DNA of 46,057 nt from positions 1-46,057 of the forward strand of contig QWQH01000090.1 of NCBI GenBank assembly GCA_003670915.1, read 5' to 3'. The translations under genes were made by a program, and so were the position numbers. This document shows, in pieces, positions 1 through 46,057 of this stretch. A model generated the notes under the pieces. It made no database searches and was not told where the DNA came from. It saw only the letters and a list, made by a program, of their open reading frames with translations. Positions within the stretch are counted from its first letter, which is position 1. Each line of letters opens with the position of its first letter. This stretch comes from Planctomycetota bacterium (GTDB lineage: Bacteria; Planctomycetota; Planctomycetia; Pirellulales; UBA1268).

Positions 1-222
1 GCGCTTGTGAGCCGAGTCCAACAGGGAGAAATTCGAGAAGTCATCATGGGCACCAATCCAAACGTGGAGGGCGACACGACGTCATTGGTCGTCGCCCAGC
101 GACTCGCCGGGCAACCCGTCGAACTCACTCGCCTCGCTCGAGGACTGACCGTGGGGGCCTCACTCGAGCAGGCAAATAGGGAAATACTCGGTGACGCACT
201 CGCCGGTCGCCGCAAACTCTGA
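1..222 (+). CDS. recR: Recombination protein RecR, C-terminal part (5' end lies outside the window)
   Basis: Translation EVIMGTNPNVEGDTTSLVVAQRL...VELTRLARGLTVGASLEQANREILGDALAGRRKL matches the RecR Toprim/C-terminal pattern. Confidence 0.9.
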   Translation, partial: ALVSRVQQGEIREVIMGTNPNVEGDTTSLVVAQRLAGQPVELTRLARGLTVGASLEQANREILGDALAGRRKL

Positions 223-329
223 TAGGCAACGCGCTGCCTTTGAGCCTCGCCGCACAAAAGAGGTATTCTATTCTAAGCGGATTCGAGCGATGTTGGATCA
301 CCGTTCAGAGCCGGTTTCAAGGGTGAGTT

Positions 330-1847
330 ATGCGAATGTCGTTCGGCCAGGAAATGCGGATGCAGCAGAAGCAGGTGCTTGCGCCGCGCATGATCCAGTC
401 GATGGAAATTCTGCAACTCCCCCTCATGGCACTGGAGGAGCGGATCGAGCAGGAGATTCAAAATAACGAAACGCTCGAAGTTGAAGAGGCTGAGGAGGAT
501 ACGCCGTCGGGTGAGCCTGCCGCGCCTGTGAGCGATGCGCAGCAGCAGGCGGCTGATAGAACAGTCGACGAAAAACCGCTCGTTGTCGATCAAGACCACG
601 CCAATCAGGCAGACTTTGAGCGATCCTACGATTGGTCGAACGAGTATCCCGATTCAGATGACGATCGCAGCCGTCCATCAGCAACTCGCGTCGACGAAGC
701 CTCAGACCGCTATCTCGATGCGATGGCCAACATGCAGGAGCGGCCGGAAACGCTCTGCAACCACCTGCACGATCAGATCTCCAACTACGAGCTTACCGAA
801 CCCCAGCGGCAGGCTGCCGATAAAATTATTTACAACTTGGATGCCAATGGGTATCTGCCAATGCCGCTGGAGGAATTGCTCGATCCGGATGGACCAGCCG
901 ACCAGATTGATCAGCTCATTGTCGCGCTCAATGTCGTGCAGGGGATGGATCCTCTGGGCGTGGCCGCTCGCGACTTGAAGGAGTGCTTGCTGCTGCAGAT
1001 CGATCCAACCATGCCACAGTCGCGGCAACTGCGACGGATTGTCAACGATCACCTAGAAGATCTGGGCGGCAATCGTCTTCCGTTGATCGAGAAAAAAACA
1101 GGCTATTCAATTCAGGAAATTGAATCGCTCCGAGAGCTTCTCCATGGCCTTCAGCCCAAGCCGGGCGCAATGTTCACGTCTCCATTTGTGCCAGTCGTGA
1201 AGCCAGATGTGTACGTAGAACAACAGTCAGATGGGTCGTGGAAGGTGCGCCTCGAGGATGTGAATCTCCCAAACCTGCGGATCAGCCCGCTCTATCGCGA
1301 TATGCTTCTTTCCCCAGCCACCGATCCGGCCACACGCGAATATATCAAGCGTAAGATCAACTCGGCGCAGTGGCTCATTGAGGCAATCGAGCAGCGTCGC
1401 AGCACGCTCCTGAAGACAAGCCAGGCAATCGTCGATCACCAAACTCGCTTTTTGTCAGAAGGCCCGGCTGTGATCGAGCCGCTCAAGATGCAGCAAATCG
1501 CGGATCGAATTGGGATGCACGTGACAACGGTGAGCCGCGCTGTAGATGACAAATGGCTGCAGACTCCACGAGGGCTCTATGCACTGCGGCGATTTTTTGT
1601 TGGCGGTACCGTGAGTGCCGATGGCGACGAGGTGGCGTGGGACACGGTGCGAGTCAAACTCCAAGAGATTATTCAGGCCGAGCCAAAGGACGAACCCTTC
1701 AGCGACGACGGCCTCGTGGATGAGTTGGCTCGCCGAGGCATCACTCTGGCTCGGCGTACGGTGACAAAATACCGAAAGGCCATGGACATCCCCAGTTCGC
1801 GGCAGCGCCGGGATTGGAAGCTGCCCCGTACGCCCAAGGCCGAGTAG
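330..1847 (+). CDS. rpoN: RNA polymerase sigma-54 factor
   Basis: 505 aa; N-terminal Q/L-rich region (QKQVLAPRMIQSMEILQLPLMALEERIEQE), HTH region (IADRIGMHVTTVSRAVDDKWLQTPRGLYALRRFF) and RpoN box ARRTVTKYRKAMDIPSSRQRR. Confidence 0.97.
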   Translation: MRMSFGQEMRMQQKQVLAPRMIQSMEILQLPLMALEERIEQEIQNNETLEVEEAEEDTPSGEPAAPVSDAQQQAADRTVDEKPLVVDQDHANQADFERSYDWSNEYPDSDDDRSRPSATRVDEASDRYLDAMANMQERPETLCNHLHDQISNYELTEPQRQAADKIIYNLDANGYLPMPLEELLDPDGPADQIDQLIVALNVVQGMDPLGVAARDLKECLLLQIDPTMPQSRQLRRIVNDHLEDLGGNRLPLIEKKTGYSIQEIESLRELLHGLQPKPGAMFTSPFVPVVKPDVYVEQQSDGSWKVRLEDVNLPNLRISPLYRDMLLSPATDPATREYIKRKINSAQWLIEAIEQRRSTLLKTSQAIVDHQTRFLSEGPAVIEPLKMQQIADRIGMHVTTVSRAVDDKWLQTPRGLYALRRFFVGGTVSADGDEVAWDTVRVKLQEIIQAEPKDEPFSDDGLVDELARRGITLARRTVTKYRKAMDIPSSRQRRDWKLPRTPKAE

Positions 1848-1991
1848 TTCCACCGCCGCTACCCTTGGATTGCCCACTTGCGGATTGTGACTGGATAGTT
1901 TTACGATCGTGCCTCGCTCGCAGATACGCTTTCGGCGAGTCCGTTATGCTCAGATCCGGCTCCGACCGCAATTCTCGCCAGAGGCTCCACT

Positions 1992-2462
1992 ATGCGTTGC
2001 CCTTTTTGTCGGATCGATAATGACCGCGTGATTGATTCGCGCGCTGGCGACGACGGCACGTCCATCCGTCGGCGTCGGGAATGCGTTGGCTGCCGGAGGC
2101 GATTTACGACGTATGAGCGGGTGGAGCGGCAATTGCTCTCAGTCATCAAGAAGGGGGGCGACGCAGAGCCCTTCGATCGCGACAAAATCAAGCGAGGGCT
2201 GGCGAAGGCCTGCTGGAAACGGCCCATCACCGAGGAGGAAATTGAGCTGACGGTGTCGTCGTTGGAAGCGGAGCTTTACGGCAACTACGAGAGCGAGGTG
2301 CCAAGCCGTGTATTGGGTGAGCGTTTGATGGAGTTATTACGAGTTCTGGATCAAGTGGCCTTTGTTCGATTTGCAAGCGTGTACAGGGAATTCAAAGATG
2401 TGCGCGACTTCGTGGACGAACTCCAGCCCATTTTGGCGGAATCGAATCGGGAGTCGGGCTAG
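1992..2462 (+). CDS. nrdR: Transcriptional repressor NrdR (zinc ribbon plus ATP-cone)
   Basis: [45 protein letters not shown] is the classic NrdR N-terminus; 156 aa. Confidence 0.97.
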
Positions 2463-2558
2463 ATCGCATCGATCGGAAGAAGCCCGAAGCGTGCGCCGAA
2501 AGGAAAACGCATTGCGACATGAAGCCGGCCGGATTGTATGTGGGCTCCGGCGGTTGGA

Positions 2559-3014
2559 TCAACGAACGTAGTCCCCGCGAGTGCCGCCGTGTTTTTCTTC
2601 GAGGCGAATGTCCTCGATTGACATGCCTCGATCGATCGACTTGCACATGTCGTACAGCGTGAGTGCCGCGGCAGAGACCGCCAGCAAGGCCTCCATTTCC
2701 ACGCCGGTACGTGCCGTTGCCTTTACCGTTGCCTCGATGGTGACTGCGTCGGTCGCAGATGCATTGACCGTAACAGTGACGCTCTCCAGCGGCAGGGGAT
2801 GGCACAGCGGCACGATGTCGCTGGTGCGCTTGGCTGCCATGATGCCCGCTAGCCGAGCTGTGGCGATTGCGTCGCCCTTTTCGAGCTCGTGGGTGCGAAT
2901 ACGACGGATAGTTTCGGGTTGGGCAAGCACCCTGGCCGACGCCCTTGCAGTTCGAAGAGAAACGGGCTTGGCTCCAATGTCAATCATCTGGAGTCCGTGC
3001 GGTTGGGGGGGCAT
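2559..3014 (-). CDS. moaC: Cyclic pyranopterin monophosphate synthase MoaC
   Basis: Contains IDIGAKPVSLRTARASARV, AAKRTSDIVPLCHPLPLESV and ALTLYDMCKSIDRGMSIEDIRLEEKHGG; start moved from the ORF-track start to ATG at 3014. Confidence 0.94.
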   Translation of the reverse strand: MPPQPHGLQMIDIGAKPVSLRTARASARVLAQPETIRRIRTHELEKGDAIATARLAGIMAAKRTSDIVPLCHPLPLESVTVTVNASATDAVTIEATVKATARTGVEMEALLAVSAAALTLYDMCKSIDRGMSIEDIRLEEKHGGTRGDYVR

Positions 3015-3084
3015 GGTGAGGATCTCCTTCGTCAGGGAATTCGGTGGCGGATTGGCCCAACCCAGAGTGTACCCCACACAAAAA

Positions 3085-3122
3085 CCATAGGCCGGTGCGC
3101 CTCGCAACGCACCGGCCTATGG
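3085..3122 (-). terminator. Intrinsic terminator for the HTH-REC gene (minus strand)
   Basis: Perfect 15-bp inverted repeat ccataggccggtgcg / cgcaccggcctatgg with 8-nt loop; followed on the minus strand by a short T run (complement of aaaaa at 3080-3084). Confidence 0.85.
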
Positions 3123-3150
3123 AAAATGGAATCGCAGGCTGAGCCGTGGA

Positions 3151-3726
3151 CTAGACCAGTTCCTTGCGGGCACCAATCAGCGTCCGGAGACGCTCGGCAA
3201 GCAGGGCGACATCGAACGGCTTCTTGAAGCTCTCGTTCACGTGCGCCCGGTCAACGGTAATCTGCGAACCGTCGTCGGGTAAAAGAGCGATGACGATCGT
3301 GTCGGCATACTCCGTGTTGCGACGCAGGTTCTGGCAGATCTGCTGGGCATCGATCCGGCCGATTGAGTAGTCCACCACAATACAATCGGGGTGGAAGCTT
3401 TCAGCCTGGATGCCCGCTTCAAAACCACTGGCGGCAATCTGAATCTTGAACGATCGCTCCAGCGGTAGGTGTTTCTTGAGATTCTCGATCATGACTTGGT
3501 CTTGGCCCACCAGCAGTACCTTAGCCATTGCCTGATCTTCGAGATCTCCCAGCGGCATCCCGTGTTCCTTGAGGAACTTGATCAGGTATTCACGTGGAAT
3601 ACGGCGATCTTGGGATCCTGGAATGCGGTAGCCGCGGAGGCGACCGGAATCAAACCATTTGCTCACCGTTCGCGGAGCAACTTTACAGATCTTGGCGACC
3701 TGGCCTGTCGTAAAAACCTTCATCAC
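3151..3726 (-). CDS. N-terminal MerR/excisionase-like HTH fused to a C-terminal receiver (REC)-like domain
   Basis: FTTGQVAKICKVAPRTVSKWFDSGRLRGYRIPGSQDRRIPREYLIKFLKEHG (HTH) followed by AKVLLVGQDQVMIENL...PDCIVVDYSIG...FKKPFD (REC-like). Confidence 0.8.
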   Translation of the reverse strand: MMKVFTTGQVAKICKVAPRTVSKWFDSGRLRGYRIPGSQDRRIPREYLIKFLKEHGMPLGDLEDQAMAKVLLVGQDQVMIENLKKHLPLERSFKIQIAASGFEAGIQAESFHPDCIVVDYSIGRIDAQQICQNLRRNTEYADTIVIALLPDDGSQITVDRAHVNESFKKPFDVALLAERLRTLIGARKELV

Positions 3727-4366
3727 TTGGACTCCATTTTAATCTTTTGTGTCCGGAAAAGTTTCGGCCAGCCCGTACCCTTTCGAGCAGCGGAACACAG
3801 CCCCCCTGACGCGGATCTCTGACAAGTGGAAACGACCGCGTCGTCGTGCCCCACGATGGCCGGCTTTTAAAGCACGGAGGGGGGCGTGAAATGGCTCAAT
3901 CTCAAGCAACACTCGAAGAGTTGCTCTCAACTGAGGCCTTAACTCGCAGGTGTCCCCCCCTGCTTCATCCTGTCGTGTGGGCTCAGGCTTTCACCCAGAC
4001 TCACTCGCAGAATGACTGACCAAGGGTTTCATCGAATGATTGCATGGTGCGACTTGAGCCGTTCTTTCCGATCGGAACGGTGGCACCGTGTGGTCGGCCT
4101 GTCGGGAATGCGCCTGTGGGCCTGTTTGCAGGGGCAAATTGCAAGTGTGGCTAGGCATAGATCGCATTCGACTTTTGTGGAGCACCGGCAAAGGGGGCGG
4201 CAAAAGTCTCCTCGCGTGGGCCGCGGTGGCGAATGCACGTCGAGCGTTCGCCGACCAACTCCGCGACCTTATCCAGTGTGCCTGTTTTGCCGCGAGAGCT
4301 ATTCGAGATGTGCTCTTGTGCCATCAGGCGTTGCCTGGCGATTTTTACAACGGCTATGAGTCGAGG

Positions 4367-7300
4367 TCAGGCTGCCGCAGACCGGGGCAGGGGAGCGGCG
4401 GCGGCCGTCGATTCAAATCGTACCGACACCCTTTTTGAAACTCCCGACTCCTCCATCGTCACGCCATAGAGAGTGGTAGCCGTCGCCATCGTCTTTTTTG
4501 AATGCGTGACCACAATAAACTGAGTGGACGAGAGGAAGTCACGCAGTACGCTCACAAACCTGTCTACATTAGACTCGTCGAGGGCGGCATCCACTTCATC
4601 AAGCACGCAGAACGGGCTTGGGCGTGATCGAAAAATCGCGAGGAGCAAGGCGACGCACGTCATTGTTTTCTCGCCTCCGGAGAGTAGCGAGATGCTGCGA
4701 GGCTCCTTGCCAGGAGGGCGAGCCACGATCTCGACGGTGGTTTCTAGCAAATCCATGTCGGGATCCAGCACGATGTCGGCCTGCCCACCACCAAAAAGAC
4801 GCTCGAATAATTCGCGGAAATGTCCGCGAACCGTTTCGATCGTTTCGCCGAGCAGTCGACGGCTCTCGTCGTCGATTCTAGCAATGAGCTGTTCGATCGC
4901 CTCCTTGGCGTTGGTCACATCGGCGAGTTGTAATTCGAGCGTGTCGAGCCGGTGCGTGAGGGCCTCTGCCTCGGCCAGCGCCTCTAGGTTCACCGAGGTC
5001 ATCGCGCCGAGCTTTCGACGTAGTTCTTCAATCTCACAGTCGAGATCATCCCGGTTTTCCGGCAGAGTTGTCTCTGGAGAAACAGCTTCGGTGGGTGGGC
5101 TCGCGGCCGGAGTGGGAGCCGTAGGCAGAGAGTCTGCCGTCGCTTCTGGGGTTGAATAGGCTTTTCTATTGGCCTCATCATTCATGTCGATATCGTACTC
5201 ATCGCGGATCCTGTCAATGATGCGTGCTCGGCGATGGCGGGCTTCGCCTGCTTCGAGTTCGTGGGCGTGGATTGAATCACCCAACTTTAATGCGGCACCT
5301 CTCGCGGCATCAGCGAGGGCGGCGGCCGCTGTTTTTTCTACCAAGAGACTGCTGCGGGTGTTGCCCAGTGCATGCATTTCGGTATGGGAGCGTTCCGCTG
5401 CCACCATGGCCTCCGCAAAATCTGATTCTGCGGCGAGCAGTTCGGATTCGAGGGCATCCAGTTTGACCTCGGCGGCTGAGGTGCGGCCGTTGGCCGTCAG
5501 TAGATCGTTTTGGCGCGCATCGATTTCAGTGATGCACCGCTGCTCGGCGTCTTGGGCGCGGGCAAGCCTTTCATGGCAGGTAGCGCGATCGATTCGAAGT
5601 CGGTTGATTTGTTCGACCACCGTGCCGCGATTGCGGTCCAGAGCTGCTAGCGATGCGTGTGTCTGCGACAGTTCGCGTTTGGCGTGATCAATGGTCGTGA
5701 TCTGAGTTTCGAGCGCCCGGCTAGCTGCGTCGAGAGCATCGGTGCGGTCGGAGAGATGCCGTTGCGCTTCTAGGAAGCCAGCGTCAGCCACCGCGATCGC
5801 CTCGCGGGCTGCAAGCTGCTCGCGGCCAATGCGATCCAGATCAGCCCGGGATGATGCGATCGTTTCGGCCTCTTGCATGCGCCGGCTTTGCAGTTGGCGA
5901 ATGCTCTGACGCTCTGTGGCAAGTGATGCCTGCAACTCGGTGATCGTGGCACTCGCATCTTCAACGGTTCGCAGGAGATTATCGTGCCGCTGGGTGACCC
6001 CCCGAAGCTCGCTTCGCCTTGCCACCAAGCCAGTGGCACCAGAAGGAGTTCCGATTTCGAGGAGGCCACCAGTGGAGAGGCATTGCCCGGCCCTTGTGAT
6101 GCAGAGAGTGCCTTGGGGGACCGCTGGGAGGAGGTGGCGTGCATCTTCGAGCTGCTCGACCACCCAGACGTGGCCGAGTAACCGGCGGGCAAGTGTGCGA
6201 TGAAACGTACCGATACCCTCGGCAGGGCCGGCATCGGCGTTGCTCAGGCGAGGATTGCCGCCGAGGCCATCGTCCGGAAAGAGTAAGCGATCGAGCCGGC
6301 CAACGATTCCGACAGCGTGAGCGGCCAGAGCCGTGGGTTCGAGTGAATTGTTTGGATCCAATGCATCGGTTTCCGACAGCCCGCCTATGGACACAAATCC
6401 GGTGCGGCCTGCCGAGATCAGCACCGATTGTGCGGCCTCCGTATTCGACCACGGGCCAAACCAGCGTAAAACATCGTCCAGCGATTCAACGACCAAGTTT
6501 TGACCGAGTGTGCCAAGGGCGATGTCAACCAGCGGGGCCCATTCAATTGGGGCCACGATCAGATCGGCCACAAGTCCGATGAGACCCGGCACGGCACTTG
6601 GTTCGCCACGAGGGCCTTGAGCATGGCTGGCAGCCAACAAACGCTGCGCCGCAGGAGAGAGCCCTTCTTGTTGGGCGGTCATCTCCTCCAGCATGCCCTT
6701 GCGTTCCCTACACGCCTCCAATTTAGCCTGCCATCCAGCCAACGTATGCCAGGCAGCTTCGAGCGTCGCCGATTGTTCGCGGTGCGCGACCTCGGCCGAC
6801 TCCAGTTCGTGCGACGTGTTGGCGAGGCGACGGGCGAGGGAATCGATATTGCCCTCGCGCGTGGCGAGCGATTCGAGCAGCGTGGCCAGCAACTGACGCG
6901 CAGCATCGATCTTTTCTCGCCAGAGATCAGCCGTACGGCGGGCCTCTTCGCATCGCATGCCTGCGCGATCGACTTCAGATTCTAGGGCGCGAAACTTCGC
7001 TTCGAGTAATTCAACCCGCTCGGCCTGCATATCAAGACGCTGTTGGATGTCTGCGGAATGCTGGTGGGAGCCCTCGGCGGCCTGCTCGCAGGCTAGCAAC
7101 TGCCCTTCGATCTGGAGGCATTCACTGTGAAGGAATGCAGCCTGGGTTCTGGCCGCTTCGACGGCAGCCACCGCCTCTCGCTGCCGGCTTTTTGCGGTAT
7201 GGGTATCGGCTTTGAGGCGACCGGTATCGGCTTCTACCTCCGCGTGCTGCAATCGGAGAAGAGAGAGCCGGGCTTCTGCTGCTGCAGCCCGCTGTTTATC

Positions 7301-8179
7301 CACGGAAAACAGCGACTGAATGGCATCGAGTTGTGGTGAGAGATCCTGCTCGAGTCGCAGGAGATCGGCAGTGCGACAGGTGGCTCTAGCAGTATCTGTT
7401 TCGATCGCGTGGAATTCCTGATGCAGCCTCGCGAGTGATTCATCCACGCTTGTAACGGCAGCATCGACTAACGAAAGATCTTGCCATGCCGCCGACAGAC
7501 GCAGGGCGCGCAGCCGATCAGTCATCTGCCGCCAACGCCGGGCTCGCGAGGCTTGGTGTTTGACCGTCTCCAACCGGCTCGACACTTCTCCAACGATGTC
7601 GGCCAGTCGCTGGCGGTTTTGTTCGGAGCGTTCGAGCCGACGCAGTGATTCTGCGCGTCGAATTTTAAATCGTGTGATCCCAGCGGCTTCTTCAAAGACA
7701 GCGCGTCGTTCGCGGCCGCTTGCCGCAAGTAGAGCGTCTACTCTCCCTTGCTCAATCACACTGTAGGCCTGCGTGGCTGCCCCTGTACCCGAAAAGAGTT
7801 CGCGGATGTCGCGCAGTCGCGAGACGTCTCCATTGACGAGGTACTCGTTTTCGCCGCTACGGTACACCCGACGCGTGATGTGAACGTCGTCGGAGTCCAC
7901 GGGCAGTTGGCGAGCCGAATTGTCAAAAATAAGCGTTGTTTCTGCAGCGTTGAGCGGCTTCCGCGTGGCTGATCCGGCGAAGATCACATCGGTCATGTCG
8001 TGGCCGCGGAGGCTGCGAACCGACTGTTCGCCAAGCACCCATTTGATGGCATCGACTACGTTGGATTTGCCAGATCCATTGGGCCCTACAACGACCGTGA
8101 TGCCTTCGGGAAACTCGAACCGAGTTCGGTCGGCGAAGCTTTTGAAGCCGAACAGTTCGAGCGCTTTGAGCCTAGTCAT
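4367..8179 (-). CDS. smc: Chromosome segregation protein SMC
   Basis: 1270 aa; Walker A GPNGSGKSNVVDAIKWVLGEQS at the N-terminus, long coiled coil, hinge region, C-terminal LSGGEKTMTCVALLLAIFRSRPSPFCVLDEVDAALDESNV. Confidence 0.97.
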   Translation of the reverse strand: MTRLKALELFGFKSFADRTRFEFPEGITVVVGPNGSGKSNVVDAIKWVLGEQSVRSLRGHDMTDVIFAGSATRKPLNAAETTLIFDNSARQLPVDSDDVHITRRVYRSGENEYLVNGDVSRLRDIRELFSGTGAATQAYSVIEQGRVDALLAASGRERRAVFEEAAGITRFKIRRAESLRRLERSEQNRQRLADIVGEVSSRLETVKHQASRARRWRQMTDRLRALRLSAAWQDLSLVDAAVTSVDESLARLHQEFHAIETDTARATCRTADLLRLEQDLSPQLDAIQSLFSVDKQRAAAAEARLSLLRLQHAEVEADTGRLKADTHTAKSRQREAVAAVEAARTQAAFLHSECLQIEGQLLACEQAAEGSHQHSADIQQRLDMQAERVELLEAKFRALESEVDRAGMRCEEARRTADLWREKIDAARQLLATLLESLATREGNIDSLARRLANTSHELESAEVAHREQSATLEAAWHTLAGWQAKLEACRERKGMLEEMTAQQEGLSPAAQRLLAASHAQGPRGEPSAVPGLIGLVADLIVAPIEWAPLVDIALGTLGQNLVVESLDDVLRWFGPWSNTEAAQSVLISAGRTGFVSIGGLSETDALDPNNSLEPTALAAHAVGIVGRLDRLLFPDDGLGGNPRLSNADAGPAEGIGTFHRTLARRLLGHVWVVEQLEDARHLLPAVPQGTLCITRAGQCLSTGGLLEIGTPSGATGLVARRSELRGVTQRHDNLLRTVEDASATITELQASLATERQSIRQLQSRRMQEAETIASSRADLDRIGREQLAAREAIAVADAGFLEAQRHLSDRTDALDAASRALETQITTIDHAKRELSQTHASLAALDRNRGTVVEQINRLRIDRATCHERLARAQDAEQRCITEIDARQNDLLTANGRTSAAEVKLDALESELLAAESDFAEAMVAAERSHTEMHALGNTRSSLLVEKTAAAALADAARGAALKLGDSIHAHELEAGEARHRRARIIDRIRDEYDIDMNDEANRKAYSTPEATADSLPTAPTPAASPPTEAVSPETTLPENRDDLDCEIEELRRKLGAMTSVNLEALAEAEALTHRLDTLELQLADVTNAKEAIEQLIARIDDESRRLLGETIETVRGHFRELFERLFGGGQADIVLDPDMDLLETTVEIVARPPGKEPRSISLLSGGEKTMTCVALLLAIFRSRPSPFCVLDEVDAALDESNVDRFVSVLRDFLSSTQFIVVTHSKKTMATATTLYGVTMEESGVSKRVSVRFESTAAAAPLPRSAAA

Positions 8180-8194
8180 GAAATCTAAACCTCG

Positions 8195-9940
8195 TCACGA
8201 TGGCTCATCTGTGCGAGCGCGTTGGCGGACGTTGTCGTTATCTGCCGCTGATTCGTTGTCGGGCGGAGTGTTCGAGGGAATATCACGATCCTGAGTGGCT
8301 GCTTCTTCGTGGATGCTCGTGCGACCGTCCACCTCGCTGGGCATCGCATCGAAGGCCAGCCGACTGTCGAGGCAGCGACTGGAGCTCGCCTGCTGCACAA
8401 ACTGCACGGCATCGGGATACGTGCCGCCGATCTGCACAATCGCCCGTACAACCGCATCAATTGTGGCAGATACCTCAAGCTGTTCGTCTTGCTCGCCGGC
8501 TTTAAAACAACTCACCGTTGCCTGGGATCCCTCGACCACGACGACAATATTTGCTCCAGCTTCGGCCCGTAGACCATCGGCCAGCGGATGGGCCACTCCG
8601 AACAGCACGATTTCTGGACGGTGGCTGCGAGTCATGTGCACCAGTGGCGGCCCGGCCACGTCCAGCAGATGCAGAGAGCAGGCGTCCCCGAGGCGTTCTC
8701 CACGCACGAGTGGAGCGGTGTTGTCCATTTTCCAGAGGGCATGAAAAGCGCCGTATCTGGTTTCAGCGCTCGGGCTGGCGAGTAATCCTTGCAGGGCATC
8801 GATGCCGTTGGCATCGTCGAGCATTCCCAAGGCCGCCAACGCCGCAGGCCGTGCGCTTCGGAGGTTCATAGCGGCTTCAGCCAGATGGGTGGCAGCCACG
8901 GATTCACCCAAATAGGCCAACGCTTCAGCCGCCGCAAATCGGACTTCAGCACTTTTTGAATCGAGTCCGTTTCTCAACGTTGGAATCGCCTCTTTTCCAA
9001 TCGCTTCGAGCCGCAGGGCCGCTGCGGGCGATGTCACTGGATCGGCTAGCTGCCGAGTCAGTAATTCAAGCCTTGCGTGGCGTCCGCCCGGCGGTTCAAT
9101 CACAGCCACGCATCGCACGACGCGGATGTAGCGAGCCAGATTGCCGCCATAGCAGGGAGGAATTTCCAGATCGATAAAGCGGTCGGTCTTGGGAGTGGCA
9201 ACGCCTCGCTTTGAGCCGCGAATCACTGCGTGAAATCGCTTGTTAATACTGTCACCGATCCGCTTGGATAGGGCAACGGAACGGTGCTCGGGGGCCAGAA
9301 TTAATCCAATAGAACGGGACGTCAGCGACACGCCGCCACCAGGCACTCGGGCGCGTAGCTTTGAGACAGAGTCGATCGTGCCTGCGGACACAGGATCGAC
9401 CAAAAGCGGGCCTTCGGTCATGCCGAGCACGTGCCCATCACGGACGCGATTGCCTACAACGGCCATCTCTGAGAGGCGTGTTTCCATGAGCCAGCCACTC
9501 GCGAGGCTCGTCGTTTCAGTGTCGGATGGCACCTCAACGTACACATCGAATCGATCCCCTCGACGTACGCCCGGGGGGAGGTAGCCATGCACCCACACAA
9601 GAGCAGTGGCGTTGGATGCCAGCAGCTTATTCGGTTCAATAACCCCACGGGCCTGCATATCGGCCATCAGCGACTTCCGCTGCGCATTTGGCGGCGGATC
9701 GCTTCCAGTTCCCGGCAGGCCTGTTACCAGAGCTGCGCGTTCGATCCGTTGGGCATTGACGCCCCACGGAGCGGCGTAGTCGCCGACAAGTTTTGTATCA
9801 GCCTCGAGGCTCAGAAGCGCCTCGATTTCGGGGCTCTGGCTCCGGATCGCGGGCCCAGCGCAACCCACCAGCAGCGACGTTGCGGCGAGCAGGCTGTGGA
9901 TGCGAGAGAAAAGTTGAAGCGATTGATTGGAGAGACGCAT
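8195..9940 (-). CDS. FlgI (flagellar P-ring)-like domain protein with HEAT-like repeats and a putative lipoprotein signal
   Basis: Start at ATG 9940 gives MRLSNQSLQLFSRIHSLLAATSLLVGCAGP (lipobox-like). FlgI-like pattern ALVTGLPGTGSDPP...RRGDRFDVYVEVPSDTETTSLASGWLMETRL...VLGMTEGPLLVDP...RSIGLILAPEHRSVALSKRIGDSIN...FIDLEIPPCYGGNLARYIRVV, then HEAT-like AIPTLRNGLDSKSAEVRFAAAEALAYLGE. Confidence 0.75.
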   Translation of the reverse strand: MRLSNQSLQLFSRIHSLLAATSLLVGCAGPAIRSQSPEIEALLSLEADTKLVGDYAAPWGVNAQRIERAALVTGLPGTGSDPPPNAQRKSLMADMQARGVIEPNKLLASNATALVWVHGYLPPGVRRGDRFDVYVEVPSDTETTSLASGWLMETRLSEMAVVGNRVRDGHVLGMTEGPLLVDPVSAGTIDSVSKLRARVPGGGVSLTSRSIGLILAPEHRSVALSKRIGDSINKRFHAVIRGSKRGVATPKTDRFIDLEIPPCYGGNLARYIRVVRCVAVIEPPGGRHARLELLTRQLADPVTSPAAALRLEAIGKEAIPTLRNGLDSKSAEVRFAAAEALAYLGESVAATHLAEAAMNLRSARPAALAALGMLDDANGIDALQGLLASPSAETRYGAFHALWKMDNTAPLVRGERLGDACSLHLLDVAGPPLVHMTRSHRPEIVLFGVAHPLADGLRAEAGANIVVVVEGSQATVSCFKAGEQDEQLEVSATIDAVVRAIVQIGGTYPDAVQFVQQASSSRCLDSRLAFDAMPSEVDGRTSIHEEAATQDRDIPSNTPPDNESAADNDNVRQRARTDEPS

Positions 9941-10148
9941 CGGTGGCGAGGATCCCGTGGCAGTGGGAGCACAGAAAAACGAGGCAACAATCTGACCAGA
10001 TGAGGTGGGAGGATAGGAGCCTGACGTTCGAGGGTCAAGTCGGTTTGACTGCTTAAAAAATGGGCTAACAATCTCTTGGCTCACGTTCACTTCCCTGCTA
10101 CTGTTCGCCCATTCCAGCGGTTTCAGCATTCCTTCGGAGTCAACGAAC

Positions 10149-10652
10149 GTGGTGATTTCAGAACAAGAACAGCTTCATATTCACGTGCGTTGGATGATCC
10201 GCCGAGACATGAACGAAGTGTTGGGCATTGAACAGGCTGCGTTTGAGTATCCATGGTCGGATGACGACTTCACTCGCTGCCTTCGTCAGCGCAACTGCAT
10301 CGGCATGGTGGGAGAAGTGGCCGACTCGGTTGTGGCATTCATGATTTATGAACTCCACCGCACGCGGTTGCACGTACTCAACTTTGCCGTGAGGCGATCG
10401 CATCGACGTCTAGGCATCGGCACGCAGATGCTGGACAAACTCGCCGCAAAGCTGAGCCCCGAACGCCGCAACCGGATTGTGCTGGAGGTGCGAGAGCGAA
10501 ATTTGCCAGCACAGATTTTTTTCCGATCCCTAGGCTACCGCGCGACCTCAGTGCTTAAGGACTTTTATCAAGATACAACTGAAGACGCCTACCTCATGCA
10601 ATATTCGTTGCAGGCAGCCGAAGAGATGGCACCCCGTCGTTTGGCCGGTTAG
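10149..10652 (+). CDS. rimI: GNAT N-acetyltransferase, RimI-type
   Basis: VRWMIRRDMNEVLGIEQAAFEYPWSDDDF and VRRSHRRLGIGTQMLDKL...VLEVRERNLPAQIFFRSLGYRATSVLKDFYQDT are typical of RimI. Confidence 0.85.
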   Translation: MVISEQEQLHIHVRWMIRRDMNEVLGIEQAAFEYPWSDDDFTRCLRQRNCIGMVGEVADSVVAFMIYELHRTRLHVLNFAVRRSHRRLGIGTQMLDKLAAKLSPERRNRIVLEVRERNLPAQIFFRSLGYRATSVLKDFYQDTTEDAYLMQYSLQAAEEMAPRRLAG

Positions 10653-10665
10653 CGAGGTGTTCGGT

Positions 10666-11973
10666 TTATTCTTTGGCCGGTGGCGTTAGATTGCCGGTAG
10701 CTAGAATGGCAGTGATAGCAGCCGTGCGATCAGTCAGCTGAGCATAGGACGCACTAGCTGTGTTGCCGCAGGCAAAGATTGTCACCGCAGGCCGAGTGGA
10801 GGGAATCGTTTGTCCCAAGGTTGGCAGATCCGCGATCGCGGCCCAACCACTACCGTTTGCTTTCGACCACGCTCGGCATTGGCAGAGCAACTGGTCGTGT
10901 AACGCTGCTTGAATAGGAATGTCGTGGCGGGCAAACAGCACGGCCTTGGACCAGTAGCGACCCAATTCCTCTGTTCTTGCCGGCGCTGGCGATGGCTTGT
11001 TGGAGGCTCCTAGCGGTGTCGCCGAAAAGCCACAGGCAAAAAGGTGTTCCTTGGCAATCGAGACTCCGTTGGCTCGTTCGATGATCTCCATGGAGGCCGT
11101 GGGCCGTGGGTTGACTTCGATCACCGTTACATTTCCCTCAGGGTCCACGACAAGATCCACTCCGACTGCGCCGAGCAGACCGAATTCCTGCGACAGCACG
11201 AGCCCCAAGCGAGTGAGCTGGTGATGTGTCGTGGCTTGGATCGAAGCGAGCGGCACGTGGATCGACCCACAGTAGGCGTGCGGGGCTGCGTAGCACCACG
11301 GCTGGCCAACGAGTTGGTGGCTCAATCCAATCATTTGGGCAGATCGTGGCGACAGGATAAACGCAGCCGCCATGGAATCTCCATCGATCCATTTCTGCCA
11401 TAGCGTTGTTGGTGGTGCAGTCGGGAAGCCGCTCCGTGCCGCCTGCCAGTGGTGAGCCAGTGAAGCGGTCCATCGCGCCACCCCTCGGCCCCCGGCGCTG
11501 GCGATCGGCTTTTGCACAAACGAACCATCCGTACGAATACCGACAGGCGTGAAAGATGTTTCGGGAAAGTGCAGCCCAGCCTGTCGTAGTACACGCGCTA
11601 GTGTGGCCGGATCACGCACTCGGCGAACGATGTCGCCAGTGTTCCCTGCCAGCGGCCGGAGGGCGGCGATCTGATCGATCAAATGAGGATAATTTTCAAT
11701 CGCGCCTGTGTAGCACCACGGAGCATCAGGAAACGCCGCGGCGCACTCTGCCAGTCCGGCTGGATAGCCGCCAACATCCTCCCCTATGCGTCGGGCGGCG
11801 ACAGCAGTTGCGAGAAGATCAAGGTCGCAAAAGAGATCTGCGGCGTAGACGTTCCATCCAGCTTGGGTGGCCGAAGAAGACATGGCTCGGACGCTTGCAC
11901 CGAGCACAACGAGCGGCCGCTGTTCGGTGTTCGCCGAAGAAAATCGCGGAGCGGAGAAGTCGTGTAGAGCCAT
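10666..11973 (-). CDS. ATP-grasp domain protein, possibly linked to H4MPT/C1 metabolism
   Basis: ATP-grasp pattern (SFVQKPIASAGGRGVARW ... GAVGVDLVVDPEGNVTVIEVNPRPTASME); divergent from fae. ORF extends to 12114, but ATG at 11973 just precedes the conserved domain. Confidence 0.7.
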   Translation of the reverse strand: MALHDFSAPRFSSANTEQRPLVVLGASVRAMSSSATQAGWNVYAADLFCDLDLLATAVAARRIGEDVGGYPAGLAECAAAFPDAPWCYTGAIENYPHLIDQIAALRPLAGNTGDIVRRVRDPATLARVLRQAGLHFPETSFTPVGIRTDGSFVQKPIASAGGRGVARWTASLAHHWQAARSGFPTAPPTTLWQKWIDGDSMAAAFILSPRSAQMIGLSHQLVGQPWCYAAPHAYCGSIHVPLASIQATTHHQLTRLGLVLSQEFGLLGAVGVDLVVDPEGNVTVIEVNPRPTASMEIIERANGVSIAKEHLFACGFSATPLGASNKPSPAPARTEELGRYWSKAVLFARHDIPIQAALHDQLLCQCRAWSKANGSGWAAIADLPTLGQTIPSTRPAVTIFACGNTASASYAQLTDRTAAITAILATGNLTPPAKE

Positions 11974-12161
11974 GGGGTGCGGTTGTGAGGCGGGCGCAAT
12001 CGCAGTTGAATCACACTGGGGTCGCACCACAGCGTCAGCAGGCTTTTTCCTTGCTGGCTGAAATGGTAGTCTTTCGCCCCGTGCCGTTGATGCATCGGCA
12101 ATGATTTCGGCCAACGGTTGCTCGGGCGGCCTGGCCTTACTTTTTTGAGGAGACAGGGACT

Positions 12162-12659
12162 ATGTCGATGTTTATTGGCGAAGCACTCAGCGGCGATGGC
12201 AATGAAATTGCCCATATCGATCTGTTGATTGGTAGCAAAGATGGCCCAGTTGGTAATGCCTTCGCCAACGCTTTGGCTCGGCAGAGCGAAGGGCATTCAA
12301 ACCTGCTTGCCGTGCTTGCACCGAATCTGGCTGTCAAGCCGGCGACCGTAATGATTACGAAGGTAACGATCAAGGGAGCCAAGCAGGCTGTGCAGATGTT
12401 TGGCCCGGCGCAGGCTGCCGTCGCCAAGGCGGTCGCCGACAGCGTTGCTGCGGGCGTCATTCCGAAGAGCGATGCCGAGAGTCTCGTGATTGTCTGCGGT
12501 GTTTTTATTCATTGGCTTGCTGTCGATGACAAGAAGATCTACGACTTCAATTATCAGGCCACGATGGAGGCCATCGCCAGCGCGATGAAGGGAAAGCCCT
12601 CTGTTGACGAGATGCTCGCAGGCAAAGATAAGGCGGCCCATCCGTTCCGCGGTTTCTAA
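12162..12659 (+). CDS. fae: Formaldehyde-activating enzyme (Fae)
   Basis: MFIGEALSGDGNEIAHIDLLIGSKDGPVGNAFANALARQSEGHSNLLAVLAPNLAVKPATVMITKVTIKGAKQAVQMFGPAQAAVAKAVADSV is the canonical Fae sequence pattern. Confidence 0.97.
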   Translation: MSMFIGEALSGDGNEIAHIDLLIGSKDGPVGNAFANALARQSEGHSNLLAVLAPNLAVKPATVMITKVTIKGAKQAVQMFGPAQAAVAKAVADSVAAGVIPKSDAESLVIVCGVFIHWLAVDDKKIYDFNYQATMEAIASAMKGKPSVDEMLAGKDKAAHPFRGF

Positions 12660-12672
12660 GGCAGGTACACAG

Positions 12673-12726
12673 GAGGGCCGTGGCCTTGGAACTCATTTGT
12701 AGTTCGAAGGTGCGGCCCTCTTTTTT
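12673..12726 (+). terminator. Intrinsic terminator downstream of fae
   Basis: gagggccg ... cggccctc perfect 8-bp outer stem with inner pairing (aact/agtt), followed directly by TTTTTT. Confidence 0.85.
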
Positions 12727-12776
12727 CGCCATCGCCTCCAACGTATTTGTTTGGAGGTGTTCACTGGGAGGCATTC

Positions 12777-13673
12777 ATGCCCGTCCAACGCATCTTGATT
12801 CAACTCGATTGCGATCCTCAGGCCAGTTCGTTTGATGCGATTGTAGCGATCGACGCAGGTGCTGAGATGCTCCTGCAGCATGGTGGCGTGACTCCCGACT
12901 CAGCCGTGCCGCTCGTGCACGGCGCGATGTTCACGCGGGGAGGTAGTGATTTGGCGGCAACCGCCATCTTTATTGGTGGGTCGGATATGCAGATTGCCGA
13001 GGCTGTCTACGACCGGGTTCGAGCCACGTTCTTCGGGCCGGTGCGAGTGAGTGTGATGCTCGATCCCGCTGGTGCCAACACGACGGCAAGCGCGGCGGTG
13101 GTGGCTGCTGCACGGCATCTGCCGCTGGGTGATCGAGCGTCAGCAATCGGTTGCCGGGCACTTGTGCTTGGCGCAACTGGCCCCGTGGGGCAGCGAGTAG
13201 CAAGGCTCTTAGCTGGCAAGGGAGTGGCTGTTGGTGTGGCATCGCGGTCGCTCGAACGAGCCAAGGCAGTGTGCGAGAGAATCGGGGCGGCGGTGCCTGA
13301 AGCGAGGCTGGAAGCCGTTGCAACAGTCGACGTGTCATTAGCAGGGAGTGCCTTCGGAACGGCGATTGAAAAAGCCGATCTGATTGTGTCGGCCGGTGCT
13401 GCTGGCACAGTGATGCTCGATACCGCGGGGCGATTGCTCGCCAGTCGCGCCAGGGTGCTCATCGATTTAAACGCAGTGCCCCCAGCGGGTGTGGATGGGA
13501 TTATGTCTGCAGATAAGTCGCGGCAAAGTGGAGTCGCACTTGTCTACGGGGCTTTGGGCATCGGCAGCATAAAAATGAAAATTCATCGTACTGCAGTTTC
13601 AAGGCTATTCGAATCGAATAGCCTCTGTTTAGACGCCGAGGCCTTGCTTGCGGTTGGCGAAACGTTGGCCTGA
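12777..13673 (+). CDS. NAD(P)-dependent methylene-tetrahydromethanopterin dehydrogenase (MtdB/MtdC type)
   Basis: Rossmann motif RALVLGATGPVGQRVARLLAGKGVAVGVASRSLERA; VLIDLNAVPPAGVDGI...ALGIGSIKMKIHRTAVSRLFESN; directly downstream of fae; ATG at 12777 preceded by gggagg. Confidence 0.88.
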   Translation: MPVQRILIQLDCDPQASSFDAIVAIDAGAEMLLQHGGVTPDSAVPLVHGAMFTRGGSDLAATAIFIGGSDMQIAEAVYDRVRATFFGPVRVSVMLDPAGANTTASAAVVAAARHLPLGDRASAIGCRALVLGATGPVGQRVARLLAGKGVAVGVASRSLERAKAVCERIGAAVPEARLEAVATVDVSLAGSAFGTAIEKADLIVSAGAAGTVMLDTAGRLLASRARVLIDLNAVPPAGVDGIMSADKSRQSGVALVYGALGIGSIKMKIHRTAVSRLFESNSLCLDAEALLAVGETLA

Positions 13674-13686
13674 ATGCGTGCTGCGA

Positions 13687-14082
13687 TTATTTTGTGCCAA
13701 GAATCAGCACAAGAGCCACGAGAATAGCCAGGCCCACGAGCAGCATGATGAAATTGCGGCGTGCGCGACGCGTAGCTTTTTCCTCCGGAGTCAGCCGATG
13801 CAATCGGATTATCTGCGCACCGTTGTCGATGCATTTTATCGGCTCTGGAAACTCAAGCTCGCCCCGTGGTTCTGAAACGGCGGGAGCGGGTTGCGGTGAC
13901 TCAAGAGCATTGGCGGCCGTGGGTGGCACGAGAAACACCATCGTACAGAGCGGACACTCAGCGGTGTGTCCCGAGAGATCAACGTCCACTGCCAGCGCGG
14001 TATGGCACGATGGGCACGCGACGGCCATGAGCGGTAGGAGTGGCTCCACGGACAACAACTCTGGCGGCAGCTGAAACATCAT
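13687..14082 (-). CDS. Small zinc-ribbon protein with C-terminal transmembrane segment
   Basis: CPSCHTALAVDVDLSGHTAECPLC (CxxC...CxxC) and C-terminal RRNFIMLLVGLAILVALVLILGTK; ATG at 14082 avoids overlap with hflX. Confidence 0.6.
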   Translation of the reverse strand: MMFQLPPELLSVEPLLPLMAVACPSCHTALAVDVDLSGHTAECPLCTMVFLVPPTAANALESPQPAPAVSEPRGELEFPEPIKCIDNGAQIIRLHRLTPEEKATRRARRNFIMLLVGLAILVALVLILGTK

Positions 14083-14092
14083 GAATAAAATG

Positions 14093-15427
14093 TCATGAAA
14101 CAGATGGGTGCACAGGAGATCGTTCAGACGGGGAGCGTTCGGACGGCGACACATGCATCCGCACGACCGCCTCGGCGGGGGCGATGCGGCCTAGCATTGC
14201 GGCAGGCAGGCGGCAGTGAATCGTGACTCGTTCGTTGGCGAAGTGGCGGGAGAGCACTTCGCCATGGGCCCCGATCCAGGCAAGGAGCCGGCCATTTCCA
14301 GGCTCGGTTTCGATATCGACATCTCGAAAACCAGCACTGAGGCAGTCTCCCACGGCTCGCACGAAGTCCGTCATGCATTCCCCTGTTCTGGCGGAGAGAG
14401 GTACCGCATTCGCATAGCGGTCGAGCAGCATGCCTCGTGCAACGCGATCTCCGACGGCGTCAATTTTATTGAGCACAAGCAGCGTGTTTTTCTCGTTCAC
14501 ATTGAGTTCGGCGAGCACGGCCCGCACCGCGGTGATTTGCGAATCCACCAGAGGACTCGAAGCGTCTGCAATGTGCAGCAAGAGATCAGCCTGACGCGCC
14601 TCCTCCAGTGTTGCGGTGAAGCTAGCGATCAGCCTGTGCGGGAGGTCCCGGATAAATCCTACCGTGTCGCTCAGGAGAACCGAACCCCAGCCAGGCAGTC
14701 GCCATCGCCGAGTTCGGGTGTCAAGGGTTGCAAAGAGTTTGTCTTCGGCCAGTTCGTCGGAGCCGGTGAGCATGTTGAGGAGCGTGCTTTTACCGGCATT
14801 GGTATAGCCGACGAGCGACACGGTCAGAGAGTTGTGCCGTGCGGCCACCTGCCGCCCCTTGCGTCCGTGGATCTCTCGGAGTTCCTGTTTGAGGTCGTGA
14901 ATCCGTTTTTCAACAAGGCGCTTGTCGACTTCGAGCTGTTTTTCGCCAGGGCCGCGCATCCCGATGCCCATCTTGAGTCTGGAAAGATGCGTCCACAAAC
15001 GCTTCAGTCGGGGCAGCGAATATTCTAACTGCGCCAGTTCGACTGCCAGGCGCGATTCATAGGTGCGGGCTCGGGCGGCAAAGATGTCAAGGATCACCTC
15101 AGAGCGGTCGAGCACTTTCGTTTTGAGCTCGCGTTCAAGATTTCTGGTTTGCGCGGCAGACAGATCGTTGTCGAATAGAACGACATCAGCGTCGTGCCTT
15201 GCAACGAGTCCGGCTAATTCTACAACCTTTCCCTTGCCAAGATATGTGGTCTGATCGGGCCGCGCCCGACGCTGCGTGAGTTCGGCGACCACGCTGGCGC
15301 CGGCTGTCGAAGCCAGGCCTGCCAGTTCGTCCAGTGGATGGTCTGGATCGGCTGGTGTATCGAGTAATACTCCGACGAGCACGGCCCGTTCGCTCTCCAC
15401 GCTGTTGGTGCGAGTGCGATTGTTCAC
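14093..15427 (-). CDS. hflX: GTPase HflX
   Basis: TYLGKGKVVELAGL, GMRGPGEKQLEVDKRLVEKRI, GYTNAGKSTLLNMLTGSD, DTVGFIRDLPHRLIASFTATLEEA; GTG start at 15427 overlaps the rsgA stop codon. Confidence 0.95.
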   Translation of the reverse strand: MNNRTRTNSVESERAVLVGVLLDTPADPDHPLDELAGLASTAGASVVAELTQRRARPDQTTYLGKGKVVELAGLVARHDADVVLFDNDLSAAQTRNLERELKTKVLDRSEVILDIFAARARTYESRLAVELAQLEYSLPRLKRLWTHLSRLKMGIGMRGPGEKQLEVDKRLVEKRIHDLKQELREIHGRKGRQVAARHNSLTVSLVGYTNAGKSTLLNMLTGSDELAEDKLFATLDTRTRRWRLPGWGSVLLSDTVGFIRDLPHRLIASFTATLEEARQADLLLHIADASSPLVDSQITAVRAVLAELNVNEKNTLLVLNKIDAVGDRVARGMLLDRYANAVPLSARTGECMTDFVRAVGDCLSAGFRDVDIETEPGNGRLLAWIGAHGEVLSRHFANERVTIHCRLPAAMLGRIAPAEAVVRMHVSPSERSPSERSPVHPSVS

Positions 15428-16593
15428 TCCTCGGACTCCTCTTCGTCGTGTTCGGCCTGCGATGCAAGATGGCAGCAACTCTGCCACCGCCGTGTGTCGA
15501 GGAGGCCGTCGGCAACGGCATGCTTGACGGCGCAGTCGGCCTCGTGAGTGTGGGTGCAGTCTGGAAATCGGCAGAAGTTGGCGATCGGCCGCAAGTCGCG
15601 AAACGCTGCAGGAACCTCGGCCGGCACAAGTTCCCACAGTTGGAACTGCCGCACGCCTGGCGTATCAACGAAGAATCCGCCGCGGCCATGCGGGATCAAT
15701 CGGGCCGTAGTGGTGGTGTGGCGGCCCTTATCGTTGTCTCGGCTGACATCGGCCACGGGCAGCGTCAGTTGCGGCTCGAGCGCGTTGAGGATCGACGATT
15801 TCCCAACGCCGCTTTGTCCCACAATTGCGGTGATGCGGCCTGCGATCAGCCGCTCCAGCCGAGCCATTCCGCAGCCTGTAACCGTCGAACAGAGCACAAC
15901 GGGATAGCCCATGCGTGCGTAGACGCCTGCCAGCGGCACGAGGCTGGCAGGATCGACTAAGTCGATTTTATTCAAGCAGATGATCGGGCGAATGCCGCTC
16001 GACTCTGCGGCCACAATAAACCGATCGATCAGAGCGGGTTTCAGGTGTGGCAGCGAGGCACTGCCAACGATCAACGCCTGATCCACGTTGGCAACAATGA
16101 CGTGCCGTCTGCGGCGGCTGGTACGGCAGAGGGAATTGCGACGCGGTTCGATTGATTGGATCGTGGCGTCGCTCCCGCTGCCGCCAGCAGCCTGATCGCC
16201 TCGGCCCAGCACGGCCACCCAATCGCCCGCTGCTACTGGGTGCCGCTGGTCGGTGGAAAGCGTACGGAGAAGGCGGCGAGTGGTGCATCGCACCACTGTG
16301 CCATCGGTGCCCCGGACAAAACTCTCGAGGCCGTAGACCAGCAGTACCTGCCCTCGCCATGTTTCTGCCGTGAATGGCTGAAACCCGAAGCCGTCGGTGC
16401 GTTCGGCCGATGGCTGTTGGAGGATAACCGTGCGTTTGCGGGTGAGATCTCCCTTCCCGGAGATTCTTTCCGAAGCGGCCATATCGGCCGTTGACTCTGG
16501 AAAGGCATCAATCGAACGGGTGAGATTACCGCTGCGGCAGCGCGATGAACGATTCTTCCGCAGGTCAACGCGAAACTTGCGGGGTTTTGGCAT
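15424..16593 (-). CDS. rsgA: Ribosome small-subunit-dependent GTPase RsgA (circularly permuted GTPase)
   Basis: ICLNKIDLV, AIVGQSGVGKSSILNAL, KGRHTTTTARL, VDTPGVRQFQLW, C-terminal zinc motif FCRFPDCTHTHEADCAVKHAV; N-terminus may be shorter (e.g. ATG at 16482). Confidence 0.94.
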   Translation of the reverse strand: MPKPRKFRVDLRKNRSSRCRSGNLTRSIDAFPESTADMAASERISGKGDLTRKRTVILQQPSAERTDGFGFQPFTAETWRGQVLLVYGLESFVRGTDGTVVRCTTRRLLRTLSTDQRHPVAAGDWVAVLGRGDQAAGGSGSDATIQSIEPRRNSLCRTSRRRRHVIVANVDQALIVGSASLPHLKPALIDRFIVAAESSGIRPIICLNKIDLVDPASLVPLAGVYARMGYPVVLCSTVTGCGMARLERLIAGRITAIVGQSGVGKSSILNALEPQLTLPVADVSRDNDKGRHTTTTARLIPHGRGGFFVDTPGVRQFQLWELVPAEVPAAFRDLRPIANFCRFPDCTHTHEADCAVKHAVADGLLDTRRWQSCCHLASQAEHDEEESEE

Positions 16594-16718
16594 GCTGCAA
16601 GTCTAGCTGTCCGTAGAAAAAATCGTCCACGACTTTTTTCCACTTGGTCGAGGGTCGCCGCCGTGTGGCGGCAGACTGGGTCCACAGTCTGTTCGCATTG
16701 CGACGGCCAGTGTGCAGC

Positions 16719-17147
16719 CTACTTGCGTTTTCGGCTCGAAACAGCTGTGGTTTCTGTGGACCGGGCGGATTCGAGCCCGGCTGTCTCGAGCAATGATCGG
16801 CTAAACAGGTCTTTTGCGACTGTTTTTTCTTCCGGTTGGGCCGTAGCTCCTAGCCGGGCAGGTTCGTAGCAAACTTCGTATTCGTGCTTTGCGAGGGAGA
16901 GCGTATCGCCTGGCTCCAACCGTTGCTCGCTCACCCGACTCCCATTTACTTTCGTGCCATTGCTGCTGCCCAGATCTTTCACATGCCAGTAGCCATCGAC
17001 CAGCGAGAGTTCACAATGGCTGCCCGATACATTTGGGAACCGCAGCACAATATCGGATTCCTCCCGTCGGCCAACGGTCAATGGAGTCCTGAGCAGTGGG
17101 ATGGGATCGCCGCCACCGATCGGTTGCAATTCACCGTAGGGAGTCAT
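16719..17147 (-). CDS. FHA domain protein
   Basis: LTVGRREESDIVLRFPNVSGSHCELSLVDGYWHVKDLGSSNGTKVNGSRV is a textbook FHA domain. Confidence 0.9.
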   Translation of the reverse strand: MTPYGELQPIGGGDPIPLLRTPLTVGRREESDIVLRFPNVSGSHCELSLVDGYWHVKDLGSSNGTKVNGSRVSEQRLEPGDTLSLAKHEYEVCYEPARLGATAQPEEKTVAKDLFSRSLLETAGLESARSTETTAVSSRKRK

Positions 17148-17385
17148 AATGGATGTCCTCGCCGTCAAATGCCAGAGGTCGCATCAAATCCTAATACAAG
17201 AAGCGTAGTGGGTCATTGGCACGCGGTCAATGTTTTTATAACGGAGTGCATTCACCATTTTTTTCGTGTATACAGATCGAGGTGTACACGGCGACGCAGA
17301 CGCATCTGGGTAAATTTGTGCAGTGAATTTAAAAAGATCGTTTCAGATAGCGTGCAACAAAAAATGTAGGTTCAGAAAAATTGAG

Positions 17386-17832
17386 GGACTGGAGTGGGCC
17401 GGATGATCGCTGGCCGGAGAATATGTCGAGGTGCTTTCGAGCGCAGCGGCTTTTTTTGGCGGGAGGAAAGTCCGGGCTCCGTAGGGTTCAGTGGTGGGTA
17501 ACGCCCACCGGCCGCAAGGTCAGGGAAAGTGCCACAGAAAGCAAACCGCCTGCGGGGTCATTCCCGTCGGTAAGGGTGAAACGGTGAGGTAAGAGCTCAC
17601 CAGCAGGCCGGGCGACCGGTCTGGCTCGGTAAACCCCACTGGGAGTAAGGCCAAGCAGGAAGAAGTTCGGCCCTTCGGTCCGACGCGAAACGGCCCGTTT
17701 CGCACCCACTTCCGGGTCGGCTGCTGGAGGCGTCGGGTAACCGGCGTCCTAGAGAAATGGTCATCGCTTTGCGTGCTGTTCAAAGACGCAAAGCACAGAA
17801 CCCGGCTTACAGGCCCGCTCCAGTCCTTTTTT
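17386..17832 (+). ncRNA. rnpB: RNase P RNA, bacterial type A
   Basis: Conserved gcgggaggaaagtccgggctcc, gtaagagctcaccagc, ctagagaaatggtcatc and acagaacccggcttacaggcc; P1 helix ggactggagtgggcc / ggcccgctccagtcc (15 bp, one G-U); ends in TTTTTT. Confidence 0.96.
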
Positions 17833-17885
17833 CAATTTTACAATGACGAGGCAGTCGCGGAGCCTGGCTGGGGGCCCGCATCCGC

Positions 17886-18506
17886 CTAACTCCCTTTTTT
17901 CGATCCCTTTTTAGATGTGTTCGTGGCGCCCATCGATGGATCGGCGGCAGATTCATCGTCTGCAGAATCGGCTCCTCCAAGGCGACTGCTGCGAATAGAT
18001 TCCAAGTCGACTCGGCCTTCCGCGTCGAGAAGTTTGAGGAGCTTTGAAATGCAGAGGGTGTTGATGCTGACCCGCATATCTCCTGCCTCGGCCTTGAGTG
18101 TTTCGTGGAGCACGCGAGGCATCCGAACCGTCACCACCCGCAGCGCGCTGCGATCGGTGGTGCGGTCTGGCTCCGCGGGCTGGCGGCTGCGCAGGTCGTC
18201 GAGCATTTCCCGTATCCGGGCGTATTGAGGCGAACATTCAAAGCGGATCAGGCTGGCAGGGTCGTCGAACGTCCGCCGAACGATTCCGTCCACCCCCAGA
18301 ACCTCTCGGAAAAAGACGATCCATTCGAGGCTGTTCATGCGATACAACCGTTCGGCCACCTGCAGGACTGCCGTTGCGGCATGGTCGGCCGTGCCAGATC
18401 GGCCTGCGCGGGTCTTTTCGGCCGAGATGGGGCCTTCACTGGCCCTGATTGTTGCGTTCGTCCTTGTTGTTGCCATCAAAATCGCCTTCCCTGAGATTGA
18501 GTTCAT
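17886..18506 (-). CDS. Ribbon-helix-helix (HicB/Arc-like) DNA-binding domain protein
   Basis: LRVVTVRMPRVLHETLKAEAGDMRVSINTLCISKLLKLLD resembles RHH/HicB-type domains; Lys/Ser-rich C-terminus. Confidence 0.6.
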   Translation of the reverse strand: MNSISGKAILMATTRTNATIRASEGPISAEKTRAGRSGTADHAATAVLQVAERLYRMNSLEWIVFFREVLGVDGIVRRTFDDPASLIRFECSPQYARIREMLDDLRSRQPAEPDRTTDRSALRVVTVRMPRVLHETLKAEAGDMRVSINTLCISKLLKLLDAEGRVDLESIRSSRLGGADSADDESAADPSMGATNTSKKGSKKGS

Positions 18507-18734
18507 GCGTCGGTCACAATGGCGGAAACGCGACTCGGTCTCTCGCTCATCCGGATGCTGTCAGTGCTGTCAAGCAATCGCGGGAAGTGCTTGCGAAACA
18601 AGGACTTACGTCCACCTAGCTAACGCAGACTTATTTTCAGGCAGCGATGCCTATTTGTAGGGCATTCATGCGGCTGCGCAGAAAGCAGGCAGCTCGCTTG
18701 AGTCGCATATCCCAACTGTCCTGCTTGGGACGGC

Positions 18735-19637
18735 CTAGAAAACCAATTTTTCAGGATTGAGCGGGCGTTCGAGGTGCTCTGCAACCGCTGCGGCAATATC
18801 GGTGCCCGTGGCCCGCTCTAAGCCCCGCCACCCAGGCACGGCGTTGATCTCAATGACGAGGAGTCGGCCGTCGTTGGCTGGCAGCAGATCCACGCCGGCA
18901 ATTTCTGTTTCTAAAAGCGTGGCCGAGCGACGAGCCAGATCGACCCAAGACTGTGGGGCCTCAAAGGGCTCTGGTCGACCACCTAGGGCCACGTTGGTGC
19001 GCCAGTCTCGGGCCGACACGCGACGCATGGAAAACACCCGTTTCCCGACGAGTAGGATCCGTACGTCCCAGCCCGCATGCGGCACGAATTCCTGAAAGTA
19101 AGCCACGCTGCCGCACGCGGTGGCCGCCTCGATAAAAGGCTCCAGCGATTCGCGGGTGGAGAGCCGTTGAATGCCTCGTCCGCACGACCCAAAGAGCGGC
19201 TTGACAACCGCATCGCAGCCCAGCGACTGCCAAGCCTGCTGGATGGTCGCAGGGTTTTGGGCCACAATCGTGTGCGGCACCGATACGCCACCGGCGGCAA
19301 GTTTTGCCAACGACAGGTATTTATCGATGGCCAATTCGAGGGATCGCGGACTGTTGATAATCCGCTGGCCACTCGCAGCCAATCGCCCCAGCACATCCAT
19401 TCGGAAGATCACGTCCTCCAGTCCCCCTTGCGGCATCCCTCGCACCACAACGATGTCGGCCTGATCGATGGCCAGGGGTAGAAACTGCTCGGCTGACGCC
19501 GCTGTACCCGCGACCACGGCTATCAATTCGTGCCACCTTACAACGGTTGCTTCGTGGCCGCGGGCTTGGATCGCAGCCACGAGGCGGCCCACGTGCCAGC
19601 CAGTTGGTTCGCCCACAATCGCTACTCGCATCGGCAT
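18735..19637 (-). CDS. RimK-like ATP-grasp ligase, H4MPT-cluster associated
   Basis: RVAIVGEPTGWHVGRLVAAIQARGHEATVV...INSPRSLELAIDKYLSLAKLAAGGVSVPHTIV...VVKPLFGSCGRGIQRL...AGVDLLPANDGRLLVIEINAVPGWRGLERATG; stop/start overlap with mch. Confidence 0.85.
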   Translation of the reverse strand: MPMRVAIVGEPTGWHVGRLVAAIQARGHEATVVRWHELIAVVAGTAASAEQFLPLAIDQADIVVVRGMPQGGLEDVIFRMDVLGRLAASGQRIINSPRSLELAIDKYLSLAKLAAGGVSVPHTIVAQNPATIQQAWQSLGCDAVVKPLFGSCGRGIQRLSTRESLEPFIEAATACGSVAYFQEFVPHAGWDVRILLVGKRVFSMRRVSARDWRTNVALGGRPEPFEAPQSWVDLARRSATLLETEIAGVDLLPANDGRLLVIEINAVPGWRGLERATGTDIAAAVAEHLERPLNPEKLVF

Positions 19638-20638
19638 CAGGCCTCTCGAGCAACGTTCGCGTCAGTCGTGCGTGGCTGAAACGAAGCCGTCACAATGTCT
19701 GGCGAGAGTGTGCCAAAGCGGTGTCGACTGCCCGTGGTGATATTGGTGAGGTCGACCATCGCCGGTGCAAACAAGGCTGGGTCAAGGGCATAAAAATCGC
19801 GGCCAGCTTTTTCGAAGAGTTCGAGGAATGGCACGCCGGAGTCGGGCGATGAACTGCTCACCATGCGAGGCCCAATCTCAAGTAGGCTCTCGTCGTCGCC
19901 GGTCACCTCCAAAACGACGTGCCCGCCGTAGAGGATGGCGTCGTTGGTGCGGCCGATCGCCGTAAGATCGTCGTTTGGCACAGGTGCCAGCGGCGCGCGA
20001 CCGAAGCCCTTTTTGATCCGGCTGAGGTCGAAGTGCAGATCGTGTAATTTGTGAAGTGACGTTTCCAGCGATCGTGCGATCACCTGCAGCGTGCCAGCCA
20101 AACTCGCTGTGCGTGCCACGAGTAGGATCAGCTTGGATGGATCGACTCGCGCATCGGCAGCCAACTCAAGGCAGACGTCTTCTGGCGGCAGTGCGGATGC
20201 CTCGAGCAATCCGACTGCAACGGTAGGCTGCTCTCGCATTCCAATCGCGTTATACAATTCCTCGCGGCCGATGGCCGCTCGCATCGGTCCGCTAGCCATC
20301 GCAAAGTATTTTTTTGTGCTCACCTTCCATCCCGCATACTGCGAAGCGAGGCACGCTGCCAACGGTTGATCGCTCTCCACTGCGACCACCGGCCAAACGC
20401 ATTTCGGCCAGACGCTAGCCCAGTGCTCGTGCGGCACATCGGCGGGTTCGATCCAGGCCCGCCCCCGCCCAGCCATCGCCGCAAGGGCCATCTCAACGCC
20501 GGCCGCCAGACCGCCAGGAGACTGCACGCCGCAATCCACGACGCGCACGCCTGCCCGCACGTGCACCGAGGCATGGAGTAGGTCGGCACCGCGAATCATC
20601 CGTTCGGCGATCTCATAAGCCTCCGAGTTGAGTGCCAT
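19637..20638 (-). CDS. mch: Methenyltetrahydromethanopterin cyclohydrolase
   Basis: VVDCGVQSPGGLAAGVEMA...AGWKVSTKKYFAMASGPMRAA...YGGHVVLEV...GVPFLELFEKAGRDFYALDPALFAPAMVDLTNITTGSRHRFGTLS matches Mch. Confidence 0.95.
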   Translation of the reverse strand: MALNSEAYEIAERMIRGADLLHASVHVRAGVRVVDCGVQSPGGLAAGVEMALAAMAGRGRAWIEPADVPHEHWASVWPKCVWPVVAVESDQPLAACLASQYAGWKVSTKKYFAMASGPMRAAIGREELYNAIGMREQPTVAVGLLEASALPPEDVCLELAADARVDPSKLILLVARTASLAGTLQVIARSLETSLHKLHDLHFDLSRIKKGFGRAPLAPVPNDDLTAIGRTNDAILYGGHVVLEVTGDDESLLEIGPRMVSSSSPDSGVPFLELFEKAGRDFYALDPALFAPAMVDLTNITTGSRHRFGTLSPDIVTASFQPRTTDANVAREA

Positions 20639-20806
20639 TCAGATTGCTCGCATCACAAGAGAAAAAAGCGAAAACCGATACCGATAGAAGGAGACACGAA
20701 CGCGAGTCGCACGGCATAATGCTTCAAGGAGTCATCCGCGGCAATCCCTCCAGCTTTGCCGCTGACTTCCGGTGGATCCATACTCCGCACCCGAAAGGCC
20801 TGCCAC

Positions 20807-21478
20807 GTGCCCAGCCTGACCGTCGAAAACTACGTCAAAACGATCTACCAACTCACCGCATCGCAGGAGGGGCAACCCGCGAGCACCGGACAGATCGCGA
20901 CGGCGCTCAGCGTTTCACCCGGCACGGTGACCAGCATGCTCAAAACGCTCGATGCAGCAAGGCTGGCTACGCACCGGCTCTATGAGGGCGTGGCGCTGAC
21001 ACGCGCGGGCAAGATGTTAGCGCTACGCATTCTGAGGCGACACCGACTCATCGAACTTTTTCTGCTGCGCACTCTCGACATGAGTTGGGATGAGGTGCAC
21101 GATGAGGCCGAGCACATGGAACACGCGGTGAGCGATCTACTGGTGGATCGCATCGATGCTTTCCTTGGGCATCCCGACGTCGATCCGCACGGAGATCCGA
21201 TTCCACGGGTGGACGGGGAGTCCTTGCACGCGCCCGATGAAAAACCTTCGCGTTCAATGGCAGAGTGTGCGGCAGGGGCAACATTCAAGCTCACGCGAGT
21301 GCTCGATCAGTCGGCTGGATTTCTTCGCTATCTCACTGAATCTGGCCTCGCGTTGGGAACCGTCGGACAGGTGGAGCGGAATCCAGACGGTGCGGGGCTC
21401 ATGCGCATTCGGGTGAACGCTCGCGTGCTCTCGCTGGCCATCGAAGCCGCAGGCAAGATCGTTGTCGGAGATGCGTGA
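20807..21478 (+). CDS. DtxR/MntR-family metal-dependent transcriptional regulator
   Basis: LTVENYVKTIYQLTASQ...ASTGQIATALSVSPGTVTSMLKTLDAARLATHRLYEGVALTRAGKMLALRILRRHRLIELFLLRTLDMSWDEVHDEAEHMEHAVSDLLVDRID; GTG start at 20807 chosen. Confidence 0.9.
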   Translation: MPSLTVENYVKTIYQLTASQEGQPASTGQIATALSVSPGTVTSMLKTLDAARLATHRLYEGVALTRAGKMLALRILRRHRLIELFLLRTLDMSWDEVHDEAEHMEHAVSDLLVDRIDAFLGHPDVDPHGDPIPRVDGESLHAPDEKPSRSMAECAAGATFKLTRVLDQSAGFLRYLTESGLALGTVGQVERNPDGAGLMRIRVNARVLSLAIEAAGKIVVGDA

Positions 21479-21485
21479 GCCGTGG

Positions 21486-22016
21486 TCAGTCGGGCTGGAT
21501 GTCCGCGATGAGTTCCCATGTTGCCGACTGTCCGAGGCACTCGTCTACCTCGACTAACAATCCGCTCGAGAGGCGTGTGCCGGCGGCGGCAAGCTCGCCG
21601 ACGAGTTCTCGGCCAATCCAGCGGGCGAGCCATTCGGCGGTGGTGTTTGCCATAGGCAAGAGCACGCACTCCTCTGCTGGAAAAACCCATCGGCGTTGTT
21701 CGAATCGCACGGTCACCTCAGCCCCTCCCGCGGCTAATTGTTCTGTCGCAATGCGGAGTAAGGAATTCTGCGTGGGAAGCAGGATGTGGTGGTCGAGCCT
21801 CGCGATGATGCCAGAGAGCACGTCGCGGAACTCAATAAAGTCAATCACCATTCCATGCGGATTCGGCGATCCTGTGATCGCAGCGGCAACCGTCCAGTTA
21901 TGGCCGTGAATAGCTTCGCAAAGGTCATCGGCCAGCGTGATAAAGTGGCCTGCTGAAAAGACGTGAACGGCTTTGCGGAGTTTGACTGTGTAGCGTTCGC
22001 CAGAGCGTTCGTGCAT
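21486..22016 (-). CDS. 6-pyruvoyl-tetrahydropterin synthase / 6-carboxy-tetrahydropterin synthase-like protein
   Basis: FSAGHFIT...EAIHGHNWTVAAAITGSPNPHGMVIDFIEFRDVLSGIIARLDHHIL with His zinc ligands. Confidence 0.85.
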   Translation of the reverse strand: MHERSGERYTVKLRKAVHVFSAGHFITLADDLCEAIHGHNWTVAAAITGSPNPHGMVIDFIEFRDVLSGIIARLDHHILLPTQNSLLRIATEQLAAGGAEVTVRFEQRRWVFPAEECVLLPMANTTAEWLARWIGRELVGELAAAGTRLSSGLLVEVDECLGQSATWELIADIQPD

Positions 22017-22083
22017 GGAGTGTGACTGCAGAGGGGTGGGATCTGATGTTCAATGCCGAGTGTACTCTCTGTCTGGGCAAAGG

Positions 22084-23028
22084 TTACGCAGAGGGCAAAG
22101 AAACTAGCGATTGGAGTGATGGCGTGGCACCCAGCAGGCTGCGGAGGCGGCCATCGATCAGCAGGATGTAGAGACCAGCGGCAACAAGGTCGGCCGTCGT
22201 GCCCGGATTGAGGCGAACTGGCCATCGCAACTGGCGGTCGAATTCAGCAGTAGCATTCCGCCAGTTGTCGGCCTGTGCCAGCACGCAAGCAGCGCGGGCC
22301 GAAACATCAGCGGCACGTTCGAGCCCATGCTTACGAGCGATCAGCGAGTCAGGCTCACGGGACAACTGTCGCAGGTACGATCGCACGATCGCATCGCCGA
22401 GGGTGTGTCCGGCGTGCAGTTCCCCCAGGAGATCGCGCACGAGTCCATTGCACAGCGTTTGGTAGCCGTGCGCCCAGAGGTGGGCGATCTGATCGTACGC
22501 GGCCGCGGCATGCATCGCAGCGAGCAAATCATTTGGGGCACTGCCAGCTACATCCCACGTGTCGCGGTCGCCCATACCCCCTGGCTGGGCAATCGAGATT
22601 GCCTCCCACACAGCCGTCGCATCGGCAGGACCCAAGGTTGCCAGCACTGCAGCAATGATTTCAGGGCGAAAGGGAGTCGCAGTGATTATGTCGGCGGGCA
22701 CAGCTGCAATCGGCGCGATAGCCAGCACGATCCCAAGGTTTGCATTCGAACGTGTCACGCGTCGCGAGGCCGTCACGGCATCTCGAATCGTGCGTCCCAG
22801 AGGCTGGCCGGCTGCCCGCTGCATGACAGGCGCGATTGCCGCGCCGGCCGCAATGAGTTCGTTGTAGGAGAGGTCGTCGAAGTCGGCACCGGGAAACACG
22901 TTGCCTGGTTTTGCTGCGGATGCCTCGAGACTGCAGGCCATAGCCGTACACCATCCCCGGCTCCATGGCGAGCAGTCAGCCGTTCCGTCTAGGGGCATTC
23001 CATGGACGGCGTCAAAGCACAGAGGCAT
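22084..23028 (-). CDS. Triphosphoribosyl-dephospho-CoA synthase-like (CitG/MdcB superfamily) protein
   Basis: MACSLEASAAKPGNVFPGADFDDLSYNELIAAGAAIAPVM...TRSNANLGIVLAIAPIAA...HGLERAADVSARA...RLNPGTTADLVAAGLYILLIDG; start uncertain (22998-23028). Confidence 0.8.
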   Translation of the reverse strand: MPLCFDAVHGMPLDGTADCSPWSRGWCTAMACSLEASAAKPGNVFPGADFDDLSYNELIAAGAAIAPVMQRAAGQPLGRTIRDAVTASRRVTRSNANLGIVLAIAPIAAVPADIITATPFRPEIIAAVLATLGPADATAVWEAISIAQPGGMGDRDTWDVAGSAPNDLLAAMHAAAAYDQIAHLWAHGYQTLCNGLVRDLLGELHAGHTLGDAIVRSYLRQLSREPDSLIARKHGLERAADVSARAACVLAQADNWRNATAEFDRQLRWPVRLNPGTTADLVAAGLYILLIDGRLRSLLGATPSLQSLVSLPSA

Positions 23029-23181
23029 CGGCCGGCTGGAGTCTCGAGCAGAAATGTTTAGATCTCGTTTGGAAGAGTCGAGGGCTATGGTGGCAACGTG
23101 GCGAAGGTACACTTTGTTTGCGAGCAACCGATGCTCAAAAGAAGCCTCGCCAATACCCCAATTGAACCAAGGCACGACCTC

Positions 23182-25404
23182 ATGGCAACCATCGCGACAA
23201 TCGAAGAGAGCACCCCCGAAGAGAGCAAGGAAAGCGCGCTGGGTGCCGACTGTTTTTTAAACCGCGAGTTGAGCTGGCTGGAATTCAATCTGCGGGTGCT
23301 CGAAGAGGCTGAGAATCCAGAGAATCCGCTGATGGAGCGGCTCAAATTCTTGGCGATCTTCAGTTCAAATCTAGATGAATTCTTTATGGTGCGAGTGTCG
23401 GGGATTCGGGAGCAGGCGTTTGGCGAGAGTGCCCCGCAAGACTACGCACCCGACGGTATCCGGCCCCTCGGGCAGTTGCAGCGGATAGCTGCCAGAACGC
23501 AGGAACTTGTAGCCAGGCAGTATCGATGCCTGCGAGAGAGCATTGCACCAGCGATGGCAGCGGAGGGTTTTGAGTTGCTACGGTATGCCGATGTGGATGC
23601 TCAACAGTTATCGCAGATTGACAAGTTTTTTTGCGAGCGCGCGTTGCCGATCCTCACACCCATGGCGGTTGATCCAGCCCATCCCTCCCCTCGCTACCAC
23701 AACCGAGGTTTGTATCTGGGGGTGCAACTGGAGCAGTCGCAAGGGTTGGGACCGAAGCGGCTCTTTGCGGTTGTGCAGGTGCCCCAGGTGTTACCCCGCT
23801 TTGTGAATGTTGGTTGCAGCACGCCAGGGCAACAGCGATTTGTGCTGCTGGAAGATGTCATCGCAGCGAGGTTGCCGGAACTGTTTGGTGGATTTTCGGT
23901 GAAATCGTGGACCACTTTCCGGATCACGCGCGACAGCGATTTGGAACTGCTGGAGCAGGAGTCGGATGACATGCTCAAGCTGATCGAGGAACGCCTCAAG
24001 ACGCGGCAGCGAGGGCAGGCCGTGCGGATCGAGGTGTCGGCCAGGGTGGCCGATGAATCACTGGCACGAACCATCATCGACGAGGAGGATCTGCACTGTG
24101 ATGACGGATCGACCGAATGCAGCTACAGCGAGGTCTACAGCATTGATGGCCCGCTGGATCTCACAGCTCTGTGGGAGTTGCACAAGCTTTCAGGCTACGA
24201 GTATCTGCACGACAAGCCATCGACGCCACGCACACCACGCGGGCTCCGGAACAGAGGCGACGATATTTTTGCGGCCATTGCCGACCACGATATTTTGCTC
24301 CACCATCCGTACGAATCATTCGACCCAGTTGTCGACTTTGTGGCTCGGGCGGCTGCCGACCCTCGCGTGCTAGCCATCAAGCAGACGCTCTATCGGACCA
24401 GCGGCGATTCGCCGATTTCACGCGCACTGATCATGGCAGCTGAGGCGGGCAAACATGTGACGGCTCTGGTGGAGCTGAAGGCTCGGTTCGACGAAGCCAA
24501 CAACGTGAGTTGGGCTCGGCAGATGGAGCGGGCCGGCGTGCACGTCGTATTTGGTTTTTTGGATCTGAAGACGCACTGCAAGGTGTCGATGGTGGTACGC
24601 AATGAGGGGCAGGGCCTGCGGAGGTACGTGCATCTGGGTACGGGCAATTACAATCCCACTACGGCCCTGCTCTATACAGACGTAGGACTCTTCACCGCCA
24701 ACGAGCAGATTGCCGAAGACGCTTCGGCTGTGTTCAACCTGCTGACGGGCTACTCGCAGGGACACGCCTGGCGGAAGCTGATCGTGGCCCCCAACGACCT
24801 GCATCGCCGGACGCTTGAATTAATCGATGAACAAACGGCGAAGGCCCACGAGGGCAAGCCATCGCGGATCTTTGCGAAGCTCAATGCGTTGGTCGACCAC
24901 AAGGTCATCGAAGCCCTGTATCGGGCCAGCCAAGCAGGGGTGCCGATCGACATTATTGCGCGCGGCATCTGCACGTTGCGGCCCGGTGTGCCAGGCTTGA
25001 GCGAAACGATCCGCGTGCGGAGCATTGTGGACAGGTTTTTAGAGCACAGTCGGATCTATGTTTTTGGTGTGGATGACGAAGCAAAAGTATTTATATCCAG
25101 CGCCGACTGGATGCCCCGAAACTTCTTTCGGCGAGTGGAATTGATGGTGCCGATTCAGTCGCCCGATCTGGTTGCCCGCGTTTTGCGTGAGATCATTCCA
25201 GTCTATCTGGCCGACAACACGCGGGCCCGCGTGATGGACTCGGAGGGAAAGTTTCATCTCCAGTATCCCGGGCCTGGAGAAGCTCCACTGCGAGCCCAGG
25301 TGTATTTCTTGGCAGAGCGGGTTGCCACACCGAAGCCCGAGGCAGGCGATGGGATTGGCGAGGGTGGCGGAGATAGTAGAATCCTGAATGGATTACCCGA
25401 CTAA
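23182..25404 (+). CDS. ppk1: Polyphosphate kinase 1
   Basis: FLNRELSWLEFNLRVLEEAENPENPLMERLKFLAIFSSNLDEFFMVRVSGI, KQTLYRTSGDSPI, HLGTGNYNPTTALLYTDVGLFT. Confidence 0.97.
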   Translation: MATIATIEESTPEESKESALGADCFLNRELSWLEFNLRVLEEAENPENPLMERLKFLAIFSSNLDEFFMVRVSGIREQAFGESAPQDYAPDGIRPLGQLQRIAARTQELVARQYRCLRESIAPAMAAEGFELLRYADVDAQQLSQIDKFFCERALPILTPMAVDPAHPSPRYHNRGLYLGVQLEQSQGLGPKRLFAVVQVPQVLPRFVNVGCSTPGQQRFVLLEDVIAARLPELFGGFSVKSWTTFRITRDSDLELLEQESDDMLKLIEERLKTRQRGQAVRIEVSARVADESLARTIIDEEDLHCDDGSTECSYSEVYSIDGPLDLTALWELHKLSGYEYLHDKPSTPRTPRGLRNRGDDIFAAIADHDILLHHPYESFDPVVDFVARAAADPRVLAIKQTLYRTSGDSPISRALIMAAEAGKHVTALVELKARFDEANNVSWARQMERAGVHVVFGFLDLKTHCKVSMVVRNEGQGLRRYVHLGTGNYNPTTALLYTDVGLFTANEQIAEDASAVFNLLTGYSQGHAWRKLIVAPNDLHRRTLELIDEQTAKAHEGKPSRIFAKLNALVDHKVIEALYRASQAGVPIDIIARGICTLRPGVPGLSETIRVRSIVDRFLEHSRIYVFGVDDEAKVFISSADWMPRNFFRRVELMVPIQSPDLVARVLREIIPVYLADNTRARVMDSEGKFHLQYPGPGEAPLRAQVYFLAERVATPKPEAGDGIGEGGGDSRILNGLPD

Positions 25405-25422
25405 CGAGCAACCCAATGGCGG

Positions 25423-26379
25423 ATGTCGATGGCGGAAGACTACTACGAGACACTCAGCGTGCCGCGCACCGCGTCGGCAGAGGATATCCGTAAGGCCTAC
25501 AGAGAGCTGGCTCGGAAGTACCACCCAGATCTCCACCCCGACGACGCATCCGCGCAGGAAAAGTTTAAGCAGGTTCAGACGGCGTTCGATGTGCTGAACG
25601 ATCAGAGCAAGCGGGAGATGTACGACCGCTACGGGAGTTCCTTTGAGGGCGTTGCAGCGGGGGGGGCGGCCGGGGGCTTTGATCCCAGACGAGGAGGGCC
25701 ATTCCCTAGCGGTGGCTTTTCTGGTGGCGAGATTGATTTGGAAAGTCTGTTTGGCGGCGGTGGAGGGTTTGGAGACCTCTTCGGAGGCGGAGCGACGAAG
25801 GCTCGCGGCAAGCGACGCGCTCCTGCGGTGCCTGGCCAAGACATCACTTCGCGGATTCTGATTCCATTTCGGCTGGCGATCGACGGTGGCAAGACAGATG
25901 TTCGCATCGACCGCAGCGGGAAGCCCGAAACGATCAGCGTGACGATTCCGCAGGGCTTGCCCGACGGCGGGCGAATGCGTTTGCGAGGTCAAGGCCTTCC
26001 AGGCTCTGGCGGTGCGCCCGCCGGCGATCTGCTTTTTGAAGTGGGCGTGGAATCCCATCCTGTGTTTCGTCGCACGGGCGACACGCTCGAACTCACGCTA
26101 CCAGTCAGCGTGGCCGAAGCGATTGAGGGAGGAAAAGTGGATGTGCCGACGCCATGGGGCACGATCGCATTGCGGATTCCGCCGACCACATCCAGCGGCC
26201 GAAAGCTCCGGGCTGCCGGTATGGGCGTGCGCCACGCCAACGGCGCACGGGGCGATTTGATTGCCGAGGTGCAGATCGTGCTTCCCGAAGCGACTAACCC
26301 CGAAGCGATTGCGCAGCTATTAGACGCAGCCAAAACCGCTGCGGGCACAGCCAACCCCCGGGCGCAACTGCTGTGGTGA
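25423..26379 (+). CDS. J-domain protein without the DnaJ zinc finger (CbpA-like)
   Basis: [36 protein letters not shown], Gly-rich region, C-terminal DnaJ domain ([18 protein letters not shown]...[17 protein letters not shown]). Confidence 0.92.
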
Positions 26380-26876
26380 TGGGTGCCAACGAAACATTTC
26401 CGACGAACGCGCGTTTGCACAGCCCTACCGATTTTGCGCGCGTGTTTGAATTTCACCGGAGTGCCGCTAGCGGCAGATTGGTGCTGTATGCATGTCCCAC
26501 GGCCGATGCGAGCGAGACTTCAGGCGGCAGATCACCTGTGCGGCTTGGAATGTCTGTGTCGCGGCGCATTGGCAATGCCGTGGTGCGCAATCGCTGGAAG
26601 CGGCGGCTGCGAGAGGCCTTTCGTCGCGTGCAGGAGCGTCTGCCTGCCGGCAATGATTTTGTGATTGTGGTGCGTTCCAGCAGCGGTGAACAGCGGGTAG
26701 AGACACGTACAAAATGCGCCCCACCACCGGTGCCCTCCGGGGAAAAAGGTGCATCGCACGTGGAAGAGGCGATCCTCGCATTAGCCGCACGCGTCGTGGG
26801 CCGACCGGGCTATGCAGCGGCCACATGGGCGGCGACTCCGAGTGCGAAACATCCGCCGAAGAAGCGACACAGGTGA
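26379..26876 (+). CDS. rnpA: Ribonuclease P protein component
   Basis: RLHSPTDFARVFEFHRSAASGRLVLYA...RLGMSVSRRIGNAVVRNRWKRRLREAFRRVQERLPAGNDFVIVVR; ATG overlaps the dnaJ-like stop (tgatg). Confidence 0.94.
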   Translation: MGANETFPTNARLHSPTDFARVFEFHRSAASGRLVLYACPTADASETSGGRSPVRLGMSVSRRIGNAVVRNRWKRRLREAFRRVQERLPAGNDFVIVVRSSSGEQRVETRTKCAPPPVPSGEKGASHVEEAILALAARVVGRPGYAAATWAATPSAKHPPKKRHR

Positions 26877-26886
26877 GGCTGACGCG

Positions 26887-27153
26887 ATGGACGTGGTGTG
26901 GTTTCAACGGATGCGACAAAGAGCAGGTCGCGCGTGCGGAGTTGCCGCGTCGGCCGTTCTGGTGGGAGTAGTTGTGGTGTACAAGCTCACCCTGAGCCCG
27001 CTGCTTGGGCGTCACTGTCGGTTTCAGCCAACGTGTAGCACATACTTTCGCGAGTCGGTAGAAAAGTATGGCGCGATTCGTGGAAGCCTTTGCGGGCTGG
27101 CTCGTATCGGCCGCTGCCACCCCTGGCATCCCGGTGGCTACGATCCGCCGTAG
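26887..27153 (+). CDS. yidD: Membrane protein insertion efficiency factor YidD
   Basis: VVVYKLTLSPLLGRHCRFQPTCSTYFRESVEKYGAIRGSLCGLARIGRCHPWHPGGYDPP. Confidence 0.95.
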   Translation: MDVVWFQRMRQRAGRACGVAASAVLVGVVVVYKLTLSPLLGRHCRFQPTCSTYFRESVEKYGAIRGSLCGLARIGRCHPWHPGGYDPP

Positions 27154-27180
27154 AACCGCGGGCAATACGGTTGCCGCAGG

Positions 27181-28005
27181 CTACTCCGTTTTTGGGACTA
27201 GATTCAGTAACCGGCCGGGCGAGCCCATGATGTTGTAGCCAGCATCCACGTGGAGGATCTCACCGGTGATGCCAAGAGATTCCCGCGAGAGCAGCCACGC
27301 GCCCGCCTTGCCGACTTCTTCGTGCGTAATGTTTCGGCCCATGGGTGACATGTGCTGGTAGAGCCCAAGCATTTCATCGACACCAGCACCGCGGCCAGCG
27401 AGCGTGCGAAGCGGACCGGCGCTCACCGCATTCACGCGGACACCGGCGGGGCCGAGATCGTATGCCATATATTTCACGCACGCATCAAGCGTCGCCTTGC
27501 ACACGCCCATGATGTTGTAGCCTGGCACGACTTTTTCACCGCCGAAGTAGGTCAGCGTGAGAATAGACGCATCTTTGGAAAGAATTTTTCTGGAAAGGCG
27601 GCCTACAGCGAGCAGGCTATAAGCACTGGTTTCCATTGCAATCCGAAAACCCTCCCGACTGCAGTCGGTGGTCTCGCCCTTGAGGTCGTCCAGGGGCGCG
27701 TACGCGATCGAGTGCACGAGGAAATCAATGGAGCCGAATTCCTGTTGAGCCCGCTGCATGACAGCGGCAATCTGCTCGTCGTTGCCGGCATCCATCGGCA
27801 CGAGAAACTTTGCGTTCGGGGCGGAATCTGTAAGCTGCGCCACGCGGCGACGGTTGCGTTGTCGTTCGTCATCGGGCCGGTCAGGCAGGTGGGAAAACCC
27901 GATTTCCCCACCCTCGGTCAGGATTTCCTTTGCAATGGCCCACGCAATTGAGTGGTCGTTGGCCACGCCTAGGATGAGTCCCTTGAGTCCACTGAACCGG
28001 CCCAT
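27181..28005 (-). CDS. fabI: Enoyl-[acyl-carrier-protein] reductase (NADH) FabI
   Basis: LKGLILGVANDHSIAWAIAKEILTEGGEIGFSHLPD, YFGGEKVVPGYNIMGVCKATLDACVKYMAYDLGPAGVRVNAVSAGP. Confidence 0.96.
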   Translation of the reverse strand: MGRFSGLKGLILGVANDHSIAWAIAKEILTEGGEIGFSHLPDRPDDERQRNRRRVAQLTDSAPNAKFLVPMDAGNDEQIAAVMQRAQQEFGSIDFLVHSIAYAPLDDLKGETTDCSREGFRIAMETSAYSLLAVGRLSRKILSKDASILTLTYFGGEKVVPGYNIMGVCKATLDACVKYMAYDLGPAGVRVNAVSAGPLRTLAGRGAGVDEMLGLYQHMSPMGRNITHEEVGKAGAWLLSRESLGITGEILHVDAGYNIMGSPGRLLNLVPKTE

Positions 28006-28177
28006 ATGCAAAACCTCCGCTGTGTGCTGGATCCTCGTTGATGGAATGAAACTCTAGCGGTTGGCTTCAAAACGCTCAACTTGTCAGGTTCTCGCACGTT
28101 GAAGGAGCGAAGAACGCTCGTTGCCGACGTTGCCCCCCCTTGTCGAATGGTGTGTTCACGGGTAAAAAGTTGTGATC

Positions 28178-28251
28178 GCCCCGTTAGCTCAATTGGTCAG
28201 AGCATCTGACTCTTAATCAGAGGGTTCCTGGTTCGAGTCCAGGACGGGGCA
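28178..28251 (+). tRNA. tRNA-Lys (anticodon CTT)
   Basis: gccccgttagctcaattggtcagagcatctgactcttaatcagagggttcctggttcgagtccaggacggggca folds as a cloverleaf; acceptor gccccg/cggggc, anticodon stem tctga-ctcttaa-tcaga, T-loop ttcgagt. Confidence 0.97.
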
Positions 28252-28376
28252 CTGAGTTCGACTATCGCAGTTTCCAAAGCCATCGCGACTGCCTTTTTGA
28301 AGAGTCGGACTTTCTTTGAACCTCGCCAACTATGCGTACAGCGTGGCGGTAGTCCGCTCTGTGGCTCGGGGTGCGC

Positions 28377-28412
28377 CGACAAGGCCGCATCGGCCTTGTC
28401 GCGAGCTTTTTT
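28377..28412 (+). terminator. Candidate intrinsic terminator downstream of tRNA-Lys
   Basis: cgacaaggccg-cat-cggccttgtcg perfect 11-bp hairpin, then cgagctttttt. Confidence 0.7.
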
Positions 28413-28533
28413 CGAGTTGGTGAGAGTCGCCTGTGTGTTCGCTTGTGATGGCTTCACGCCATCCATTAAACACCCACGCGAAAAGGGTAAGATCCCCATT
28501 AACTCGCCAGCCCGTCGTACGGAGGGAAAATGA

Positions 28534-29270
28534 ATGTGGATATTTTCAGCGGAGGTTGCCGCCGACGTGGAATGTGTTGAGATCCCTTTCGCAGCGTCGT
28601 TCATGACGTTCATGCCGAGCGATCGCGATAGGCCGACAAGCGTTCTTCCAACCCGGTATTTCCAATTGGGTGTCAGTCCGGTGACGCAGGGCCAGTGGAG
28701 GCAAGTGATGGGAACGGAGCCATGAAAGGGACGCGAAAGCGTTGAGTCTGGCAGGGACTATCCGGTCTCGTATGTGAGCCGGATTGATGCAACAGAGCTC
28801 TGCAAGACACGCACGCTCTCCGAACAAAAGAACAGAAAACTCAAGTCGGGCGAAGAGTATCGACTTCCCACGGAAGCCGAATGGGAGTATGCGTGTCGGG
28901 CAGGAATAGAGACCGCGTTTTCCTTCGGCGATGACGAGTCGAAGTTGGGCGAGTATGCATGGTTTCGAGGTAACACAACTGGCGAGCAATTCCCACATAA
29001 AGTTCGTGAAAAAAGCTGAACCAGTGGGGCTTGCACGACATGCACGGGAGCGTGTTGGAGTGGTGCTCAGATGCGTATCACACGCTGGCGGTGGGTGAAG
29101 ATTCAACTGACCACGGCAACGACTCGTACTCCGTGGCTCGCGTTGGCTGTTGGAGATTCGATTCGATCGGCTGTCGATCGGCGGCCCGCAACCTCATCAG
29201 TCCGTCAGACTCTGGCTACGACTTGGGCTTCCGTGTGGCACGCAGTTCGCTGTGGACGAGGCTGTCATAA
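28534..29270 (+). pseudogene. Degraded formylglycine-generating enzyme (SUMF1/EgtB-type)-like gene
   Basis: [48 protein letters not shown]...[16 protein letters not shown]...[21 protein letters not shown], then another frame NQWGLHDMHGSVLEWCSDAYHTL...SVARVGCWRFDSIGCRSAARNLISPSDSGYDLGFRVAR. Confidence 0.88.
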
Positions 29271-29343
29271 GAAACACGGTTAAGCGTGCCGACTGTGTGC
29301 TCGCGAGTTCCAGAGTTCAGACGTAAGAATTCGGAAGGGGCAT

Positions 29344-29874
29344 CTATTTGCCGACAGATTTTTTGCGCTTGTCGCGTCGGGCCTGCGTGGTGTTCTCGCG
29401 ATGCTTGCTCTTGCTAGGGGCGTGCCCCGGCGTTCCTGTCGATGCAATAAATGGAAACTCGCACAGAGGAACGCTCGTTGTAGGTTCGGCGAGCAGCTCT
29501 GCCAGCGTTGACTTGCGAAACGCTCCTTCCATCGCTGCCAGCGAGTCGTCGATCCGCTTGTGCAAAGGGCAGAGTTGCGAGCCATGCGACTTGAGTCCCA
29601 GTGGGCAGACATGGATTCGGCAGAGTGGCTCGACGGCGTTTACCACTTCCAAAATCGTGAGCTGCTCGGGAGATTTCGCAAGCCGAAAGCCGCCGTGCAG
29701 TCCTCGCTGACCCACCACAACACCACCGCGGTGCAGCGACTGGAGAACCTTGGAAAGATATGGCCCCGGCACTTTGGTGCCCCTAGCAATCTTTGCGTTG
29801 GTGTGCGCAGTCATCGGATCGGCCGCCAAAAAAACGACTGCCCGCAGGGCGTATTCGACAGTTTGCGAAAGCAT
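29344..29874 (-). CDS. Rrf2-family transcriptional regulator
   Basis: MLSQTVEYALRAVVFLAADPMTAHTNAKIARGTKVPGPYLSKVLQSLHRGGVVVGQRGLHGGFRLAKSPEQLTILEVVNAVEP with CRIHVC...C cysteines; ATG at 29874. Confidence 0.92.
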   Translation of the reverse strand: MLSQTVEYALRAVVFLAADPMTAHTNAKIARGTKVPGPYLSKVLQSLHRGGVVVGQRGLHGGFRLAKSPEQLTILEVVNAVEPLCRIHVCPLGLKSHGSQLCPLHKRIDDSLAAMEGAFRKSTLAELLAEPTTSVPLCEFPFIASTGTPGHAPSKSKHRENTTQARRDKRKKSVGK

Positions 29875-29912
29875 AGGGAATGAAAAGCGGGCAGCGGAAA
29901 CAAAAGTGGACC

Positions 29913-29978
29913 TTGACGTCCACTCTAGGCCCTGTAGTATGGGCGTCAAGCGATAACTGGATAAAGAACTCCAGTTAT
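29913..29978 (+). promoter_or_regulatory. Candidate sigma-70 promoter with inverted repeats (possible Rrf2 operator)
   Basis: TTGACG (29913-29918) - 16 nt - TAGTAT (29935-29940); near-perfect IR cttgacgtcc/gggcgtcaag spanning it, and perfect 9-bp IR ataactgga-N8-tccagttat just downstream (29953-29978). Confidence 0.55.
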
Positions 29979-30038
29979 TGCCTGCGGCCTAGCGTTGCCG
30001 GTTGCTGGCCGTGAAATGGCTATGTGGAGGAAGAATCG

Positions 30039-30575
30039 ATGAAGATGCAGCAATGGTTTGGTGTGTTTCTTTGTGTTTGGTTTGGGACCGTGTTGGGCGT
30101 GTGCGCCCCAGAAGGAATTGTGGAAACAGTCTCCTCGACTGACCCAGCCGTGGTGCGGGCGCGTCGCGAGGTTCGGCTTTTGGATGATATTTACAAGACA
30201 GCAATCGTTCTAATTACGAAGCACTACGTGCAAGACGAGTCAGACTTGGCGGCAGGAGAGGCCTTTAAAGTGCTTTTTCAGGGAGTCGAAAAAAACGGCT
30301 GGCATCAGGTGCGTCTCCTTGATGCAACGGGCACGCCGATCAACGAAGAAAACCTTCCTCGGGACGATTTTGAACGGCAGGCAATCCAAGCGATCCGGGC
30401 CAACAAGGTGGGCTACGATCAGGTCGAAATCCGCGACGGCAAGCGATACCTGAGGGCGGCAACGCCAATTCCAATGGTAATGGAGAAGTGCACGATGTGC
30501 CACGAACAGTATCAGGCCATAACTCATGCGGTCGGTGCGTTGAGCTATACGCTGCCACTGGAACCTCACCAGTAA
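30039..30575 (+). CDS. Exported Tll0287-like (DUF3365-type) haem-binding protein
   Basis: N-terminal signal-like MKMQQWFGVFLCVWFGTVLGVCAP; KNGWHQVRLLDATGTPINEENLPRDDFERQAI...RYLRAATPIPMVMEKCTMCHEQY (CxxCH c-type haem motif). Confidence 0.75.
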   Translation: MKMQQWFGVFLCVWFGTVLGVCAPEGIVETVSSTDPAVVRARREVRLLDDIYKTAIVLITKHYVQDESDLAAGEAFKVLFQGVEKNGWHQVRLLDATGTPINEENLPRDDFERQAIQAIRANKVGYDQVEIRDGKRYLRAATPIPMVMEKCTMCHEQYQAITHAVGALSYTLPLEPHQ

Positions 30576-30732
30576 ACCGTTTGGGATCGCGTTGACCCCT
30601 GTGAGAGCAGACCTGAACGAGCTTTTTTAGGATCGCTCTTACAGAAACGAGCAGTTCAACTCATTCGCCGTGGTGCCCCCGCGAGCCTTTCGCGGGATAG
30701 AATGCTATCGGTAGAGCGGGGGTTTTCGGCGA

Positions 30733-33123
30733 TTGCAGGGTGCGCAGTTGCGAAACGGCGGGTCAGCGGTTCACAATGCGGTACGGCTTCGCCTCGGAAG
30801 GGCTGCAGCACCTGAGACGACACCTGAGACGATTCGTTTGATACGTTCCTCGCCACCGCAGCGCATCGCCTTTCTTGGCGATTACTTGCCTCGCCTGTGT
30901 GGGATCGCGACGTTCACGCACGATCTGTGCGAGGCCGTTGCCTTAGCTGCGCCTGCTGCGGATTGTTTTGTTGGCGCTGTGAACGATTGTGAGAAAGGAT
31001 ACGACTATTCTTCTCGCGTGCGATTCGAAATGCTCGAAAAGGACTTGGATTCCTATCGAAGAGCCGCAGATTTCCTGAATTTCAATAATGCCGATGTGCT
31101 CTGCGTGCAGCATGAGTTTGGCATTTACGGCGGCGCGGCCGGCAGTTATGTGTTGGCGCTGCTCAAGGAAGTGCGGATGCCGGTGGTGACAACGTTGCAC
31201 TCCATCTTGAGTGAGCCAAATACTGCCCAGCGACACGTCATGGACGAACTGGTGGCCCGCAGCGATCGGCTTGTGTCGATGGCCGAAAGAGGAGCCGAGA
31301 TTCTCCGGGAAACGTATGGGGTGCCTGCGTCAAAGGTGGATGTCATTCCGCATGGCATTCCAGACGTGGAGTTTATCGGCTCGGAGTTCTACAAATCACA
31401 GTTTGGGTTAGCCGATCGACAGGTGCTGCTCACGTTCGGGCTCATTGGACCTGGCAAGGGCATTGAACATGTGATCGAGGCACTACCCGAGATCGTTCGA
31501 CGGCACCCCAACGTGGTGTATCTCGTGCTCGGCGCCACGCACCCGCACCTCATTGCGCATGAGGGAGAGCGGTATCGTCTGAGTCTCGAAAGGCTCACTG
31601 AGGATCGCGGAGTGAAGGATCATGTGATTTTTTACAACCGCTTTGTGTCACTGGATGACCTGAAGGAATTCATCGGCACAACAGATATTTACCTGACCCC
31701 CTATCTCAACGAGGCACAGGTAACCTCTGGCACGCTGGCGTATGTTTTCGGGGCTGGCAAGGCGGTGGTTTCCACCCCGTACTGGCATGCGCAGGAGTTG
31801 TTGGCCGACGGCCGCGGAGTGCTCGTTCCGTTTCGTAGCCCAAGTGCCATCGCGGCAGCCGTGTGCGACCTCTTGGACGATCCCGCAAGGCTTGAAAAAA
31901 TCCGTCGCGAGTCCTACCAAATCGGTCGGCAGATGATTTGGTCTGCTGTTGGAAAGCGGTACCTAGACTCGTTTAGCCATGCCTGCGCTGATCGGAAAGC
32001 CACGCCTCGGGCGGCTTTTGCCGGTTGGACTTTGGGGAATCGGCCCTACGATCTGCCACCTCTGCGACTGGATCATGTTCTGCGCATGAGCGATGGCACA
32101 GGCATCTTTCAACACGCCATCTTTAACGTCCCAGACTTTCGCGAAGGCTATTGCACAGACGACAACGCCCGTGCCTTGATTCTCTGCTGCCTACTCGACG
32201 AGCTTGGCGGCCAGCCGCTGGCCGAGACCTTGGGTGGGCCTGCGACGACCTACCTGGCTTTTTTAGCGTCTGCATTTGATAGTTCCAGCGGGCGTTTCCG
32301 AAATTTCATGAGCCATGGTCGGCAGTGGCTGGAGGATGCTGGCAGCGAAGACAGCCATGCCAGGGCGATATGGGCCACCGGAATTGGCGCAGCACGCGCC
32401 AGAAACAGCGGCCACCGCAGGCTCTCCTCGCAACTCTTTGATCGAGGCTTAGCGGAGGTTGCCAATTTTTCCTCGCCGCGAGCCTGGAGCGCGACGCTGC
32501 TGGGCATCCACGAGTATCTGCGGCATGCCCCCGGCAATCCGGCTGCCCTTGCCATGCGAGAGGTGTTGGTCAGCAAGCTCGTTGGATTGTGGAAGGAGTG
32601 CGCCACTGAAAACTGGCCGTGGTTCGAATCCAGCGTGACATACGACAACGCCAGGCTCTGTCAAGCATTGATTGTCAGCGGGATGTGGATGCCGCACAGC
32701 GAATCGCTTCAGATTGGACTCAAGTCCTTGCGGTGGTTAGTGTCGATTCAAAAAACACAGTCGGGCTGCTTTCGTCCCATCGGCAGCAACGGTTTTTACC
32801 AACGGGATGGGGCGCGGGCAGACTTCGATCAGCAACCGCTCGAGGCACAGGCGATGGTATCTGCTTGCCACGAAGCCTTTCTTGCCACACACAACACGGA
32901 GTGGTCACGCGAGGCCAAACGGGCCTTCGAGTGGTTTCTGGGTCGCAACGACCTCGGGTTGCCGCTCTACGACTTTAGCACAGGCGGCTGCAGCGATGGT
33001 CTGCACAGCGACCGTGTCAACGAAAATCAAGGGGCCGAATCGACCTTGGCATTCCACCTCGCCCTTGCCGAAATGAACTGTGTCGAACATCTCACAACAC
33101 CCCCCCCACTCACAAACCCATGA
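30733..33123 (+). CDS. GT4-type glycosyltransferase with a long C-terminal alpha-helical (alpha/alpha toroid-like) domain
   Basis: RIAFLGDYLPRLCGIATFTHDLCEAV...VQHEFGIYGG...VIPHGIPDV...LLTFGLIGPGKGIEHVIEALPEIV...PYLNEAQVTSGTLAYVFGAGKAVVSTPYWHAQELL; C-terminus GYCTDDNARALILCCLLDEL...; 796 aa; start may be internal. Confidence 0.88.
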   Translation: MQGAQLRNGGSAVHNAVRLRLGRAAAPETTPETIRLIRSSPPQRIAFLGDYLPRLCGIATFTHDLCEAVALAAPAADCFVGAVNDCEKGYDYSSRVRFEMLEKDLDSYRRAADFLNFNNADVLCVQHEFGIYGGAAGSYVLALLKEVRMPVVTTLHSILSEPNTAQRHVMDELVARSDRLVSMAERGAEILRETYGVPASKVDVIPHGIPDVEFIGSEFYKSQFGLADRQVLLTFGLIGPGKGIEHVIEALPEIVRRHPNVVYLVLGATHPHLIAHEGERYRLSLERLTEDRGVKDHVIFYNRFVSLDDLKEFIGTTDIYLTPYLNEAQVTSGTLAYVFGAGKAVVSTPYWHAQELLADGRGVLVPFRSPSAIAAAVCDLLDDPARLEKIRRESYQIGRQMIWSAVGKRYLDSFSHACADRKATPRAAFAGWTLGNRPYDLPPLRLDHVLRMSDGTGIFQHAIFNVPDFREGYCTDDNARALILCCLLDELGGQPLAETLGGPATTYLAFLASAFDSSSGRFRNFMSHGRQWLEDAGSEDSHARAIWATGIGAARARNSGHRRLSSQLFDRGLAEVANFSSPRAWSATLLGIHEYLRHAPGNPAALAMREVLVSKLVGLWKECATENWPWFESSVTYDNARLCQALIVSGMWMPHSESLQIGLKSLRWLVSIQKTQSGCFRPIGSNGFYQRDGARADFDQQPLEAQAMVSACHEAFLATHNTEWSREAKRAFEWFLGRNDLGLPLYDFSTGGCSDGLHSDRVNENQGAESTLAFHLALAEMNCVEHLTTPPPLTNP

Positions 33124-34577
33124 GCCCTATTCGCCTTCGCCGACATGAGGTGACGCTGCTGCCAGAAAGTGCGCGTGTCATTATTCGTCCGTTTATCCCG
33201 TCGGATATCCATCGCATGACCACGATCATTGGCCGTGCGTTGGCCCTGACGGAAGATGAAGTAGCCCGTGAGTTGAGTGCGGTACGCCAGGAGTTTGATG
33301 CCCGGCACTTCGACGTCGAATCGCTTCTGACTGCGCATTATCAGAAGGTACGGCAGCATGTCTTTACGCAGCGGCCGCTCTCGCACGAACGGCAGTTGCT
33401 CATCGGCGCTTTGTTTTCGGGTGAATATGCGCTCGAGTCTGCGGCGCTCTTTAATCCATCAATTGTGCCTCACCCAGACCAAAGCGGCGTGTCCACGGGT
33501 GGTTTGCGATTCATCATGAGCCTCCGCGCGACTGGGGAAGGGCATATCAGCTCGATTGAATTTCGTTCGGGATGTATTGCGGCGGATGGCGGCATTGTCC
33601 TAGATCCGATTTCCCGATTTGTGACCGTGCCAGAGATTGTTCCCAATCCACGCTACAGAAAAAAGCGATTTATCATCAAGCTGCATGAAATGGGTTTTGG
33701 CGATACCCATGCCGCAGCCGTGATGACACCGCTGGCAGAAAACTTTACTCGCAGTGAGCTCAATCAAAGCGTGAGTTCTGTCAGGCGACAAACCCAGCCA
33801 ACCACGGGGGATCTCGTTCGCACGTTGGAATGTATTCAGTGGCTGGCAGACTCGAATTACGAGTTGCGATTTTCTGACAAGCTCACCATGAGCGAACGGA
33901 TTATTTTTCCGGTCTCGCCCAACGAGGCCAACGGCATTGAAGATGCCCGGTTTGTTCGCTTTACCGACGACGATGGATCGGTGATGTATTACGCGACATA
34001 CACCGCCTACAACGGCCGCGCGATTCTACCGCAGTTTATTGAAACGGAGGACTTCCTGCACTTCCGTATCCTCACGCTCAATGGCAGTGCGGTGCAAAAC
34101 AAAGGCATGGCTCTTTTCCCTCGTCGTATTGGCGGTCGCTATGCGATGCTCTCGCGGCAGGACGATGAGAATCTGCTTTTGATGTTCTCTGACAGCCCGC
34201 ACCACTGGAGTGATCCTCAGGTGATTCTCCGGCCCGCTGAGATGTGGGAGTGTGTGAAGATCGGTAACTGCGGGTCACCGATTGAAACGGAAGCCGGTTG
34301 GCTCGTGATTACCCACGGAGTTGGGCCGATGCGTAAATATTGTATTGGGGCTGCGTTGCTTGATTTGGACGATCCCACGCGGGTGATTGGCCGTCTGCGC
34401 GAGCCGCTGCTGGCGCCCGAAGGCGTTGAACGAGAGGGCTATGTGCCCAACGTCGTGTATAGCTGTGGATCGATGCTCCACGGTCGGGAGTTGATTTTGC
34501 CGTATGCGGTCAGTGATCGAGCCTCTGCCATAACGAGTCTGTCACTCGACGATCTGTTGGTAGCCCTCCGGAAGTAG
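33120..34577 (+). CDS. Glycoside hydrolase family 130-type (mannoside phosphorylase-like) protein
   Basis: ALFNPSIVPHPD...FIMSLRATGEGHISSIEFRSG...NEANGIEDARFVRFTDDDGSVMYYATYTAYNG...NKGMALFPRRIGGRYAMLSRQDDENLLLMFSDSPHHW...GNCGSPIETEAGWLVITHGVGPMRKYCIGAALLDLDDP; ATGA overlap with the preceding CDS. Confidence 0.88.
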   Translation: MSPIRLRRHEVTLLPESARVIIRPFIPSDIHRMTTIIGRALALTEDEVARELSAVRQEFDARHFDVESLLTAHYQKVRQHVFTQRPLSHERQLLIGALFSGEYALESAALFNPSIVPHPDQSGVSTGGLRFIMSLRATGEGHISSIEFRSGCIAADGGIVLDPISRFVTVPEIVPNPRYRKKRFIIKLHEMGFGDTHAAAVMTPLAENFTRSELNQSVSSVRRQTQPTTGDLVRTLECIQWLADSNYELRFSDKLTMSERIIFPVSPNEANGIEDARFVRFTDDDGSVMYYATYTAYNGRAILPQFIETEDFLHFRILTLNGSAVQNKGMALFPRRIGGRYAMLSRQDDENLLLMFSDSPHHWSDPQVILRPAEMWECVKIGNCGSPIETEAGWLVITHGVGPMRKYCIGAALLDLDDPTRVIGRLREPLLAPEGVEREGYVPNVVYSCGSMLHGRELILPYAVSDRASAITSLSLDDLLVALRK

Positions 34578-34855
34578 GCCGACCAACCACCACGCGATCC
34601 ACGGCCAGTGATGGGAAACTGGGACGGATTGCCCAAGCCGCGGCCTGCGTGCGTTGGCCGACCCCCTTGCCGGCCTTTTCTAGTGTGACTGTTTCGCCGC
34701 TCAAGCCATCCGAGATGCGATCTAGCGGAGAATCGATTGGTCGATGCAAAATAAAGCAATCTGACCGAAGTGAGCAAAAAACAGTCGCCTATCGGGTTGT
34801 GAGCCGGTGATACTAGGCGGGCCACCGCGGGGCAGTTGTGCAGAAAGAATAAGGA

Positions 34856-35707
34856 TTGGCTGTGAATGATGTTCGAGGGACGTTGGAGCCGTTCGTTCTT
34901 TTTGAATCGTCTGGTGTAATCGCAGTCTTTAAGCCCGCGGGCCTTCCTACGCAGTCACCGGCCGGAATCGATTCAGCAGAGGCTTGGCTACGGCGGCGGC
35001 ATCATTGTCGGTCTGACGCCGGTCATGCTATGGGCTCTGCCGGTGGCTACGTTGGCATTCCGCATCGGCTGGATCGGGCTGTGTCGGGAGTGTTACTCAT
35101 GGCCACAACGCCCCGCGCCGCGAGGAAACTTTCGCGTCAGTTCGAGCGACGGCAGATTATCAAGACATACGTCGCGATCGTGGCGTGCACAGGATCGGAT
35201 AAAGGGTCGGCCGAATCGCTTGAGCGTGGCTGCGAGCAGGGCGTGGAGTGGCGAGATCTGATCGAAAAGGTGCCCGATCAGGCCCGTGCTCGCATTGTGC
35301 AGGAGAGTGGTTCAGCGGCTCGCGAGGCGGTAACGCATGCGACACTGCTAGCCAAGCTATTTGGCAATGATTTTTTTGGTCGGCGGCAAGGGCCGCTTTG
35401 CGATCATTGGCTGGTTGAACTCTCGCCGCTGACGGGCCGGATGCACCAACTTCGAGTGCAGGCGGCCTGGCGTGGAATGCCGGTGGCGGGAGATTTCCTC
35501 TACGGTAACGGAGATCACTGTAGAACTGCCGACGAGCAACGACAGCAGCCAATTGCCCTGCATGCATTGAGTATCCAGTTTGCGGATCCCGACACCGGTG
35601 CCATGAAGACGGTGGCATCTCCACTGCCCGATTTCTGGCCAGAGGAAGTGAGCGGGATGGGGCTACGGGTGGGGCTTACGGAGTTGCGAGCCATCCGGCG
35701 TGGATAA
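34856..35707 (+). CDS. RluA-family pseudouridine synthase-like protein
   Basis: IAVFKPAGLPTQSP...GIPHRLDRAVSGVLLMATTPRAARKLSRQFERRQIIKTYVAIV...LVELSPLTGRMHQLRVQAAWRGMPVAGDFLYG. Confidence 0.9.
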   Translation: MAVNDVRGTLEPFVLFESSGVIAVFKPAGLPTQSPAGIDSAEAWLRRRHHCRSDAGHAMGSAGGYVGIPHRLDRAVSGVLLMATTPRAARKLSRQFERRQIIKTYVAIVACTGSDKGSAESLERGCEQGVEWRDLIEKVPDQARARIVQESGSAAREAVTHATLLAKLFGNDFFGRRQGPLCDHWLVELSPLTGRMHQLRVQAAWRGMPVAGDFLYGNGDHCRTADEQRQQPIALHALSIQFADPDTGAMKTVASPLPDFWPEEVSGMGLRVGLTELRAIRRG

Positions 35708-38030
35708 GCCACTGTTCTATCCACGGCTGGGTCCATGGATTCCACGTCGGATAGGCCACGGATACAACCGAAAGCCCGAGGAGTACCATCGCCACCCCTC
35801 GGCCGACCCGGCTGACAGACAGACCGTCGGCGGCCTTCACGGCCGCAGTTGCCCAGAGTGGAGCCAGCCAAAAGACCCAGCGAAATCCGCTCGTCATTCC
35901 ACCGTAGTTTCTGTCCAGTTGCTGCCTCGAAAGATAAAAGAGAATCACAACGGCCGACACTCCCCCAATGGCCATTGCGATCTCACGTTCCCCAGTTCTT
36001 GCGTGCCGGCGGCGCACGGAACCGAGCCGCCAAAGGCCTGGAATCACCAGTAGCCAGGCTGGGGTGAGCGAGACGATTCCATGATGGCCGATCAGTGCGT
36101 GCCAGGCGTAAGTGAGCTGGGACGGCTCGCCCCGATCGATGCCCTTTGGGTTTCTCCAGTAGCTCGTCAAGACCCGGCCGTTGGAAAGCGTCAGAGAGTA
36201 GTCGTACCAGTTAGCGGAATGAGTCGAAGAAGTTTCGGTAGGAGCAATTGCAAGGTTGCTAGCAGGAGCGATCACTCCAGTGCGATGGGCATAGGGAGGA
36301 AACAGGCTGCCGTGGGCCAGCCAGTTGGTGCCCAGGGCTAATGCCGCAACGAGCATCGCGGCCGGGAAAGAGGCCAGCAGAGTTCGTCGCAGATCGCTAG
36401 CGGCCAGCAAAGCCAGAACGGCTACGCACCATGCCAAAGCAGGAAGTTCGGCCGCTGCAGCGAGCCCGGCGCAGAGTCCTGCCAATCCAAAAGCCCACCA
36501 ACTTCGCAGGCCATCGCAGCGGATTCGATAGAGCAGCCACGCACTGGCCGCGGTGCAGGCAGCGGCGGGCACGTGATTCGTGAGTACGACGGCAAACGTC
36601 GAGAGCATCGTGCCGCAGGCGATGAGCGACGCCGCCCAGATACGTCCCCAGTCGGTTGTGCCGATTGCGTCGATGAGCCGGCACGTAAAGAGGATCGTGA
36701 GAGCGAGTGGCACCAGGCCGTAGAGCACCATCAGCAGTCGTCCCATCTCAAAGGGATGGTCTAAGAGCGTCCAGCCGGTGATGCTGTGAAGAAGCCAGTA
36801 GGGGCCGGCGCAGAGCACCGACAGGAGTGGTGGCTTGCTGGAATACAGTCGCAGCCGACCGCTCGAATCATGGTGGGCCACGGCGTCAAGTGTGTCCCAT
36901 CCTGGCTCCACAACAAGGGTATCAATCGCAAATGTGCCGTGTTCAACGAGCGCGCGGATTGTCAGCCAGCGGCTGCGATCGTTCCCGGAAAGAAAAGGTC
37001 GCAGGAGTCGCTTCTCCCTCTGGATGCTCGTGCGGACCGCAGCGGCATCCTCGGTGGCATCGCTGGATGCGTTCCGTGCAATGCGGTCAGACACGAGTCG
37101 ATTTTCAAGCGCAATCTTATCGACGCTGTTCACCCCGCCTATGCGTCCGAGGAGCGAACCGATTGCCACTGTGGCGACGATTCCGTAAACGCCCCACCGC
37201 AGATGGGCTCTGGAGCGACCGGCCCGTGGGTGACGGGCAGCCTCTGGAAACACAGTCTCTGTGGCCGAGTGCTGCCCGCGGCCGCGAACATGAATCGCTA
37301 CGCGCACCAGATCAGGCAGGCTGGTGAAAAATCTCGCCATGCCATATTTCGAGTGGCCGTGCGTGCGAGGCCGATGGTGCACGGGCATCTCTGCCACGCG
37401 AAAGCCTTTTGCAGCGGCGAGCACCGGAAGAAAGCGGTGCATGTCATCAGCCAACAGGATCTCGCGAGCGACCCTGCTGGAAAATGCCTTGAGCCCGCAG
37501 TTGTGGTCGTGCAACCTCAGGCCCGTCAGCCAGCCCACCAGCACGTTAAACACCCGCGAGGGGAGTGTCTTGTGCCAAGGATCGAGTCGCGGTGTCTTCC
37601 ATCCGTTGACGAGATCAACTCCAGCACCTCTGCCCCTGCTGCTGGCAGCCGTAGCGTGCTCGTTTGTCGAAGTGTCCGGGATCTCTGGAGTGGCAAGCAT
37701 TGCCAGCATTTTTGGAATTTCAGCGGGATCGTCTTGGCCGTCGCCATCGAGCATCACAATCCATGGGGCGAGGCAGCGTTGGAACCCTACGGTCAGCGCC
37801 GCCGACTTTCCGAGGCCCTTGGGTTGCCGGATTCCCTGCACGCGAGCGTCGTCGTGGGCGGCTTGGGAGATCTCCTGCCAAGAGTCATCGGTGGAGCCGT
37901 CATCCACGACAAAGAGCTCCCAGCTGTGGCCTGCGGTGTCGAGTGTTCGACGAATCTCAGCCACAAGCGGTCCAATGTTGCCTGCCTCGTTGCGCACCGG
38001 AACGACAAGTGAGACATCCGGAACGTTCAT
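35676..38030 (-). CDS. Fusion of a GT2 (dolichol-phosphate-mannosyltransferase-like) domain with a multi-TM GT-C-like glycosyltransferase
   Basis: N-terminus VSLVVPVRNEAGNIGPLVAEIRRTLDTAGHSWELFVVDDGSTDDSW...IVMLDGDGQDDPAEIPKML...DHNCGLKAFSSRVAREI; C-terminal half has multiple hydrophobic helices; ATG at 38030. Confidence 0.85.
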   Translation of the reverse strand: MNVPDVSLVVPVRNEAGNIGPLVAEIRRTLDTAGHSWELFVVDDGSTDDSWQEISQAAHDDARVQGIRQPKGLGKSAALTVGFQRCLAPWIVMLDGDGQDDPAEIPKMLAMLATPEIPDTSTNEHATAASSRGRGAGVDLVNGWKTPRLDPWHKTLPSRVFNVLVGWLTGLRLHDHNCGLKAFSSRVAREILLADDMHRFLPVLAAAKGFRVAEMPVHHRPRTHGHSKYGMARFFTSLPDLVRVAIHVRGRGQHSATETVFPEAARHPRAGRSRAHLRWGVYGIVATVAIGSLLGRIGGVNSVDKIALENRLVSDRIARNASSDATEDAAAVRTSIQREKRLLRPFLSGNDRSRWLTIRALVEHGTFAIDTLVVEPGWDTLDAVAHHDSSGRLRLYSSKPPLLSVLCAGPYWLLHSITGWTLLDHPFEMGRLLMVLYGLVPLALTILFTCRLIDAIGTTDWGRIWAASLIACGTMLSTFAVVLTNHVPAAACTAASAWLLYRIRCDGLRSWWAFGLAGLCAGLAAAAELPALAWCVAVLALLAASDLRRTLLASFPAAMLVAALALGTNWLAHGSLFPPYAHRTGVIAPASNLAIAPTETSSTHSANWYDYSLTLSNGRVLTSYWRNPKGIDRGEPSQLTYAWHALIGHHGIVSLTPAWLLVIPGLWRLGSVRRRHARTGEREIAMAIGGVSAVVILFYLSRQQLDRNYGGMTSGFRWVFWLAPLWATAAVKAADGLSVSRVGRGVAMVLLGLSVVSVAYPTWNPWTQPWIEQWLIHAGWLATP

Positions 38031-38277
38031 GCAGCACAGGTTTTCTGGGCGGTGGGTGGAGCGTGGCAGGGAAGCGGGGCCATCCAAAAAAACCAACGCG
38101 GGCAGGGTCGTCACAGAATACTCTCACTCGAGGCGAATCGCCACCATTGACTCGTAGACGCTCAATTGCGGCTGCCGAAGTGCCACCGCCGGTGGCGCGA
38201 CAGTCGCTTTCGCGTACACTTGAGACGGATTGATCCAGCAGTGCTCCCCGTATTGCCGGCGACCGCTAGGGGATGCC

Positions 38278-39438
38278 ATGACAGACGCACACAACGCACG
38301 AGAAGCAGGAAAGAATCGCATGACACGCTTGGTTTCGCTCGGAGTGATTCTGGGCTTAGTGGCCGTCTTTGGACTGCTGTCACTGCGAGTGATGTCGGGC
38401 TTTCTGCTGCCGCTGCTCTTGGCGGCGATGCTTGTGGTGATTTTCGGTCCCCTGCATCGCTGGTTACGGGATCGGCTGCAGTCTCCCGAGTGGGTGGCCG
38501 CAGGGCTGACCACGCTCTTTGTGCTTGTGCTTGTGCTTGTCCCTCTTTTTTTACTCGTGGCGCGTGCCGGTGGTGATGCCGTGGGGATTCTCCGCAGCCC
38601 CAACGGACTCAAGCTAGACCCCAATGTGCTCGATGGTCTTGTCGTGACGGTGAACGATGCAACGGGCCTCCATCTCACCGCCGAAGCAGTGAACGCTGAA
38701 GTACGAAAAGTAGCGGAGGAGTGGATTGGCCCAATTGCTGCCGGCACGCCCGTCGTGATTGTGAAGCTGATCATCGGTCTGATTGTGATGACCGTGAGCC
38801 TGTTTTATTTTTTGGCCGACGGGAGACGCATGTTCGCTGCGGTGACGCGGCTGATTCCGCTGGATGTCCGCTACCAGTGGCAGTTACTGGATGAGTTTGA
38901 GGAGGTGAGCCGAGCGGTAGTGAGTTCGACGTTGCTGGCAGCCATCGTGCAGGCTGTACTGGCGGGCTTCGGCTTCTATATCGCAGGTTTACAAGGGGTG
39001 TTTTTGTTGACATTGCTCACATTCTTCGGGGCCTTGGTGCCATTCGTTGGAGCGGCGGCTGTGTGGGGTATCGCCAGCCTCTATTTACTCTTCTTTGTGA
39101 AGAGCACATGGGCAGCAGCCAGCCTTGCATTGTGGGGGCTGTGCGTGGTGTCGACCGTGGACAACATTATCAAGCCGATCGTTCTTCACGGGCAGTCCAA
39201 ATTACACCCACTCTTGGCACTTTTAAGCGTGCTGGGGGGTGTTGGCGCGTTGGGGCCGATCGGTATTTTTGTTGGCCCGATTGCCGTGGCATTCCTGCAA
39301 GCTGCCCTGACGATGTTGCAGGCTGAGCTTGGAACCATGTCGGGCGGGGTTGCGACGGCAGGCCAGAGCGGCCCTCCGGAGCCTCATTCTGCATTGGCAG
39401 TTGCACAAACTACCTCGGAGAGAGTGAAATCGTCCTGA
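38278..39438 (+). CDS. AI-2E family transporter (PerM/YdiK-like membrane protein)
   Basis: Multi-TM; LSLRVMSGFLLPLLLAAMLVVIFGPLHRWL...LPFVGAAAVWGIASLYLLF-type region...VVSTVDNIIKPIVLHGQSKLHPLLALLSVLGGVGALGPIGIFVGPIAVAFLQ. Confidence 0.9.
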   Translation: MTDAHNAREAGKNRMTRLVSLGVILGLVAVFGLLSLRVMSGFLLPLLLAAMLVVIFGPLHRWLRDRLQSPEWVAAGLTTLFVLVLVLVPLFLLVARAGGDAVGILRSPNGLKLDPNVLDGLVVTVNDATGLHLTAEAVNAEVRKVAEEWIGPIAAGTPVVIVKLIIGLIVMTVSLFYFLADGRRMFAAVTRLIPLDVRYQWQLLDEFEEVSRAVVSSTLLAAIVQAVLAGFGFYIAGLQGVFLLTLLTFFGALVPFVGAAAVWGIASLYLLFFVKSTWAAASLALWGLCVVSTVDNIIKPIVLHGQSKLHPLLALLSVLGGVGALGPIGIFVGPIAVAFLQAALTMLQAELGTMSGGVATAGQSGPPEPHSALAVAQTTSERVKSS

Positions 39439-39443
39439 GGATC

Positions 39444-39935
39444 ATGTCTTTTTTGGAGAAGTATTTCATGTTGCTACAGATGGCCTTGACGGTGGCGGGC
39501 CTCTTGATCATCGGGATTGAGGCGGCCTATGTGCCAACAGAGGGCGGGGGTGGCGACTACCTTGTTCGAGTCGAGCCCGATCTCATTCACGATGCATCAC
39601 CCTACACGTTCACCAGCGATGTGCCTGCGGATGCGCGGGATGTGCGTCGCGTGAAGATCTATGTTGGCGATGCATGGCCGCCTGCGGTCGAGCGATCTGT
39701 GATCGAGGCCGGCAAGCGGCCTCGCGTTGCACCTGTCGTGGGCTTGGCATCTCGCGTGACTGAGATAGATGCAAAGACGATTGGAACCGAACGGCCGTGG
39801 AGTTGGCTCATCGGCAGCTTGGTGGCACTTTTTCTATCCCTTGGTGCCAACGCGTACCTCGGCATGCTCCTGGGCGCGATGCGGCAACGATATCTGCGAG
39901 CTATGCACGAGGGGCAGGCTTCCCTTTCGGCGTGA
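39444..39935 (+). CDS. Hypothetical membrane protein with two predicted TM segments
   Basis: 163 aa ORF 6 nt after the AI-2E transporter gene; hydrophobic segments MLLQMALTVAGLLIIGIEAA and WLIGSLVALFLSLGANAYLGMLLG. Confidence 0.65.
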   Translation: MSFLEKYFMLLQMALTVAGLLIIGIEAAYVPTEGGGGDYLVRVEPDLIHDASPYTFTSDVPADARDVRRVKIYVGDAWPPAVERSVIEAGKRPRVAPVVGLASRVTEIDAKTIGTERPWSWLIGSLVALFLSLGANAYLGMLLGAMRQRYLRAMHEGQASLSA

Positions 39936-39976
39936 CCACGGCAGGGGGCTTGTGCACCGGACTCCATCGCGCCTCG

Positions 39977-42900
39977 CTATTCGCTTTTGCGTCGGCGATG
40001 CGTTGTACGGGACGCAGGCTGAGCCTCGGGCGCGTGGCTGAAAAAAAAGTCTTCCGCAGCCCATGAACCCGTCGAACTCTTCGCCACGGGCGGCATCGAC
40101 TCGACGGTCGCAGTCTGTGCAATGCGCGTTTGCTTTTTAGAAATCTTCTTAGAAGGTTGCCCGATAAGTTGCCCTGGCGCAGCTACACCGGTGATTGCAG
40201 TCCGAGGAAGCCAGGTCGCGTCTGGCTCACTCAGCGATCGAACGTGGGCCCCAGCATCGCGGAAGATTGTTGCGACATGCGAATGGCAAGTGAGCACAAG
40301 TATTTGTCGCTCACGAGGCTGGTCGGCTGCAAATTCCACCAACACCCGGGCTGCGGCCAAGGCTCTCTTATCGTCGAAGTTCACCAGTGCGTCGTCAATG
40401 ACGACAGGCAGATGTACGCCGTGCCGCTCCAGATCTCGCACCAATGCCAACCGCAACGCTAGAAAAACCTGCTCGCGGGTGCCGCGGCTGAGGCGATCAG
40501 GGCTCCATACCTTGTTGTCGGAGTCGTGGACTTCAAGATGAGCCTCGTGGATAGATGTGGTAATTGAAGTATAGCGGCCCTCGGTGAGCCGCACGAGCCA
40601 CCGCGAGGCTTCTCGAAGCACAGCCGGTTGGTGGTCGCGGGCAACAGTGGCCCGCGTTTCCTCAAGCAGCGTGCGTGCGGTTTCCAACAGGTGACGTCGA
40701 TGGCACTGAGCGTCGAGTGAATGCTCGATGGCGGCGATCTCGACCTGCACACCTTCCGTCGAATGGTCTCGCGAAGCAGCATCAACCCGAGCGGCTGCCG
40801 ACTGGCGGCGATCTTTCGCTCTGGCAATCGCCTGAGTCGCCTCGACGGTTGAAAGATGGGCTTCGGCCAACCGCTGCTCAAGCGAGGTGGTTTTTATTTC
40901 GCTCATCCAACGGTCGAGTTCTGATAGGTCGGACACGCTTCGGCGAGCCTCCAGCCATGCACTTTCGGCGGCCTGTGCTGCGCGACGGGCCTCGTCAATG
41001 AGCGGGCGACGGTCGACAAGCGAGAGGAAATCCTCTTCATTGTCGACGCCCCACCGCACAACGATCTCGTGGACTCTCCGTTCGGCGAGTTTTTCGCGAT
41101 GGACCGCCACGCGATGCCGCTGGCGAGCCCGCACCAGCTTTCGCGTCAGGAGACCACGCCGGCGATGACCCGTTAATTCTAAATCCAAGCGTTCTCGCAA
41201 CTGCTGCAGGTGCTCCAGCGGCGTTGACTCGGGCACCATCTCGCACTCCACCATGAGCTGTTCGATGCGGTGTCCAAGCGAGGTAAGCTCACCGCTGCGA
41301 GCCCTCGCCTCCTCGGAGGCATTCCGTCGATCAAGGTCGAGACGGATCAGCGAGTGGCGGTGGTGAGCAATCTGCCGAACGTCATTGGGGGAGAGTGTGG
41401 CGGGCAAGCCTCGTTGCTCGAGCCCTTTATGCCAGCGACTGCGGGCCACTGAACGGCGGCCCATGGCTTTGGCCAGCGTTTGCTCGGCAGTGGTTACGTT
41501 GTCAGTCAGTAAGTGAAGCGAGCCTTCCCGTGCGGCCATCTCCTCGAGGCGAGCCACTTCGGCACCAGCAGCGATTGCTCGCCGTTCGAGCGAAGCTGTT
41601 GCCTCGACGGGCAGGCGCTCGACCCCAACGCCTGTGCGGTCTAGGAGCGTGCGTTCAGGATCGTTGTGATCGCCGGCAATTCTTTTGTCGAGCAGCCGAC
41701 ATTGCGAGAGCAATTCACCTCGCTGCCTCTGCACCATGTCGTATTGCTGTCGGCTGGCTTCGAGTCGGCCGGTGGCAGTGCGATCCAGCGACCAGGTGGC
41801 TACCGATGCCAAGCCCGTCCCCGCCAGTCCGAGCGCTGCCATCGCATACGCCAGCGAACCCGTGACTGAAGCCGGCAGAAGAAGTCCCGAGAGAAGCATG
41901 CCTGCACCGATCACAAACAGAGCGCCGAGAGCGAGCAGCCACTCAAACGGGATGAGCTGACCTTCTCGCTGTAGCGAGACGTCTTTCTGGAGTCGGGTGA
42001 GTGAGCGGTCGAGGTCCAGCAGTTGTTCGTTAGCGGAGAGCCGATTCCGGAAGAGCAAGGCGAGGCCGCTGGCTTCCTCAATTGCCGCAGCGATTGTCAT
42101 GCCAGGTCGATGGGCTGGCGATCCCGCGGCAAAACCGCTGATCGCGTTGCGAGTGTCGTTGAGAATGCCCTTGATTGCCGCTCCTGCGTGGCGAGCCTCC
42201 TGCACGTCTCGATTGGCTGCGGCCAGTTCTCGGGCACGTTCCTTGAGTGGCGCAAATGAGCGAGTGAACCCCGTGGGCAGAAGCATTTCACCGAGCCTGT
42301 CGATCGAGTGCTCACTCGGATGACTGGCTGCGACGAGCCTCGCCACGCCGGCGGCACCAAGTTGCTCGCCGAAGCGGCGTGCTGCAAGGCGAGAAGCCGA
42401 TTCAGCGCGGCCAGCATCCGAGGCCAATCGTTCCAATCGAGGTTGCTCGTCGCACAACGCCGTTACCGCGACGCGTTTTTTCCAGATGAGTGCATCGGCT
42501 GGTATCGCGGCAAGCAGACGGGCTAGACGGCGACGCTCTCGCTTCTGCTTTCGGGAAACACGCGCCAGCCGATCGCGCTGCTTGCCGGCCAAGAACCACG
42601 TGTCAAGGTCGGCGTGCATCGGAGGTGTGGCCTCGAGGGCCGACAGCTTTTCGGCGACACGCCGCTGCTCGTGGAAGAGCAACTCCAGCGGGAGGGCTTT
42701 CCGGATTGACTGCTCGACGGACTGGGCGCGATGCAGGATGGCTTCAAGTTCGACAATGCCGGTATCGATCTCCGCCAGTTCTGTGCCCAAGCTCCCTGCG
42801 GCAATTGCCGGTGCATTCATGGCAGCGAGCCTTGCGAGTGCTGCGCTGCGGCGTTGGCGCAGGGATTCAATCGGTGATACTTCTGGATCCGAGGAGTTCA

Positions 42901-43471
42901 GACGCTCAACCGCTTCGCGCAGATTCGCGAGCACTCGTGCCACTTGCGAGCGATCGAGGCCGCTGGCCAGTTCGTAGAGACGACTCCCGCATCCCTCGGA
43001 ATCAAGCGTTTGCAGTTCGTGCAGTTCGTCGAGGCCGAAGGCCATGACTGCGGTGAATGTGCTCTCGTCAATTTCACCCATAAAATCTTGCAGGAAGAGC
43101 GTGGTGTTTGTGCGGCCATCTGTTTCAACGACCGTAAGATGGTCGGCAACAGGCACCTCCTGCTGGGATTCATACGTGGCGCGAGTGAGTCGATCTAAGT
43201 GAGGGCCTTCGTGACGGCGATCAATAGAAATCCTGCGTCCATCGACACCCGCGCGGGCCACGAGCGTGCCGCCCCACGGGAGGTGCGGGTCAAGAACCCC
43301 ACGGCGAAACAAACCACCAAATCCAAAGAACACGGCTCGAACGAACTCCAGCAGCGAGGTCTTGCCAGTTTCGTTTGTGCCGTGGAGAACCTGCACGCCG
43401 GTCTGGAGTGCATCGATGGTGACATTGGCTAGCGCCCCAAATCGATCGATTTGAATCCGTTCGATGATCAT
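39977..43471 (-). CDS. YhaN/SbcC-like AAA ATPase with long coiled coil
   Basis: MIIERIQIDRFGALANVTID...LHGTNETGKTSLLEFVRAVFFGF (Walker A), coiled coil, LSRGTREQVFLALRLALV signature and LPVVIDDALVNFDDKRALAAARVL (Walker B). Confidence 0.9.
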   Translation of the reverse strand: MIIERIQIDRFGALANVTIDALQTGVQVLHGTNETGKTSLLEFVRAVFFGFGGLFRRGVLDPHLPWGGTLVARAGVDGRRISIDRRHEGPHLDRLTRATYESQQEVPVADHLTVVETDGRTNTTLFLQDFMGEIDESTFTAVMAFGLDELHELQTLDSEGCGSRLYELASGLDRSQVARVLANLREAVERLNSSDPEVSPIESLRQRRSAALARLAAMNAPAIAAGSLGTELAEIDTGIVELEAILHRAQSVEQSIRKALPLELLFHEQRRVAEKLSALEATPPMHADLDTWFLAGKQRDRLARVSRKQKRERRRLARLLAAIPADALIWKKRVAVTALCDEQPRLERLASDAGRAESASRLAARRFGEQLGAAGVARLVAASHPSEHSIDRLGEMLLPTGFTRSFAPLKERARELAAANRDVQEARHAGAAIKGILNDTRNAISGFAAGSPAHRPGMTIAAAIEEASGLALLFRNRLSANEQLLDLDRSLTRLQKDVSLQREGQLIPFEWLLALGALFVIGAGMLLSGLLLPASVTGSLAYAMAALGLAGTGLASVATWSLDRTATGRLEASRQQYDMVQRQRGELLSQCRLLDKRIAGDHNDPERTLLDRTGVGVERLPVEATASLERRAIAAGAEVARLEEMAAREGSLHLLTDNVTTAEQTLAKAMGRRSVARSRWHKGLEQRGLPATLSPNDVRQIAHHRHSLIRLDLDRRNASEEARARSGELTSLGHRIEQLMVECEMVPESTPLEHLQQLRERLDLELTGHRRRGLLTRKLVRARQRHRVAVHREKLAERRVHEIVVRWGVDNEEDFLSLVDRRPLIDEARRAAQAAESAWLEARRSVSDLSELDRWMSEIKTTSLEQRLAEAHLSTVEATQAIARAKDRRQSAAARVDAASRDHSTEGVQVEIAAIEHSLDAQCHRRHLLETARTLLEETRATVARDHQPAVLREASRWLVRLTEGRYTSITTSIHEAHLEVHDSDNKVWSPDRLSRGTREQVFLALRLALVRDLERHGVHLPVVIDDALVNFDDKRALAAARVLVEFAADQPRERQILVLTCHSHVATIFRDAGAHVRSLSEPDATWLPRTAITGVAAPGQLIGQPSKKISKKQTRIAQTATVESMPPVAKSSTGSWAAEDFFFSHAPEAQPASRTTHRRRKSE

Positions 43472-43577
43472 GGAAAAGGTCTCTGCGGCTCGTGAAGAGG
43501 TCTGAAAAAGTGCAAAAGAAGCGACGGGTTTTTTTCAAGGCAGTGGGGTGCGAAACTGGGCCATAAAACAGTGTCAA

Positions 43578-44819
43578 TCAGCTGGATGCAAGCAGTTCTA
43601 GCGCGATCCAACCGGCCTCGCGAGCTCCCGGATGAACGGCCGTTTTCTCCATTTCAAGGACGATCTCGGCGAGTCCTGAGGCAAAGGAGGCTGCGCCGCC
43701 AGCGTTGCTAGCCGAGGCGTTGCGCACCAGCGTGGCTGGCGACTCGGTCCGATCGGCTTCGAGTTCCTGGCACCACGCTCGGAATGTACGCGGGTCGTAG
43801 AGCGCACGCACCCGTTCCACGGTTTCGACCGAGAGTTCGCCTATATGAACGCGTCGGTTGATGCTGCCGCCACAGTCGATTGCGCATCGCACGATTTGGA
43901 GCGGGGCATCTGCGTCAAGCGACATTCCCTCAAGCGCGCTCCAGATCAAGGCGGCAAGCTCCTCTTCGTCTCCGATAAGAGAGGTGATTGTGAGTGTGCG
44001 CCACGCCACACGGTGGGTTGGCACCTCTCGCCAATCGGTTCGCGGATCGGCTGCAACATGTGGGGCACTCGAGAGGGTTGGCGAACGAGTGGGCAGATTG
44101 GTGAGCGTCGCCACAGCACACAGCCCGGCAGATGCTTCGCGGCCGCTGCGAGCTTGGAGGGCTGAAAGCTGGTGCATGCCAGGAGGCGTTGCCTGAAGAC
44201 TGCGCGAGCCCCAGACAAAAAAGGTACCGTGGGATGATCGGCCATCCGCAGGCAGCGGCGCGTGCAGGCCGTGTGATACTGCCGGCTCCCCATGAAGCGA
44301 GCCCCATGCATCGTCCCATCCGATCACGATGCGACGTTGCGCTGGCAAGAGCGAGGAGTGCGCCGAGGCGAACGACTGAGGCATGCGACCGAAGCCCGTC
44401 GTGGCATAGGCGGGCCCACGCGTGGAGCAAATCTCCACAGACAGCCCTCGCATGTCCAGGCGCAACGGTGACACGGGCGTCACAAAAGAAAGACCCTCAG
44501 GTTCGGCCAGTGCACGCGACACGTTGGCGCAGTCGGCACTCTCATCAGCAACCCAGACCGTGCGGCACCCATCAGCAGCGAGGCTCGTAATCATCGTGCG
44601 CAGGGCCGCGACCTGTGCGGGACTCGATCGGATCGGGTCGAGCGTGTTCCCGAAAAGCACCAAGCCTGCGGCCCGCGTCTGCCGGGCGGTGGAGGCCGCT
44701 GCCTGCAATGCTTCAAAAGGAGCCAGTGCGATGGCATCGGCTACGGGCGAGGGCGCCGCCTCGGGTACGGGAATCGGTCGATCGAGGGCGGCATCAAAGG
44801 CAAAAACGAGGTCGGCCAC
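43578..44819 (-). CDS. Degenerate YhaO/SbcD-like metallophosphoesterase homologue
   Basis: Directly upstream of the YhaN-like gene. N-terminus LVFAFDAALDRPIPV...RAAGLVLFGNTLDPI...CRTVWVADESAD lines up with HAADLHLDSP / LIAGDLYD / VPGNHD motifs; GTG start at 44819. Confidence 0.65.
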   Translation of the reverse strand: MADLVFAFDAALDRPIPVPEAAPSPVADAIALAPFEALQAAASTARQTRAAGLVLFGNTLDPIRSSPAQVAALRTMITSLAADGCRTVWVADESADCANVSRALAEPEGLSFVTPVSPLRLDMRGLSVEICSTRGPAYATTGFGRMPQSFASAHSSLLPAQRRIVIGWDDAWGSLHGEPAVSHGLHAPLPADGRSSHGTFFVWGSRSLQATPPGMHQLSALQARSGREASAGLCAVATLTNLPTRSPTLSSAPHVAADPRTDWREVPTHRVAWRTLTITSLIGDEEELAALIWSALEGMSLDADAPLQIVRCAIDCGGSINRRVHIGELSVETVERVRALYDPRTFRAWCQELEADRTESPATLVRNASASNAGGAASFASGLAEIVLEMEKTAVHPGAREAGWIALELLASS

Positions 44820-45018
44820 GGCGAATGCCTTTCCTGTGGGTCGAGGAAAATATTTTTCACATCACCTCATGCCAGGCGATGCGACGAGAATGCGGGAAAG
44901 ATGGGGGCAATGTAACGTCCGTTGGTGGATCGCTCCAACGCCAAAACGTGCGAGAAAAAGACGCTCCGGTCGATGGTGCCGCCGCGTGTGGCTCCGCCGA
45001 TTGAGCGGCCGTACGTGT

Positions 45019-45756
45019 TTAGCTCGTGAGGGGCGGGGTTGAGGCCCCAAAATCCAGCGCGACCGATGTGGCCCATGCCAGGTCGTTTGTTGCTGGACCG
45101 ATGGCCGCGAGCACTCGGCTGCGGAGGAGAACGCCCTTTTCGACGGTGCTCGAAAAGAGCCAGCATCCGATAGCAACCCGTCCTCTCCGGTGAGTGATCT
45201 CGATGCGTCGCAGGTCGGTTGGATGCACGGCCACAAGGCAGCTGGTGCCGGCATCCCGACGCACAAGGATGCAGTTGGCGGTGGGTGAGGCGTGGCCACT
45301 GAGTTGGAAAGACTCCCCGTGCAGTTCTCCCCACGAGATTGTATTGGCAGCAAGGGTTGAGACAACCGCCAGGCTTGAATCACTCTTCAAAGCCGACGTC
45401 TGAGCCGATACGACGACTTCCCACGCCACGACTTCGTGGTGTGGCTCCATCGCACGGCGTTCTGGATGCAGTCGCCACATGGCCGTTGCCCTCAGGCGTT
45501 GGGCATCTTTGGGTTCGTACACTGCCGTGACGTCGCTGCCTCGCGTCCAGTGGTCGCCGAGGCGGCAGTCCGCAGGAACGTCGATACCCAGAAGATGGTC
45601 GTGGACGTGGTCATGGCGCAGCAGCAGGGCGATGCCTTCTTGTGGGGCGGCGAGGTCGATTGCAGGGGATTCTTGCACAAAATCGCTCTGTCCCTGGCAA
45701 TGCGCACGCTGGTTCACGATCGACCAAGTGTTGGCGGCGGTGGCTTTCGTGGGCAT
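45019..45756 (-). CDS. Conserved-looking hypothetical protein upstream of the MPE/ATPase pair
   Basis: Open frame on the same strand as the two genes downstream; ATG at 45756 chosen from several candidates; no family recognised. Confidence 0.5.
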   Translation of the reverse strand: MPTKATAANTWSIVNQRAHCQGQSDFVQESPAIDLAAPQEGIALLLRHDHVHDHLLGIDVPADCRLGDHWTRGSDVTAVYEPKDAQRLRATAMWRLHPERRAMEPHHEVVAWEVVVSAQTSALKSDSSLAVVSTLAANTISWGELHGESFQLSGHASPTANCILVRRDAGTSCLVAVHPTDLRRIEITHRRGRVAIGCWLFSSTVEKGVLLRSRVLAAIGPATNDLAWATSVALDFGASTPPLTS

Positions 45757-46057
45757 GGAGATAGCCCTGCAACATCCAGGCAGAGAAGAGCACGAAGGAA
45801 AAAGCAAAGGGGTCAAATGAGCGAGGCAGGGAAATTCACTCCCGTACTCTAGCGTCGGTTTTGAATGGTTTCTACGGCGATCGCTCAAAACTGGTTCCAG
45901 AGGCACACCCTGGCGACACGTGAGGCGAGCCGGATTCCAACTCGGCTCAAGCCTCAGGGTTCTAGGAACGAACTGAAGGAGAGGGAGTCAGGAGAATCCT
46001 CGAAGAGATGAAATAGCAACGCACTGAGGCGGTGAGAATGTTGATAGAATCATTCCC

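Follow-up and report, generated by a model that had tools for sequence, protein, structure and literature searches.

The window, a 46,057-nucleotide stretch of DNA from the order Pirellulales, encodes what is probably a Mre11-Rad50-like complex (SbcCD, YhaON). Its Mre11-fold subunit would be a pseudonuclease that is retained for a structural or DNA-binding role, and its ATPase appears to be anchored in the membrane. The fold, the pairing, and the selection persist, although the catalytic residues have been lost. The need for Mre11-type subunits in functions other than cutting is usually probed with point mutants, and this lineage seems to be a natural version of that experiment. In the literature searched, which left most subscription journals outside it, we found no paper describing such a dead-partner pair, and a search for YhaN and YhaO returned no paper with either name in its title or abstract.

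The ATPase and the predicted fold of its partner

The two genes and the conserved elements of the ATPase are as follows.

39977..43471, minus strand: P0001, YhaN/SbcC-like ABC-type ATPase of 1164 aa (Pfam AAA_27, 36.1 bits, cut-off 22)
43358..43381, minus strand: P0001 Walker A, GTNETGKT, residues 31-38 (G31, N33, E34, G36, and K37 invariant in alignment A3)
40469..40492, minus strand: P0001 ABC signature, LSRGTREQ, residues 994-1001 (L994, S995, G997, R999, and E1000 invariant in A3)
40373..40408, minus strand: P0001 Walker B, PVVIDDALVNFD, residues 1022-1033 (P1022, D1026, L1029, V1030, and D1033 invariant in A3)
41786..41947, minus strand: P0001 hydrophobic segment midway along the coiled coil, roughly residues 509-562, probably a membrane hairpin (hydropathy peak of 2.26 at residue 514)
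43578..44819, minus strand: P0002, pseudo-YhaO/SbcD partner of 413 aa with a GTG start (AF2, Foldseek, dN/dS)

A sequence-only reading of this DNA had described the pair, and its coordinates were correct; the open reading frames encode a 1164-aa ATPase and a 413-aa partner, both on the minus strand. It had also credited the ATPase with a Walker A motif, a signature, and a Walker B motif; all three are present, giving P0001 the AAA_27-type architecture of YhaN, and homologues of P0001 occur in all 59 genomes searched. The CxxC zinc hook of SbcCD and Mre11-Rad50 is absent from every ATPase of alignment A3.

The hydrophobic segment of P0001 lies where SbcC/Rad50 carries its hook. Such a segment was seen in 43 of the 43 ATPases of degenerate-partner pairs examined, a count that may represent a single evolutionary event because segment and dead partner are shared by descent, versus 4 of 25 ATPases of canonical-partner pairs. 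All four of the latter come from other classes, and two of them sit on long branches in the ATPase tree, so that their exact position is unsure. Judged by its hydropathy, P0001 appears to be membrane anchored.

Direct searches of Pfam, NCBIfam, and PADLOC gave no family match for P0002. Its AlphaFold (AF2) model (pLDDT 86.2, pTM 0.87) was used in a Foldseek search in which the best 36 PDB matches were all Mre11/SbcD, led by SbcD (6s6v_B; E 1e-6), albeit with moderate structural TM-scores of 0.4-0.6. The model of a Pirellulales relative from Adhaeretor (L199; pLDDT 90.1) likewise retrieved Mre11/SbcD structures first, with Mre11 3av0 at E 4.7e-15. At the profile level, the alignment of the P0002 family (A1) matched that of other Pirellulales (A2) with an hhalign probability of 99.4% (E 7.8e-22, 313 columns), and the order-level Pirellulales profile matched Mre11 1ii7 at E 1.3e-6. 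The profile of the window's family alone had only weak matches among PDB sequences (E 0.015 for the top match, a protein acetyltransferase, and 0.088 for SbcD), and the homology of P0002 therefore rests on the order-level profile and structure. The SbcD family cut-off (TIGR00619, 77.65 bits) was not reached, with no match for P0002 and 35.7 bits for a Pirellulales relative (L082). Profile comparison, AlphaFold, and Foldseek together show, by computation, that P0002 has the Mre11/SbcD fold, in agreement with the SbcCD/YhaNO-like pair originally proposed.

It has to be considered whether the pair is instead an anti-phage defense module of the Lamassu or Gabija type, composed of an SMC-like ATPase and an accessory protein, given that PADLOC matches of P0001 include LmuB (E 2.5e-7), GajA, and PtuA. 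However, these matches fall mostly in the N-terminal ATP-binding region, which is generic to ATPases, and the same scan detected no system-specific second component in P0002. Moreover, unlike patchily distributed defense systems, the pair occurs in nearly every member of its family with conserved synteny, and the ATPase is in every genome searched. On these grounds the defense reading was rejected as quite improbable.

Loss of the active site

The canonical two-metal active site comprises eight residues (D, H, D, N, H, H, H, H). Their positions in P0002 were located by aligning 194 proteins with MAFFT, using an intact YhaO as the anchor, and four motifs are degenerate.

44781..44804, minus strand: motif I, FAFDAALD (canonical HAADIHLD; Asp kept, His to Ala), from alignment with intact YhaO
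44637..44651, minus strand: motif II, GNTLD (canonical GDLYD; bridging Asp to Asn), from alignment with intact YhaO
44535..44546, minus strand: motif III, DESA (canonical GNHD; metal Asn and catalytic His lost), from alignment with intact YhaO
44199..44210, minus strand: motif V, GSRS (canonical GHxH; both His lost), from alignment, register less certain

P0002 keeps one of the eight residues, the first Asp, and so has neither the two-metal site of SbcCD nor the intact phosphoesterase site of YhaO. Against the intact YhaO L083, ADIHI has become FDAAL, GDLFD has become GNTLD, GNHD has become DESA, and GHIH has become GSRS. Motif IV (the H173 equivalent) is lost too, in a poorly aligned stretch, and the registers of motifs IV and V are uncertain in the window's family. 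The four changes that had been picked out by eye are all there as described, except that the GNHD equivalent is DESA, one residue off the DESAD first read. Proper alignment with 193 relatives was used to look for metal ligands elsewhere in the protein, and none were found. P0002 is very probably a pseudonuclease.

Relatives display a graded pattern. In the 42 window-type proteins, the catalytic His is never present, and none has more than two of the four first-metal residues. The 86 proteins of other Pirellulales also lack the catalytic His and the first GHxH His throughout, and the metal Asn persists in 2; the first Asp, motif-I His, bridging Asp, and second GHxH His are retained in 79, 68, 61, and 54 of them, respectively, and all four in 47. 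These four residues form what we take to be metal site 1 of this enzyme family, and a one-metal remnant is therefore the natural reading for the Pirellulales proteins. All eight residues are present in the 48 canonical proteins, a figure that is 100% by construction because possession of all eight defined the group. Since many other residues that are strictly conserved in canonical YhaO persist in the Pirellulales set (e.g., Gly at columns 99 and 416 in 100% and Leu at column 123 in 99%), the ligand loss is targeted.

Degenerate partners were also seen farther afield. Genomes of family f22 of the same class, a family that we assign to Planctomycetaceae by its position within the class and not from a named record, also carry degenerate partners, in which the set of lost residues differs (L290-L297, L299, L301, L302). 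In another class, L304 keeps D, H, D, and the second GHxH His and has lost GNHD and the first GHxH His, possibly through an independent or older loss.

The partner might still be an enzyme, its calcineurin-like fold rebuilt with other ligands or given a new, family-specific activity. Retention of the complete first-metal set in 47 of 86 Pirellulales proteins and a dN/dS of 0.067 for the N-terminal domain are in keeping with this idea, and family-invariant residues such as Q222, W273, C316, and W349 could mark a new site. Nevertheless, those residues are mainly structural in type, no substitute Asp/His cluster occurs at the old positions, and the absence of the catalytic His from all 86 Pirellulales and all 42 window-type proteins also speaks against activity. 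We regard a surviving enzyme as unlikely.

Maintenance, neighborhood, and descent

P0002 is under purifying selection, as evidenced by dN/dS values of 0.107-0.171 in nine pairs (0.128 versus G001, falling to the 0.067 given above over the N-terminal 130 codons of that pair). The partner was found in 33 of 35 same-family genomes, the window's own excluded, and in the other two (G028 and G031) the ATPase sits at the edge of its contig. It is upstream of the same ATPase throughout the window's family and ends at most 150 bp from it in 64 of 65 named loci. In order, spacing, and fold, P0002 is the directly upstream Mre11-fold gene of a YhaO-YhaN pair, although it has no Pfam match. The sequence-only reading had considered the partner to be maintained because its frame is open over 413 codons; maintenance is borne out by selection and by presence across the family, but the open frame itself is weak evidence, as this GC-rich DNA holds many long antisense ORFs.

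Purifying selection and the conserved position upstream of the ATPase argue against local decay. That P0002 is a decaying pseudogene, or the relic of a once active pair, would agree with the stepwise loss of residues and with a partner family that is invisible to Pfam, but dN/dS stays at 0.11-0.17 in the nine pairs, frames are intact in the family matches, and position and gene order are constant across genera. We rejected this reading for these reasons and hold it to be very improbable. Because the active site is lost yet selection and pairing with the ATPase are kept, P0002 probably has a structural role in the complex rather than a nuclease role.

The usual gene order in the window's family (f1, order Pirellulales) is inositol monophosphatase, an unknown protein of ~280 aa, the partner, the ATPase, a 163-aa protein, an AI-2E-type transporter, and a glycosyltransferase. 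One neighbor is itself conserved.

45019..45906, minus strand: conserved upstream neighbor of no known family (invariant EKGV..R.R near the C terminus)

Its product has no match in Pfam, and members of its family precede the partner in most of the same-family genomes examined, as well as in one other family of Pirellulales. In about one-fourth of the other Pirellulales examined, a UvrD-type helicase gene is directly upstream of the pair (L091, L099, L101, L108, L110).

In partner trees from which the ligand columns had been removed, a branch still sets the canonical partners apart, with support of 99.7 when five long or doubtful rows are omitted and of 93 in the full set. In the ATPase tree, the head domains belonging to every degenerate pair (Pirellulales, the window's family, and f22) group in a single clade (99/99) apart from the canonical YhaNO pairs, and within it the ATPases of the window's family are nested in Pirellulales. 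The residue loss is class-wide and old, not a decay local to this gene. The trees suggest that in Planctomycetia a YhaNO-type pair would have lost the catalytic His and the second-metal residues, and that many Pirellulales would have retained the first-metal residues, which the window's family would have lost as well. Six loci (L131, L134, L136, L148, L181, L183) carry the labels Candidatus Kuenenia, Planctomicrobium piriforme, or Nealsonbacteria; their ATPases match Pirellulales relatives, and the assemblies are probably misnamed.

Even if this pair no longer cuts, a cell may still possess such a nuclease, because other intact-GNHD pairs and SbcD-level proteins occur. Many f1 genomes retain another phosphoesterase-ATPase pair with GNHD intact, and a protein above the SbcD cut-off is present in 6 of 60 genomes. 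A second, intact pair was not found in the window's own genome, but the assembly of 2.0 Mb is only 76% complete and may simply lack it. In the second f1 pair (L314:382-1527, L315, L319, L320), motif I reads DWQ or DNH and motif V reads GDWH or GHIH. Several Pirellulaceae (e.g., G049) carry a canonical pair alongside a degenerate one, so that an intact and a dead pair can be compared within one cell.

A proposed mechanism and known systems

Most likely, the two proteins act together as a Mre11-Rad50-like complex that does not cut DNA. The suggestion of the sequence-only reading, a pseudoenzyme scaffold or repurposed SMC-like complex, gains support from fold, residue loss, purifying selection, and conserved pairing. 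In such a complex, the partner would dimerize and cap the ATPase heads in the manner of Mre11, binding DNA or stabilizing head engagement without cutting, while ATP binding would open and close the heads. We hypothesize a membrane-tethering mechanism: because the mid-coil segment would anchor the coil tips in the membrane, the complex may tether or sense DNA (ends, hairpins, or stalled structures) there without degrading it. A more tentative proposal is that such a complex occurs across the planctomycete class: a Rad50-like ATPase anchored in the membrane would be joined to a pseudonuclease Mre11 that was first reduced to one metal, and then to none in the window's family, and the complex would tether or sense DNA. 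For this proposal we see slightly less than an even chance.

Among known systems, SbcCD and Mre11-Rad50 share with this pair the adjacent genes for an Mre11-fold protein and an ABC ATPase, and the fold of P0002 matches SbcD/Mre11. In contrast, P0002 has a single Asp of the active site and lies under the TIGR00619 cut-off, and P0001 has a hydrophobic segment and no CxxC hook. The canonical YhaO-YhaN pairs of Planctomycetota (L083; L255 with L327) have the same gene order and ATPase type, and both proteins are homologous at the profile level. However, none of the eight residues is missing from canonical YhaO, the mid-coil segment is absent from 21 of the 25 ATPases paired with it, and the two kinds of pair form separate clades.

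A precedent for the fate of the partner is Dpb2, representing the B subunits of eukaryotic replicative DNA polymerases, an inactivated calcineurin-like phosphoesterase retained for a structural role in a DNA machine (PMC7308368). Dpb2 differs in having another partner enzyme and no ATPase complex, and its loss of activity was independent. Finally, H85 of Pyrococcus furiosus Mre11 is reported to be essential for nuclease activity (PMC4996933), and human MRE11 H129N, used as a nuclease-dead mutant, differed significantly from the knockout in a complementation assay (PMC10794148). P. furiosus H85S and human H129N are laboratory point mutants, whereas the loss described here is natural, older, and wider.
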